DNA of 57,949 nt from Mesoaciditoga sp. (GTDB taxonomy: Bacteria > Thermotogota > Thermotogae > Mesoaciditogales > Mesoaciditogaceae). The translations under genes and the position numbers were made by a program. Each line of letters begins with the position of its first letter. Positions within the stretch are counted from its first letter, which is position 1. Of the stretch, positions 1-57,949 are shown piece after piece. A model generated the notes under the pieces. It saw only the letters and a list, made by a program, of their open reading frames with translations. It was not told where the DNA came from and ran no database searches. The stretch spans positions 1-57,949 of the forward strand of contig WFYR01000061.1 of assembly GCA_015489955.1 (NCBI GenBank). Reading direction: 5' to 3'.

Positions 1-1010
1 AGTATTCCTGTCCTTCCAACCTGGATTTTTATATCTTTGATTTTCGTTCTCGCCTGTTCAGCGGGGAACTTGTAAGCTATGGCCCATCTTGGATATTTTG
101 CGGTAAATCCCAATTTCTCTTGATAGGAAAAGTCGTTAACCTTTATAACGGCACCATCGATTGGAAAATCCACTTCGTATCGATGTTCTTGGCACCATGC
201 GAGGTATTTTTGCATCTCTTTGAGGTCATGCACCAACTTCGATTCTTTGTTCACCTTAAATCCCAACTTATCCATGTAATTCAGCGCATCCCATTGAGTT
301 TTTACATCATATTTCTCGGGGGAGATCAAAGTGTATATGAAGGAATCCAAATGGCGCCTGGCGACTTCCGAAGTATCCAACTGCCTTAGCGTTCCTGCGG
401 CCGCATTCCTGGGGTTGGCAAAGAGGGGCAGGCCAACTTCTTCTCTTTGGGAGTTCAATTTTTTGAACTCCGTGTAAGACATGTAGATTTCACCTCTTAC
501 TTCTACATTTACTCTTTGCTGGAGTATGAGAGGGATGGTGTGTATCATCTTCACGTTCTCCGTGACATCTTCTCCGACTTTTCCATCTCCTCGAGTTGCG
601 GCCAACGTTAATTCTCCGTTTTCGTATACCAATCGTATGGAAAGTCCGTCTATTTTCATCTCACAAACGTAATCGACTTGTGAAACGGAAAGCAACTTTT
701 TGACTCTTTTGTCAAACTCAACCATGTCATCCATTGAATAAGAGTTGTCAAGACTGTACATGAAAGAAGGATGCTCAACGCTCTTGAAACCTTCGAGTAT
801 TTTGTAACCCACCCTTTGTGTTGGAGAAGAAGGCGAGGAAAGCTGAGGATATTTTTTTTCAAGTTCCATGAGCTCCTTCATTAAGGCATCGTATTCGTAG
901 TCTGTTATAACAGGATCGTTCAAGGTGTAATAACGATAGTTGTGATACTCTATTTCTTTTCTGAGCTTTTTAACTCTTTGGTGCACTTTTTCCGGAATTC
1001 CATTCGCCAC
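1..1010 (-). CDS. ligA: NAD-dependent DNA ligase LigA (partial, C-terminal part outside window)
   Basis: It seals nicks in duplex DNA using NAD+ during replication and repair. About 336 codons are present, covering the N-terminal Ia domain and the adenylation domain; the OB-fold, helix-hairpin-helix and BRCT parts lie beyond position 1. The adenylated lysine sits in a KIDG motif (KxDG), followed by an RGDG-containing stretch, and the FANPRNAAAGTLRQLD and KYPRWAIAYKFPAE blocks are typical of LigA. The start is GTG at 1010, because a TGA lies in frame six bases upstream. Its ribosome site overlaps the end of the HD-GYP gene, nine bases upstream, so it is probably the distal gene of that run. 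The family assignment is very secure. Confidence 0.95.
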   Translation of the reverse strand, partial: MANGIPEKVHQRVKKLRKEIEYHNYRYYTLNDPVITDYEYDALMKELMELEKKYPQLSSPSSPTQRVGYKILEGFKSVEHPSFMYSLDNSYSMDDMVEFDKRVKKLLSVSQVDYVCEMKIDGLSIRLVYENGELTLAATRGDGKVGEDVTENVKMIHTIPLILQQRVNVEVRGEIYMSYTEFKKLNSQREEVGLPLFANPRNAAAGTLRQLDTSEVARRHLDSFIYTLISPEKYDVKTQWDALNYMDKLGFKVNKESKLVHDLKEMQKYLAWCQEHRYEVDFPIDGAVIKVNDFSYQEKLGFTAKYPRWAIAYKFPAEQARTKIKDIKIQVGRTGI

Positions 1011-1019
1011 ATTTCACCA

Positions 1020-3131
1020 CTATCCTTTAAGGGTTTCGTATATTTTCGCAAATTCGTGATGATATTTTTCGAACACGAGTAAAACTTCAGGATCAAAGTG
1101 CTTCGGATCGGTTCTACCATCGCCTTTTGTTATTATCTCAAAAGCTCTTTCGTGGCTGAGAGCGGCTTTGTACCTTCTGGGAGAGCGCAAAGCATCGTAA
1201 ACATCACATAAGGCCACTATTCTCGCCTCTATTGGTATCTCATGGCCCTTTAGACTGTCCGGATAACCACTCCCATCGTATTTTTCATGGTGGTAGCGGG
1301 CAATGTGTCTGGCCATTTCAAGAAATGGGGCGTCGCCAAGTATCATTTCACCGTAAATGGTGTGTTTCTTCATCTCTTCGAACTCTTTATTTGTTAATGG
1401 GCCATTTTTCATCAATATCTCTCTTGGAACCTTCAACTTGCCTATGTCATGAATCATGGCGTATATGCCTATTTGTTCCACAAACGCGTCAGACATTCCA
1501 AGCTTTTTGGCCAGAAATTCGCTGTATCTTCCAACCCTTTCCACATGACTTCCCGTTTCGTAATCGTATATTTCGCTTATCTCCGCGAATTTTTCTGCCA
1601 GATAAATGTACGAATTTCTCATTTCTTCTATCATTTTGTTTGAATTCAAAAGTGCGGCAAAATGCGCAGAAAAATTGGTTATGTACTCCATTTCCTCACG
1701 TGAGGGTAAATTATTTTCAAACATCATGACAAGCACCGCTATTGGTCTGGAACCAAAGAGAATCGGCACTATGTAATAATTTTCCTTTCCTTTATTCACG
1801 CTTGCCAGATTTCCATTCATTATCTCTTCTTTTAGCGCTCCCAATGATGGAATGTTGAATCTTTTTCCTTCAAAGCGAACGATTTTCGTGTTCTTTTCGC
1901 TTATATCCAACAAAGCCGCGCCTTCACAACCGTATATGCTCATAAGCTTGTCGAGGAGAATTCCGGCGGCTTCATTAACATTTCTGGACGAAGATATGAG
2001 TTTTGAAGAATCGGATAACTCCTTCAATCTTGAAGATTCTATTGCAAGGTTGTTGGAGAGGCTTTCAATATCTTCGTAGGAACTTTCCAGTTCATCGTTT
2101 GTGGCTTTTAGTTCTTCCATATGAGCCGTTATGTCCTGAACCATTTCAACGATTTTGGAATATATATTGCTGGTCTCCTTAAACTGTTTGACCCTCTTTT
2201 CAAGTTCGGGATTGACGTTTAAGACCATTTTTTTCAAATTAAGTTGAGAAGTTATCGTTGAGATCGCGCTAATCGAGTTTATTATACGGTTGGCAGAGAG
2301 CAAAAAAGACAGAAAAACGATGGCAATGAGTATTGAAAAAATAAGTATGGCCCTTTTTATCGCCGAAGATACAATATTTGAAATGGAATCGTATGGTATC
2401 AAAAAAGCGACCTCGTACGAAGTGTTTGAATTCATTCCAGCATCTCTCACTAAATCATCGTATTCTTCAAATTTCATCAAATAATCGTTACCGTTCAAAT
2501 TCACGATTTTATTTGAAGTTATATTCTTTCCCAGGTTGTGATAGGTAAGTGGGTAAACAACTTTTCCGTCTTTCAGAATGAAAAAGTGCTTGTTTCCCAT
2601 TTCCGCATTTATAAGAGAAAAGAATCTGTTTTCCTTGATGACAATTCCGCCAATCAACGTGTTTTTTTTACCTTGCACCGCGACGCTCATCGTAACGACA
2701 TTACAATGAAAGTAAGTGGAGTAAAATTGGTCTTCAACGACTTTGAACATCGAAGAGATGGAAGCCACAAACCATGGATTCGATGGGGCAATGAAAGAAG
2801 ATTGTAGTTTTACCTCCGGATAGACGTAACTTTCGCCGTCAATAACGGCAAAGGCCCAATCAGCACCGTAGGTGTCCCTGACCTTTTTCAGCGCCTCTAT
2901 CACATTTTTTTGATCGATCAATTTGTACGCGTAAATAGGAAGTGAGGCTGAAAAATCGCGTTCTACGTTTACAAACGCGTCTTTCATTGACGAGTCGTAT
3001 TTTTTCGTTTCTTCGAAGATAAGATTTTCTCTTTTTAACGTGTACGTTTTCACTTCAAACCATGTAAAAACGCCTATCGACGCCGCAAGAATTACGAAAA
3101 ACCATATGAAAAGATAAGTTCTTACCTTCAT
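1020..3131 (-). CDS. membrane sensor with extracytoplasmic domain, GAF and HD-GYP phosphodiesterase domain
   Basis: This is a predicted signal-sensing cyclic-di-GMP (or related cyclic dinucleotide) phosphodiesterase. A transmembrane helix at about residues 5-25 and another near 258-282 flank an extracytoplasmic sensor region of Cache/CHASE type. A coiled coil of about 80 residues follows, then a GAF-like domain (about 375-525) and an HD-GYP domain with HDIGK near residue 560 and HHEKYDGSGYP near 612, so the metal and GYP signature residues are intact. No GGDEF domain is present. The gene overlaps the trmFO stop by one base (TAATG), so it is probably translationally coupled to it. The ligand and the exact nucleotide substrate cannot be told from sequence. 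Confidence 0.88.
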   Translation of the reverse strand: MKVRTYLFIWFFVILAASIGVFTWFEVKTYTLKRENLIFEETKKYDSSMKDAFVNVERDFSASLPIYAYKLIDQKNVIEALKKVRDTYGADWAFAVIDGESYVYPEVKLQSSFIAPSNPWFVASISSMFKVVEDQFYSTYFHCNVVTMSVAVQGKKNTLIGGIVIKENRFFSLINAEMGNKHFFILKDGKVVYPLTYHNLGKNITSNKIVNLNGNDYLMKFEEYDDLVRDAGMNSNTSYEVAFLIPYDSISNIVSSAIKRAILIFSILIAIVFLSFLLSANRIINSISAISTITSQLNLKKMVLNVNPELEKRVKQFKETSNIYSKIVEMVQDITAHMEELKATNDELESSYEDIESLSNNLAIESSRLKELSDSSKLISSSRNVNEAAGILLDKLMSIYGCEGAALLDISEKNTKIVRFEGKRFNIPSLGALKEEIMNGNLASVNKGKENYYIVPILFGSRPIAVLVMMFENNLPSREEMEYITNFSAHFAALLNSNKMIEEMRNSYIYLAEKFAEISEIYDYETGSHVERVGRYSEFLAKKLGMSDAFVEQIGIYAMIHDIGKLKVPREILMKNGPLTNKEFEEMKKHTIYGEMILGDAPFLEMARHIARYHHEKYDGSGYPDSLKGHEIPIEARIVALCDVYDALRSPRRYKAALSHERAFEIITKGDGRTDPKHFDPEVLLVFEKYHHEFAKIYETLKG

Positions 3132-4375
3132 TAATCCTCCAATAGCAATTCTTCAAAAGATGGAAGCTCTTCAGCTTCATCCTTCTTTAAAAGTCCAAAA
3201 TTCGCGTACATGGGGTTCAAGTTAGGAGTACGACTAACGTAATCCAGCAATGCCCCTATCATGGTTTTTTTCGGTAAAGTTATGGGCTTTTTACCATTCA
3301 AAATTCTTATCAAATTAAGGGCTACAAAAAACCCAGACGCGACGGATTCAACATATCCTTCCACTCCCGTTATTTGACCGGCAAAGAATATCCTTTTGTC
3401 CTTTTTCGCCCTGAAGTAATTATCCATAATTCCAAAGGGTTCCAGATAAACGTTGGCGTGCATCACTCCGTAGCGAACTACTTTGGCCCTTTCCAATCCC
3501 GGTATCATGTGAATGATCCGCTCTTGTTCAGGCCACTTCAGCCTCGTTTGAAAACCAACCAGATTGTAAAGGCTTCCCACAGAGTTATCCCTTCTCAATT
3601 GAACGACAGCGTAATATCTTTTTCCATTTTTTGAAAGACCAACGGGTCGAAGCGGGCCGTATCTCATCGCGTCTACGCCGCTTCGCGCTATTTCTTCTAT
3701 AGGTTGGCATCGCGAAAAGAGTAGCTTCCTGTCAAAACCTTCAATTGGCAAAACCTCCGCATGTATGAGAGCTTCTCTGAATGCTATGTATTCTTCTTTT
3801 TCCATCGGGCAATTCAAATAGTCTTTACCCTCTTCGTACCTGTTTGCAAAAAAAGCCTTTGACATATCGATGCTTTCCGCCAGCACAACGGGAGCTACGG
3901 CGTCAAAAAAGTGCGCTCCCTTCCCAAATTCCTTTTCCAACCATTTGTAAAGTTCGTCCGAGGTTGCCGGTCCACTCGCGATCACCCATATATCTTCGTC
4001 TCGAGGAATGCTTTTCACTTCTTCTCTCTTCACAACAACATGTGGAGAACTTTCTAAAGTTTCCGTTATCTCTTCAGAAAAAGCCTCTCTATCAACTACC
4101 AGAGCTCTTCCGCCTGGAATTGAATGTTTCCTGGCCACTTTTAATACGAAAGATCCGAGTTTTTCAAGTTCTTTTTTCAAAAGACCGGAAGCGTTTCGAG
4201 AAGCATCCAACGACTTTAAAGAGTTTGAACAAACCAGTTCGGCAAACTTAGCGCTTTTATGCACTCCGCTTTCAACAGTTGGTCTCATTTCGTGAAGGAA
4301 CACATCGTAACCTCTGTTTGAAAGCTGAAACGCTATTTCAGAACCTGCCAAACCAGCGCCAACTACGTGTATCAC
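3131..4375 (-). CDS. trmFO: methylenetetrahydrofolate--tRNA-(uracil-5-)-methyltransferase TrmFO
   Basis: TrmFO is an FAD enzyme that makes 5-methyluridine at position 54 of tRNA, with 5,10-methylenetetrahydrofolate as the one-carbon donor. The 414-residue protein starts with the FAD-binding GAGLAGSE motif and has the family blocks LHEMRP and FAELVCSNSLKS, followed by GRALVVDRE and the C-terminal GQITGVEGYVESVASG. Length is normal for the family. Its ATG overlaps the stop of the upstream anti-sigma-like gene (ATGA), and its own stop overlaps the start of the HD-GYP gene, so it sits inside a coupled operon. A second tRNA modification gene, queH, lies two genes upstream. Confidence 0.96.
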   Translation of the reverse strand: MIHVVGAGLAGSEIAFQLSNRGYDVFLHEMRPTVESGVHKSAKFAELVCSNSLKSLDASRNASGLLKKELEKLGSFVLKVARKHSIPGGRALVVDREAFSEEITETLESSPHVVVKREEVKSIPRDEDIWVIASGPATSDELYKWLEKEFGKGAHFFDAVAPVVLAESIDMSKAFFANRYEEGKDYLNCPMEKEEYIAFREALIHAEVLPIEGFDRKLLFSRCQPIEEIARSGVDAMRYGPLRPVGLSKNGKRYYAVVQLRRDNSVGSLYNLVGFQTRLKWPEQERIIHMIPGLERAKVVRYGVMHANVYLEPFGIMDNYFRAKKDKRIFFAGQITGVEGYVESVASGFFVALNLIRILNGKKPITLPKKTMIGALLDYVSRTPNLNPMYANFGLLKKDEAEELPSFEELLLED

Positions 4376-4785
4376 TTAATCTTCCTCCGTAGTATCAACG
4401 AATTTCCACTACAGACATCCTCGTATTCCCAGCTATCTACCAAATTCCTTATCAAGTAAAGGCCAAGCCCTCCTTCTCTCGGTTGAGAAAGTGAACGAGG
4501 CTTCAATTTTTCAAGTTCAACCTTGGGGCCAAAATCCCTTATACGCATTTCTAAAAATCCATCTTCAATTCTGAAAGTACACGAGATCAGTTTGGAAGAA
4601 TCAAATTTGTACGTGTGTTCTATAACATTCACCAGAGCTTCTGAAAGTACGAGTTCCAAATCGTATAATAAACTCTCATCGTTAACATCGTTGGAAATGA
4701 GAAGGTTTCTAAGAACGCAGCGAGTGGTTTTAACAACTTTAACAGAAGCGGGAAGCACTATCACGGCTTTCTCAAATTCGCTCAA
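4372..4785 (-). CDS. anti-sigma-factor-like serine kinase (HATPase, RsbW/SpoIIAB-like)
   Basis: This 137-residue protein is a single GHKL-type ATPase domain of the kind found in anti-sigma factors and switch kinases. The N-box shows as ELVLSEALVNVIEHTYK, the G1 region as MRIRDFGPKVE and the G2 region as REGGLGLYLIRNLVDSWEYE. The start is TTG at 4785, with an AAGGAGG sequence about ten bases upstream. No partner sigma factor, anti-sigma antagonist or phosphatase is encoded in the window, so its target is unknown. It is coupled to trmFO by an ATGA overlap and lies about 20 bases after the PucR-type gene. A sigma-regulatory role is inferred from the family only. Confidence 0.8.
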   Translation of the reverse strand: MSEFEKAVIVLPASVKVVKTTRCVLRNLLISNDVNDESLLYDLELVLSEALVNVIEHTYKFDSSKLISCTFRIEDGFLEMRIRDFGPKVELEKLKPRSLSQPREGGLGLYLIRNLVDSWEYEDVCSGNSLILRRKIK

Positions 4786-4806
4786 TTCGTTTAATCCTCC
4801 TTTTTT

Positions 4807-5352
4807 CTATTCATCAAAAAGGGAATAAAGTTTCACAGCGTCTTTTAAATTTTTGGGATCTAAACCTGTAAGCTCTTTGATTTTATTCAATCTGTAAAGA
4901 ACCGTATTTCGGTGAACGTTTAAAGAAATTGCCGTTTTCATAACGCTGAAATTGTTGTCAAGAAATTCTTTGAGGGTTTTTAACAGTTCTTCATGAGAAA
5001 GAAGCGCATCCATTTTTAATTTTTCATTTGACGAAAGATTGTCGTCAGGAGAGAAACATTTCACATTTTCAAGTATTAAGTTAACGAACGAGTCCTCTGA
5101 AATGACAAAATTAGTCAAAATCAAAGATGCCATTTTATTTTTTTCCTTTAAAGGAATGGCAAAAACGTTTGCACCATCTTTTAACATACTAACCCTTACC
5201 TTTGTTTTTAAGGCAACCAAAGCCACTTCTCTTATCTCTTGGTCAATATCGAATGATGTGAAAAGGGCTTTTCCACTTTCTGAAATAATGGCAATATCGG
5301 CATTTATAGTTTTTTTCAGCTTCTTACCCAATTTTTCGTAATAACTCTCCAT
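4807..5352 (-). CDS. PucR/CdaR-type regulator with C-terminal helix-turn-helix
   Basis: The last 60 residues form a PucR-type helix-turn-helix (LNVHRNTVLYRLNKIKELTGLDPKNLKDAVKLY), as in CdaR and PucR transcriptional regulators. The N-terminal 110 residues look like a small sensory domain related to the CdaR sugar-diacid domain, but I do not see ligand residues I can name. I place the start at ATG 5352, preceded by AAAGGAAAA. An upstream TTG at 5409 would add 19 residues and overlap queH by 86 bases, which is less likely. Even from 5352 it overlaps the end of queH by 29 bases. Its targets are not known. Confidence 0.75.
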   Translation of the reverse strand: MESYYEKLGKKLKKTINADIAIISESGKALFTSFDIDQEIREVALVALKTKVRVSMLKDGANVFAIPLKEKNKMASLILTNFVISEDSFVNLILENVKCFSPDDNLSSNEKLKMDALLSHEELLKTLKEFLDNNFSVMKTAISLNVHRNTVLYRLNKIKELTGLDPKNLKDAVKLYSLFDE

Positions 5353-5887
5353 CTTTTTCCTTTCTGATGCTGAAAATGCACCCACAGTAATTTTGTCGAT
5401 ATAGACCAAGCTCTTTGGAGTATCTTACGCTTTCAAGAAAGCCGTCCTTTTTTCTAAAAATACTCGTAAAATACTCAACTCCAACACTCTTTCCTATTTT
5501 CGGTCCCACTTCGTTGATGAAATTAACGTCTTTGTGAGGACTTGTCGTCAAGGAAGTGGTGAACGCATCGAAACCAAGTTCTTTTGCCTTTAGTGCTGTC
5601 ATTCTCAAACGGTATGCTATGCACGCCTTGCAGCGCATACCTCCTTCCGGCAAATCCTCTAAACCTTTTATCGCCTTAAACCACCTGTCTGGTTCATATG
5701 GAGGATAGATAACTTTAAAATTCCATGCTTTTGAAAGCTTTTCAACGGCTTCCTTTCTTTTTTCGTATTCTTGCCTGGGATGCACATTCGGATTAAAAAA
5801 GTAACCAACAACCTTATGCTCCATCGACAACCGCTTGTAAGCGGTTGTCGCATCGGGAGCACAACAAATATGTAAAAGTATTCTCAT
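5324..5887 (-). CDS. queH: epoxyqueuosine reductase QueH
   Basis: QueH carries out the last step of queuosine tRNA modification, reducing epoxyqueuosine to queuosine. It is the iron-sulfur and non-haem-iron alternative to QueG. The 187-residue protein has the expected cysteine motifs: HICCAPD near the N terminus, CKACIAYRLR in the middle and YCGCIFS near the C terminus. The start ATG overlaps the transketolase stop (ATGA). A perfect inverted repeat with 12-base arms lies at 5825-5850, starting about 37 bases into the coding sequence, and could form a strong mRNA hairpin. No other queuosine genes are in the window. Confidence 0.93.
   Translation of the reverse strand: MRILLHICCAPDATTAYKRLSMEHKVVGYFFNPNVHPRQEYEKRKEAVEKLSKAWNFKVIYPPYEPDRWFKAIKGLEDLPEGGMRCKACIAYRLRMTALKAKELGFDAFTTSLTTSPHKDVNFINEVGPKIGKSVGVEYFTSIFRKKDGFLESVRYSKELGLYRQNYCGCIFSIRKEKDGELLRKIG
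5825..5850. repeat. perfect inverted repeat with 12-base arms in the 5' part of queH
   Basis: CGACAACCGCTT and AAGCGGTTGTCG are separated by two bases (GT on the plus strand). In the mRNA this gives a stem of 10 base pairs or more with a six-base loop, beginning about 37 bases after the queH start. It encodes the ordinary residues ATTAYKRLS, so the coding frame is not disturbed. Confidence 0.8.
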
Positions 5888-7809
5888 CTATTCAACACCT
5901 TTTTGACTTTTTCTTTCAGTGACTCAACATCCAGTCCTTCCATTTCGTAAAGCGTACTTGCCGCTCCTGAGCGGGTGTATTCGCTCAATCCTATTTTATC
6001 AAATGTTTTCGGATAAGTGCCATTTTCCGTTATGAATTCTGAGATAACGGCGGCCAATCCGGTATGAACGTTATGATCTTCAAAAGTTATGACGTGTTTT
6101 GAATCGATGTACTTTCCTATCCATTTTGGAAGATCAAATGGACATGGTACGCCTATGACACTCACTTTTATTCCTTCTTTTTCCAACTCGTCCGCGGCTG
6201 AAACGGCTATGTGAGAGGTTTGTCCGTAAGAGAATATGGTAACATCTTCTCCTTCTCTAAATAGATCACACTCTCCGTATTCAAATTTGTAGTCTTCTCC
6301 AAAGAAGGCTTCCCCGTTTTTCTTTTTTATGACAGGTATCTTCGATCTTCCAACTGCCACCGCGTAATTTCCATACACCTGAGCTATGTGCCTTATAACC
6401 CTATCGGTTTGGTTGGCGTCCTGTGGCACGATGAGCTTAAAGTGGTAAAGATTTCTTAAAACGCCTGTGTAATCAACACAGTGGTGAGTTTTGCCATCTT
6501 CGCCAACATCCGTTCCAACGTGTGTGACGACCAATTTTAAATTGGTGTGATTTATATCGTTAAGCCTATGCTGATTGTAAGTTTCGTCTATCCCGAAAAC
6601 CCCAAAATCACTAAAAAACGTTACCACGCCTTGAGATGAAAGGGCACCTCCAATTGTGGCTGCATTATGTTCTTGAATGCCAACTTGCCAAAAAGAGTTT
6701 GGTACCACGCTTTCAGCCATATTGGTTTTCGTAGAAGGTTTTAAATCGCAATCTAAGATGGCTATAGGTGTATTGTCTTTTTTCTTTTCATTGAAAAAAG
6801 CTATGTCTGCCAGTGCGCGGCCGAAGGCGTCCCTGTTTGCAACTTTTTGAGTCACATCGTATATTCTTGGTTCTCCAGTGTCCACCTTTATTTCGTACGT
6901 TGGTATTTCGTAATGAGGCTTGTTAAAGGTTTTTCTCATCTCAATGTATTTTTCAAGATCGTTTTCCAGACCCAACTCTTTCAAAGCCTTATCACATTCC
7001 TCCATGCTGAGAGGCTTACCGTGATAAGTCACATCGTCTTCCATGAATGAAATTCCCTTTCCCATAATGGTCCTTGCCAAAATGGCAGTTGGGACATCTT
7101 TGTTGTGGATGGCATACCTCACGGCGTTGTAAATTTGAGCGTAATCGTGTCCGTCAACTTCCAACACGCGCCATCCCGCCGCTTCATACTCCGCCCTCAA
7201 ATTGACGTACATTATGTTTCTCATATGACCGCTTATTTGAGCATCATTGTAGTCTATTACAACCGTTATGTTAGAAAGACCATACTTCTTTGCAAATCTT
7301 CTCGCCTCCGCTACCTGACCTTTTGCCTGCTCAGCATCGCTCATAAGCGCGAACACATGATAGTCGTTTCCCGTTATTTTGGAAGCCAAAGCCATTCCGC
7401 ACGCTGCACTTAAGCCCTGTCCCAAATTTCCGGTTGACCATTCTACTCCAGGTATTCCTCTCGTTACATGCCCTTCGTAAGGGGAATTGGCGTACCTGAA
7501 TCCGGCTATAACCTCGTCTATGTCAAAAAAGCCCAGCCTTGCCAGCGCAGAATACACTCCTGGAGAAGTGTGACCATGGCTCACTATTATCCTGTCTCTC
7601 TGTGGATTGAATGGATCTTTTGGATCTATGGCAGCGTTTGAAAAAACCGTCAAATATATGTCTATCGAACTCATTGAACCTCCCGGATGACCAGATTTTG
7701 CAACCGTGGTCATCTTCAATATATCCCCCCTGCACAAGCGAGCGAGTTCTTCCAGCTCTCTTATCTTCTTTTCCGAAAGTTTTTCCTCTTCAAAACGCGT
7801 CTTTAGCAT
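5884..7809 (-). CDS. tkt: transketolase
   Basis: Transketolase is a thiamine-diphosphate enzyme that moves two-carbon units between sugar phosphates in the pentose phosphate pathway. The 641-residue, full-length protein has KSGHPGGSMSS, HGHTSPGVYSAL and the pyrimidine-domain and C-terminal transketolase regions in one chain. The metal and diphosphate-binding GDG motif of classical enzymes appears as SDAEQAKGQ followed by IDYNDAQISG; as far as I recall this is the form seen in Thermotoga transketolase. The ATG at 7809 has a GGAGGTG ribosome site. It lies 15 bases after a nitrilase-like gene and overlaps queH by four bases. Confidence 0.93.
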   Translation of the reverse strand: MLKTRFEEEKLSEKKIRELEELARLCRGDILKMTTVAKSGHPGGSMSSIDIYLTVFSNAAIDPKDPFNPQRDRIIVSHGHTSPGVYSALARLGFFDIDEVIAGFRYANSPYEGHVTRGIPGVEWSTGNLGQGLSAACGMALASKITGNDYHVFALMSDAEQAKGQVAEARRFAKKYGLSNITVVIDYNDAQISGHMRNIMYVNLRAEYEAAGWRVLEVDGHDYAQIYNAVRYAIHNKDVPTAILARTIMGKGISFMEDDVTYHGKPLSMEECDKALKELGLENDLEKYIEMRKTFNKPHYEIPTYEIKVDTGEPRIYDVTQKVANRDAFGRALADIAFFNEKKKDNTPIAILDCDLKPSTKTNMAESVVPNSFWQVGIQEHNAATIGGALSSQGVVTFFSDFGVFGIDETYNQHRLNDINHTNLKLVVTHVGTDVGEDGKTHHCVDYTGVLRNLYHFKLIVPQDANQTDRVIRHIAQVYGNYAVAVGRSKIPVIKKKNGEAFFGEDYKFEYGECDLFREGEDVTIFSYGQTSHIAVSAADELEKEGIKVSVIGVPCPFDLPKWIGKYIDSKHVITFEDHNVHTGLAAVISEFITENGTYPKTFDKIGLSEYTRSGAASTLYEMEGLDVESLKEKVKKVLNR

Positions 7810-7824
7810 ACAAACACCTCCATT

Positions 7825-8637
7825 TTAGAACAACACTCGTTCGTAATCATTTAGTTTTGACATCCATTTCAATTCGTTGAGATCGTCGAAGTTTACATCT
7901 GCCACTACCACTTCCCCTTTATCTGAAGAATTCGAAATGGCCAGTATTCCATCACCAAGGTTTGTCAACTCTAAAGGAGCGTACAAAGCGCTTCTTCCAA
8001 TCAGCTTTTTGTTTGAATAATTTCCAACCAGCTTACTTTCTACGGAAAAAACGTAATCTTGTTGGGCAAGCATCCAGGCTTTGCTAATCGTTCTTTCCCT
8101 GTGCCCCACATTTCCAAAACGGGGGAAAAGGTAAACACTTGCTCCAAGATCAAATTCTTCGTCGAAGTCGGAATCGAACTGAGAAACGTAAATCTTTTTT
8201 TCATCACATTCTACCATTTTTTCGCTCAACATTTCACCTTGGGGTGTCCAAATATGTCCCACAAAAATTCCCTCGTTTACAGAACTTTCTTCTATGTAAA
8301 CTTTCTCAAGGCAAGAAATATCTTTGAAAATTGAAGTGTAAACTTCAAATATTTTCTTTTTTTGTAACGAATTCATGCGCTTATATGGAATAGGGTTGAG
8401 TTCCAAATTCATTCCTTGAGGGAAACAAACAAACTGTGCCCCTTCGTCTTTTGCCTGTAACACGATTTCATGAACATGCTTATAAAAATCCTTCGCACTT
8501 TTAAAAGTATGAAATTCGTCCTGTATAGCCGCTATCCTTGTGATCCTTACATCGCGTGGTTTATTCCTTGATGAAGAGAAAAATGATTTGAATTTCATTC
8601 TATGTTGGAGCAAGAACGAAAGAAAAATATTTTTCAT
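7825..8637 (-). CDS. nitrilase-superfamily-like protein, catalytic residues not conserved
   Basis: The 270-residue product has the start of a carbon-nitrogen hydrolase fold (RITRIAAIQDEF, then QAKDEGAQFVCFPQG) and a late segment like the family's C-terminal half (IGRSALYAPLE, then EVVVADVNFDDLNELK). The catalytic glutamate of the usual FPE motif is glutamine (Q74), and the segment that normally carries the nucleophilic cysteine (ICxDxxFPE) is not recognisable. I therefore expect a non-catalytic or diverged member. The ATG at 8637 overlaps the stop of the preceding small gene (ATGA), and that gene resembles the missing half. A role linked to amide or nitrile chemistry is not supported. Confidence 0.6.
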   Translation of the reverse strand: MKNIFLSFLLQHRMKFKSFFSSSRNKPRDVRITRIAAIQDEFHTFKSAKDFYKHVHEIVLQAKDEGAQFVCFPQGMNLELNPIPYKRMNSLQKKKIFEVYTSIFKDISCLEKVYIEESSVNEGIFVGHIWTPQGEMLSEKMVECDEKKIYVSQFDSDFDEEFDLGASVYLFPRFGNVGHRERTISKAWMLAQQDYVFSVESKLVGNYSNKKLIGRSALYAPLELTNLGDGILAISNSSDKGEVVVADVNFDDLNELKWMSKLNDYERVLF

Positions 8638-9185
8638 TTGCTGTCTCCCTTAAATTCCCTGTTGTGCCTGACCTCTTTATCATCACAAATGGGAGGAACC
8701 TCTACGAAAGAATAAAGTTCGTGCAAAAATATTATCCCACTCTTCATGTTTCGTTCCTTGGTGAAGAAAGAATATCCAACCTTTTCGTTCAGATGAGACA
8801 GCAAGATCGTTGGAACTCCGCTTACTTGAGAAGCTCCCCATCCATTTGCCACCAACTGGTGAGAATTGTAATGACTTAGCTCAATGTATCCCAATATGAG
8901 GCTCACCTTTTGTTCTGAAAGTTTTCTTAGAAGCTTTCTCATTCTCATCTCTTTTCCATAAAGAATGGCAACTTTTTTACCGTCTATTTCGAATATCAAA
9001 TCGTCAAGAGCGTCAGGAACACGCCAGCTCCTCCCCCTCTTTCCAGAAATTTTATGTAACGATACGCCATTTTGCGAAAAAACGATCCATTTTTCTACCG
9101 AAAGCGGCAAATTTTGGAACGTCACACCCACTTCAAAATCGCCAAATTCCTCAGCTACAACAGTTGGTCCCATAAAGATCTTCAC
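8634..9185 (-). CDS. hypothetical protein, weakly like the C-terminal half of a nitrilase fold
   Basis: I do not recognise this 183-residue protein with certainty. The stretch GKKVAILYGKEMRMRKLLRK aligns by eye with the nitrilase cysteine region (GxxICYDxRFPExxR), with tyrosine at the nucleophile position, and ASQVSGVPTILLSH and YSFFTKERNMKSGIIF resemble the later RA-ENxxYVVxAN and GxSxI segments. It has no signal peptide or membrane helix. The start is GTG at 9185 with GAGG upstream, and it is the first gene of the minus-strand run. The start codon lies in an 8-base-arm inverted repeat (9183-9211). It overlaps the next nitrilase-like gene by four bases, so the two products may form a complex; this is inference. 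Confidence 0.55.
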   Translation of the reverse strand: MKIFMGPTVVAEEFGDFEVGVTFQNLPLSVEKWIVFSQNGVSLHKISGKRGRSWRVPDALDDLIFEIDGKKVAILYGKEMRMRKLLRKLSEQKVSLILGYIELSHYNSHQLVANGWGASQVSGVPTILLSHLNEKVGYSFFTKERNMKSGIIFLHELYSFVEVPPICDDKEVRHNREFKGDSK

Positions 9186-9237
9186 TTAAAATTCGCCTCA
9201 CTTTTTAAGTGATGCACTCACACATTTACTCAAGTAA

Positions 9238-9245
9238 ATTATATC
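9238..9245 (-). promoter_or_regulatory. predicted extended -10 promoter element for the 9185-to-1 run
   Basis: Read on the minus strand, TATAAT (9243-9238) follows TG plus one base, which makes an extended -10 element about 50 bases upstream of the GTG at 9185. I see no good -35 box at 16-18 bases. It points away from the rpmH promoter in the same intergenic region. The call rests on consensus match and position only. Confidence 0.45.
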
Positions 9246-9292
9246 ATTTTTCAATACCTCATCTCCACGAAAATTATCGGTTTTTTGCTTGC

Positions 9293-9310
9293 AAGATGTT
9301 AACACATCTT
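9293..9310. promoter_or_regulatory. inverted repeat, possible operator between divergent promoters
   Basis: Perfect 7-base arms (AAGATGT and ACATCTT) flank a four-base centre (TAAC). The repeat lies 14 bases upstream of the rpmH -35 box and about 50 bases from the divergent -10 element. It has no T tract and lies between divergent genes, so a terminator role is unlikely and a protein-binding site is possible. No regulator can be named. Confidence 0.35.
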
Positions 9311-9323
9311 TCACTCTAAAGTG

Positions 9324-9352
9324 TTGAGTTTTGGAGATTGTGATGATATAAT
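9324..9352 (+). promoter_or_regulatory. predicted sigma-A-type promoter of the rpmH operon
   Basis: TTGAGT (9324-9329) and TATAAT (9347-9352) are separated by exactly 17 bases, and TG at 9344-9345 adds an extended -10. Transcription would start near 9359, leaving a leader of about 50 bases before rpmH with an AGGAGGTG ribosome site at 9394-9402. This is the best consensus promoter in the window and fits the high demand for a ribosomal protein gene. Confidence 0.75.
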
Positions 9353-9410
9353 TTAGCGAACATGTTTATTTTTGAATAGAGAAGACAACATTCAGGAGGT
9401 GTGTTTTACA

Positions 9411-9545
9411 GTGAAAAGAACTTATCAACCCAAAAGACTTAAAAGAGCGAGGACCCATGGATTCAGGGCAAGAATGAAAACAAAATCCGGTAGAAAGATA
9501 TTGAATAACAGAAGAAGAAACGGAAGGAAAAGAATAGCGGTGTGA
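9411..9545 (+). CDS. rpmH: 50S ribosomal protein L34
   Basis: This is a 44-residue, arginine- and lysine-rich protein of the large ribosomal subunit. The sequence begins [19 protein letters not shown] and ends RKRIAV, matching the whole L34 family. It starts with GTG after a strong AGGAGGTG site. The stop overlaps the GTG start of rnpA by three bases, the classical bacterial rpmH-rnpA arrangement. dnaA is not adjacent, unlike in many bacteria where rpmH sits next to the replication origin. Confidence 0.96.
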
Positions 9546-9910
9546 ACGAGGGATTAGGTCCCGAAAAACGTTTAAAGAAGAAAAAAGATTTTGAAAAGGT
9601 TTTTCAGAAAGGAAACGTGACAAAAAACGAGTGGTTTATCGCAAAGTACGTTGAGAATGACAAGGATTTTGCAAGAGTTGGTATAGTGGTATCAAGAAAA
9701 TTCGGAAAAGCTCATGTGAGAAATAAATTCAAAAGGTATGTAAGAGAAACATTTAGAAAGATGAAAAACGCCGAAAGTGTGGACGTTGTGATCTTTCCAA
9801 GAAGGGAACTGAAAAAAGAGTTCGAAAGAATAACATTTGAGGAATTTTCTAATGCTTTGAAAGAATTCTTGAAGAAAGAGGTATTTCGTAGCGAGAAAGT
9901 TGAATTGTGA
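9542..9910 (+). CDS. rnpA: ribonuclease P protein component
   Basis: RnpA is the small basic protein that helps RNase P RNA mature the 5' ends of tRNAs. The 122-residue product has the signature [10 protein letters not shown] (RNR motif) and the [15 protein letters not shown] core. The GTG start at 9542 overlaps the rpmH stop, which keeps the two proteins translationally coupled. The RNase P RNA gene itself is not in the window. Length and motifs are normal for the family. Confidence 0.95.
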
Positions 9911-9938
9911 GAAGTATTTCGTTTTTTGAGGGGAGTAT

Positions 9939-10184
9939 GTGAAAATCGAAAAAATTCTTATAAAGGCAATACGTTTTTACCAGAAATACATTTCTCCGCT
10001 GAAACCGCCTACGTGTAGGTTTACTCCGACGTGCTCTACGTACACGATAGAAGCCCTTCAACGTTTTGGACTGGCGAAGGGTCTTCTTTTGTCTACGTGG
10101 AGAGTATTGCGCTGCAATCCCTTTAACAAAGGTGGAGAAGATCCAGTTCCCATGGAATTCAAAATTAGGAGGAAAAGAATGTGA
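9939..10184 (+). CDS. yidD: membrane protein insertion efficiency factor YidD
   Basis: YidD is a small membrane-associated protein encoded between rnpA and yidC in most bacteria, and it assists insertion of membrane proteins. The 81 residues include the family blocks [22 protein letters not shown] and [18 protein letters not shown], with the three conserved cysteines. The start is GTG at 9939 with GAGGGGAG upstream. It overlaps the start of yidC by four bases. Confidence 0.95.
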
Positions 10185-11554
10185 CAAAAAAATATTTCAT
10201 TGTACTTGCTCTTCTGTTGTTTACAACGACTTTGATCGCTTTTGCAATTCCAAGTGTAAAGGTTTCCGTTTCTTCTACAAATCTGACTGTTAAAACGAAG
10301 ATATACACCTACGTTTTGGACGTAAAGAATGGACTTTTAAAAAAAGGATATCTCGCCTTTAAGAAAAACCAACTCTTCTGGGTATATGGAGGCGACGGTT
10401 TTGATCTGTACGCTTCTGACACCAAGTTGATTCCTTACGCCTGGAACGTTAACGGAAAAAAAGAGAACTTTGAGACGACTTCGAACGTTTCAGTGAATTT
10501 CTTTTATCGTTATAAGGGTCAAGAGATAAAGAAGACTATAACCTTTGTGAATGGTCCAAATTACGAAATAAAAGTGTCCGTTAGCGCTCCAAATGGTTTA
10601 AAGATGAATTTGCATTTTCCAACTTTGATGCCAGAATTCAACAGAGTACGGGAAAACGGAGAGCTTTTTGCCACTTATTCTTCAGGGTACAAAAATATCA
10701 TCATTTCGAAGGCGGAAAGTGGAAAATTTGAAAGCAATGGCATTATCACTTTCACTTCTGCCGTAGAAGCGGTCGCGTATCTTGGACCAGTAAAGAACTC
10801 TGAGATTTTTGCACTTTTTCCACATGAGAAAAATGTCATCTTGGAACTTTTGAAAGAGTATCCAAAGTCAGAACCATGGTACGGATGGTTTATGTACCTT
10901 TTTGTAGACATACTGAATTGGATTTATTCTTGGAGTGGGAATTACGGCTGGGCAATAATAATTTTCGCTGTTTTGGTCAGGTTGGCTATTTACCCTCTTT
11001 CCCACGCTCAGATGAAATCGATGATTCAGATGAGAAAGATCCAGCCCAAGGTGAAAGAGATCCAAAAAAAGTACAAAGATCCGAAAAAACAACAAGAAGA
11101 ATTGATGAAGCTGTACAAATCAGAAGGAACGAACCCGGCGAGCGGTTGTTTGTTGTCCGTAGTCCAGTTGCCAGTGCTCTTTTTACTTTACTACGCGATA
11201 ATATATTCAAAAGAAGCTTTTGCTTACAACGGTCAATTCTTAATCTGGAGCGATCTATCGGTAGGTGGATTCCAGCCTAACGTTATCCTCGTGCTACTTA
11301 TAGTTTTGCTCACAGCATGGTCAACGCTGTGGACAAGTACGAATGCAAAACAGGCGTGGCAGAGCATTGCAATGTTCAGCGTTATGGAATTTTTGTTCAT
11401 AGGATTTCCCGTTGGGCTTTTTCTTTACTATGCCACATTTTCAGCCATGCAACTTCTTACAACTTACATAGTCGCTAAAATGTACCATATTCAGGGCATT
11501 AGCATTAGAGAACTTTTTGGAATGAATCCAAAAAGAAAATACGGTAGGAGGTAA
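10181..11554 (+). CDS. yidC: membrane protein insertase YidC
   Basis: YidC inserts and folds inner-membrane proteins, alone or with SecYEG. The 457-residue protein has an N-terminal membrane segment (about 1-25), an extracytoplasmic beta-rich domain to about residue 235, and a C-terminal Oxa1-type domain with five helices. The domain includes the cytoplasmic loop [21 protein letters not shown] and the conserved [22 protein letters not shown] segment. The large periplasmic domain marks it as the Gram-negative-like form, consistent with a cell that has an outer sheath. The GTG start overlaps yidD, and jag follows after eight bases. Confidence 0.95.
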
Positions 11555-11562
11555 GTGAGGGG

Positions 11563-12204
11563 ATGGAAAAAATATACAAGGGCAAAAGTGTCTCTGAATG
11601 TCTCGAAACCGCCCTAAAAGATCTTGGAGTTTTTGAGGAGGAAGTAAATTACGAAGTATTGCAAGAACCGTCAAAAGGGTTTTTGGGAATTGGAGCTAAA
11701 GACGCCGAGATACGCGTAACTCTCAACGATAATTACAACATTCGATTGATAAAGAACTTCTTGGCGACTTTGATGGAATTTTACGGTGTAGAGTACAAAA
11801 TAGAAGTGAAAATCGTTCGCACGATGACGGTTTATTCCGTTAAGATCGAAAGTGCGGAAGCACTCGCAGAGCTGATAGGAAAACATGGCCGTACGCTGAG
11901 TGCCGTGGAACACATGCTTTCGGTTTATTTGAACAAAAAGAACGATCACCACATATCGGTCTTCGTGGATGTTAATGATTACAAAGAGAGAAAAGAGGAG
12001 CTCATCAGGAGAATTGCGGAAAACGCCGTTTCAAAGATCAGAAGGGGAACGAGAAAGGTATCTCTTGAACCGATGAGCAGCCGTGAAAGGAAAATCGTTC
12101 ATGAAGTTTTATCGCATTTTGACGATGTTCGCTCTTATTCTGTGGGAACTGAACCTTACCGATATGTGGTGGTAGAAGCCGTAAAAAGCGGTGCACGAAG
12201 ATAG
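11563..12204 (+). CDS. jag: RNA-binding protein Jag/KhpB (KH and R3H domains)
   Basis: Jag (KhpB) binds RNA and in other bacteria affects cell division and elongation. The 213-residue protein has the N-terminal Jag domain, seen in SVSECLETALKDLGVFEEEV and GFLGIGAKDAEIRV. A KH domain follows with the IGKHGRTLSAVEHMLS loop, then an R3H domain with the RKVSLEPMSSRERKIVHEVL stretch near the C terminus. It follows yidC, as in many bacteria. Its end is separated from ftcD by only the ribosome site. Confidence 0.93.
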   Translation: MEKIYKGKSVSECLETALKDLGVFEEEVNYEVLQEPSKGFLGIGAKDAEIRVTLNDNYNIRLIKNFLATLMEFYGVEYKIEVKIVRTMTVYSVKIESAEALAELIGKHGRTLSAVEHMLSVYLNKKNDHHISVFVDVNDYKERKEELIRRIAENAVSKIRRGTRKVSLEPMSSRERKIVHEVLSHFDDVRSYSVGTEPYRYVVVEAVKSGARR

Positions 12205-12217
12205 GAGGCGCATGAGG

Positions 12218-13129
12218 GTGAAAAAAATAATCGAATCGGTACCGAATTTCAGTGAAGGAAGAAGAGAAGAAGTGGTTGTAAAGATCGTAAAGGAAGCCGA
12301 AGAAACAAACAACGTGTGGGTATTTGATTGGTCTATGGACAGAGATCACAACCGCTCCGTTGTTACCATAGTTGGGGAGCCGGAAGCTGTGGCAGAAGCC
12401 ACTTTTAAGATGGCAAAGAAAGCTGAAGAACTCATAGATTTGCGCCATCACACCGGCGCCCATCCACGAATGGGCGCCGTTGATGTGATCCCGTTCATCC
12501 CAATAAAAAACGTCACGATGGAAGAGTGCGTTGAGATATCCAAAAAGGTCGGAAAACGCATCGGCGAAGAGTTAAACATACCCGTGTACCTATACGAAAA
12601 ATCTGCCACTTCTCCAGAAAGGGAAAATCTTTCTAACATAAGAAAAGGGCAATTCGAAGGTTTTTTTGAAAAGATAAAATCTCCTCAATGGGCGCCGGAT
12701 TTCGGACCGTCTACCGTTCATCCAAGTGCCGGAGTCGTGGCGGTTGGCGCACGCGAGTATTTGATAGCGTTTAACGTTAACTTGAGAACTACCGATGTGG
12801 AAATAGCCAACAAAATAGCCAAAGCTGTGAGATATTCGTCTGGAGGTTACAGATTTGTCAAAGCCATGGGAGTGGATTTAAAAGAAAAAGGCATGGTACA
12901 GGTGTCCATGAACATGACGAATTACAAAAAAACACCTCTTTTCAGGGTTTTTGAAACGATAAAGAGGGAGGCTCAGCGTTATGGAGTTGAAGTGGCTGGG
13001 TCTGAAATTATTGGAATGGTTCCGATGGATACTCTGGTAAGGACAATGAATTTTTACCTTGGCATAGATGATTTTGGATCTGAAAGAGTGATCGAAAATA
13101 GGCTCCTTGACGAACTTAGCAGATCTTAA
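12218..13129 (+). CDS. ftcD: glutamate formimidoyltransferase
   Basis: The enzyme moves the formimino group from N-formimidoyl-L-glutamate to tetrahydrofolate, the last step of one route of histidine breakdown. The protein begins KKIIESVPNFSEGRR and has the conserved RHHTGAHPRMGAVDVIPFIP block. At about 303 residues it holds only the formiminotransferase domain and lacks the cyclodeaminase domain of the animal enzyme. I choose GTG 12218, nine bases after AGGAGG; ATG 12212 is only three bases from it. A 10-base-arm inverted repeat at 12454-12479 falls in the conserved block. hutI overlaps its end. Confidence 0.92.
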   Translation: MKKIIESVPNFSEGRREEVVVKIVKEAEETNNVWVFDWSMDRDHNRSVVTIVGEPEAVAEATFKMAKKAEELIDLRHHTGAHPRMGAVDVIPFIPIKNVTMEECVEISKKVGKRIGEELNIPVYLYEKSATSPERENLSNIRKGQFEGFFEKIKSPQWAPDFGPSTVHPSAGVVAVGAREYLIAFNVNLRTTDVEIANKIAKAVRYSSGGYRFVKAMGVDLKEKGMVQVSMNMTNYKKTPLFRVFETIKREAQRYGVEVAGSEIIGMVPMDTLVRTMNFYLGIDDFGSERVIENRLLDELSRS

Positions 13130-14324
13130 CATCTTTAACGTTAAAATCGCCACTCCCGCTGGAAAAACACCTTCGAGAAGCTTGAAAGTGTTTGAAGGTG
13201 CAATATCAATTAAAGATGGAAAGATAATTTCCTTAACACAGGCCCTTCCTGCCAGATATGAAATGGACGGGAAGGGTATGTTTGCCTTACCTGGTTTTGT
13301 GGACGCTCACACTCATATTCCGTTTGTTGGACAAAGATCGAAAGAGTTCATCCTGAGAGCTGAAGGAAAAAGCTATGAAGAGCTGTTGAAAAACGGTGGA
13401 GGAATATATTCAACTGTTAATCTTGTGAGAAAAGCGTCCGTTGAAGATTTGGTGCAAAGCGCTCAAAAGCACGCACGCTGGCTGTTAAAAGCTGGAGTAA
13501 CCACATTTGAATGCAAGAGTGGTTACGGGTTAAATAAAAAAGATGAAATTAAACAACTTAAAGCCATAAAAGAGCTTTCTTCAAAAATTCCACAAAATGT
13601 GGTGGCCACTTTTTTAGGAGCCCATGCGGTTCCTCCGCAGGGAGAAAAAGCGTATCTTCTTGAGTTAAAAGAAACACTGAAGTTCGTAAAGGAAGAAGAA
13701 TTGGCAGAATTTGTGGACGTTTTTTGCGATGAGGGGGCTTTTTCCATTGAATTTTCATACGAACTCTTGCGATATTCTAAAGAGCTTGGCTTTAAAGTGA
13801 GAGCTCACGCGGAAGAATTGTCTGGAAATGGTTTCGCCGCTATGGCCTCACAAATTGGCGCTGTAAGTGTGGACCACCTCTTGAAGATAAAAGAGAATGA
13901 AATACCTGTATTAGCCGCCAACAAAACGATGGCAGTTTTAATGCCAGCCACCAGCTTTTTTCTTAAAACGGATTACGCACCGGCAAGAAAACTTTTAGAT
14001 AATGGTGTTTATGTAGCTTTGGGATCGGATTTTAACCCTGGCTCGAATACGTTCTATTCTCCATTTTTCATAATACATCTTGCCGTAAATCACTTAAAAA
14101 TGAGCGTGGAAGAAGCCATAAGCGCTTACACGTTGAACTCGGCTTACGTACTTGGAATGAGCGATAAAGTTGGCAGCATAGAAGTTGGAAAACAAGCCGA
14201 TATCATTCTTTTGGATATTCCATCACTGGACCACATTCCATATTTGCCAACTGAAGAAACTTTGAAAATTGTGTTCAAAAATGGGAGAAAAGTCTTTGAA
14301 AATAAAGATAATATTTCCTGGTAA
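13107..14324 (+). CDS. hutI: imidazolonepropionase
   Basis: HutI opens the ring of imidazolone-5-propanoate to give N-formimino-L-glutamate, the substrate of the neighbouring FtcD. It is an amidohydrolase of 405 residues with the metal-binding DAHTHIPFVG motif, the ECKSGYGL block, RAHAEEL and a late GSDFNPGS segment. The only workable start is TTG 13107, which overlaps the end of ftcD by 23 bases. Histidine ammonia-lyase and urocanase are not in the window, so the rest of the pathway must be elsewhere or absent. Confidence 0.92.
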   Translation: MTNLADLNIFNVKIATPAGKTPSRSLKVFEGAISIKDGKIISLTQALPARYEMDGKGMFALPGFVDAHTHIPFVGQRSKEFILRAEGKSYEELLKNGGGIYSTVNLVRKASVEDLVQSAQKHARWLLKAGVTTFECKSGYGLNKKDEIKQLKAIKELSSKIPQNVVATFLGAHAVPPQGEKAYLLELKETLKFVKEEELAEFVDVFCDEGAFSIEFSYELLRYSKELGFKVRAHAEELSGNGFAAMASQIGAVSVDHLLKIKENEIPVLAANKTMAVLMPATSFFLKTDYAPARKLLDNGVYVALGSDFNPGSNTFYSPFFIIHLAVNHLKMSVEEAISAYTLNSAYVLGMSDKVGSIEVGKQADIILLDIPSLDHIPYLPTEETLKIVFKNGRKVFENKDNISW

Positions 14325-14751
14325 GATAAAGAACTCTTTCGCAAAAGATGGTTTCAATGAATACGTGAAAAGATGCAATAGATTTCATAAAACGGAGATC
14401 GTTTCGTTGCCCGCATCACATTCAAAAGACAGGAAAAAGGTCGTTGAAGAAGAATCTAAAAGACTGATAAAGCATCTTCAACATGAAAAGTACATACTTT
14501 TAGATGTAAGTGGGCAAGAGAAGAATACTTTGGGTTTTTCCAAATTGGTGAAAGAACATTTGGATCGCGGAGACGATTTGATATTTGTGGTAGGGGGAGT
14601 CTTCGGTGTAAGCGACGAAGTGAAAAAGAAAGCCGAAGTAATCATCTCCTTATCTCGTCTGACATTTACCCATTCTTTGTCTCTTGTGATTCTGGCCGAA
14701 CAGTTGTACAGGGCAATGAAAATAGTGTACGGACAATCGTACAACCATTGA
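14296..14751 (+). CDS. rlmH: 23S rRNA pseudouridine(1915) N3-methyltransferase RlmH
   Basis: RlmH is a small SPOUT-family methyltransferase that modifies pseudouridine 1915 of 23S rRNA in assembled ribosomes. The 151-residue product begins KIKIIFPGKIKNSF and has FVVGGVFGVSDEV, ISLSRLTFTHSLSLVILAEQ and a C terminus YNH close to the usual YH. I choose TTG 14296 because GGGAGA lies seven bases upstream and the protein then begins as family members do; upstream codons overlap hutI further. It overlaps the end of hutI by 29 bases. Confidence 0.92.
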   Translation: MKIKIIFPGKIKNSFAKDGFNEYVKRCNRFHKTEIVSLPASHSKDRKKVVEEESKRLIKHLQHEKYILLDVSGQEKNTLGFSKLVKEHLDRGDDLIFVVGGVFGVSDEVKKKAEVIISLSRLTFTHSLSLVILAEQLYRAMKIVYGQSYNH

Positions 14752-14788
14752 AAATTCTAATGACAATTAAAGGGAGGTCGTTTAAGAG

Positions 14789-16102
14789 TTGGATCCAGAT
14801 CCTCTGAGTAACCCTACGATCATTTGGGAATTGATTTCTTTGCTGATTTTTCTTGTGCTTTCCGCTTTCTTTTCTGCTTCAGAAACTGCCATGATGAGCG
14901 TTAGCAGAAAAAAATTGGTAGATGCCATGGACACCACATCACATGATTTTGAAAAGAATTTGAAAATTTCCAACAGGTATCTAACCGTGATCTTGATAAT
15001 GAACAACGTTGTGAACGTTTTCTTATCTTCATTGGCAACTGTTTTAGCCATACAGTTGTTTCCTAAGGGAACTTCAGATTCGAAATTGGTTGCAGTTGTA
15101 ACGGTCGTGGTAACTGTCTTGATAGTTGTTTTTGGAGAAATCACGCCAAAATTGTACGCCAGAATGAACGCTCCAAAGTTTTTTGGGCACTCGTTTCCCG
15201 TTATTAAGGTAATAGATTTCATACTACGTCCTTTGACATGGGTATTGACGGCGTTTTCCGTTTTTCTCATAAGGGCATTTATAGGAAAACCTAACATAGA
15301 ACCATTCATTTCTCAGGAAGAAATACTGTTCAACATAGACATGGGTAAGGATCAGGGAGTGATAGAAGAACAAGAAAGTGTGCTTGTAAAAGGAGCTTTA
15401 ACTTTAAAGGATACTTACGTTAGAGAAATCATGGTTCCAAGGGTTGAAATAGTTGGCATAAGGGCAGAAGAAAGTTTACTTGATGCGGTTAAATTATTCG
15501 ATGAGTCGAAGTTTTCACGTTTGCCAGTTTATGAAAATAGCATTGACCAGATTGTAGGTATATGTTACGCAAAGGATATCTTATCTGTTTTGAATTCTCA
15601 AAGTGGAAAAAAGTTAGAAGAAATAAGCGTTAAAAAGATGATGAGAAATCCATACTTCGTACCAGAAACAAAAAAGATAGATGACTTGCTTCAGGAAATG
15701 CGTCGTATGAAAATGCACATAGCGATCGTCGTGGACGAGTATGGGGGAACGGCAGGGATCGTCACTTTGGAAGATGTTTTGGAAGAAATGACTGGTGAAA
15801 TATTCGATGAATTCGACGTTGAAGGAGAAGAAGAAACGATAGTAAAAAAGGACAGATACACGTATTTGGTGAGTGGATTAACACCTTTAAACGATATAGA
15901 AAGGGAATTAGACATAGAATTTCCGGAAAGCGAATTTGAAACAATTGGTGGATATTTACTCAAAGTTTTTGAAAGGGTTCCAAAAGCCGGTGAAATTGTG
16001 GATACGGATGAATTCAGGGCAAAGGTTTTGGAATCTAACAAGAAACAGATACTCAAAGTTGAACTTCGATTGAAGAAAGGATCTGAGGATAATGAAAAGT
16101 GA
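14789..16102 (+). CDS. CNNM/CorC-HlyC family membrane protein (DUF21, CBS pair, CorC domain)
   Basis: Proteins of this family are linked to magnesium or cobalt transport and are often labelled hemolysin-like. The 437-residue product has an N-terminal DUF21 membrane domain (about 10-195, with FSASETAMMSVSRKK), then a pair of CBS domains (about 205-330, with REIMVPRVEIVGI and VDEYGGTAGIVTLEDVLEE), and a C-terminal CorC/HlyC domain. The start is TTG 14789 with GGGAGGT about ten bases upstream. It overlaps cdd by 11 bases. Whether it transports magnesium or regulates a transporter is not decidable here. Confidence 0.88.
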   Translation: MDPDPLSNPTIIWELISLLIFLVLSAFFSASETAMMSVSRKKLVDAMDTTSHDFEKNLKISNRYLTVILIMNNVVNVFLSSLATVLAIQLFPKGTSDSKLVAVVTVVVTVLIVVFGEITPKLYARMNAPKFFGHSFPVIKVIDFILRPLTWVLTAFSVFLIRAFIGKPNIEPFISQEEILFNIDMGKDQGVIEEQESVLVKGALTLKDTYVREIMVPRVEIVGIRAEESLLDAVKLFDESKFSRLPVYENSIDQIVGICYAKDILSVLNSQSGKKLEEISVKKMMRNPYFVPETKKIDDLLQEMRRMKMHIAIVVDEYGGTAGIVTLEDVLEEMTGEIFDEFDVEGEEETIVKKDRYTYLVSGLTPLNDIERELDIEFPESEFETIGGYLLKVFERVPKAGEIVDTDEFRAKVLESNKKQILKVELRLKKGSEDNEK

Positions 16103-16484
16103 AGACTTGATCGAAATTGCAAAAAAGGCGAGGGAAAACGCTTACGCGCCATATTCAAAATTCAAAGTTGGTGCGGCATTAGAGACAAAATCAGGAAAGA
16201 TTTACACGGGAGCAAATGTGGAAAATTCATCTTTTGGACTGAGTATGTGTGCCGAAAGAATAGCCATATTTAAGGCTGTGAGTGAAGGAGAAAGAGAATT
16301 CAAAAGACTTGCAGTGGTTGCAAACACCAAAGATGTCGTTTCTCCCTGTGGGGCTTGCAGACAGGTAATGGCCGAATTCGGAAATTTCGAAGTCGTACTT
16401 GCGAACACTTCCGGAAAGATTAAAATCACAGATGTGAGTTCGCTTCTTCCCGGGGCTTTTGATTTGAGAAGGGATACGAATTGA
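16092..16484 (+). CDS. cdd: cytidine deaminase
   Basis: It converts cytidine and deoxycytidine to uridine and deoxyuridine for pyrimidine salvage. The 130-residue protein matches the homotetrameric class. The CAERIAIFKA motif supplies the catalytic glutamate and one zinc ligand, and SPCGACRQVMAEF gives the other two cysteines. YAPYSKFKVGAALE near the N terminus is the substrate-binding stretch. The ATG lies inside the end of the CNNM gene and the stop overlaps the start of the GH13 gene, so it is part of the same run. Confidence 0.95.
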   Translation: MKSEDLIEIAKKARENAYAPYSKFKVGAALETKSGKIYTGANVENSSFGLSMCAERIAIFKAVSEGEREFKRLAVVANTKDVVSPCGACRQVMAEFGNFEVVLANTSGKIKITDVSSLLPGAFDLRRDTN

Positions 16485-18526
16485 GGAAAAGCGTATTTTT
16501 CGTTGGAATTCTTCTATTCACGATTGTGTCATCCATAACGGCAAGAAATATTCTTTTTGCGTACAAAGCTCCAGAAGGGGTTAAATCCGTTTGTGTCGTC
16601 GGTACCTTTAACGATTGGTCCCCAATTCTTGGAAAGATGAAAAATGTTTTTAAAAATGTATGGATGACGCAAATCAACGTTCCTGACGGGATTTACTTTT
16701 ACGATTTTTTAGTTGATGGAAAACTCGTTCCGGATCCGGCAAACCCAAAAAGGAGATTGAATGGGCATGGAGGTTATTACTCCATTTTGACAGTTGGCAC
16801 GTTTTCTCCCCCAAAAGGTGTTAGAGGGGATGGACTAATTCATAAGAATTACGTTATTTTCAACGATGGAAGTAGAGTTTACGTCAATCCAGCTTCAACG
16901 AAAACAATTTACTTTTCAATAGACACTTTAAAAAATGATGTGGAAGCAGTTTACTTCAAAGTCAAAAATGACGAATTTAAAATGGAAAGGCGTAGTTTAG
17001 ACGAGTACACCGATAGGTACGAGATCACATTTCATCCTAAAAGTTCAAAGTTCGAATACATTTTCGTTATGAAAGACGGAAATAAAGTTTTTTATTACGG
17101 TGCAAATGGCTTTTCTAACAACCCCGTGAACTTTACATTCAACTTTTCAAAGCCGAGTGTGGAAATTCTTAACGCTCCAAATTGGGCAAAAGGAGCGGTT
17201 GTTTACGAAATTTTCGTGGATAGGTTTTTCAATGGTGATCGTTCAAACGATCCGCCTTTTACATCTTCTTGGGGTGATAAGCCAACTTACGACAACTTCT
17301 TTGGTGGAGATTTAAAAGGAATCATGGATAAAGTTGGATATTTAAAAGATTTGGGAGTAAACGTTTTGTACACCACCCCAATATTCCAGTCACCATCAAA
17401 CCATAAGTACAACACCACCAACTACTTAAAAGTGGATCCACACTTTGGCACTTTGCAAACGTTTGAAGAATTGATTGAAAATTTGCATTCTGAAGGTATA
17501 AAATGGATTTTAGATGGGGTTTTCAACCACACGGGAACGAATTTTTTTGCTTTTCAAGATGTATTAAAAAATCAAAAAAAGTCCAGATACCTGAAATGGT
17601 ATTTCGTAAAGCGCTTTCCCGTAAGGATTGAGAGCGGAGATTACCTGACATTTCAAAACTATCCGTCTCTTCCAAAACTAAACACTGAAGATTCAGATGT
17701 TCAATCTTACCTGAAAAAAGTGGTGGACTTCTGGATGAATAAAGGAATAGATGGATGGAGAATAGATTCAGCGAACGTGATCTCGAATGATTTCCTTGTT
17801 AAGCTCTATCGTTGGATACACGAGAAAAACGCTTCTTCTCTGGACGTCGGGGAAATATGGTCTAACGCTTCCAATTGGTTCTATGAAGGAGCGTTTAATT
17901 CGACTATGAATTACCTTTTTAAAGATGCCGCCTACGCGTACGTGGTTTATGGCGCGCCTGCACAATCATTTTTGAAGGAAACGAACGCTTACCTTAACAC
18001 TTATCCACCGCAACTTTGGAATTCACTGTGGAATTTGATAGATAGTCATGACACGCCGAGGGCACTTACAATTCTAAACGGAAACGTGAAAAAGATGAAA
18101 CTGTTGGTTGGTTTACAGATGACCTTTATAGGTGCGCCTATGATTTATTACGGGGATGAGGTAGGCCTTACCGGCGGGAAAGATCCACTGAATAGAAAGT
18201 GCATGATATGGAATAAAAGACAATGGAATATGGAAATCTACAACTGGTACAAGAAATTGATATCAATACGCCAACACTCAAATGCCATAAAATATGGAAA
18301 GTACAAACCCTTGCTCGCAAAAGGCGGACTTTTCGCCTTTGAAAGGTACACAGATCGGGAGCAGGCTTACGTTTTCTTGAACGCTTCTGAACAAACACAA
18401 ACGTTAAAAATGAAAATGGTCGGCACTTTTTTAGATTTAATAAGTGGAAGCCTGATAAAAAGTGCTAATGGGTTCCTTACCCTATTTGTTAAACCGTATC
18501 AGATCGTGATACTTGAAAAACGCTGA
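16481..18526 (+). CDS. exported glycoside hydrolase family 13 enzyme (neopullulanase/amylase type)
   Basis: This enzyme probably cleaves alpha-glucans outside the cytoplasm. It has a signal peptide (about 1-21), a CBM48/AMPK-like beta domain (about 23-105, GTFNDWSP), a second beta region, and the GH13 barrel from about residue 230. Conserved regions I-IV are present: LDGVFNHTG (near 343), GWRIDSANV with the nucleophile aspartate near 427, LDVGEIW with the acid/base glutamate near 456, and LIDSHDTPR near 520. LPKLNTED matches the fifth region of neopullulanase/cyclomaltodextrinase types. The start is TTG 16481. The exact substrate cannot be fixed, and it is paired with an exported DUF4139-like gene. 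Confidence 0.88.
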   Translation: MRKSVFFVGILLFTIVSSITARNILFAYKAPEGVKSVCVVGTFNDWSPILGKMKNVFKNVWMTQINVPDGIYFYDFLVDGKLVPDPANPKRRLNGHGGYYSILTVGTFSPPKGVRGDGLIHKNYVIFNDGSRVYVNPASTKTIYFSIDTLKNDVEAVYFKVKNDEFKMERRSLDEYTDRYEITFHPKSSKFEYIFVMKDGNKVFYYGANGFSNNPVNFTFNFSKPSVEILNAPNWAKGAVVYEIFVDRFFNGDRSNDPPFTSSWGDKPTYDNFFGGDLKGIMDKVGYLKDLGVNVLYTTPIFQSPSNHKYNTTNYLKVDPHFGTLQTFEELIENLHSEGIKWILDGVFNHTGTNFFAFQDVLKNQKKSRYLKWYFVKRFPVRIESGDYLTFQNYPSLPKLNTEDSDVQSYLKKVVDFWMNKGIDGWRIDSANVISNDFLVKLYRWIHEKNASSLDVGEIWSNASNWFYEGAFNSTMNYLFKDAAYAYVVYGAPAQSFLKETNAYLNTYPPQLWNSLWNLIDSHDTPRALTILNGNVKKMKLLVGLQMTFIGAPMIYYGDEVGLTGGKDPLNRKCMIWNKRQWNMEIYNWYKKLISIRQHSNAIKYGKYKPLLAKGGLFAFERYTDREQAYVFLNASEQTQTLKMKMVGTFLDLISGSLIKSANGFLTLFVKPYQIVILEKR

Positions 18527-18539
18527 GGAGGGAAAGAAC

Positions 18540-19790
18540 GTGAAAAAGTCTATCATGGTTTTGTTTTTCTTACTTTTAATGGTAAGCGCGACGTTGATGA
18601 TAGGAGAGACGTTGGTTGTCTATTCGAATTTTGCTCTCATAAGTTCGAATAAGGTTCAAAGGACAAATGGCTTTTTGATAATTCCAACCACCAACTTCAC
18701 AATTCAGAATTCCTTGAGTACGTCTTTTCCAATCAAATGGTACCGCTATCATAAGGGAGAACTGTGCAGCTTACAGGCGTTTTTAAACGCTTACGTTGGT
18801 AAATCTATAGAGTTCAAATTTCAAGATGGTTCTGTAAAAACACTTAAATTGCTTTCCGCAAAGCCGCAAATTTTACAAAACCCTCACACGGGAAACGTGT
18901 ATTTTTCTCCAGTGGGAGAGTACATATTTCCATCTCCAATTTTGACAGACGAAAAAAATTACTTTGTGGTTTCTACGAATGCGACGCGACTTTCTTACAA
19001 TTACATAAGTACGAACATAGGATGGAACGCATTTTACACGCTGAATATGAATTCTTCCACATTAGATGCCAAACTTCTTTTATGGAATGAAACTGACACG
19101 GCTTTTAAAAATTTCCATCTTTTTTTCGTAGCCGGAAAGCAATTTGAAGAGTTCCAAAAAAGTGGCATATACCCCAAAGCTTTGGCAATAAGAGGTTCAC
19201 AAACTCCTGAGAATTCCTCTTTCAATTCTTACGAAGGTTACAAAGTTTACAATTTCGGAATTGTAAAAACACTCGATGCCAATTCGAAGGTTTACTTTTC
19301 ACTCTTCTCAAAAAAAGTGAACGTTGAAAAGATAAATGTGGCCTACAACCCTTCGCAGAATTTCACAAAAGTTTTACAGGCGGTAAGAATTAAACACGAA
19401 TTTGCCCTTCCCGCCGGCACTATTAGCATCTACGATGAAAAAGATGAGATCCCGTATTACCTTGGGCAAGCCAAAGTCCAGGATAGTCCCGCATCTTCCG
19501 TTTTAGAAATTCCTTACGGGGAAAATTTCAACGTTGAAGTGAAAAATGTGAAAGTCCGTCATTCCATTGTGTCGAAGAAAAGCTTTGTAGATTATTACAG
19601 ATTTTACGTGGTGAATCATTCAAACAAAGAAGAAAGCGTTTGGATTTACGAATACGTTCCACAATCTTCAGAAGTCATGAGTAAAACTCTGAATATTGAG
19701 AGGATATCGGCAAATGAAATACGTTTTTACGTAAAAGCAATGGCCAATTCGGAGGAGAATTTTGACTACGAAGTACGAGCGAGTTATTGA
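18540..19790 (+). CDS. exported protein of unknown function, DUF4139-like
   Basis: I place the start at GTG 18540, just after GAGGAGGG; this gives a clear signal peptide (KKSIMVLFFLLLMVSATLM). The remaining 400 residues are beta-rich and match by eye the pattern of DUF4139-type proteins. An LVVYSNFALISSNKVQ start leads to a YVGKSIEFKFQDGSVKTLKLL segment, a paired YNYISTNIGWNAFYTLNM and FKNFHLFFVAGKQF, and a C-terminal AGTISIYDEKDEIPYYLGQAKVQD stretch. I know no assigned enzyme activity for the family. It follows the GH13 gene by 13 bases and may be a surface or outer-sheath protein. yqeK overlaps its end by 29 bases. Confidence 0.65.
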   Translation: MKKSIMVLFFLLLMVSATLMIGETLVVYSNFALISSNKVQRTNGFLIIPTTNFTIQNSLSTSFPIKWYRYHKGELCSLQAFLNAYVGKSIEFKFQDGSVKTLKLLSAKPQILQNPHTGNVYFSPVGEYIFPSPILTDEKNYFVVSTNATRLSYNYISTNIGWNAFYTLNMNSSTLDAKLLLWNETDTAFKNFHLFFVAGKQFEEFQKSGIYPKALAIRGSQTPENSSFNSYEGYKVYNFGIVKTLDANSKVYFSLFSKKVNVEKINVAYNPSQNFTKVLQAVRIKHEFALPAGTISIYDEKDEIPYYLGQAKVQDSPASSVLEIPYGENFNVEVKNVKVRHSIVSKKSFVDYYRFYVVNHSNKEESVWIYEYVPQSSEVMSKTLNIERISANEIRFYVKAMANSEENFDYEVRASY

Positions 19791-20358
19791 ACGTCTTAGA
19801 GAGTACAGAAAATACATGGTGAGCCGTCAACGGGCGGCTCACATTCAACGTATGGAAGAAGATGCCGTGAAGTTGTCTGAGATTCACAACCTGGATCTTG
19901 AAAGGATTTTAGTGGCGGTATGCGCTCACGATCTTTTCAGAGACGTGAAAGGTGAAAAACTTTTAAAAATTGCGAAAATATGGAAGATAAAAGTAACTCA
20001 AGAAGAAAAATCATTTCCACTTCTACTTCATGGCAAGGTGGCATCGGAATTTTTGAAGAGACATTTTGATGTTAAAGATCAAGAAATATTGGACGCCGTT
20101 GCCTTCCATACTTCTGGAATGGCGACCGACTCCAGGATCGTCAAAGCCCTTGTCGTGTTGGATACCCTTGAACATGGTAGAAATTTTCCCGGTGTGGACG
20201 CGCTGAGAAAATGCGCGAAACGCTCGTTAGACGATGGCTACAAGGAAGTGATAAAAAATAAGATAAAGTACGCGTTGGACAACGATTTTGTAGTTCTGCT
20301 AAAAAGCGTAGAAACCTGGAATTACATGAAGGGTGTTTTTGAGGATGAAATACGTTAA
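19762..20358 (+). CDS. yqeK: HD-domain hydrolase YqeK-like (symmetrical Ap4A hydrolase family)
   Basis: YqeK enzymes hydrolyse diadenosine tetraphosphate symmetrically. The 198-residue product has the HD-domain ligands in order: H in RAAHIQRMEEDAV, HD in VCAHDLFRDVKGEKL, H in LLHGKVASEF, H in AVAFHTSGM and D in VVLDTLEHGR. The start is TTG 19762 after GGAGGAG, within the end of the upstream gene. In Firmicutes yqeK usually follows nadD; here nadD is 16 kb away on the other strand, while the LCP-like gene that commonly follows yqeK is still attached. Confidence 0.82.
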   Translation: MTTKYERVIERLREYRKYMVSRQRAAHIQRMEEDAVKLSEIHNLDLERILVAVCAHDLFRDVKGEKLLKIAKIWKIKVTQEEKSFPLLLHGKVASEFLKRHFDVKDQEILDAVAFHTSGMATDSRIVKALVVLDTLEHGRNFPGVDALRKCAKRSLDDGYKEVIKNKIKYALDNDFVVLLKSVETWNYMKGVFEDEIR

Positions 20359-21412
20359 ATTTGGAGTCGCTTTTGTCTCAATAGCTCTGGCATTTCTAAC
20401 TTTTTCAACAACCCTTTACCCTTTTTTTGAAATTGGTTTTCTTACCCTTTCCGAACAATACCCAAATTCAAAAGCTTACATCTTCAGCGTTATGACGGAT
20501 GATAGCGGAATACCTTTAAGCTTTTACATCGTGGGAATGGATTTCACTTCAAAAAATGTGATTATATTTCAAATTCCCGCGACCTTATCCGTAAAAGGCA
20601 AAGAACTCAACATTGTTTATGAAAAAGAAGGAATAAACGCGGCAATGAAAAGCATTGAAAATGTGATAAAGATAAAATTTACCGCTTTTTTCATTTTCAG
20701 CCCTTCTAAAGCCGAGAATTTCATAAACTTACTTGCGCGCAAAAGTTTGAGAACGCAAGAAAGGAAAAAAGAGGTATACTCCGAGTTTGAAGAAAATTAT
20801 AAAATCGATAGAGTACTTTCGTTGATATCCGCGGAAGGCCCTCTTAATATGCTTGAACTGTACCCGACTTTTTCAAGGACTTTCAAGAGTTCCTTGAACA
20901 TTTCAAAATTCCTCGTGCTTGTCAACTTCTTGAAAAAAGAGCCAGAGGTACATCTTGAAAATTATCCCTTTATAAACTCAAACGGTACTTTAAAAACGGA
21001 TGTCACAAGGCTTAAAGACATTTCCATAGAACTGCAGAACTGTTCCCCGTTTTTTAAATCCACTTCCCTGCGCTTTGCAGTTGTTAACAATTCATCGATG
21101 GCGAAAAAAGTTTTTTCGTACACCACATGGAATAAATGGTCTAAAAGTGGGCTTAACGTTCGTATAATTCCAGTGCCACTGTTGTACTCTTTGAGAGGTG
21201 AAAACATGATTTTCGAACTCAAAAGTGGTGATTACAAAGAAGATGCGGTTAAGAAAATAATTGATAGAATGTATCCTCACAAAAAGTTTAAATTCGTCAA
21301 ATTGGACAATTTCAGCAATTTGGAATTTTATTACGAAATGGAAGAATTCGCCGCTTTAAATGGTTATTACAATCTCGGAAATTGTGATTTTATAATTTTG
21401 GTTGGAGATTGA
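20345..21412 (+). CDS. LytR-CpsA-Psr (LCP)-like protein with LytR C-terminal-like domain, active-site motif altered
   Basis: The 355-residue protein has one N-terminal membrane segment (KFGVAFVSIALAFLTF) and an outside part whose segment order fits LCP proteins: FTSKNVIIFQIPATLSV in place of the usual SIPRDT block, then INAAMKSIENVIKIKFTAFFIFSPS. LRFAVVNNSSMAKKV near residue 240 matches a LytR C-terminal domain. LCP enzymes attach polymers to peptidoglycan; the arginine and aspartate of their phosphate site are not visible here, so activity is doubtful. I choose ATG 20345; GTG 20333 is an alternative. The position after yqeK supports the family call. Confidence 0.55.
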   Translation: MKYVKFGVAFVSIALAFLTFSTTLYPFFEIGFLTLSEQYPNSKAYIFSVMTDDSGIPLSFYIVGMDFTSKNVIIFQIPATLSVKGKELNIVYEKEGINAAMKSIENVIKIKFTAFFIFSPSKAENFINLLARKSLRTQERKKEVYSEFEENYKIDRVLSLISAEGPLNMLELYPTFSRTFKSSLNISKFLVLVNFLKKEPEVHLENYPFINSNGTLKTDVTRLKDISIELQNCSPFFKSTSLRFAVVNNSSMAKKVFSYTTWNKWSKSGLNVRIIPVPLLYSLRGENMIFELKSGDYKEDAVKKIIDRMYPHKKFKFVKLDNFSNLEFYYEMEEFAALNGYYNLGNCDFIILVGD

Positions 21413-21500
21413 AAATAAAAACGATTTACTCATGTTGCGCGCGAACATTACGAAGGATATTACAAAAGACATTATAAAACATGTGAGCAACAATTAAGAT

Positions 21501-21530
21501 CCGCTTTTCAAGCGGTCAAGGTAATTTTTT
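21501..21530 (+). terminator. possible rho-independent terminator after the LCP-like gene
   Basis: CCGCTT and AAGCGG form a 6-base stem with a three-base loop at 21501-21515, followed by a short T-rich stretch (AATTTTTT) about eight bases later. The stem is short and the T tract is displaced, so the call is weak. It lies 88 bases after the LCP-like stop and 80 bases before the next gene. Confidence 0.35.
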
Positions 21531-21611
21531 GAAACGCTTTGTAACATTGACGCATAGGTTGAGGATTTAAGTTTTTTAAAAATCGGTCGAATATAGTGGC
21601 GGAGGGAGAGT

Positions 21612-22145
21612 ATGATTGAAGTTGTTGTGAATGGAAAAGAATCGAGAAAGTACGCTGGAAAAGTAAGGCTGGAAGAAATTATCGGGGAGCTTTACCCTGA
21701 AGGTGAGATCCTGGAATCCGTTTCGGTCAATGGGAGAGAAATTCCTTTGTCTGACCTCGAAAGCGCCATTGTTAAAGATGGAGAAAATGTTAGTATAAGA
21801 TTTATTTCGTTGGATGAGGGGATCAAGAACATAGCGAAAAGCGCGCTGGAATTCATAGAATGGATAAATTCTCAAAATTTAGACGATGATCACATATTCG
21901 AAACCCTTTCAAAGATTTCGAGTGGCTTTGAGGTTATGGAAAATGCCATATTTTCAATTCAATCAGCTGGAAAAAAGATCGAAAGTGAAGAAGAATCTCG
22001 AAGTATACTTGAAATGTTTGAAGAGATAAATTCTTTTACCGCTTTGGAAAACAAAGAAGAAATACGCAAGAGGATAAATAAAATAACCAGGGCTTACAAA
22101 GATATCTTTTCAAGAATTCTCGAAGGAGGAAAGTCGGATGAATGA
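21612..22145 (+). CDS. unknown protein at head of flagellar cluster, small beta-grasp-like N terminus
   Basis: I do not recognise a family for this 177-residue acidic protein. Residues 1-68 (IEVVVNGKESRKY to NVSIRFISLD) have the length and alternation of a small beta-grasp domain such as ThiS or MoaD, but no C-terminal di-glycine tail is present at that boundary. Residues 70-177 look entirely helical. The start ATG has GGAGGGAGAG upstream, and the stop overlaps fliS, so a role with flagellin or its chaperone is plausible by context only. Confidence 0.5.
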   Translation: MIEVVVNGKESRKYAGKVRLEEIIGELYPEGEILESVSVNGREIPLSDLESAIVKDGENVSIRFISLDEGIKNIAKSALEFIEWINSQNLDDDHIFETLSKISSGFEVMENAIFSIQSAGKKIESEEESRSILEMFEEINSFTALENKEEIRKRINKITRAYKDIFSRILEGGKSDE

Positions 22146-22536
22146 GTACACGCAAAACGCGATATTAACGGCCACGCCGGAAAAACTGGTGGAAATGTTG
22201 TATGAGAAAGTCATTGATTTGATAAAAGAGGCAATTTCTAACATTGAAAAAGCCGAAGTAAGGAACAATTCTATCGTTAAGGCTGAAGATATAATTCTCT
22301 ATCTGAATTCGATTTTGGACATGGAAAAAGGTGGAGAAATTTCTAAAAATCTGCGTGCGTTGTACGATTTCATTTATAGAGAACTTATAGATGGGAATGT
22401 AAATGCCGATGTTGAAAAGCTCAACACTTCCAAGGAATTGGTTGAAGAGCTTTTAGAAACGTGGAAAGAAGTGGAAAAGAAATCGAAAGTGCGCCCTGCA
22501 GTGGTACGAAGTGGAGGATTTAACGCATCGGCTTAA
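22138..22536 (+). CDS. fliS: flagellin export chaperone FliS
   Basis: FliS binds the C-terminal part of flagellin in the cytoplasm and prevents early polymerisation before export. The 132-residue helical protein starts with YTQNAILTATPEKLVEMLYEKVIDLIKEA, which matches the FliS signature (YxxxxxxTASPxKLxxMLYDGAI). LYDFIYRELIDGNV is the conserved later helix. It overlaps the unknown gene upstream by eight bases. No flagellin gene is in the window, and a strong terminator follows. Confidence 0.87.
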   Translation: MNEYTQNAILTATPEKLVEMLYEKVIDLIKEAISNIEKAEVRNNSIVKAEDIILYLNSILDMEKGGEISKNLRALYDFIYRELIDGNVNADVEKLNTSKELVEELLETWKEVEKKSKVRPAVVRSGGFNASA

Positions 22537-22567
22537 TCAAGTAATTCAAAGTTAGAAAAAAATTTTC

Positions 22568-22591
22568 AACCCGCCATACGAGCGGGTTTTT
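22568..22591 (+). terminator. rho-independent terminator after fliS
   Basis: AACCCGC (22568-22574) and GCGGGTT (22582-22588) form a 7-base GC-rich stem with a seven-base loop, followed directly by a T run. It separates the two-gene fliS unit from the fliK-to-rnhB run, so the latter needs its own promoter or read-through. Confidence 0.85.
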
Positions 22592-22642
22592 GTTTAGGAT
22601 AATTTCCAGTTAAGATGGAAGAATTATACGAGGAGGTAAACG

Positions 22643-23290
22643 ATGTCAAAAAAACGCGGAAAAATGATCTTCGTATCTTTTTTGGTGTTTTTACTTATAA
22701 GTATATTCATACTTTTGATAGGTTACTTGTACTTTGAAACGAACAGATTGAGCTTGTACGGCATAAAACCCTTCTCGGATATAAAAAGTTACACAGCGTC
22801 TTTAATGAAAAAAATCCCAGTTCTCAGCAGCAAGGTTGAATACAAACCGCTAAAGGTGGTGCCATATCAGGAGTTATTTGAAAAAAGGCTCGATGCCTTT
22901 CAAAAGATTCTCGATTCACAGGCGGCTTCGCTCGCAAGCGAAAGAAAAAAGCTTGAGTCTCTAAGGGAAGAATTGCAAAGGATGGAAGCAAGCTTGCAAG
23001 CGTCCCAAACCAGATTGGACTCTGAAATGAAAGAGTTCAACGAAAAGATTAAAAAAGAGCAAAGCTATGAATACAGGCTATCAACTTTGAACCAATGGAT
23101 AACCAACACGGATCCCACCAAAATAGGAAAAATATTGGCAAATTCCAAAATACCGATAAATGTTTTAGTGGATGCCCTTATGCGCTTGCCGCCCAAAACG
23201 GCGGGTAGCATATTGCAATCCATAGCGCAAAGTGATCCGAAACTCGCGGCGTCCATCATATACGCTTTGGCGGAAGGTGGTAAAAAGTGA
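22643..23290 (+). CDS. MotE-like / MgtE-N-domain flagellar protein
   Basis: The 215-residue protein has one N-terminal membrane helix (about 8-32), a coiled coil (about 75-145, ERKKLESLREELQRMEASLQ), and a C-terminal MgtE N-terminal-like domain (about 150-215, NVLVDALMRLPPKTAGSILQSI). This is the layout of MotE and FlbB-type proteins, which in other bacteria stabilise stators or act as chaperones for them. It stands where motE does in many flagellar clusters, directly before fliK and near motA and motB. The start ATG follows GAGGAGGT. Function is inferred from layout and context. Confidence 0.7.
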   Translation: MSKKRGKMIFVSFLVFLLISIFILLIGYLYFETNRLSLYGIKPFSDIKSYTASLMKKIPVLSSKVEYKPLKVVPYQELFEKRLDAFQKILDSQAASLASERKKLESLREELQRMEASLQASQTRLDSEMKEFNEKIKKEQSYEYRLSTLNQWITNTDPTKIGKILANSKIPINVLVDALMRLPPKTAGSILQSIAQSDPKLAASIIYALAEGGKK

Positions 23291-24903
23291 AGAGCCAAAT
23301 TGTATCTTTGCTTGCCTTGCACGATGGTAAAGATGTGAAAAGAGTCGACGCCAAGAAAAAAAACCAAGAGCCCTTCGTCGCTTTTTTAAAGAAGGACAAA
23401 ACAAAAGACAAAGCAAAAGGTGTGAGCGAGGCAAGGGTTAAGCTTAACAAAAAAAAGGATAAAACATATAAAGTTGAGGTAAAAGAAAAAAAGAAAAAAT
23501 CTTCCAAAAGTAACACACAATTGGAAGGTGATGTCGCGTTGTTGCTTGAACAAAGCAAAAATTCTAAAAATAAAGTAAAAAAATCCAGCAATGAACATTC
23601 GAAAAATATAAAAACGGATGTAACTAAAAAGAAAGGTAAGGCAAAGAAGGAAATTTTGGAAAAAGCGAAAGCGTTAACCTCTTTTTCACACGTAGGTGAA
23701 AAAGAAAAACCCAAAGAAAATAAAAGTGTTGATGGGTTGAAAGATGTTTCTAAGGCGGATGAAGAGAAAAATATAAAAGATACAAATTCAAAACTTTCTC
23801 AAGAGGAAAAAACTTTTACCAGCGCAAACGCGAATTTTAACATTCATGGGGAAAAAGATGCGAAAAATGAGAAATTAAAAGCTGTAAAAGTTGAAGAAAA
23901 GAAAACGTCAAATGCTTTGCACGATCTTTTTGTCATTAAAAATGGAAAGAGTAACGATAAAGCCATTAGAAATGAAAAGAATGACAATGAGAAAAACAAA
24001 GTTATGGGAAAAGAAAAGTTAAACTCTGTTAAAAACGTCAATATCGCTAAAAGCAACACAAAAAATAACGTAAAAGAATCTGATCAAAAAAGAGCTTCTT
24101 CAAATGAGATGGCAAAAAATTTCTTCGTCAACTCGAAAGATGAAAGAAAAGATGAGAAAAAGAACGAAACTGTGAAGCGCCTTAATTCCACTTCTTCATT
24201 GAAAGGTACAATAATCAAAGAAGATGAAAAACTTAAAAGTCTCAAGAATGGTAATTCCAACCAATTTCAGAAAAATTCTCATTTTCGAGAAAAAAGACAG
24301 GATTTTGAAAATGTGGTTGTAAAAATCACAAAAGGTTCACAGAAAAAAGGGCATATGAAAGTCAATTTCAGCAAAGTTCATCTTCATGAAAAAATAGAAT
24401 ACGTTAGAAAACACGAGCTTTCAAAGGATTACGGATCGCTTCCGCAGCTTAACAGGGAAAAAGAAATTAGTCAAGTTGTAAAAAACGACGTCACAAATAA
24501 AACGTCTCAGACGCCTAAGAATATTTCCACACAGGTTGTAACGGCCATTTCAAAAGCTCTCGAAAATCAAAGACCGCCTTTGAAGATTCAGATCCAGCTA
24601 AATCCCCCACAACTTGGAAAGGTCATCATTGAAGTTACGGAAAAAGCTGGAAAGACATCACTGTTGCTGAGCGTGGAGAATGATAAAACGCGCGAGCTCA
24701 TGAAAATGGCTTTACCGATAATGACAAATCAGCTTTCAAATCTGAATTTCAACGTTACCAACGTTCAAATAAATGGTCAACAGTGGTTCGACACTGGTCA
24801 AGGCCATCAGGAACAAAAGCGAGAACAAAATGAACGAAAGAAAGAGGAAAGAGGAAATAATTTCAATGAAGAATACAAAGAATTTAGAAAAGAGGAGGTG
24901 TGA
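23287..24903 (+). CDS. fliK: flagellar hook-length control protein FliK
   Basis: FliK measures hook length and triggers the switch in export specificity. The first 400 residues are a low-complexity stretch very rich in lysine, glutamate, asparagine and serine, as expected for the extended ruler part. The C-terminal domain begins near residue 428 (RPPLKIQIQLNPPQLGKVIIEV) and carries on through LSNLNFNVTNVQIN, the Flg_hook switch domain. The GTG start overlaps the motE-like gene and flgD follows at once. The lysine content of the linker is unusual and noted as a finding. Confidence 0.88.
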   Translation: MKSQIVSLLALHDGKDVKRVDAKKKNQEPFVAFLKKDKTKDKAKGVSEARVKLNKKKDKTYKVEVKEKKKKSSKSNTQLEGDVALLLEQSKNSKNKVKKSSNEHSKNIKTDVTKKKGKAKKEILEKAKALTSFSHVGEKEKPKENKSVDGLKDVSKADEEKNIKDTNSKLSQEEKTFTSANANFNIHGEKDAKNEKLKAVKVEEKKTSNALHDLFVIKNGKSNDKAIRNEKNDNEKNKVMGKEKLNSVKNVNIAKSNTKNNVKESDQKRASSNEMAKNFFVNSKDERKDEKKNETVKRLNSTSSLKGTIIKEDEKLKSLKNGNSNQFQKNSHFREKRQDFENVVVKITKGSQKKGHMKVNFSKVHLHEKIEYVRKHELSKDYGSLPQLNREKEISQVVKNDVTNKTSQTPKNISTQVVTAISKALENQRPPLKIQIQLNPPQLGKVIIEVTEKAGKTSLLLSVENDKTRELMKMALPIMTNQLSNLNFNVTNVQINGQQWFDTGQGHQEQKREQNERKKEERGNNFNEEYKEFRKEEV

Positions 24904-24905
24904 AG

Positions 24906-25562
24906 GTGTTCGGAGGAGTGAATAACATAAACCCTAATTTAAGTGTTGGAACTTTGAAAAATTCAAAGCAGCTGGGAAAAGACGCCTTTTTAAGGCTGCT
25001 CGTTACACAAATGGAAAATCAAAATCCTTTAAAACCGATGGACAACACCCAATTCGTTTCGCAAATGGCACAATTCAGTGCTTTGGAACAGACGACAAAC
25101 CTGGCAAACGCTTTTGATAAGTTTGAAAATAATTTTTCATCGTCAATGCAACTCCAAGCGGCTTCGTTGATAGGAGAAAAGGCGAGCGTTCTTTCAAACG
25201 AAGTGGATGTCATAGGAGGAAAAGGCGGGACTATAGGATTTTCACTGCCCAAGGGGGCTTTGACGTACGTGAAGATATACGATTCGTCTGGCAAAGTGAT
25301 AGACACGGAAAAGCTTGGCTGGCTTCAGGCTGGTAATCACCTTTACAAATGGTCGGCAACCAATTCCAACGGTGTGAAGGTACCAGATGGAACGTACACT
25401 TTTCAGATCGAAGCCATAGAAAAAGATGGAACCCACCTTCAGATAAGCGGTTCAAAGGGCGGAACGATAAGCGCGGTAAAATTTGAAAATGGACAAATAT
25501 ACGTTACCATAAACGGTGTTGATTATCCTTTGCCAAAGATAACACAGCTCTCTAAGGGGTGA
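24906..25562 (+). CDS. flgD: flagellar hook capping protein FlgD
   Basis: FlgD caps the growing hook and directs assembly of FlgE. The conserved N-terminal stretch LGKDAFLRLLVTQMENQNPLKPMDNTQFVSQMAQFSALEQ is complete (given here as family evidence in pieces: LGKDAFLRLL, QNPLKPMD, MAQFSALEQ). The FlgD Ig-like and tudor-like domains follow, with NSNGVKVPDGTYTFQIEA near residue 150. I choose GTG 24906, seven bases after AGGAGG, rather than GTG 24900, which lies only one base from that site. The gene follows fliK without a gap. Confidence 0.92.
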   Translation: MFGGVNNINPNLSVGTLKNSKQLGKDAFLRLLVTQMENQNPLKPMDNTQFVSQMAQFSALEQTTNLANAFDKFENNFSSSMQLQAASLIGEKASVLSNEVDVIGGKGGTIGFSLPKGALTYVKIYDSSGKVIDTEKLGWLQAGNHLYKWSATNSNGVKVPDGTYTFQIEAIEKDGTHLQISGSKGGTISAVKFENGQIYVTINGVDYPLPKITQLSKG

Positions 25563-25566
25563 TTTT

Positions 25567-27312
25567 ATGCTTAGATCTCTGTACAGTGGAATAACCGGTT
25601 TACAGGCCTCACAAACGGATATGGATGTTATAGGAAACAACATTTCCAACTTGAACACGGTTGGCTACAAAGCCTCAAGGGTTACCTTCGAAACGGCGCT
25701 TTTGCAGGCTTTAAGGGCTGCAAGGGCCCCTCAGGGAAACCTCGGAGGCGTCAACCCGATGGAAGTGGGATTGGGAACGCAGATAGCTTCCATAGATCAG
25801 ATCATGACTCAAGGAAGTTTCCAAAACACCGGAAAGAAAACAGATTTGGCAATTCAAGGCGATGGATTCTTTGTCGTCAACAGTGGAAATGGTGATTTTT
25901 ACACCAGAGCTGGTAACTTTGCTTTGGACGAAGACGGCACGCTTGTTCAAGCCGGAACCGGCTACAAGATAATGGGTTGGGAGGCTTCAATAGATTCGCA
26001 GGGCCATAGACACGTTGATACGAACAATCCAATCGGTGAGATAAAGATCGCGGCCAATCAGACGATGGCCGCCAAAAAAACCGAAAACATAAAAACGGCT
26101 GGAAACCTGGACTCCACAACTGGAGTCTCTCCGGTAGTGATAACCGTCACGGATGATCAGGGTAAGAGTTATACAGTACAATTCACTTTTAAATTAGATA
26201 CGAATAATTTCGATCCATTTTCCAACACGAAAACTTACGATTGGACTGCCAAAGTCGTGAAGGCACCTTCTGGAGATAATATTCAAAATGCTTCTACAAG
26301 TGGTACTATAACTCTTGACCAATACGGTAACGTTGTATCGACCGGTGGAACTTCGCCGACGGATATATACATAACAAGTGGTTCGAGTATAGGCTTGACA
26401 ACTAATTCATCTTCGACAAACATAATAAGCGGAACCGCCATCACTTTGCCAACATCCGGTCCTATCATGTTTTCTGAGGCTGACAACACCGCCAACGCCG
26501 TAACCGCCAACTACGAAAATCCGGTTTACACGACGTCAACTCAGATTTACGATTCTCTGGGAAGGGCATACACTTTGTACATAGATTTCACGAATTTGGG
26601 AACCGTGAGTGGTTCTTCAACGAGTACTGCGTGGGCCTGGGACGCGCGTCTGGCAGACGGAACTCCAATAAAATTTGTTAATTCGAGTGGAAGTACGATT
26701 TCATCAAGCAGTTCAACCGTAACAACAGGTGTTTTGGAATTCAATTCGTCTGGAAAACTCTTAGGCAATTACGTTCTTAGTGGTGGAAATATTTCACAAA
26801 ATCCATCTCCAGAAAATGTTCCAACTGGCATTCAATTTGACACTTCAGATGGTGCCGGAAAGGTTACAGCTCAAATAGATTTCACGCAGCTAACGGATTT
26901 GGCTGGAAGCGCGAGCGCGGCGATAACGGAACAAGATGGAAACGCGAAGGGAACGTTGCAATCTTTTGCCATAAATGAAAGCGGGGACATAATAGGAACT
27001 TTTTCTAACGGTCTTACCGACATTTTGGGTAAGATCGCGCTGGCGAATTTCAACAACCCAGCCGGATTAAAGGCAGTTGGAAATTCTTTGTACGCCCAAT
27101 CGGCAAATAGTGGCGTTCCGCAAGTGGGAAAGGCCGGTACTGGTGGAAGAGGAACTCTCATACCGGGAACGCTGGAAATGTCAAACGTCGATTTAGCCCA
27201 GGAATTCACAAATATGATAGTGGCCGAAAGAAGCTTCCAGGCAAATGCCAGGGTTATAACCACATCTGATGCCATCATCGCACAGCTGGTGAACCTTAAA
27301 CAAACACCTTGA
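25567..27312 (+). CDS. flgE: flagellar hook protein FlgE
   Basis: FlgE is the subunit of the hook, the universal joint between motor and filament. The 581-residue protein opens with LRSLYSGITGLQASQ and the rod-family motif VIGNNISNLNTVGYK, and ends with the matching C-terminal coil (FTNMIVAERSFQANARVI, then LVNLKQ). The middle part (about 190-400) is rich in serine, threonine and glycine, as in surface-exposed hook domains. It is longer than the 400-residue enterobacterial protein but normal for many other phyla. It lies between flgD and flbD. Confidence 0.93.
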   Translation: MLRSLYSGITGLQASQTDMDVIGNNISNLNTVGYKASRVTFETALLQALRAARAPQGNLGGVNPMEVGLGTQIASIDQIMTQGSFQNTGKKTDLAIQGDGFFVVNSGNGDFYTRAGNFALDEDGTLVQAGTGYKIMGWEASIDSQGHRHVDTNNPIGEIKIAANQTMAAKKTENIKTAGNLDSTTGVSPVVITVTDDQGKSYTVQFTFKLDTNNFDPFSNTKTYDWTAKVVKAPSGDNIQNASTSGTITLDQYGNVVSTGGTSPTDIYITSGSSIGLTTNSSSTNIISGTAITLPTSGPIMFSEADNTANAVTANYENPVYTTSTQIYDSLGRAYTLYIDFTNLGTVSGSSTSTAWAWDARLADGTPIKFVNSSGSTISSSSSTVTTGVLEFNSSGKLLGNYVLSGGNISQNPSPENVPTGIQFDTSDGAGKVTAQIDFTQLTDLAGSASAAITEQDGNAKGTLQSFAINESGDIIGTFSNGLTDILGKIALANFNNPAGLKAVGNSLYAQSANSGVPQVGKAGTGGRGTLIPGTLEMSNVDLAQEFTNMIVAERSFQANARVITTSDAIIAQLVNLKQTP

Positions 27313-27327
27313 TGGACGTGAAATAGA

Positions 27328-27543
27328 ATGATAAAGTTAACCAATTTAAGTGGTAAGATGTTCGTTTTGAACTGTGATTTCATAGAAACGATAGAGTCAA
27401 ATCCGGATACCGTCATAAAGCTTTTCAACGATAAAAAGTACGTGGTGAAAGAATCAATTGATGAAGTCATATCAAGAGTGGTAGAATATAAAAAAGAGAT
27501 ATTTTCCAAAATTCCTGAGATTCCCTACAAAGAAGGTGAGTAA
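27328..27543 (+). CDS. flbD: flagellar protein FlbD (SwrD family)
   Basis: This 71-residue protein belongs to the small FlbD/SwrD family found between flgE and motA; in Bacillus it raises motor torque. The sequence IKLTNLSGKMFVLNCDFIETIESNPDTVI and the following LFNDKKYVVKESIDEV are typical. The start ATG has only a weak ribosome site, so translation may depend on coupling with flgE. No signal peptide or membrane helix is seen. Confidence 0.85.
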   Translation: MIKLTNLSGKMFVLNCDFIETIESNPDTVIKLFNDKKYVVKESIDEVISRVVEYKKEIFSKIPEIPYKEGE

Positions 27544-27545
27544 AC

Positions 27546-28346
27546 TTGGATTTGGCTACCTTAATGGGCCTGGGATTGGCGGCAGGAATGATAGCTATGG
27601 GGTTGGGAAGCAACCTCGGGCTTTACATCAATATCCCGTCTGTAATGATAGTTTTGGGAGGAACCTTAGGTTCCATACTCACCGCGTATCCAATGGACAA
27701 GGGTATGAAACTTATGAACGTCATGTTGTCGACCATGTTTTACAAGGCCCACAACATGTCAGCAACGATAAGGGAATTGGTAACCTTTTCAGAAAAGGCG
27801 CGAAGAGAAGGTTTGTTATCCTTAGAGCAAGAGCTCGATGGTGTAAATGATAAGTTTATGAAAAAAGGACTTCAGCTTGTCGTGGATGGAATAGATTCAG
27901 AACTACTTCAGACCATGCTTGAAACGGATATGGAATTGGCGGAAGAGGAATCAGAAATAGAGAGGGGCATGATGGACACCGGTACAGCGCTTGCCCCTGC
28001 TTTTGGTATGATAGGAACGTTGGTTGGTTTGATTCAAATGTTGAGCCAATTGAACGATCCATCAACGCTGGGTCCTTCCATGGCAGTTGCCCTTATAACG
28101 ACCTTTTACGGTGCTGTCTTGGCGTACGTTTTATTCATGCCTATGTCACAGAAGCTCGCCATTCGTGAAAAGATAGAAACGCGTTACAGAAGAATGATCC
28201 TCGAAGGAGTGTTATCAATTCAAGCCGGCGACAATCCAAGAATACTCGAAGAGAAATTGAAGAGCTTTCTTACCGAAAAGGAATTAGCGGCTTACAACGC
28301 GACCGCTCAACCGGCTGCGGAGGGGGAAACGGCAGGTGGCGCGTAA
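27546..28346 (+). CDS. motA: flagellar motor stator protein MotA
   Basis: MotA forms, with MotB, the ion channel that drives the flagellar motor. The 266-residue protein has four membrane helices, at about 5-25, 35-52, 145-165 and 180-200. A cytoplasmic loop lies between helices two and three, and TGTALAPAFGMIGTLVGLIQML marks helix three. The start is TTG 27546, two bases after flbD. It overlaps motB by 11 bases, which suits fixed subunit ratios. The ion (H+ or Na+) cannot be assigned from MotA alone. Confidence 0.93.
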   Translation: MDLATLMGLGLAAGMIAMGLGSNLGLYINIPSVMIVLGGTLGSILTAYPMDKGMKLMNVMLSTMFYKAHNMSATIRELVTFSEKARREGLLSLEQELDGVNDKFMKKGLQLVVDGIDSELLQTMLETDMELAEEESEIERGMMDTGTALAPAFGMIGTLVGLIQMLSQLNDPSTLGPSMAVALITTFYGAVLAYVLFMPMSQKLAIREKIETRYRRMILEGVLSIQAGDNPRILEEKLKSFLTEKELAAYNATAQPAAEGETAGGA

Positions 28347-29214
28347 ACAAAAATGTCCTGAGTGCAAAGCTGGCAGCCCCGCATGGATGTCAACTTTCAG
28401 CGACATGAACAGTTTGCTGATGACTTTTTTTATAGCGTTGGTGGCAATGTCTACGCTGAGTCCTGGCAAGTTTCAACAGGTTTCGGTTGGAATCCAGACT
28501 GCTTTTAAGTCAACTCCACCCGGTATATTAACGGGCGGAAGGACTTTGAGCAAAGAACCGTTGGTAACGACAAATGCGGGTATCAGGGAAGAAATTTTAC
28601 ACATAAGCCAGAATCCAAAGTACAAGGGTAAAATAACGGTAAAGGAAACGAATCAGGGTTTGCTTGTGGAACTTCACAATATGGCGTTCTTTAAGCGTGG
28701 CTCCGCAGAGTTAACTGGTCAAGCGAAAGATTTGCTTTCGGAAGTTGGAAAAAGTATAATAGAACATTCCACAAATCCATTATGGGTTTACGGTTACACA
28801 ACCGATTTACCTTTGCCTAAAGATTCGATATATCCATCCAAGTGGCATTTAAGTGCCGCGAGAGCGGCATCGGTTATATGGTTTTTCTTGCATGAATTGA
28901 AAAACGCCAGGGCGAATGAAGAAGTGGTGAAAATCATGAATGGTCAATTCGATCCGAATTACTGGTACGATCCATCCCGTTTCGTGGCGATAGGTTTGGG
29001 AGATGAACCCATGCTAAAAAAACTGAAAAGTGAAACTTTTTCCGTCGAACAGAAATTGCAGGCGATAAGGCAGGAATACGCTTCAGGTCAGATAAACTAC
29101 GATCAGCTTTCCCAGGAAGCGTCAGAATTAAACGCTGAAGTAGCGTCCATAACTAAAGAAGTTCGAGATTCGTACCGAAGGGTTGACATACTAATCAAGA
29201 AGCAGGGGGATTAA
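28336..29214 (+). CDS. motB: flagellar motor stator protein MotB with a coiled-coil insertion
   Basis: MotB anchors the stator to peptidoglycan. A CPEC motif (7-10) precedes the single membrane helix, whose ion-binding aspartate is D23 in TFSDMNSLLMTFF. The plug region and an OmpA-like domain (about 105-290) follow. Two features differ from usual MotB: the GHTD motif reads GYTTD, and about 50 residues (roughly 226-279, predicted coiled coil) are inserted between GLGDEP and the final RRVDILI strand. The GTG start overlaps motA. I expect a working stator with a modified anchoring domain. Confidence 0.88.
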   Translation: MARKQKCPECKAGSPAWMSTFSDMNSLLMTFFIALVAMSTLSPGKFQQVSVGIQTAFKSTPPGILTGGRTLSKEPLVTTNAGIREEILHISQNPKYKGKITVKETNQGLLVELHNMAFFKRGSAELTGQAKDLLSEVGKSIIEHSTNPLWVYGYTTDLPLPKDSIYPSKWHLSAARAASVIWFFLHELKNARANEEVVKIMNGQFDPNYWYDPSRFVAIGLGDEPMLKKLKSETFSVEQKLQAIRQEYASGQINYDQLSQEASELNAEVASITKEVRDSYRRVDILIKKQGD

Positions 29215-29215
29215 A

Positions 29216-29707
29216 ATGGCGGATAAGGAAAAGAAAAAGAAGAAAAAAGGCGGACTCATGTCGTTACTCATTGTAGTAAGTTTGTCCGTGATAATATCGA
29301 TGGGAGGAACTTACTTTCTAATTAAAAAAATGAACAAACCCGCCAAATCTCAAAAAGTCACCAATCAGATAGTTCGAACGATGGCCGTTTTGATAAGAAG
29401 TGGTTCTAACGCGACTTTTCCGTTAAGGGGAGGAAATCAGGTTTTAGTCGTGGACAGCCTTTCTTTTTTGGTTGGCAGTAAAGAATGCAGTCAAGCAATA
29501 GGTCTTGATACGCCTCAGATTATGGATGGGCTGCAAACGCTTATATTGAGCAAGAGCCCAAGTGAAATACTCAATCCGGATGGTCTTCAAACTTTGAAAC
29601 AACAAATAGTGGATCTGGTAGATCAAATAACCGGATTCACTGGAAGTAAAGCGCCCTTGGGGGTGCTCCAAGTTTACCTGTACATAAAAGCCGTTGCTCC
29701 AGTATGA
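29216..29707 (+). CDS. fliL: flagellar basal body-associated protein FliL
   Basis: FliL surrounds or supports stator units at the motor. The 163-residue protein has a lysine-rich cytoplasmic N terminus, one membrane helix (about 15-36, SLLIVVSLSVIISMGGTYFL) and a periplasmic domain of about 110 residues ending in APLGVLQVYLYIKAVAP. Sequence similarity within this family is low, so the call leans on length, topology and the position between motB and fliM. It begins one base after motB. Confidence 0.82.
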   Translation: MADKEKKKKKKGGLMSLLIVVSLSVIISMGGTYFLIKKMNKPAKSQKVTNQIVRTMAVLIRSGSNATFPLRGGNQVLVVDSLSFLVGSKECSQAIGLDTPQIMDGLQTLILSKSPSEILNPDGLQTLKQQIVDLVDQITGFTGSKAPLGVLQVYLYIKAVAPV

Positions 29708-29720
29708 GGAGGTATGATGT

Positions 29721-30725
29721 TTGCCTGAAGTATTAGATCAAAGTGAGATAGATTCCCTTCTTCAAGCGCTGGAAACGGGAGAACTATCGGCGGAACAGGT
29801 AAAGAATGAAGAAGAAGAGAAAAAGATAAAAATTTACGATTTTGCCAGGCCAAGCAAATTTTCTAAAGAGCAGTTGAGAACCCTTGAAATGATACACGAA
29901 AATTTCGCAAGGGGAGTATCGAATTACCTTTCTGGCAGAATGAGGACGTTTGTTGAAATAACGAACGCTTCCATAGATCAGATAACTTATGAGGAATTCA
30001 TGAGGTCCATAACCCCTCCAACCTTTTTGGGGGTTTTCACCGCGCCAGAACTTCATGGCAACGCTTTAGTTGAATTGAATTTGAAGATCGTCTTTGCCAT
30101 GATAGACAGGCTGTTGGGCGGAATTGGAGGAGTTTACCAGAAGTTTCGGGCTTTAACGGACATAGAGTCCACACTCGCCAAAAGTGAACTTATAAGAATT
30201 CTATCCACCTTGAAAGAGGCGTGGAACGATATATATCCATTTACCCCTGAACTTGTTACAATAGAAAACAATCCTCAATTTGTTCAAATAATCCCTCCCA
30301 ACGAAATGGTCGTGATGGTTACTTTAGATGTAAAATTGGGAGAAGCAGAAGGCTTTATGAATTTGTGTTGGCCTTCATCACTTCTTGAATCGTTTGCTTC
30401 TAAGCTTTACGCCGAATCGTATTTCAAAGAGGGAACTCAGGGCGTAAGTGAAGAAGAAGAAAAAAGGTTAAGAGAATTGTTGGAAGAATCCATTTTGAAT
30501 TTATCCGTTTCCATTGGTGAAGTGAAATTAACGCTCGAAGAGCTCTTAGATCTGGACGAAGGAGACGTGATAATGTTAGATAGACATGTAGACGATTTGG
30601 TAGACCTCTACGTTAATGGAAAGAAAAAGTTCAAGTGTATTCCAGGAAAACACAAGGGATTCAAAGCGGTTAAAATCGTAGAACCCGTGGAGGAAATCAC
30701 GGAGGAGATAGTAAATGGACAATGA
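29721..30725 (+). CDS. fliM: flagellar motor switch protein FliM
   Basis: FliM forms part of the C-ring and binds phosphorylated CheY to change rotation. The N-terminal CheY-binding motif is LDQSEIDSLLQAL, the middle CheC-like domain runs from about residue 45 to 235 (LEMIHENFARGVSNYLS, then GGIGGVYQ in place of the usual GG loop), and a SpoA domain closes the protein (about 255-325). The start is TTG 29721. The stop overlaps the fliY start by 11 bases, so both switch subunits are coupled. Confidence 0.95.
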   Translation: MPEVLDQSEIDSLLQALETGELSAEQVKNEEEEKKIKIYDFARPSKFSKEQLRTLEMIHENFARGVSNYLSGRMRTFVEITNASIDQITYEEFMRSITPPTFLGVFTAPELHGNALVELNLKIVFAMIDRLLGGIGGVYQKFRALTDIESTLAKSELIRILSTLKEAWNDIYPFTPELVTIENNPQFVQIIPPNEMVVMVTLDVKLGEAEGFMNLCWPSSLLESFASKLYAESYFKEGTQGVSEEEEKRLRELLEESILNLSVSIGEVKLTLEELLDLDEGDVIMLDRHVDDLVDLYVNGKKKFKCIPGKHKGFKAVKIVEPVEEITEEIVNGQ

Positions 30726-31857
30726 GAAATTATCTCAAGAAGAGATCAACGCTTTGCTTCAAGCGGCCAACGCCGCTTCTGAAAATTCCGAGTCTGAGAG
30801 CAAAGAAAGCGGCGAGTCTGCTCCGCTACTAAGCGAAATGCAAATGGACGCGATAGGAGAACTTGGAAATATTTCCATGGGCTCCGCGGCCACCGCTATT
30901 TCAACGCTTCTGGGCAAAAGAGTTGAGATAACCACGCCATCTGTAAATGAAGCGAACCTTTCCGATGTTAAGAAAAAATTTAAGGGGAAAAAGGTTATAG
31001 TGCGTGTTGATTACACGCAAGGGTTAAACGGTACCAACGCCTTTATACTTGAGCCCCATGTTGTGGCTGTTATCTCCGATATAATGATGGGTGGAAGCGG
31101 TGAAAACGTAAGCGATGAACTCGATGAGATAAAGTTAAGTGCGGTTGGCGAAGCGATGAATCAGATGATGGGATCCGCGGCCACAGCGCTTTCTGAAATC
31201 ATCAAAAAACCTGTGGATATATCTCCTCCACAGGTTGAGGAAGTTAATTTCGATGATGAAAACGTTGACTTTCCACCAGTTTACGAAGGAGAAAAGGTGG
31301 TGGAAGTCCACTTTAAAATGAAGGTTGGAGAATTGGCCGAAGGCGATATGATGCAACTGATGTCTCCATCATTCGCAAAGCAATTTGCGAGTTTTCTAAC
31401 GGACACGCTGCCATCACAGATGGAAGAAGAGGATACTGAAAATGATGAAAGCGTGCAAAACGAAGAGCCTGTGATGCCTTCGCCTGCCGCACCGACACAA
31501 GTTCAAACGCCTGTTAAGAAGGAAAAGAAGAAGTTCTCGCAGCCGGCAAAGAAAGCCGAATTTCAAGAACTTGAAGAAGAAAAAGAAACGGTGCCCGCAA
31601 GCAAATTGGAAGCGTTGCTCGATATTCCATTAGACATTTCCGTTGAACTAGGAAGAACCAACATGACATTGAAGCAGGTACTGGATCTGGGAAGCGGTTC
31701 GCTTATCGAGCTTGAAAAGTTAACGGGAGAACCTGTCGATATTCTGGTAAACGGAAAAGCAATTGCGGAAGGAGAAGTAGTGGTAATAGGAGAAAACTTT
31801 GGAATAAGAATCACAAAAATACTGAGCAAAAAAGAAAGACTGTACAGTTTGAAGTGA
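30715..31857 (+). CDS. fliY: flagellar motor switch phosphatase FliY (FliN homologue)
   Basis: FliY joins the C-ring and dephosphorylates CheY-P. It has an N-terminal CheY-binding motif ([13 protein letters not shown]), a CheC domain with two phosphatase helices ([19 protein letters not shown] near 40-58 and [20 protein letters not shown] near 142), an acidic proline-containing linker (about 235-290) and a C-terminal FliN-type SpoA domain (about 295-375). The two E-N-type phosphatase centres (ELGN, EAMNQ) look intact. A 10-base-arm inverted repeat lies at 31208-31236. uvrB starts four bases after the stop. Confidence 0.92.
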
Positions 31858-31861
31858 AAAA

Positions 31862-33841
31862 ATGAAATTTGAATTGGTAAGCCCTTTTTCGCCTTCCGGA
31901 GATCAGGAACAGGCAATAGAAATTTTGACTCGCGAGATAGAAAATGGAAAAAGATTTTTGACGCTACTGGGAGTTACAGGATCAGGTAAGACGTTCACGA
32001 TGGCCAATGTTATATCCAGGCTTAACAGACCAACGTTGGTCATCTCTCCAAACAAAACCCTGGCCGCCCAACTTTACAGAGAGTTCAAATCGTTTTTCCC
32101 AAAAAACAGGGTGGAGTTTTTCGTTAGCTACTACGATTATTACAGGCCAGAAGCTTACCTTCCCTCCAAGGATCTGTACATAGAAAAAGAAGCAGATATA
32201 AACGATGAAATAGAAAAAATGAGGCTTTCCGCGATGAAATCGGTGATAACAAGAAGAGACGTTGTCGTGGTGGCAAGCGTCTCTTGTTTGTATGCCAGTG
32301 GAAACCCAAAAGATTTTAAAGATATAAACCTTGTTGTGAAACGAGGAGAAGAGATTAAAAGAAAAAAGATGCTGAAGAAGCTCTCCCTAATGCAGTACCA
32401 CAGAAGCGATGCGGAAGTGTTATCCGGCACTTTTAGACTTCACGGTGAAGTGCTTGAAATAATGCCTCCTTACGATGAAATGGTTGTAAGAGTGGAATTT
32501 TTTGATGATGAAGTAGATAGAATATTGCTTTTAGATCCGGTTACACGAAAAACCATTGATGAAGTAGATAGAATAGTTTTATATCCCGCGAAAGAATTCA
32601 CTTCTACGCGTGATGAAGTCGAGCGAGCGATCAAATCAATACGAGAGGAACTTTCACAGCGTTTAAGGGAATTAAAAAAGCAAAACAAAATTTTAGAAGC
32701 TCAAAGGTTAAAGCAAAGAACTTTGTCTGATATAGAGGCACTTGAAACATCCGGTCATTGTAGTGGAATAGAAAATTATTCGCGCCATTTTAGCGGGAAA
32801 AAGCCTGGAGATCCCCCATGGACGCTTATGGATTATTTTCCAAAAGATCTTTTGGTATTTCTCGATGAATCACACATAAGTGTGCCACAGATAATGGGAA
32901 TTCACAGAGGAGATAAAAGTAGAAAAAAAAGTCTTGTGGAATACGGTTTTCGTTTGCCAAGCGCTTACGACAACAGGCCTTTGAAATTTGAAGAATTTTT
33001 GCAGAGGGCTCCACAAATTGTCTTCGTTTCCGCTACGCCAGGAAAGTATGAACGCTCTCACTCTGATGTAATTGTTGAACAAATCGTCAGACCAACCGGT
33101 TTGATAGATCCAGAGGTAGAGGTAAGACCCACGCTTAATCAAGTGGATGATTTGATAGATGAATTGCAAGAATTAAAAAAAAGAAATGAAAGGGCTCTTG
33201 TGGTAGCTTTAACAAAAGAAATGTCGGAAAAATTAAGCCAATACCTTGAAGAAATGGGATACCATGCGAAATACGTCCATTCAGACTTAGATACCTTAGA
33301 AAGGATGAAGGTGCTTACCAAACTGAGAAAGGGAGACATTGATGTTGTCGTCGGAGTTAACCTCTTGAGAGAAGGATTGGATTTGCCAGAAGTTTCTCTA
33401 GTTGCCATTTTGGATGCGGACAAAGAAGGTTTTTTAAGATCGGAAACTTCACTTATTCAAACAATGGGAAGGGCATCGAGAAACGTTAACGGTAAGGTTC
33501 TCCTTTACGCAGATAGGATAACCGATTCAATGAGAAGAGCTATAGAAGAATCGAAGCGCAGGAGAGAAAAACAGATCTCTTACAATAAAGCACACAATAT
33601 AACTCCGAAAACCGTACAAAAAAAGATAGATGAATTTTTCATGAGCACGGGCAAAGAGGAGAAAGAGTACAAAGTAAATGAAAACGTCAAAGAGGTTCTT
33701 AAAATGAAAGAAAAGGTGGACGTTGAGGAATACATAACCTTCTTAGAGCAAAAAATGAACGAGGCGGCGAGTGAATGGCGTTTTGAAGAAGCCGTTATTT
33801 ACCGCGATGAATTGAAAAAAGTAAAGGGTGGAAAATGGTAG
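31862..33841 (+). CDS. uvrB: excinuclease ABC subunit UvrB
   Basis: UvrB is the damage-verifying helicase-like subunit of nucleotide excision repair. The 659-residue protein has the Walker A motif GVTGSGKT near residue 40, the beta-hairpin [15 protein letters not shown] near 93, helicase motifs DESH and QTMGRASRN, and a C-terminal UVR domain (about 622-655) that contacts UvrC. It follows fliY by four bases and so appears to be co-transcribed with flagellar genes. uvrA and uvrC are not in the window. Confidence 0.97.
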
Positions 33842-34512
33842 AAGAATTTGACTTACAGTACATATCCAGATACAAAAATGTGGTTGGGATAGATGAAGTT
33901 GGACGGGGAGCGCTTGCCGGTCCGGTTGTTGCCGCAGCAGTTAAAATAGAAAAATGGGGAGATTGGGTAAAAAAAGTGGACGATTCAAAAAAGTTGACAC
34001 CTAAGAGAAGAAAAGAAGCGCTGGAAGAAATTCTGATGAACGCTCAGATGGCAATTGGCATGGCCACGCCCACAGAAATAGATTTTTACAACATCCTGAA
34101 CGCCACAAGGCTTGCCATGCAGAGGGCTTACCAAAACCTTGGAATAAAAGCTTTTGTTCTCGTGGATGGACTTGAAATGGGATTTGATTTTCCCCATGAA
34201 AGCGTGGTAAAAGGGGACGGAAAAAGCCCTTCTATTGCCGCTGCTTCAATAGCGGCAAAAGTTTTTAGAGATGAAATAATGAAAAAACTTTCTCCCTTTT
34301 TTGCCGGATATGGCTTTGAACGAAATGTCGGGTACGCTACATACCAACATCTTCAAGCGATAAAAAAAATGGGACCAACGCTTTTTCATCGCTTAACGTT
34401 TGCACCGGTAAGTGAGTCCGTTACACCTAAAATTTTAAAGAAATGGGAAACTGAAGGAAAGATTTCACCACAACGTCTCCGCGGAAAAACCATTCATCTC
34501 TTTTCTAATTGA
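33835..34512 (+). CDS. rnhB: ribonuclease HII
   Basis: RNase HII cuts RNA in RNA-DNA hybrids, mainly at misincorporated ribonucleotides. The 225-residue protein has the catalytic acids in [19 protein letters not shown], the aspartate in VLVDGLEM, and the [16 protein letters not shown] block with the later aspartate-rich helix changed to [10 protein letters not shown]. The ATG overlaps the end of uvrB by seven bases. Its 3' end overlaps the convergent marR gene by 19 bases, so no classical terminator fits between them. Confidence 0.95.
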
Positions 34513-34931
34513 TCGAACTCCTTCGACACGGCGTTGTATATACTTCTAAGATTTTTAAGGAGCTCAGAACTATTTACATCTCGCAGCGAAGAGGTTATAA
34601 AATCTATCCTCTTTTCTATAACCCGCTTTATTATCGCTTCACCCTCTTTGGTTATAACAACCAATATGACTCGTTTATCTTTTTCATAAGTCTTCTTCGT
34701 AACGTAACCCGCGTTTTCCAATCTAGAAACGAGGCCTGTCATTGTGGATTTCGTGACACCCATCTTTTCACTTAATTGTGTCATGCGCTGCGGCCCTTCA
34801 AAATAAAGGTATTGAAGTATATCAAACTGAGAGGCGGTCAGTTCAAAATCCTTTAACACCAACCTTCCAGCAACTTTTACCCTGAAACAGGTTCTTCTCA
34901 ACAGCAATTCTATCTCTTCAAATTCTTTCAT
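34494..34931 (-). CDS. MarR family transcriptional regulator
   Basis: This is a 145-residue winged-helix regulator. The DNA-binding part is ELTASQFDILQYLYFEGPQRMTQLSEKMGVTKSTMTGLVSRLENAGYV (seen as TASQFDILQYL, LSEKMGVTKSTMTG and GLVSRLENAGYV), followed by the wing with the D-R pair (YEKDKRVILV). I choose ATG 34931, which follows GGGGATGA by six bases; two upstream ATG codons (34943 and 34937) are possible. It closes the 24-gene minus-strand run. The ligand and target are unknown, and autoregulation cannot be inferred because it has no promoter region of its own. Confidence 0.88.
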   Translation of the reverse strand: MKEFEEIELLLRRTCFRVKVAGRLVLKDFELTASQFDILQYLYFEGPQRMTQLSEKMGVTKSTMTGLVSRLENAGYVTKKTYEKDKRVILVVITKEGEAIIKRVIEKRIDFITSSLRDVNSSELLKNLRSIYNAVSKEFDQLEKR

Positions 34932-35442
34932 TTTCATCCCCATTTTTTAAAGTGTAATGAACGACAATCGCACCAGATTTTAACCTTCGAATTTCTTCCG
35001 TCCTTAAGCGAATATCATAATCTACATTTTCAAAAAGATCAATTCCATCAAATAGAATTGGCTCGTAAGTTATGTACATCTCATCGATCAATTTTTCTTT
35101 CAAAAACAAACTGAAGATCTCTTTTCCCCCTATAACGGCAACTTTTTCCCTTCCGGAATTCTTCAAAAAATTCAATATACCTGTTGGTTCTTGTGCGGTG
35201 AAAATGACGTTGTTATTGCCTTCTTCATGAATTTTTTTTCGAGTCATAACCACATTTAACCTTTTTGGCAATGGCTTTCCTATCAGCTCAAATGTTTTTC
35301 TTCCCACTATAACCGTTCCCATATCCATCGTCACTTTTTTAAACCATTCCAGATCTTCATGGGAATTCCAATCAACCGTTAAGGAAGAGTCTTTTGCGAT
35401 TTTCCCGTTGGCACTTACAACGGCTATTAACGAAACTCTCAT
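34918..35442 (-). CDS. folA: dihydrofolate reductase
   Basis: It reduces dihydrofolate to tetrahydrofolate with NADPH. The 174-residue protein matches the Thermotoga maritima enzyme by eye over its length: GKIA near the N terminus, VIVGRKTFELIGKPLPKRLNVVMTRKK with the cofactor-binding GRKTF, and EKVAVIGGKEIFSLFLKEKLIDEMYIT. It also resembles the RibD C-terminal reductase family, so that alternative stays open. It overlaps the epimerase gene upstream by four bases and marR downstream by 14. Confidence 0.85.
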   Translation of the reverse strand: MRVSLIAVVSANGKIAKDSSLTVDWNSHEDLEWFKKVTMDMGTVIVGRKTFELIGKPLPKRLNVVMTRKKIHEEGNNNVIFTAQEPTGILNFLKNSGREKVAVIGGKEIFSLFLKEKLIDEMYITYEPILFDGIDLFENVDYDIRLRTEEIRRLKSGAIVVHYTLKNGDENERI

Positions 35443-36473
35443 AAAGTTATTTCTTGTCCACTTTGCTTGAACTTACCTCTAAACTCATCTTCTTCCATTA
35501 ATATGTGCGAATCCAGATCGTGATACGTGAATGCCCCTGTGCCGGCTGCAAAATGAACACTCTGGTTTATACCAACACTGCTTTCGGACATGCAGCCTAT
35601 CATGAGCTTTGTATTCGTTATCTTGGCAAGTTCCACAATTGCCAGTGCATCCGAAATACCGGATTTCATGAGTTTAATGTTTATGAAATCAACGCATCCT
35701 TCTTTTATGAGTTCATAGGCGTCGTACTTACTCTTGGCGCTTTCATCTGCCGCTATTGGAAATGGAGAGTTTTGCCTGATCAGTCTTAAACCATCAAGAT
35801 CGTTCCACATCGTCGGCTGTTCAAAAACGACGATGTTAACGCCATTTCTATAGGTTGCATCCGCGAATTGAATCGCTTCTTTCGGCGAGTAACCTTGATT
35901 TGCATCGACTATGTAGGATGCCCCCTTCGTAGCTTCGGATATCGCTATCATCTTTTTTATATCCTCTTTCAAATCCAGTCCAACCTTTATCTTAAGCGTT
36001 TCGTATCCTTCGGTGTAGTAGTATTTTTTTGCCTTTTCCACCATATTTTCCAGTTCATCTATCCCAACGGTTTTATCCGTTTTTATTCTGTTCGTACTTC
36101 CGCCGAGTATTTGATAAACTGGCACACCTATCTCGGCACTCAACGCATCCAGAACCGCGAATTGAACGCCGGCTTTTACACTTGGAGCCGTTCTTGAAAA
36201 GCCATCTATGATATCGAAGATTTTTCTGTAATCTTTCACATCCACACCTTTGATCATGTCGTTAACGTTATTTTCCATAGCAAGCAAGGACGCAATCATT
36301 TCACCGTTAACGCGATAAGAGTAAGATGCTTCTCCCATGCCCTTAGTGCCACTTTCCAATTCAACCGTGATTTCTATATTTTCCGCTTTTGTATGAATGG
36401 CTCCCGTTATTTTAAAAGGCTCTGGAAATTCGTACTCCTTAAGTTCAAAAGCCACTTTTTTTATTTTAGACAT
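35439..36473 (-). CDS. L-Ala-D/L-Glu epimerase (enolase superfamily)
   Basis: The enzyme epimerises L-Ala-D-Glu to L-Ala-L-Glu, a step in reuse of peptidoglycan peptides. The 344-residue protein is close to the structurally studied Thermotoga maritima enzyme along its whole length. The general acid/base lysine is in TLKIKVG, the metal ligands are in YIVDANQGY, FEQPT and AADESAKSKYD, the second lysine is in NIKLMKSG, and the CMSESSVGI block contacts substrate. It starts one base after nadD and overlaps the reductase gene. Confidence 0.92.
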   Translation of the reverse strand: MSKIKKVAFELKEYEFPEPFKITGAIHTKAENIEITVELESGTKGMGEASYSYRVNGEMIASLLAMENNVNDMIKGVDVKDYRKIFDIIDGFSRTAPSVKAGVQFAVLDALSAEIGVPVYQILGGSTNRIKTDKTVGIDELENMVEKAKKYYYTEGYETLKIKVGLDLKEDIKKMIAISEATKGASYIVDANQGYSPKEAIQFADATYRNGVNIVVFEQPTMWNDLDGLRLIRQNSPFPIAADESAKSKYDAYELIKEGCVDFINIKLMKSGISDALAIVELAKITNTKLMIGCMSESSVGINQSVHFAAGTGAFTYHDLDSHILMEEDEFRGKFKQSGQEITL

Positions 36474-36474
36474 T

Positions 36475-38315
<1,841 letters not shown>

Positions 38316-39071
38316 TCACCATTCAACGGATATTCTAATTCCGTGGCTCTTCAAACTTTTTTTACCCATAAGTGTGTTGGAGTAACTGTCGTAAATGTAA
38401 GCCAATTTAACGTTGGAAAGCGTGTACTGAAGGATGAAATCCAATTTCTGTTCTTCCACTGTTGAAATAGAAGAATCGTATCCGCTTTCAAAATACAAAT
38501 AAGCCTGCGCTCCGAATGCGGAAAAGCTTCCCCAGGCTCCTCCGCTCACCCATGGGTAATCAATTCCCGCAAAGAGGGCCGCATTCCAATTTCTTTTTAC
38601 GAAATTCAAAGCCATTTTCGCGTTTGGATGAACTTGTATTCCCTCTTTGTAAACGTATGTAAAAGCGTGCGGGACTCTCAAATCAAAAATGAGATTCTTA
38701 AGCACATTTTGAATCATCCCAAAACCAACGTCAAAAGATAAAGAAGATGCACTGTTTGAAAGAGTAAGATCGCTTCCAAGTGCTAAATTTCCCCGTTTTG
38801 AGGCTATAGAGTAAGCAATGCCATTCCCCTTTGAATCGGTGTAAAAGCCGATCTTTCCAGCAAAGCCGTTTTCAAAAGGTTGAAAAACCATGATGTTCAT
38901 CTTCTGACCTTCAAAGTAAGATTCGTAAGAAAGTGCCCACTTCGTATTTGAAACCATGTAAGCGGGATTGAAATTCATGACACTTCCCATTGGAAAATCA
39001 TTGCCAAGAGCGTAAGTAAAAAAAACGCTAATGATACATGTGATCAAAATAAAAAATGCTTTTTTCCCCAT
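38316..39071 (-). CDS. exported beta-rich protein, possible outer-sheath beta barrel
   Basis: I do not recognise a named family. The 251-residue product has a signal peptide (about 1-23, KAFFILITCIISVFFTYALG) and then a run of alternating short strands with many aromatic residues, ending in a C-terminal tryptophan (RISVEW), the pattern seen at the end of outer-membrane beta barrels. A small barrel in the toga is a reasonable guess. Its place between yjbQ and obgE, with gaps of three and six bases, says nothing clear about function. Confidence 0.6.
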   Translation of the reverse strand: MGKKAFFILITCIISVFFTYALGNDFPMGSVMNFNPAYMVSNTKWALSYESYFEGQKMNIMVFQPFENGFAGKIGFYTDSKGNGIAYSIASKRGNLALGSDLTLSNSASSLSFDVGFGMIQNVLKNLIFDLRVPHAFTYVYKEGIQVHPNAKMALNFVKRNWNAALFAGIDYPWVSGGAWGSFSAFGAQAYLYFESGYDSSISTVEEQKLDFILQYTLSNVKLAYIYDSYSNTLMGKKSLKSHGIRISVEW

Positions 39072-39074
39072 TTT

Positions 39075-39473
39075 TCAATCCTCCACAACCGATATGAGCA
39101 CCTTTCGACTTCTCGGACCATCGAATTCACAGAAATAAACTCCCTGCCACGTTCCAAGGAGCAAATGTCCTTCTTCTATTGGTAAAAGCTCAGAAACACC
39201 AACAAGTGTGGAGAGAATGTGAGCCGCCGAATTTCCTTCCATGTGAGTGTATTCGTCATTCCATGGAATAACCTTTGACAACTCATGGAGGATATCTCTT
39301 TTCACAGATGGATCGGCATTTTCGTTTATCGTAACTGCGGCAGTGGTATGTGGAACGTAAACAACACACCTTCCGCTTTTTACGCCACTCTTTTTAACTA
39401 ACTTTTCTATTTCTCGTGTAATATCTATCATTTCAAAATGTTCGTGCGTTCTCACATTCAGTGTAGTCCACAT
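39075..39473 (-). CDS. YjbQ/UPF0047 family protein
   Basis: Members of this family form small trimers and some have weak thiamine-phosphate-synthase activity; the physiological role is not settled. The 132-residue protein has the three signature blocks: VPHTTAAVTINENADPSV, HMEGNSAAHI and LLGTWQGVYFCEFDGPR. I choose ATG 39473, preceded by GAAGTGAT, over GTG 39482. It lies between minE and an exported protein gene. Confidence 0.9.
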   Translation of the reverse strand: MWTTLNVRTHEHFEMIDITREIEKLVKKSGVKSGRCVVYVPHTTAAVTINENADPSVKRDILHELSKVIPWNDEYTHMEGNSAAHILSTLVGVSELLPIEEGHLLLGTWQGVYFCEFDGPRSRKVLISVVED

Positions 39474-39485
39474 TTTTATCACTTC

Positions 39486-39776
39486 TCACTCAAAATTTAT
39501 ATTTGCAATTATCACAACGTATCCGTTGTGCTCTTCAACAACAACTTTAACCTTTGCCTCATCCGTTTTGAACAGTTGGGAGGCTTTTTTCTGAATTTCA
39601 TTTTTTATCTCGGCGGTCTTTTGGGCAAGCTCTTCCGGATTTTTAAAATCGTCTATTCTGTATACCATTCTTCGCCCGTTTCCCACCAAAGATTTCAACC
39701 TTTCTTTAGCGGAGTCGCGAGCGTTGACTTCTTCTTTTTTGTTACGCTTTTTAGAAAATATGCTTAAGAATCCCAT
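39486..39776 (-). CDS. minE: cell division topological specificity factor MinE
   Basis: MinE drives the oscillation or placement of MinD on the membrane. The 96-residue protein has an N-terminal basic amphipathic part (GFLSIFSKKRN), the contact helix SAKERLKSLVGNGRRM, and a C-terminal beta-rich dimerisation domain (KVKVVVEEHNGYVVIIANI). It is slightly diverged from the enterobacterial form but matches in order and length. It starts two bases after minD. A minC gene is not in the window. Confidence 0.87.
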   Translation of the reverse strand: MGFLSIFSKKRNKKEEVNARDSAKERLKSLVGNGRRMVYRIDDFKNPEELAQKTAEIKNEIQKKASQLFKTDEAKVKVVVEEHNGYVVIIANINFE

Positions 39777-39778
39777 TA

Positions 39779-40612
39779 TCAGTCATCTCCGCTTCGACGA
39801 CGTCCAAAAATAGATTTAAGAATTTCCAGAAATCCTTTCTTTTCTTCCAGTTCGCTCAACTTTGGAACGGGAACGTCTTCACCTTTAAGTCTTTTAACTA
39901 TGTCCTCCAAAACCTTGTGCATAACACTTTCCGAATTTCCGTCGCTAAGCACCAGAGGGATTCCTTTATTGGTGGAGATTATTATCTCTTCTGAATCCGG
40001 TACAATGCCTATCACATCTATGGAAAGCGCTGACTTTATATCTTCTATGTTTAACATATCTCCGTGCCTTACCATATGAGGTTTGAATCTGTTAACTATT
40101 AAATGGATCTTGTCGTCCTGGAAGCCCATATTTTCCAGCAAACCTATAACTCTATCAGCGTCTGTGATGGCAGGCAATTCCGGCGTTGTAACTACCAAAG
40201 CTTCGTCCGCACCGGCAACGGCATTTCTAAAGCCTCTTTCTATGCCTGCCGGACAATCGATGAATATGTAGTCAAATCTTTCCTTCATCTCTTCAATAAT
40301 CTTTTTCATGTCTTCCGGAGAAACCATTTCTTTGGTGGCTATTTGAGAAGCCGGTAAAAGGCTCAAATTCTTTATTTGTTTGTGTCTTACCAAAGCGTCG
40401 AAAACTCCCACTTTATCGTTCGCAACATCTATCAATGTGTAGACAATTCTGTTTTCCAATCCCATCACAACGTCTAAGTTTTTTAACCCTATATCGGCAT
40501 CTATCAGAGCAACTCTTTCGCCACCTAAAGCCATTGCCGTTCCCAAATTAGCTGTCAGAGTTGTCTTACCAACTCCTCCTTTTCCAGACGTTAAAACGTA
40601 TACCTTTGCCAA
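39779..40612 (-). CDS. minD: septum site-determining protein MinD
   Basis: MinD is a membrane-binding ATPase that blocks division away from midcell. The 277-residue protein has the deviant Walker A motif GKGGVGKTTLTANLG, the DADIGLKNLDVVMGLENR block and a C-terminal amphipathic membrane helix (FLEILKSIFGRRR). The start is TTG 40612. An unknown gene stands 15 bases upstream where minC is often found, and minE follows two bases after. Confidence 0.95.
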   Translation of the reverse strand: MAKVYVLTSGKGGVGKTTLTANLGTAMALGGERVALIDADIGLKNLDVVMGLENRIVYTLIDVANDKVGVFDALVRHKQIKNLSLLPASQIATKEMVSPEDMKKIIEEMKERFDYIFIDCPAGIERGFRNAVAGADEALVVTTPELPAITDADRVIGLLENMGFQDDKIHLIVNRFKPHMVRHGDMLNIEDIKSALSIDVIGIVPDSEEIIISTNKGIPLVLSDGNSESVMHKVLEDIVKRLKGEDVPVPKLSELEEKKGFLEILKSIFGRRRSGDD

Positions 40613-40627
40613 TCAAACATCACCCTC

Positions 40628-41296
40628 TTAGAAATTCAACATTGAGTTTATCTCATCAACCACGGCTTCTGCCACGTTCCTAACCGCGTTGAATCCAACT
40701 GCCCCCGCAAAAACGAGCTCTTTGCTCAGACCATTTGGTTTTAAGACGGTCATAACACCAAGAAAAAATTTTCTTTCTCCAGTTGAAACCTCTCTTACAT
40801 CGTCAAGCGATATTCTCATTGAAGAATTGGTTAATTTTTCCACCGCTTCTATAGTTGCCTCGGCTGATAATTTGAGAACGTTTTTAAAAGAACGCACTCC
40901 TCTTTTTGAAGCTTCCCTGATTTCTTCTTCATCGGAAAGTTCAACGTTTACCTCAATTTCCATTTCGTCTTCTGAAAAACCGACCGATTCTATTCTAAAC
41001 TTCTTTCCACTTGTGACATTTTCTTCCAAAAATGGTTTCGAATTTTTGCTTTTTGAAACAGAAGGCGCGGACATCTGCGCCACGCTTATTATTCTCCTGT
41101 CAATTCTTTCTCCTGTAACGGTGAGCACAGCGGTTTCCACATCTCTCACTATTTGCTTTGAATTCTTATCGGCCAATGAAAGTACGTGGATCTCTTTCAT
41201 TTCACCTGTCAATTCATCGACCACAACCTTTGCCTTTTGAATTCCATCCAAAGATGAAAGTACTTCTTCAAGTTCTTTTACGTCTTTCTCTTCCAA
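40628..41296 (-). CDS. conserved protein of unknown function upstream of minD
   Basis: I do not know a function for this 222-residue protein. Residues 10-82 look like a small regulatory fold: IQKAKVVVDELTGEMKEIHVLS, then KQIVRDVETAVLTVTGERIDRRIISVAQ. I recall this pattern from uncharacterised Firmicute and Thermotogae proteins. Residues 110-220 form a second domain with two similar beta-strand units and a glycine-alanine segment (LVFAGAVGFNAVRNVAEAV). It shows no MinC-type beta-helix repeats. The start is TTG 41296. It lies between an AMMECR1 gene and minD. Confidence 0.5.
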   Translation of the reverse strand: MEEKDVKELEEVLSSLDGIQKAKVVVDELTGEMKEIHVLSLADKNSKQIVRDVETAVLTVTGERIDRRIISVAQMSAPSVSKSKNSKPFLEENVTSGKKFRIESVGFSEDEMEIEVNVELSDEEEIREASKRGVRSFKNVLKLSAEATIEAVEKLTNSSMRISLDDVREVSTGERKFFLGVMTVLKPNGLSKELVFAGAVGFNAVRNVAEAVVDEINSMLNF

Positions 41297-41309
41297 CGTT
41301 CTTCCCCCT

Positions 41310-41834
41310 TTAGCGATATCTCTTCACGGTGAACTTGTATATTTTTATTCTTTCGTTGGCACCTATCCCCGCTTTTAGCTTTGCAATTCTTAATTGTTCC
41401 TCTACGGTATCTACACCTTCTAGATCTGGTAAAAGCAACCCTCTTTTCCAGCCGCTTTCGACTATTACACCGTATTTTTTTGGATCCAATTCTTCAAGGC
41501 TGAGAACTTCTTGAGGTGTGGATAAAACATCGACGTTCACCACCAAAGAATCAAGCTCTGTCGGTTGAACCGGCGGAAAACGTGGATCCCTCAAAGCGGC
41601 TTCCAGAGCCATTTGAGCTATCTCATAAGCTATATTCTCCGTCGTTGGAAGGAAAGTGCCTATGCATCCGCGAAGCTCACCGTTTTCCTTATGCAAAGTG
41701 ACAAACACCCCCGCTTTTATTTTAAACATTTCAGGGGGTAACTCTTCAGGATTGGGCTTTGGAACAATACCCTTCCTAATTTTTGATTCTATCACTTTTA
41801 TGGCCCATCTTACAAATGGATGTTCTCCCTTCAT
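41310..41834 (-). CDS. AMMECR1 domain protein
   Basis: AMMECR1 is a widespread domain of uncertain biochemical role. The 174-residue protein has its signature [35 protein letters not shown] (seen as [27 protein letters not shown]) and the [20 protein letters not shown] block. It overlaps the end of pfkA by four bases. Bacterial copies are often beside MEMO or radical-SAM AmmeMemo genes, but none is present here. Confidence 0.9.
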
Positions 41835-42859
41835 CCAAAAAACATCTCCGCCAATTTGTAGTATTCATACGGTACAACCTTTTTTGTTGCAACTCCGTAT
41901 TGAAGTGGTATAGATATTATATCATTTCCACGCAAGGCAACCATCCTTCCAAAATCTCCGCGTTGAACTAACCGCATCGCTTCAACGCCGTATCTTGTCC
42001 CGAGTATTCTGTCAAAAGCAGTTGGCGTTCCACCCCTTAAAAGATGTCCAAGAACAACGGAACGAGTCTCATACCCCGTTTTTTGTTCAATTATCTCAGC
42101 GAGGTAGTGTGCAATTCCTCCAAGCTTTATATGTCCAAAAGCATCGACGGTAGTTTTGTCTCCAACCACCTGCTCCAATTCAGTGGGTTTAAAGCCTTCT
42201 GCCACCGCCACAACCGCATATCTTTTTTCCTTCATTCTTTTATCGAGTATCTTTATTATTTCACCAATTGTACGTGGAAATTCAGGTATAAGTATCAAAT
42301 GGGCGCCTGCTGCCAATCCGGCTTCTAACGTTATCCATCCAGCATTTCTTCCCATCAATTCAACAAAGATGATTCTCTCATGAGATTTCGCCGTTGATTG
42401 AAGTCTGTCTATTGCATCGGCGCCAACATTTACAGCCGTGTGAAATCCAAAAGTATATTCGGTGTTTGCAACGTCATTGTCGATGGTTTTAGGCACTCCT
42501 ATAACTCTTAGCCCACGTGACGAAAATTTTGAAGCCACCGTCAGCGTATCATCGCCTCCGATGGCTATAAGAGCGTCAATTTTCATCTCTTTAAAATTTT
42601 TTTCAACCTTTTTGGGTCCATTTTCAGTGGCAAATGGATTCACCCTTGAAGTTCCCAGAATGGTCCCGCCAAGTAAGTGTATTCCTTCCACATTTTCATC
42701 GCTTAACTTAACATACGTTCCTTCCATGGCACCTTTCCACCCTCGCATTATTCCAATTACTTCTTCGTCTTTTCTCGCTTTAACTATGCCACGGATGACA
42801 GCGTTTAAACCTGGACAATCGCCACCCCCTGTGAGAATGCCTATTCTCACCTTTTCCAC
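41831..42859 (-). CDS. pfkA: 6-phosphofructokinase, pyrophosphate-type active-site signature
   Basis: It phosphorylates fructose 6-phosphate in glycolysis. The N-terminal [17 protein letters not shown] identifies the family. The phosphoryl-donor site carries D104 in GGDDT (101-105) and K124 in PKTIDND (123-129); ATP enzymes usually have glycine at both positions, whereas pyrophosphate enzymes have aspartate and lysine. The 342-residue length fits the short group III forms. The start is GTG 42859, 19 bases after atpC. I expect PPi use, which makes the step reversible, but donor choice needs an assay. Confidence 0.88.
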
Positions 42860-42878
42860 CTCTCTTTCGTAAGAAAAA

Positions 42879-43277
42879 TTACTTCCTATTCGCCACTTTC
42901 AACCTCACCGTCGCCCTTTGAATCTTTCCTTCTAAATCTTTCTTACTCTTTTCATCTTCCGCATTTTTCAATTCTATTTTTGCTTTTTCTAAAGCTCTTC
43001 TTGCCCTTTCGATATCTATTTCATCGGCTCTTTCTGCGGTGTCTGAAAGAATCGTTAAAGTGTTTTGTGAAAACTCGGCTATTCCACCGTGAATGGCAAA
43101 TTTCTCTCTTTCTCCACCACTTTTTTCAATCTCTAACTCAGATATGGCCAACGCTCCAAGGAAAGGCGCACGCTTTTGAAGTGTTCCCATAGCTCCTTCA
43201 ACAGTTTTGAATTCTACAAAAACGGCTTCTCCATCGAAAACGCGCTTTTGTGGAGTGATTATTCTCACTTTGAACAC
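42879..43277 (-). CDS. atpC: ATP synthase epsilon subunit
   Basis: Epsilon is part of the central stalk and regulates the rotation of F1. The 132-residue protein has the N-terminal beta-sandwich (KVRIITPQKRVFDGEAVFVEFKTVEGAMGTL) and a C-terminal helical hairpin rich in alanine, lysine and glutamate (about 88-130). The start is GTG 43277, three bases after atpD. It is the last gene of the atp set. Confidence 0.94.
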   Translation of the reverse strand: MFKVRIITPQKRVFDGEAVFVEFKTVEGAMGTLQKRAPFLGALAISELEIEKSGGEREKFAIHGGIAEFSQNTLTILSDTAERADEIDIERARRALEKAKIELKNAEDEKSKKDLEGKIQRATVRLKVANRK

Positions 43278-43280
43278 AGC

Positions 43281-45562
<2,282 letters not shown>

Positions 45563-45563
45563 C

Positions 45564-47075
45564 TTATCTCACCTTAAAATTTTTCTTGAACTCTCCAATG
45601 GAAGCCTTCAATCTTTCTTCCACTTCAGACGTTAAATCCTTCGATTGCTTAATGGCATCCAACACGTCAGGATGTTTTTCTCTCATGAAATTCAAAAACT
45701 CCTCTTCAAACTTCTTAACAGCCTCTATTTCAACGTCATCTAGATATCCTTTTACACCTGTGTAAAGTGAAACCACTTGTTCTTCAAATGGCATTGGAGC
45801 GTACTGTTCTTGCTTTAAGAGTTCCATAAGGTGTTGGCCCCTATTTATCTGCGCCTGTGTAGCAGGATCGAGTTCCGTTGAGAATTGGGCAAAAGCTTCC
45901 AATTCTCTGAATTGCGCAAGTTCTATTCTTAGATTCCCAGCGACTTTCTTCATAGCCTTAGTCTGAGCCGCACCACCAACCCTTGAAACCGACAGCCCAA
46001 CGTTTACGGCTGGTCTGAAGCCGGAATAGAAGAGTGATGACTCCAGGTATATCTGCCCATCGGTTATGGATATAACGTTGGTTGGTATGTAGGCGCTCAC
46101 GTCGTTGGCCTGAGTTTCTATTATCGGCAAGGCCGTCATAGAACCGCCGCCAAGCTCATCGCTTAAACGCGCAGCTCTTTCCAGAAGCCTTGAATGGAGA
46201 TAGAACACGTCTCCGGGATACGCCTCACGACCAGGGGGCCTTCTTAAAAGCAGTGATATTTCCCTGTATGCTACGGCGTGTTTGCTCAAATCGTCGTAAA
46301 CGATAAGGGTATCTTTCCCCGAAAACATGAACTCTTCCGCTATTGCCGCTCCCGCATAGGGAGCTAAATAAAGCAAAGGAGCCGGATCACTTGCTCCTGC
46401 CACAACGACCGTTGTGTATTCCATAGCTCCGTATTGCCTTAACTTTTCAACCGTCCTTGCAACAGCAGCACCTTTTTGTCCAATGGCAACGTATATGCAG
46501 TAAACACCTTTTCCCTTTTGATTGATTATCGTATCAACCGCTATGGCAGTTTTTCCCGTTTGTCTATCGCCAACTATAAGTTCCCTTTGCCCTCTGCCTA
46601 TCGGTATCATGGAGTCTATGGATTTCAAACCAGTTTGCAATGGTGTGTCAACTGGCTGTCTTTCTATAATACCCACGGCTTTTCTTTCAACAGGTCTCAT
46701 TTTCTTTGCGGAGATGGGCTTTCCACCATCCAATGGGTTGCCCAGAGGGTCTACGACTCTACCAACCAATTCTTCACCTACCGGAACTTCAACAATTCTA
46801 TGGGTTCTTTCAACCAATTCCCCTTCTTTTATATCTTTGTATGAACCAAGTATGACTATTCCAACGTTGTCTTCTTCAAGGTTTATAGCCATTCCCATGC
46901 TTCCATTTTGAAATTTCACAAGTTCGTTAGACATGACATTTTCAAGTCCGTAAACGCGAGCGATTCCGTCTCCTACCTGAATGACACGCCCAACTTCTTT
47001 CAGATCGGGAACGTTTTTGAAATTCTCTATCTTCTCGCGCAGAACCCTCGTTATCTCGTCTGGGTTTATACGCAT
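45564..47075 (-). CDS. atpA: ATP synthase alpha subunit
   Basis: Alpha is the non-catalytic nucleotide-binding subunit of F1. It has Walker [12 protein letters not shown] near residue 170, the [45 protein letters not shown] block ([31 protein letters not shown]) and the ISITDGQI signature. I choose ATG 47075 because GGAGGGTGAT lies just upstream; an ATG at 47090 is inside that site. It starts four bases after atpH. Confidence 0.97.
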
Positions 47076-47079
47076 TCCA

Positions 47080-47595
47080 TCACCCTCCATACATAAGACT
47101 GGCCGCTTTTTTCAGAGCACCGGCCGCACTCATATCCACTACCGAATCTTCAAAATCTATGACTATACCTGCCAGGAGTTTCTCGTTTTTCAAAAGCTCT
47201 ATGACGGGCTCCGTTCTTCTCACTTTTTTTATAACCTCTTCTATTTTTTGAATCTCTTTCTCACTTAATTGTTGGGCACTTTCCACTTTTACTTCTTCTT
47301 TATTGTTCTTTCTCAACCAAAGTTTCCATGAAACTTCGTAAAGATCTTTGAATATGTTGAAGCGCTTGTGTTCGAAGATCACTTCCAGAAACTTTTGGCA
47401 TTTTTCTTTAATTTCGAACACTTCCCCCACCACTTCAGATTTAAGGGAAGGGGGAATTGTTGGATCGCGTAAAAAGTCTACGATCTTTTCGTCTTTCATA
47501 TTCGCTAAAATTTTTATGGTGTCTATACACTGCGCATTGCCCAAGTCAAGAAGAGCCCTAGCATACCTTAACACAACAGCACGGCTGCTTTTCAT
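47080..47595 (-). CDS. atpH: ATP synthase delta subunit
   Basis: Delta links the F1 head to the peripheral stalk. The 171-residue protein begins [15 protein letters not shown] and has the C-terminal stretch [30 protein letters not shown], typical of delta ([10 protein letters not shown]). The ATG overlaps the atpF stop by four bases. Sequence conservation in this family is low, but order and length make the call safe. Confidence 0.93.
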
Positions 47596-48092
47596 TTCTT
47601 ATCACCGAATTTAGAGAGTTGATTCATCAAAAATTCTCTCTTTGCTTTATCGTCTAAATCTTTTTGAATGACCTTAGAGGCTAAAGCTATGGCCAATGTC
47701 ACGACTTTTGTACGCAAAGCTTCTTCGGCTTTTGCCTGTTCTTCTTGTATTTCCCTTCGACCTTTTTCCAGCATGTTCGCTATCTCACTCTGAACGCGCT
47801 TTTTTTCGTTTTCTTCGTACTTCTTAACCCTTTCTTTAGCTTCTTCGTACATGGCGCTTATTTTTTCATTCAATTTTTTCATTTCAGCTTCCATCTTTTT
47901 TTTCATCTCTTCAGCTTCCTTCTTGGACGCTTCAGCTTTATCGTATTCCGCCTTTATATCCTGACGTCTCTTGTCTAAAAGGGCCAAAAAAGGTTTATAA
48001 AGATACTTGATAAGAAGGTACATCAATAGAAAGAAACTCATCAATTGAAGTATAGATGTACCGTTGAAATTGACAAATACTCCTGACGACAT
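47592..48092 (-). CDS. atpF: ATP synthase b subunit
   Basis: Subunit b forms the peripheral stalk. The 166-residue protein has one N-terminal membrane helix (about 11-30, LQLMSFFLLMYLLIKYLYKPF) and then a long charged coiled coil rich in lysine, glutamate and alanine, as expected. Only one b gene is present, so a b2 homodimer is likely. It starts 15 bases after atpE and overlaps atpH. Confidence 0.94.
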   Translation of the reverse strand: MSSGVFVNFNGTSILQLMSFFLLMYLLIKYLYKPFLALLDKRRQDIKAEYDKAEASKKEAEEMKKKMEAEMKKLNEKISAMYEEAKERVKKYEENEKKRVQSEIANMLEKGRREIQEEQAKAEEALRTKVVTLAIALASKVIQKDLDDKAKREFLMNQLSKFGDKK

Positions 48093-48107
48093 CTTTTATC
48101 TCTCCAT

Positions 48108-48359
48108 TTAAAAGAGAAGAATCATAAAGGCGATAAGCAAGGCGTAAAGACCCGTAGATTCCGCGACCGCCTGAGAAAGCAACATTCTTGTTGTGAGCGT
48201 TCCAACCATTTCGGGTTGCCTTCCCATAGATTCCATTGCGCCCTGCCCTATGTGTCCTTCACCTATTGCTGGACCGATGGCGCCTATTCCCATTGCCACC
48301 CCTGCTCCTATGTATTTTGCGGCTTCCACAACCGCCTGAGCCATAGAAAGATCTGCCAC
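48108..48359 (-). CDS. atpE: ATP synthase c subunit
   Basis: The c subunit forms the ion-driven rotor ring. The 83-residue protein is a helical hairpin with the polar RQPE loop at 47-50 and the ion-binding carboxylate E67 in helix two. E67, S68 and T69 match the sodium-binding EST pattern, and E34 stands where sodium-type rings usually have glutamine (after P30). This favours Na+ as coupling ion, with the extra glutamate as an uncertainty. The start is GTG 48359, preceded by a GGAGG site. Confidence 0.95.
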   Translation of the reverse strand: MADLSMAQAVVEAAKYIGAGVAMGIGAIGPAIGEGHIGQGAMESMGRQPEMVGTLTTRMLLSQAVAESTGLYALLIAFMILLF

Positions 48360-48377
48360 TTCAATCTCCTCCTTTTT

Positions 48378-49211
48378 TTATTGTTCAAGTTGAACGCTTA
48401 TATAAGCAATTGCGAGCATTGAAAAGACAAACGCCTGTATCGTGCCAACAAAAAATCCAAAGAATCCCCACAGCACCATTGGAACTATCGTGTACTTTGC
48501 GAGGTAGCTCAGCATCAAAACCATGATGCCCCCACCTGCGATGTTTCCAAAAAGCCTGAGAGAGTGTGAAACTGGCTTTGCCAATTCTCCTATTATATTC
48601 ATTGGAAGCATTATTGGGTTCGGATCGATAAATCCCTTCATCCAATTTTTAAAGCCTTTGAGTTTTATGGCAAATATGTGACTTATAAACAAAACCATCA
48701 CCGCGTAGGTAACGTTAGTATTTAAGTCTCCCGTTGGAGATGGCCACGTATCGGTAAATAAATTTAAAACGAGATGATGGCTTGAAACTCCAACGCTTAT
48801 GCCAGGAATGCCGCCTAACAAGTTAGAAAACCAGATAAACAGAAAGAGGGTCATCGAGACGTAGAAAGTGGGTTTAACGAATTCTTTAACTGGAATAACA
48901 TCTTCGACTAAATCATAAACGAAAGAAAGAATAATCTCAATAGCAGCTTGCTTCTTGGAAGGAATCTTGCTTAAATGTCGTTTGAAGGAAACGGCCATGT
49001 AAATGAGAATGGACATGATAACAACGGTCATTATAACGGTAATCGGATTTAAAGTACCCAAGAGCGAAGGTAAAGGTACGTGCACCTGCCACACTTTTCC
49101 AATTCCCTCAGGAAAAGAAATTTTGCCAAAATTCCAGATTGCCACGCCAGCGTACACTATCAAAAACAGCGTAAGAAAGATCTTCTCTCCCCTTGAAAAA
49201 GAAACCTTCAA
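48378..49211 (-). CDS. atpB: ATP synthase a subunit
   Basis: Subunit a forms the half-channels for ions beside the c ring. The 277-residue protein has several membrane helices. The essential arginine lies in AKPVSHSLRLFGNIAGGGIMVL, and the closing helix has GFFVGTIQAFVFSMLAIAYIS. The start overlaps the atpI stop (ATGA). It is the first of the eight structural genes, which follow the common order a-c-b-delta-alpha-gamma-beta-epsilon. Confidence 0.95.
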   Translation of the reverse strand: MKVSFSRGEKIFLTLFLIVYAGVAIWNFGKISFPEGIGKVWQVHVPLPSLLGTLNPITVIMTVVIMSILIYMAVSFKRHLSKIPSKKQAAIEIILSFVYDLVEDVIPVKEFVKPTFYVSMTLFLFIWFSNLLGGIPGISVGVSSHHLVLNLFTDTWPSPTGDLNTNVTYAVMVLFISHIFAIKLKGFKNWMKGFIDPNPIMLPMNIIGELAKPVSHSLRLFGNIAGGGIMVLMLSYLAKYTIVPMVLWGFFGFFVGTIQAFVFSMLAIAYISVQLEQ

Positions 49212-49546
49212 GTTTTACCACTCCCCACGTATGTGATAAGTGTGAACCTTGCCAACTCCAGACCGAAGAAGGCAAAGATCAAACCTTTTATTCCAAAGAT
49301 GGAGGAAAATAAGAGAATCACAGCGCTTAAAATGTACCTCTTTAAGAAACCGAACTTCAGGGATTTCAACTTACCTTCTTTTACCTTATTGGCATCTTCT
49401 GCCATCAGCAATAAGGATAATTGAGAACCAACTGCCCCAAGGAGAAATGACAGAAAAATTCTCCAATCCAAGAAAAGCAAAAAGAGCCCCGCCGGCGTAA
49501 AAGATGACCACAAGTTTAAAGACCACGAAAGAGAGTCACTTTTCAT
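49208..49546 (-). CDS. atpI: ATP synthase subunit I-like membrane protein
   Basis: AtpI is an accessory membrane protein thought to help assemble the c ring. The 112-residue protein has about four predicted membrane segments, at roughly 15-25, 28-45, 68-87 and 88-106, and small loops. Similarity in this family is weak, so I rely on size, topology and the place directly before atpB. It overlaps atpB by four bases and atpZ by 11. Confidence 0.72.
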   Translation of the reverse strand: MKSDSLSWSLNLWSSFTPAGLFLLFLDWRIFLSFLLGAVGSQLSLLLMAEDANKVKEGKLKSLKFGFLKRYILSAVILLFSSIFGIKGLIFAFFGLELARFTLITYVGSGKT

Positions 49547-49802
49547 TTTGTTTTCTTTCTTCCTTTGCTGCTACTTTTAAAAGTACCTTCATGCCATTGT
49601 ACATTCCAGAAATTGTGCCAAGGAGCAAGAATATCACAAGCAAAACTTTGTTGTTGAAGGTCCACTTATCAAGGTAATATCCTAGCAGGCCACCAACCAC
49701 AATGTTGGAAATAACCGTTACACCGAAGTCAAAGACTACATTTGAATGCTTAAAAAAATTTACCGACTCTCTTGAAAGCTTGAAAATGTTTTTTTTCATC
49801 AT
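49536..49802 (-). CDS. atpZ: AtpZ/AtpI-like small membrane protein
   Basis: AtpZ with AtpI has been reported to act in ion (Mg2+ or Ca2+) uptake or in assembly of the synthase. The 88-residue protein has two membrane helices (about 27-44 and 51-73). GVTVISNIVVGGLLGYYLDKW matches the family pattern GxxxGxxLDKW, followed by LLGTISGMYNGMKVLLK. The ATG overlaps the ruvX stop by one base. Confidence 0.8.
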   Translation of the reverse strand: MMKKNIFKLSRESVNFFKHSNVVFDFGVTVISNIVVGGLLGYYLDKWTFNNKVLLVIFLLLGTISGMYNGMKVLLKVAAKEERKQNEK

Positions 49803-50587
49803 TATTTCACTTTAAAAAAAATTAGTGGCTGATTTCCTATCTTTACATATCCCTTTTCATCGTCAATTACAACTCTTATTCCATGAGGAAGCCTTTTCAC
49901 ATCTATTTCATGCCAATAACTCAGATCGGTAATAATCAAATCTTCTATGTCCAAGTACGGTAGAATTATATCCCAAAATACACCAAAATGCAAAGTTATT
50001 CCCAAATTTTTTCTAAAAATATTAACTTCTCTTAACCTAAAATATACGGGGTCATCTTCGTATATTTCACAAGGGGATATATCATAGCTTTCCAATCCCC
50101 TCAACGCACTTCCGATCATAATTATCCTTTTTGGAGAGAGAAATTTAAAAAAATTTGCAATTTCTGTTGAGGGTGGCTGAAGCGTAGGAGATACCCTGTA
50201 AGCTTTTATTCTTTTCCCCATGTAGTCTTGCAGTATTATTGAAGCGCTCAACTCATCGACTATGCCTTTTTTCGAATTTGAAGAAAATATCTCTCGATTC
50301 GCAATGTTTGAAGTAAAACGTTCATCAACCATGTAAACTGGAATTGGTGCCATTTCTCTTGAAATTTCTATTGCCTTATCCACAGCTTTAGACGTTGAAG
50401 GAGTGAATTTTCCCTTTAAATTCAACGGTAGACCAACCACAATTTCCGAGAGGTTTTCTATTTTTTTGAGTTCTTTCACCACATCTTTTGGTGGAACGGT
50501 TTTAACGTTTGTTACCACACTTCCCGTCGGATCTGTAATTGCTATGCCACTTCTTTTTGTCCCAAAATCAACGGATGCTTTTCGCAT
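49802..50587 (-). CDS. ruvX: Holliday junction resolvase-like RuvX/YqgF with an unknown C-terminal domain
   Basis: The first 135 residues are a complete YqgF/RuvX RNase-H-like domain, a family linked to pre-16S rRNA 5' processing. The three acid sites are present in ASVDFGTKRSGIA, VDERFTS and DELSASIILQDYM, as is VVGLPLNLKG. Residues 136-261 are extra: they start near PKRIIMIGSALRGLESYD and end IGNQPLIFFKVK, and I cannot place them in a family. Normal RuvX is about 140 residues. I choose ATG 50587; ATG 50596 is equally possible, and neither has a strong ribosome site. Confidence 0.85.
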   Translation of the reverse strand: MRKASVDFGTKRSGIAITDPTGSVVTNVKTVPPKDVVKELKKIENLSEIVVGLPLNLKGKFTPSTSKAVDKAIEISREMAPIPVYMVDERFTSNIANREIFSSNSKKGIVDELSASIILQDYMGKRIKAYRVSPTLQPPSTEIANFFKFLSPKRIIMIGSALRGLESYDISPCEIYEDDPVYFRLREVNIFRKNLGITLHFGVFWDIILPYLDIEDLIITDLSYWHEIDVKRLPHGIRVVIDDEKGYVKIGNQPLIFFKVK

Positions 50588-53555
50588 AATTACCATCGAA
50601 GGGATTATGAAAGATTTTGGCTATTTCCCGGGTGTTTCTGTTCATAAGTCTTTTCTTTACAGAAAATGCTATCTTCTTTTCCACTTCTCCCTCTTTTTCA
50701 CGCGACGAGTTTTCAACTTCTTGTATTTCAGGTATCCTAACTGTTCGTCCATCTTCAAAAACGTTTATTTCTTTTAGAATAGATATGAAGATCTTTGAAA
50801 ACGCTTTGGAACGGCTTACACCGCTTTCGACCAAACACTCTTCAGCTTCTTTCGCACATCCATCACTCAAAATTTCCGCCACCAATCTAACCTTCTCGTA
50901 AGTGGGAAATAGCTCTTCTATCTCTTTCATATTCGAATCGAAATCTTCTTCCCCAAAAAGCATTTGAATAATTGGGATGTTGTTGTTTTCGAACAGTGTT
51001 GGAGGCTTCAAAAAAGAAATATGATTTCTTGGAAAATCGTAGTAAACGATTCTATCCATTTCGTCGATTGTCGATGCGTACGTTGAAGAAGTCAAAAGCA
51101 CTCTAGTTTTTCCTCTTTTTATTGAGGTTGAAATATGATGATGAGAATTGGAGTTTGGAATGTAAGAAACTATCTTTTCGCTCTTACACATGGATGGATA
51201 CAGCTCACATAGGCGTTTGTACACATCTTTTAAATTTTGCACGCTTGAAAATATTATCATGATCTTTTTATTTCTTTCTTTTATTATGGAAGAGACTAAA
51301 TTGAACTTTTCTCTGGAATTTCTATCGTCTATGAGGCCAACTGTTCTCTTATGGTACTCGTGAAAGATCTTTTCAATGTTGAAATCGATACTCAAATCGT
51401 TTTCAACTTCGTGGCTTAAGAATGATGAAAAGAGAAGCACTTTTCTCAGATTCTTAGAATGAACAGCTTCTATTAAACGATCTCTCAACCCTATTTCATA
51501 CATAAGCTGAGGTTCACACACGAAAAGCCTATCTCCGTCTTTCAAAACTTTCTTCAATGAGATAACGTTTGTGAACACAACATGAGCCTGTTCGAAACCA
51601 TCGTTTATCGCATCAACATAAGTTGCCGTTCTGCCAATGGCTTTCACCTCTGGAGCCACAGAAGAGTAAAAATCTCTCATCATTGAATTGGAAGGAGCGA
51701 CAACCACTAATCTTCCTTCAAGTAAAGACGATTCAAGTATCATCCTTTCTTCCACATGCGGATTGCCAACTACCAACGTGTTTTCTTCAAAAGAAAGCAC
51801 GTTTGAAAATTTCCTTTTTATGGCGCTCTTTCTTAAAGTTCTGGTTGAATTTCTTTCGCCGCTTACCCTCAAATCCACGATGTTAAGCTGAATCTTTTTT
51901 CTTCCACCCCAATTGTTCTTCCATATGTTTGCCACAATGTTCACACTTGGTCTTGAATAGAAATTATCATCTATTTTATTTGAAAGACCAAAGCCGATGG
52001 CATCGACGTGTTTCTTTCCATTTCCCACAGTTAAGCTCAAATGTTTTCCGAATTTTCCAATGCTTCTCACTCTTTCCACTTCTAAATTATCAAATTCAAA
52101 AATAGGTTCTGGATTTCCACTGCCATACGGTCTCAATTTTTCAATATCTTCAATCAAAGAGTCATCTATTTCCGAAAGATCCAGTTTCGCATCGATTTTT
52201 ACGACAGACGCTAAATCTTTGGAATCGTATTCTTTCATCAGCTCTTGTAATCGAGCGTCGAATTCTGGTATAAGATCGCTTTTAAGCGAAAAGCCGGCTG
52301 CCATTTTATGTCCACCGTATTCTTCTAGAAGATCCTCGGCGCCTTTTAATATCTTTACTATGTCTACCCCTTCAATACTGCGGGCAGAACCTCTTGCTAT
52401 TTCACCTTCTCTTGAAATCATAAGAGTCGGTTTGTGAAAAGCGGAAAGAATTCGCGAGGCCACAATTCCAATAACACCCGGATGCCAGTTTTCGCCAGAT
52501 AAAACCAATATTCTACGTTCTTTCAGATCATCCATAACGTCAAGTTGCGCTAGAGCTTCTTGAAGTATTTGATTTTCTATGAATTGTCTCTTTTTATTTT
52601 TTTCTATCAATTCTTTGGCAAGAGAGTACGCTTTTGATTCGTCTTCTTCCAAAACCAGTTCTAAAGCGGTGTACGCACTGTCGATGCGGCCAACGGCATT
52701 TATCTTGGGGGCAATTTTGAACCCTATATCATGGGCCTTAACATCACAATGATCAACGTTGGAAAGCTCCATCAACTTTGCCAGGCCAACCCTTTTTTTC
52801 TCTCCAAGCAATTTCATTCCCTTGTAAACGAAGTAACGATTTTCCCATAAGAGTGGAACTATATCGGCCACCGTTCCCAGCGCAACTATGTCGAGATACT
52901 CTTCGAGATCGTCTTGTATTCCAATTTTGCTCTGAAGGGCTTGAAGCACTTTATAGGCTACACCGACACCGGAAAAATCCTTAAATGGGTAAGAATCATC
53001 TGGACTTTTCGGATCGATAACGGCAATGGCCTCTGGAATTTCATCTTTCGTTTCATGATGATCCGTGACGATCACCCGAAAACCTCTTGAATTGGCGTAA
53101 GCGATATCATCTACGGAAGTTATCCCACAATCAACTGTCATTAAATTTCTTACACCTTTTTCGTATAAAAAATCTATGGCTTCCCTGCTAAGGCCATAAC
53201 CATCGTCTAATCTGCTTGGAATGTAATAATCGACGTTCCAGCCCCACTTTTTCAAAACCAGATAGTAAAGCGCTGTACCAGTTACCCCGTCAACATCGTA
53301 ATCACCGTATATTACCAACGGTGCGCCACTTTCTTTTACACGTAAAAGTTCTTCAACGGCTTTATCCATATCTCGCATTCTGTAAGGATCTTCCAATTTT
53401 ATGGAAGCTGGAGTCAAAAATTGTTGTGCTTTTTCTAAAGTATCAACGCCACGATTGGTGAGCAAGCGAGCCAACAAGGGGGTTATCTTGAAATTTTCAC
53501 ACAAAAACCTTTCCCACTCTTCGTGGTGGTCAGCAACCTCCCATTCATTTTTCAA
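50568..53555 (-). CDS. recJ: single-stranded-DNA exonuclease RecJ with long C-terminal extension
   Basis: RecJ degrades single-stranded DNA 5' to 3' in recombination and repair. The DHH core has YGDYDVDGVTGTAL, VDCGITSVDD and VTDHHETKDE, and a DHHA1 domain with SGENWHPGVIGIVASR and GGHKMAAGFSL, then an OB-like domain to about residue 570. Residues about 590-995 resemble a superfamily 2 helicase layout, but no Walker A lysine is visible. I choose TTG 53555, six bases after AGAGGA, rather than TTG 53594, which lies beside the promoter. It overlaps ruvX. Confidence 0.92.
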   Translation of the reverse strand: MKNEWEVADHHEEWERFLCENFKITPLLARLLTNRGVDTLEKAQQFLTPASIKLEDPYRMRDMDKAVEELLRVKESGAPLVIYGDYDVDGVTGTALYYLVLKKWGWNVDYYIPSRLDDGYGLSREAIDFLYEKGVRNLMTVDCGITSVDDIAYANSRGFRVIVTDHHETKDEIPEAIAVIDPKSPDDSYPFKDFSGVGVAYKVLQALQSKIGIQDDLEEYLDIVALGTVADIVPLLWENRYFVYKGMKLLGEKKRVGLAKLMELSNVDHCDVKAHDIGFKIAPKINAVGRIDSAYTALELVLEEDESKAYSLAKELIEKNKKRQFIENQILQEALAQLDVMDDLKERRILVLSGENWHPGVIGIVASRILSAFHKPTLMISREGEIARGSARSIEGVDIVKILKGAEDLLEEYGGHKMAAGFSLKSDLIPEFDARLQELMKEYDSKDLASVVKIDAKLDLSEIDDSLIEDIEKLRPYGSGNPEPIFEFDNLEVERVRSIGKFGKHLSLTVGNGKKHVDAIGFGLSNKIDDNFYSRPSVNIVANIWKNNWGGRKKIQLNIVDLRVSGERNSTRTLRKSAIKRKFSNVLSFEENTLVVGNPHVEERMILESSLLEGRLVVVAPSNSMMRDFYSSVAPEVKAIGRTATYVDAINDGFEQAHVVFTNVISLKKVLKDGDRLFVCEPQLMYEIGLRDRLIEAVHSKNLRKVLLFSSFLSHEVENDLSIDFNIEKIFHEYHKRTVGLIDDRNSREKFNLVSSIIKERNKKIMIIFSSVQNLKDVYKRLCELYPSMCKSEKIVSYIPNSNSHHHISTSIKRGKTRVLLTSSTYASTIDEMDRIVYYDFPRNHISFLKPPTLFENNNIPIIQMLFGEEDFDSNMKEIEELFPTYEKVRLVAEILSDGCAKEAEECLVESGVSRSKAFSKIFISILKEINVFEDGRTVRIPEIQEVENSSREKEGEVEKKIAFSVKKRLMNRNTREIAKIFHNPFDGNYAKSIR

Positions 53556-53595
53556 TTCACATCCTCTCCCATCTTTATCTTTATCTTTCGACAAA

Positions 53596-53604
53596 ATTAT
53601 ACCA
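53596..53604 (-). promoter_or_regulatory. predicted extended -10 promoter element for the recJ-atp-marR run
   Basis: On the minus strand TGG precedes TATAAT (53601-53596), giving an extended -10. Transcription would start near 53589, about 34 bases before the chosen recJ start. No clear -35 box is seen 16-18 bases upstream. This is the only obvious promoter in front of the 24-gene run. Confidence 0.5.
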
Positions 53605-53646
53605 CGTCAAAGGCGAAGTTCATGGAAGGGGACCGCGCAGTTGAAG

Positions 53647-54861
53647 TCAAGGTTTTTCCACTTTTCCCATGAAAAGTATGAGATCACTCGTAGCACTTAT
53701 TTTATCAACTATGAAGAAGATGAATGGATGATCTGCCTTGAAAACAGGAATAACGGGTGGTTTGACGTTGGGTGCACAGGTAAGGGTCATAATAACACTT
53801 GTTACAGCAGCGGCTTCCGTTCCTTTTTCGTTTACGTCTACAAACGCTTTGTGAAGCACATCAGAGATCACTAGATCTTTTGCGCCATCTATACCTGAAA
53901 AGTCAGCGTTGTCGAAGGCGTTCTTCATTCCGAGAGATTTAAGAACAGAGTTGAGCGAGTACCCATCTCTTAGCTTGAATTTTGGAAAGAATACCTTCAC
54001 GGTTTGTTCTTTCATTTCGGAGCACCACTTCTTAAAGTTAGACGCACTTAATGAATTCTCAAGATTCTGTATGCCGTCCTTGTCTTTTGGAAGTAAAACG
54101 ATCATCGATAGTTTTCCACTTCCATAGGGAAGCCTCAAAGCCTGCAGAAGATCATTTTGCATGTATGAAAATTTTGATTTTTGGTACATCATTTCCACTT
54201 TCGTTGTGTGCCCGCTATCCACAAAGAAATCAGCCTTTTTCGTATTGGAAGCTTTAAATGCCACTTTCCACTTTCCGTTGAAATATATGGCATTTGTAAG
54301 TACAAGTCTCGTTAAGCCTGGAAGCCTATTTATGATATCTTCAATTTTTCCTTTTGTTTTTTCCCTCACCCAGTCGTTTATCATTTTTTTCGCTTCCAGG
54401 GGCTTTGCAAAATCGACTTTGTAAAGTTCTCCATTGTAGTATTTATCTATGATAGAAACAAAGCTTGGTAAAAGTTTAAAACCTTTTTGAACCCATAAAG
54501 CGTTGGCTACGTTAAGAGTGGAAGAGTTGGTGGCGGTTAAATTCATCAAATCAACGGTTTTTGAAAAAGCAAGGTTAAATTTATCATTTGATAGTCTTAT
54601 GTGAAGGGTTTTTGTCATCTGCGTTTTTGTTTCACCATTAGCGCCAGCGTAAACCATAGATAGGGCGTCAAAAATACTAAATGGTGAAAAAAAAGAATTT
54701 CCATTTCTTTTCAATTTGGAGTACAAGTCAAACGCAAATTCGTCGTTCGATTGAACAATGCTTTGCATGTCTTCATTATTTCCGAATAGAGCTGTTAAAT
54801 TCGCAAATGTCATTGTGAAAGAAAAGAACATCAGCAAAACGATCATGCCAAGCTTTTTCAT
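53647..54861 (-). CDS. exported serpin (serine protease inhibitor)
   Basis: Serpins trap proteases by a large conformational change. The protein, 404 residues from ATG 54861 (after GGAGGTG), has a signal peptide (about 1-20, KKLGMIVLLMFFSFTMTFA) and the complete serpin fold: NSFFSPFSIFDALSMVYAGANGET, LTNAIYFNGKWKVAF and ADHPFIFFIVD. The hinge EKGTEAAAVTSV is the small-residue pattern of inhibitory serpins. By counting from the P17 glutamate of alpha-1-antitrypsin, the P1-P1' bond would be Thr-Cys. The target protease is unknown, but it must act outside the cytoplasm. Confidence 0.93.
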   Translation of the reverse strand: MKKLGMIVLLMFFSFTMTFANLTALFGNNEDMQSIVQSNDEFAFDLYSKLKRNGNSFFSPFSIFDALSMVYAGANGETKTQMTKTLHIRLSNDKFNLAFSKTVDLMNLTATNSSTLNVANALWVQKGFKLLPSFVSIIDKYYNGELYKVDFAKPLEAKKMINDWVREKTKGKIEDIINRLPGLTRLVLTNAIYFNGKWKVAFKASNTKKADFFVDSGHTTKVEMMYQKSKFSYMQNDLLQALRLPYGSGKLSMIVLLPKDKDGIQNLENSLSASNFKKWCSEMKEQTVKVFFPKFKLRDGYSLNSVLKSLGMKNAFDNADFSGIDGAKDLVISDVLHKAFVDVNEKGTEAAAVTSVIMTLTCAPNVKPPVIPVFKADHPFIFFIVDKISATSDLILFMGKVEKP

Positions 54862-54902
54862 AATCCGCACCTCCGTCATTTGAACTTCTTCTCTCTAAAA
54901 TC

Positions 54903-54911
54903 ATTTTAGCA
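54903..54911 (-). promoter_or_regulatory. predicted extended -10 promoter element of the serpin gene
   Basis: On the minus strand TGC precedes TAAAAT (54908-54903). A start near 54896 leaves a leader of about 35 bases that holds the GGAGGTG site. No convincing -35 box is present. The serpin appears to be transcribed alone. Confidence 0.4.
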
Positions 54912-54969
54912 TCTTGAGAAGATTTAAAAAAATTATCTTCACTTTTAACTTGCACACATTTTTAATTTT

Positions 54970-54997
54970 TTTGGATCCTTTTCAAAAATGTTAAAAT
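54970..54997 (+). promoter_or_regulatory. predicted promoter of nagA
   Basis: TTTGGA (54970-54975) and TAAAAT (54992-54997) are 16 bases apart, with TG at 54989-54990 forming an extended -10. Transcription would begin near 55004, about 35 bases before the nagA start. It is divergent from the serpin promoter, 60 bases away. Confidence 0.45.
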
Positions 54998-55038
54998 GAA
55001 GGAAAAGCGAATGACAACGAAAGTGGTGGTGATGAGCA

Positions 55039-56145
55039 TTGGAAATAAAAAACGTGCTGGTGGTAGATCCGCTAAAGGGAGAATTTGTCGGAGATGTTTT
55101 ATGGGAAGAAGGAATCGTTAGAAAAGTCACCCCTAAGGGCGCTAGCACCTTTGATAACATACTCATGCCGGGTTTTGTAGATCCACACACTCATGGATGT
55201 TTTGGAATAGACACCATGAGCATCGACGATGAAAAATTGGAAAGGTGGGAACGCTTCCTTTACACTCAAGGAGTTACCTCTTTCATTCCCACAACCATCT
55301 CAGCCAAGAAAGAAGATATGATCAGGGTTTCAAACATGATCGAAGAGTACGTGTACAAAAAATCAAAGACCTCCGTTGTGGGAGTTCATTACGAAGGACC
55401 TTACATAAACATAAATAAAAGAGGTGCCCAAAATCCCAGCGCCATTCGTGAGGCCACTTCCAGGGAAATGGAAGAGATACTTTCACCTCATGTCAAACTT
55501 ATAACTATGGCACCCGAGTTAAAAGGATTTTACGATGTGCTTCCTCTTTTGAAAGAAAATGGAACGGTCGTTTCCATTGGCCATAGCGATGCCAATTTCG
55601 AAGAGATAAGACAGGCATTTCTGAATGGCGTGAACAGAATAACTCATTTTCCAAATGCCTTGAAAGGTTTTCATCACAGAGAATTGGGCGGAAGTGGGGC
55701 AGGACTTTACTTCGATTTTACACTTGAAATGATAGTGGATGGTATCCATCTCGATCCGAATTTTGTAAAGCTAATTTACAGGTTAAAAGGCGCCGAACGC
55801 ATCTCTTTGATAACCGATTCCATAAGTGCCGCGGCGCTTGAAGATGGAGAATACGAGCTTGGTGGGTTAAAGGTCAACGTTTTAGAGGGTAAAGCGACGC
55901 TACAAGACGGAACGTTGGCTGGAAGCACCCTTTTGTTCAGCAAAGCGGTAAAAAATTTCAAGAAATTCACAGATTGTTCTCTGAAAGAACTTGCGATGGT
56001 TTCGTCTTACAATTCGGCTATGAATTTAAACATACAAAAAATTGGTAGGATAGAAGAAGGATATCTGGCGAATTTCGTTTTGCTAGATAAAGAGCTCAAC
56101 GTCTTAGAAACCTACCTGTACGGAGAAAAAGTTTATCAGCGTTGA
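55039..56145 (+). CDS. nagA: N-acetylglucosamine-6-phosphate deacetylase
   Basis: NagA removes the acetyl group from GlcNAc-6-phosphate in amino-sugar breakdown and cell-wall recycling. The 368-residue amidohydrolase has PHTHG, the metal-binding glutamate in HYEGPYI, SIGHSDANFEE, the TH-NA block read here as THFPNALKGFHHRE, and the catalytic aspartate in LITDSISAA. The start is TTG 55039 after a GGTGGTGA sequence. nagB and a transporter are not adjacent. The 3' end overlaps the convergent HD-GYP gene by 10 bases. Confidence 0.93.
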   Translation: MEIKNVLVVDPLKGEFVGDVLWEEGIVRKVTPKGASTFDNILMPGFVDPHTHGCFGIDTMSIDDEKLERWERFLYTQGVTSFIPTTISAKKEDMIRVSNMIEEYVYKKSKTSVVGVHYEGPYININKRGAQNPSAIREATSREMEEILSPHVKLITMAPELKGFYDVLPLLKENGTVVSIGHSDANFEEIRQAFLNGVNRITHFPNALKGFHHRELGGSGAGLYFDFTLEMIVDGIHLDPNFVKLIYRLKGAERISLITDSISAAALEDGEYELGGLKVNVLEGKATLQDGTLAGSTLLFSKAVKNFKKFTDCSLKELAMVSSYNSAMNLNIQKIGRIEEGYLANFVLLDKELNVLETYLYGEKVYQR

Positions 56146-56882
56146 ATTTTAGAGCTCTCAGAACACTCGATTTCTTTCATTTTCATCTTCAAAAAAGCTT
56201 CAACTACTGCGGGATCGAATTGCTTTCCCGCGTTTTTTTCGATTTCTTTCAGCGCTATTTCTTCACTCAACGCTTTTCTGTACGGTCTATCGCTTGTCAT
56301 GGCATCAAACGTATCACAAACTGACATTATTCTCGATTCTAACGGTATTTTTTCACCCCTCAGCCCATCTGGATATCCTTTGCCATCCCATCTTTCGTGA
56401 TGGTGCTTTACTATCACGGCAATTTCTTTCAAGTTAGCTCCCTCTTCAATCAATTCCGCACCAATTACGGGATGTGTTTTTATAGCGTTGTACTCCTCAG
56501 GAGTGAGTTTCCCATTTTTATTCAGTATTTCCAAAGGAACGAAAATCTTTCCCACATCGTGAAGCAATCCGGTTTGATAGATCTTTCTTTGAGCTTCTTC
56601 ATCCATTCCCATCATCTTCGCAACTTTCATAGAACAATTTGCCACACGTTCAGAATGGCCTTTGGTGTAGACATCGTACTTTTCAAGGGCTGTGACAAAC
56701 ACCATTATAAGCTTTTTCTGAAGCTCACGCTGACTTTTTAAATATTTTCTTGAAACGTAAAAAGCCGTGGCTATCTTTGAAAAAGCGTTCAAAATTTCCA
56801 CATCATTTTGAGAAAAAGTGTATTCGCTCTCTTTCGGAATATCGATTGACATGTAACCAAGTATTTCATTTGAAAAATTCAA
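56136..56882 (-). CDS. HD-GYP phosphodiesterase part of a sensor protein (second half of a split gene)
   Basis: The first 50 residues (FSNEILGYMSIDIPKESEY, then DVEILNAFSKIATAFYV) are the second half of a GAF domain, followed by a full HD-GYP domain with LLHDVGKIFVP and HHHERWDGKGYPDG. The first half of the GAF domain lies in the upstream reading frame, so this is most likely the 3' part of one sensor gene broken by a -1 frame change near 56918-56923. The TTG at 56882, overlapping the upstream TGA, would allow separate translation. The cyclic-dinucleotide phosphodiesterase motifs are intact. Confidence 0.75.
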   Translation of the reverse strand: MNFSNEILGYMSIDIPKESEYTFSQNDVEILNAFSKIATAFYVSRKYLKSQRELQKKLIMVFVTALEKYDVYTKGHSERVANCSMKVAKMMGMDEEAQRKIYQTGLLHDVGKIFVPLEILNKNGKLTPEEYNAIKTHPVIGAELIEEGANLKEIAVIVKHHHERWDGKGYPDGLRGEKIPLESRIMSVCDTFDAMTSDRPYRKALSEEIALKEIEKNAGKQFDPAVVEAFLKMKMKEIECSESSKIQR

Positions 56883-57949
56883 CGGTGCGACAGTGATTCT
56901 TTTATGGGCTTCGTAGCTTTTTTCACCGCTTCAAATGCCTTTGAAGAGGATATTTTTTCATTCTCTTTTAGAAGATCCTTCACGATTTGAGCTTTGCTGA
57001 ATTTAACCAATTCAAAATTGATGTTTGGATTTTTCAAAATCTTCTCATCGTGTCCGCGACACGCGACTATTTTCCACTTGTTTTCGTCAAAAATCCAGAT
57101 GCTTCCGTATTTGGCAGCCGGAATCATTTCCAGAGCGTTGTCAAGCATTCTGTTGAGAAATTCATTTTCTTCTACTTTCACCATGTCGAGCTGAGACAAA
57201 GGAACTATCACGCTTTGAAATCTTTTGTTAAGCTTTTCTAATTCGGAATAGGTATGCTCCAACTCCTCGTTTATGGCCTTTATTTCTTCATTTGAAGCGG
57301 TGAGTTCTTCGATGGTTTCGTTTAATCTTTCGTTCTTTCTTTTAAGCTCGCTAGCTCCTTTTTTTACAAGTTTTCTCAAGATAATCACGTTAACGATCAG
57401 CACCACAAAAACAAGAATACCGGCTCCAAAAACGTAGAGAACCCATCTTGGAATGAACGAACTTGCGGAAGGGACATGTAAGTATTTAGAAATTGACTCG
57501 TTAAGAACTGAATTGTCGTTCTCTTTCATTTGCTTGATGTACCTATCTACAATCGGCGCTACGATCTTTGCAACATGGCTTTGTTTGGAAAAGGCCGCTT
57601 TTTCCTCAATGAGGTAGAAAATCATTGATGTGCTCTGTAGCCCGTATTTTGAAGCGTTTTCAACGCCAAAAAATCTGTTTACCACCCCGGCATCTATTTC
57701 TTTAGCTTTAATAGCTTTGAAAATATCGGAGTAGCTGTTGAATTCAACGAATTTTGATTTGACTTTTAGATGTTCTAAAAAATACTTTATTCCCAGAGGG
57801 CCTTCATAAAAAATATCCGATTTTAAAACTCCCACGCGCTTACCGTTCAAATCAAAAAAAGAATCAATGGAACTTCCTTTATGTGTGTACACCTGAGCCC
57901 AATTTGACAAAAAATATTCGTTGGTGAAATAACAAAACGACTTTCTTTC
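56879..57949 (-). CDS. sensor with periplasmic solute-binding-like domain, membrane helix, coiled coil and half GAF (partial, split gene)
   Basis: The frame is open to the right edge, so the N terminus is outside the window. The first 150 residues match a family 3 extracellular solute-binding domain used as a sensor (DLNGKRVGVLKSDIFY, then IKAKEIDAGVVNRFFG). A membrane helix (WVLYVFGAGILVFVVLIVNV), a coiled coil, and the first half of a GAF domain follow. The frame then ends abruptly at 56879, while the rest of GAF and an HD-GYP domain continue in the -1 frame. It is probably one frameshifted gene, either genuine or an assembly error in an A6 tract. Confidence 0.75.
   Translation of the reverse strand, partial: ERKSFCYFTNEYFLSNWAQVYTHKGSSIDSFFDLNGKRVGVLKSDIFYEGPLGIKYFLEHLKVKSKFVEFNSYSDIFKAIKAKEIDAGVVNRFFGVENASKYGLQSTSMIFYLIEEKAAFSKQSHVAKIVAPIVDRYIKQMKENDNSVLNESISKYLHVPSASSFIPRWVLYVFGAGILVFVVLIVNVIILRKLVKKGASELKRKNERLNETIEELTASNEEIKAINEELEHTYSELEKLNKRFQSVIVPLSQLDMVKVEENEFLNRMLDNALEMIPAAKYGSIWIFDENKWKIVACRGHDEKILKNPNINFELVKFSKAQIVKDLLKENEKISSSKAFEAVKKATKPIKESLSHR
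56918..56923 (-). other. A6 tract at the probable frameshift point
   Basis: Read on the minus strand this is six A bases in GTG AAA AAA GCT. Adding one A restores a single frame in which the GAF domain runs on as KKSYEAHKRITVAPLNFSNE into the HD-GYP frame. It could be a lost base, an assembly error, or a site of ribosomal or polymerase slippage. Confidence 0.55.

Follow-up and report, generated by a model that had tools for sequence, protein, structure and literature searches.

The last 1.8 kb of the window, by which we mean the whole 57,949-nucleotide stretch analysed here, carries two ORFs on the minus strand which, judged from their alignment with relatives, are consecutive parts of one gene. 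The gene appears to encode a membrane-anchored c-di-GMP phosphodiesterase sensor, with the order SBP_bac_3, transmembrane helix, coiled coil, GAF and HD-GYP, its enzymatic function being predicted from its domains. It lacks a single base within the GAF coding sequence, and this is very probably an ordinary one-base lesion rather than a programmed feature, whether a recent inactivating mutation or an error of sequencing or assembly. The contig that makes up the window, C61, is one of the 120 contigs of a MAG (G000) that is 88 per cent complete, and the closest named relatives of this genome are MAGs of the Mesoaciditogaceae (Thermotogota).

One sensor gene in two reading frames

The upstream ORF (56879–57949, minus strand; 356 codons) comprises the periplasmic sensor, whose N-terminus is cut off by the contig end, a transmembrane helix, a coiled coil and the first part of the GAF domain, and it terminates with the TGA at 56879–56881. 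The downstream ORF (56136–56882, minus strand; 248 codons), with a mechanical start at the TTG at 56880–56882, comprises the remainder of the GAF domain and the whole HD-GYP domain (HD_5, E 5.7e-45); the two frames lie one base apart, in a −1 step. In the sister genome G001, the one further genome of the genus compared, the orthologue is one ORF of 714 aa (L089:2090–4234), to which the upstream ORF is 82.7 per cent identical over residues 119–471 and the downstream ORF 82.3 per cent identical over residues 472–708. Two ORFs, 356 and 248 codons long, that together match a single protein from end to end at 82–83 per cent identity have not come to lie so by chance. All four family orthologues examined (G001, L005, L006 and G007) are single intact ORFs of ∼684 codons or more, namely 685 aa and 684 aa in the Mesoaciditogaceae MAGs L005 and L006 and an open frame of 712 codons in G007, and more full-length homologues are present across the class (L012 was left out of the relatives compared). 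The sequence-only reading was right to see here a single sensor/HD-GYP gene whose frame shifts by one base inside GAF, and its two ORFs, their TTG/TGA overlap and an A6 tract at 56918–56923 all stand; where it had looked to relatives for two separate genes, they carry one intact gene.

In the intact protein, Pfam places SBP_bac_3 at the N-terminus (E 8.7e-18) and HD-GYP at the C-terminus (HD_5, E 1.4e-48). The GAF domain between them is matched by GAF_2 above the curated cut-off in intact L005 (E 3.6e-8) and in L009 (E 1.3e-6) and more weakly in L006 and L007, while the intact G001 protein gives no Pfam match to GAF at E 0.01; it is by the match in L005 that the frame break of the window is judged to sit within this domain. 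Aligned to 4mcw and 5z7c, the downstream ORF has an HD domain with the HHExxDGxGYP motif, here HHERWDGKGYP. The same order of GAF then HD-GYP is found in PmGH of Persephonella marina (PDB 4mcw/4mdz/4me4; PMC4159591), with which an intact relative aligns over both domains, and the family of the window gene keeps the HD, the HHE..DG.GYP and further ligand positions. Seven of the eight PmGH metal-ligand positions are conserved in the alignment as read by eye, the position of E185 being occupied by Tyr, which under the classification of that study (PMC4159591) suggests a binuclear rather than a trinuclear metal site. Apart from this residue, the family differs from PmGH in the periplasmic SBP_bac_3 sensor placed in front, and the window copy differs in being broken inside GAF. 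The intact orthologues of G001, L005 and L006 share the domain order of the window gene, G001 with similar identity in both halves, but each is one ORF and the downstream neighbour differs in each.

The position of the TTG/TGA overlap (56879–56882, minus strand; two bases shared) corresponds to the interior of GAF in the intact relatives, and the overlap reads as a consequence of the broken frame and is unlikely to serve as a start; no Shine-Dalgarno sequence was found just upstream of the TTG. It had been proposed that the overlap might mean two coupled proteins; restart at the TTG would then yield a stand-alone HD-GYP enzyme, and the overlap itself, the constraint kept in both halves and the presence of nearly all HD-GYP metal-ligand positions in the downstream part speak for such coupling. 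However, recency or error explains the constraint equally well, every one of the four family orthologues is a single ORF, the TTG has no ribosome-binding sequence of the Shine-Dalgarno kind, and a start within GAF would leave each product holding part of the fold, so that we regard two coupled proteins as very unlikely. Much the same small chance attaches to a recent gene fission, in which a break fixed in the species, together with restart at the TTG, would free a stand-alone HD-GYP phosphodiesterase from its membrane sensor; were this true, c-di-GMP breakdown would be uncoupled from the signal.

Position of the missing base

In a DNA alignment with three relatives, the window shows a one-base gap relative to all of them, which puts the lost base between 56892 and 56891 (minus strand), 26 bases beyond the A6 tract (56918–56923, minus strand) in the direction of translation. 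Up to this gap, through the tract and past it, the differences between the window and G001 fall on the third bases of codons read in the upstream frame; the protein read in that frame across the tract and beyond is FEAVKKATKPIKESL, close to the relatives, and the conserved KATKPIKESL carries on in the upstream frame past the tract. On this alignment, the missing base lies outside the A6 tract and not within it, as had been thought. Nor would an extra A restore the protein with no loss of a conserved part, as had also been supposed, for it would exchange nine conserved residues (ATKPIKESL) for SYEAHKRIT, the reading of the downstream frame between tract and gap, which is absent from every aligned relative.

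The intact gene of G001 has an A6 of identical length, the upstream frame is conserved for 26 bases further and the sequence at the gap contains no homopolymer, and with these three observations both phase variation by tract length and transcriptional slippage at the tract, as raised in the sequence-only reading, lose their basis. Slippage of this kind is real: insertions occur in runs of A and T, and more so in longer runs (PMC5574713), and the tract does lie in the upstream frame, upstream of the break, where a change of length or a slipping polymerase might be imagined to yield both joined and truncated forms. But the joined form so made would carry the nine non-conserved residues, and six bases is shorter than the run of about nine at which selection against slippage usually becomes evident in many bacteria, a length that varies by organism (PMC1088944). 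The window moreover holds 210 runs of A or T of at least six (114 of A and 96 of T), so that this one is unremarkable. We therefore give a switch or slippage at the A6 tract hardly any credence. A programmed −1 shift of the ribosome, somewhere from 56892 to the TGA, would suit the −1 step that relates the frames, but it is scarcely credible at a break (TCA CTG TCG CAC) with no canonical slippery heptamer and seen in none of the relatives compared. Nor was a stimulatory fold found in the RNA on the 3′ side, which is less stably folded than 195 of its 200 shuffled versions (z +1.63).

Age and cause of the break

Both parts of the gene are under similarly strong purifying selection, with omega against G001 (NG86) of 0.12 in the upstream part and 0.10 in the downstream part, and it follows that the break is either very recent or technical. 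Counted at codons where both outgroups agree, amino-acid changes number five upstream and five downstream on the branch of the window, and nine and eight, respectively, on that of G001; the window branch has not gathered more changes than expected, constraint is not relaxed, and no decay beyond the single base is visible. Frame breaks confirmed by homology but found in one gene alone are, by published expectation, often sequencing errors, and the GeneTack survey counts such singletons as either that or indels of recent date (PMC3711429). The window gene resembles these singletons in its lone frame break, intact homologue and want of a conserved shift site, and differs from them in none of the features tested (PMC3711429).

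How common such breaks are in this assembly was surveyed in 763 kb of the 1.77-Mb MAG against 1.58 Mb of G001, where 442 orthologous pairs (141,090 residues) yielded three: those of the sensor gene, of a small C23 ORF and of a transporter in decay on C105. Counts of internal stops from mechanical ORFs were set aside, several matches having the look of shadow or over-extended ORFs. With three frame breaks per 442 pairs, a generally error-prone assembly is not supported. The small ORF on C23 (L244:18994–19343; G000:C23:38994–39343) is a second frame-break candidate, in which the first half is 98 per cent identical to G001 and the second half, in another frame, 82 per cent.

Slightly favoured as the cause, at about an even chance, is a mutation that inactivated the gene very recently in the lineage sampled. 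It gains a little weight from C105 of the MAG, where the two genes beside the G001 orthologue, an MCP and a transporter, are truncated and degraded, respectively; the lack of any other lesion, the constraint, the nearness of the contig end (1.06 kb from the break) and the expectation that singletons of this kind are often sequencing errors (PMC3711429) speak against it. That sequencing or assembly instead lost a base here, close to where the contig ends, has somewhat less than an even chance, against which stand a break site with no homopolymer and the scarcity of frame breaks in the rest of the sampled assembly. No second overlapping or intact copy was found in the same assembly at high identity, the nearest being a 68 per cent paralogue on C117.

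Genome context and meaning

Where compared, the window is syntenic with contig C1 of G001 from its first base to ∼53.6 kb, and synteny ends in 53600–57949; past that point its genes match G001 C17 (a serpin-like and a nagA-like gene) and then C22 (the sensor). The serpin-like protease inhibitor gene (53647–54879; 410 aa) was assigned to its family by eye from its sequence. The nagA-like gene (55039–56145, plus strand) is convergent with the sensor gene and overlaps its 3′ end by ten bases (56136–56145), and the last ∼15 residues of the window sensor are unlike those of relatives.

Contig C105 (L185, 108–1810) carries the C-terminal part of an MCP gene and a degraded transporter remnant, ∼91 per cent identical to G001 C22, in a block flanked by 43-nt inverted repeats (108–150 and 1768–1810; 95 per cent complementary). 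Its similarity to G001 far exceeds the average for the genome, and it has the look of mobile or rearranged DNA. C105 was considered as the missing upstream flank of the sensor gene, having as it does the MCP that is a neighbour in G001, but this MCP is truncated and bounded by inverted repeats, and adjacency is not established. A dispersed repeat of ∼149 bp occurs in both G000 and G001 (L185:1–150, L231:1–131, L256:2218–2366, L138:175–323 and many shorter copies), several copies lying at or close to contig ends; its ∼30-bp end, containing CTTCACGCACAACGTGAGTT, is more widespread than the full repeat. Across the sampled genome, genes shared by G000 and G001 have a median nucleotide identity of 77 per cent and a median dS of 1.6, yet a tenth are at least 94 per cent identical and, among genes whose dS could be measured, one in four falls below 0.43. 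Mosaic blocks of divergence occur inside single contigs, C105 among them, and this unevenness suggests recent exchange between lineages.

The sensor is one disrupted gene of an already known family, and ordinary as such. Beyond annotation, in which a single disrupted gene should stand in place of the two ORFs, its importance is small, apart from the caution that a homopolymer close by is no guide to the position of a frame break: aligning relatives moved the break out of the A-tract here, and the hypotheses of slippage and phase variation were removed with it. As assembled, the gene lacks one base between 56892 and 56891, a ribosome would meet the TGA no more than four codons further on, and the product would be a membrane sensor with no HD-GYP domain and hence no phosphodiesterase. 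Should the living population carry the gene intact, then, to judge from its domain families, its product would most likely be a membrane sensor in which a ligand signal passed through the coiled coil and GAF domain controls c-di-GMP hydrolysis.
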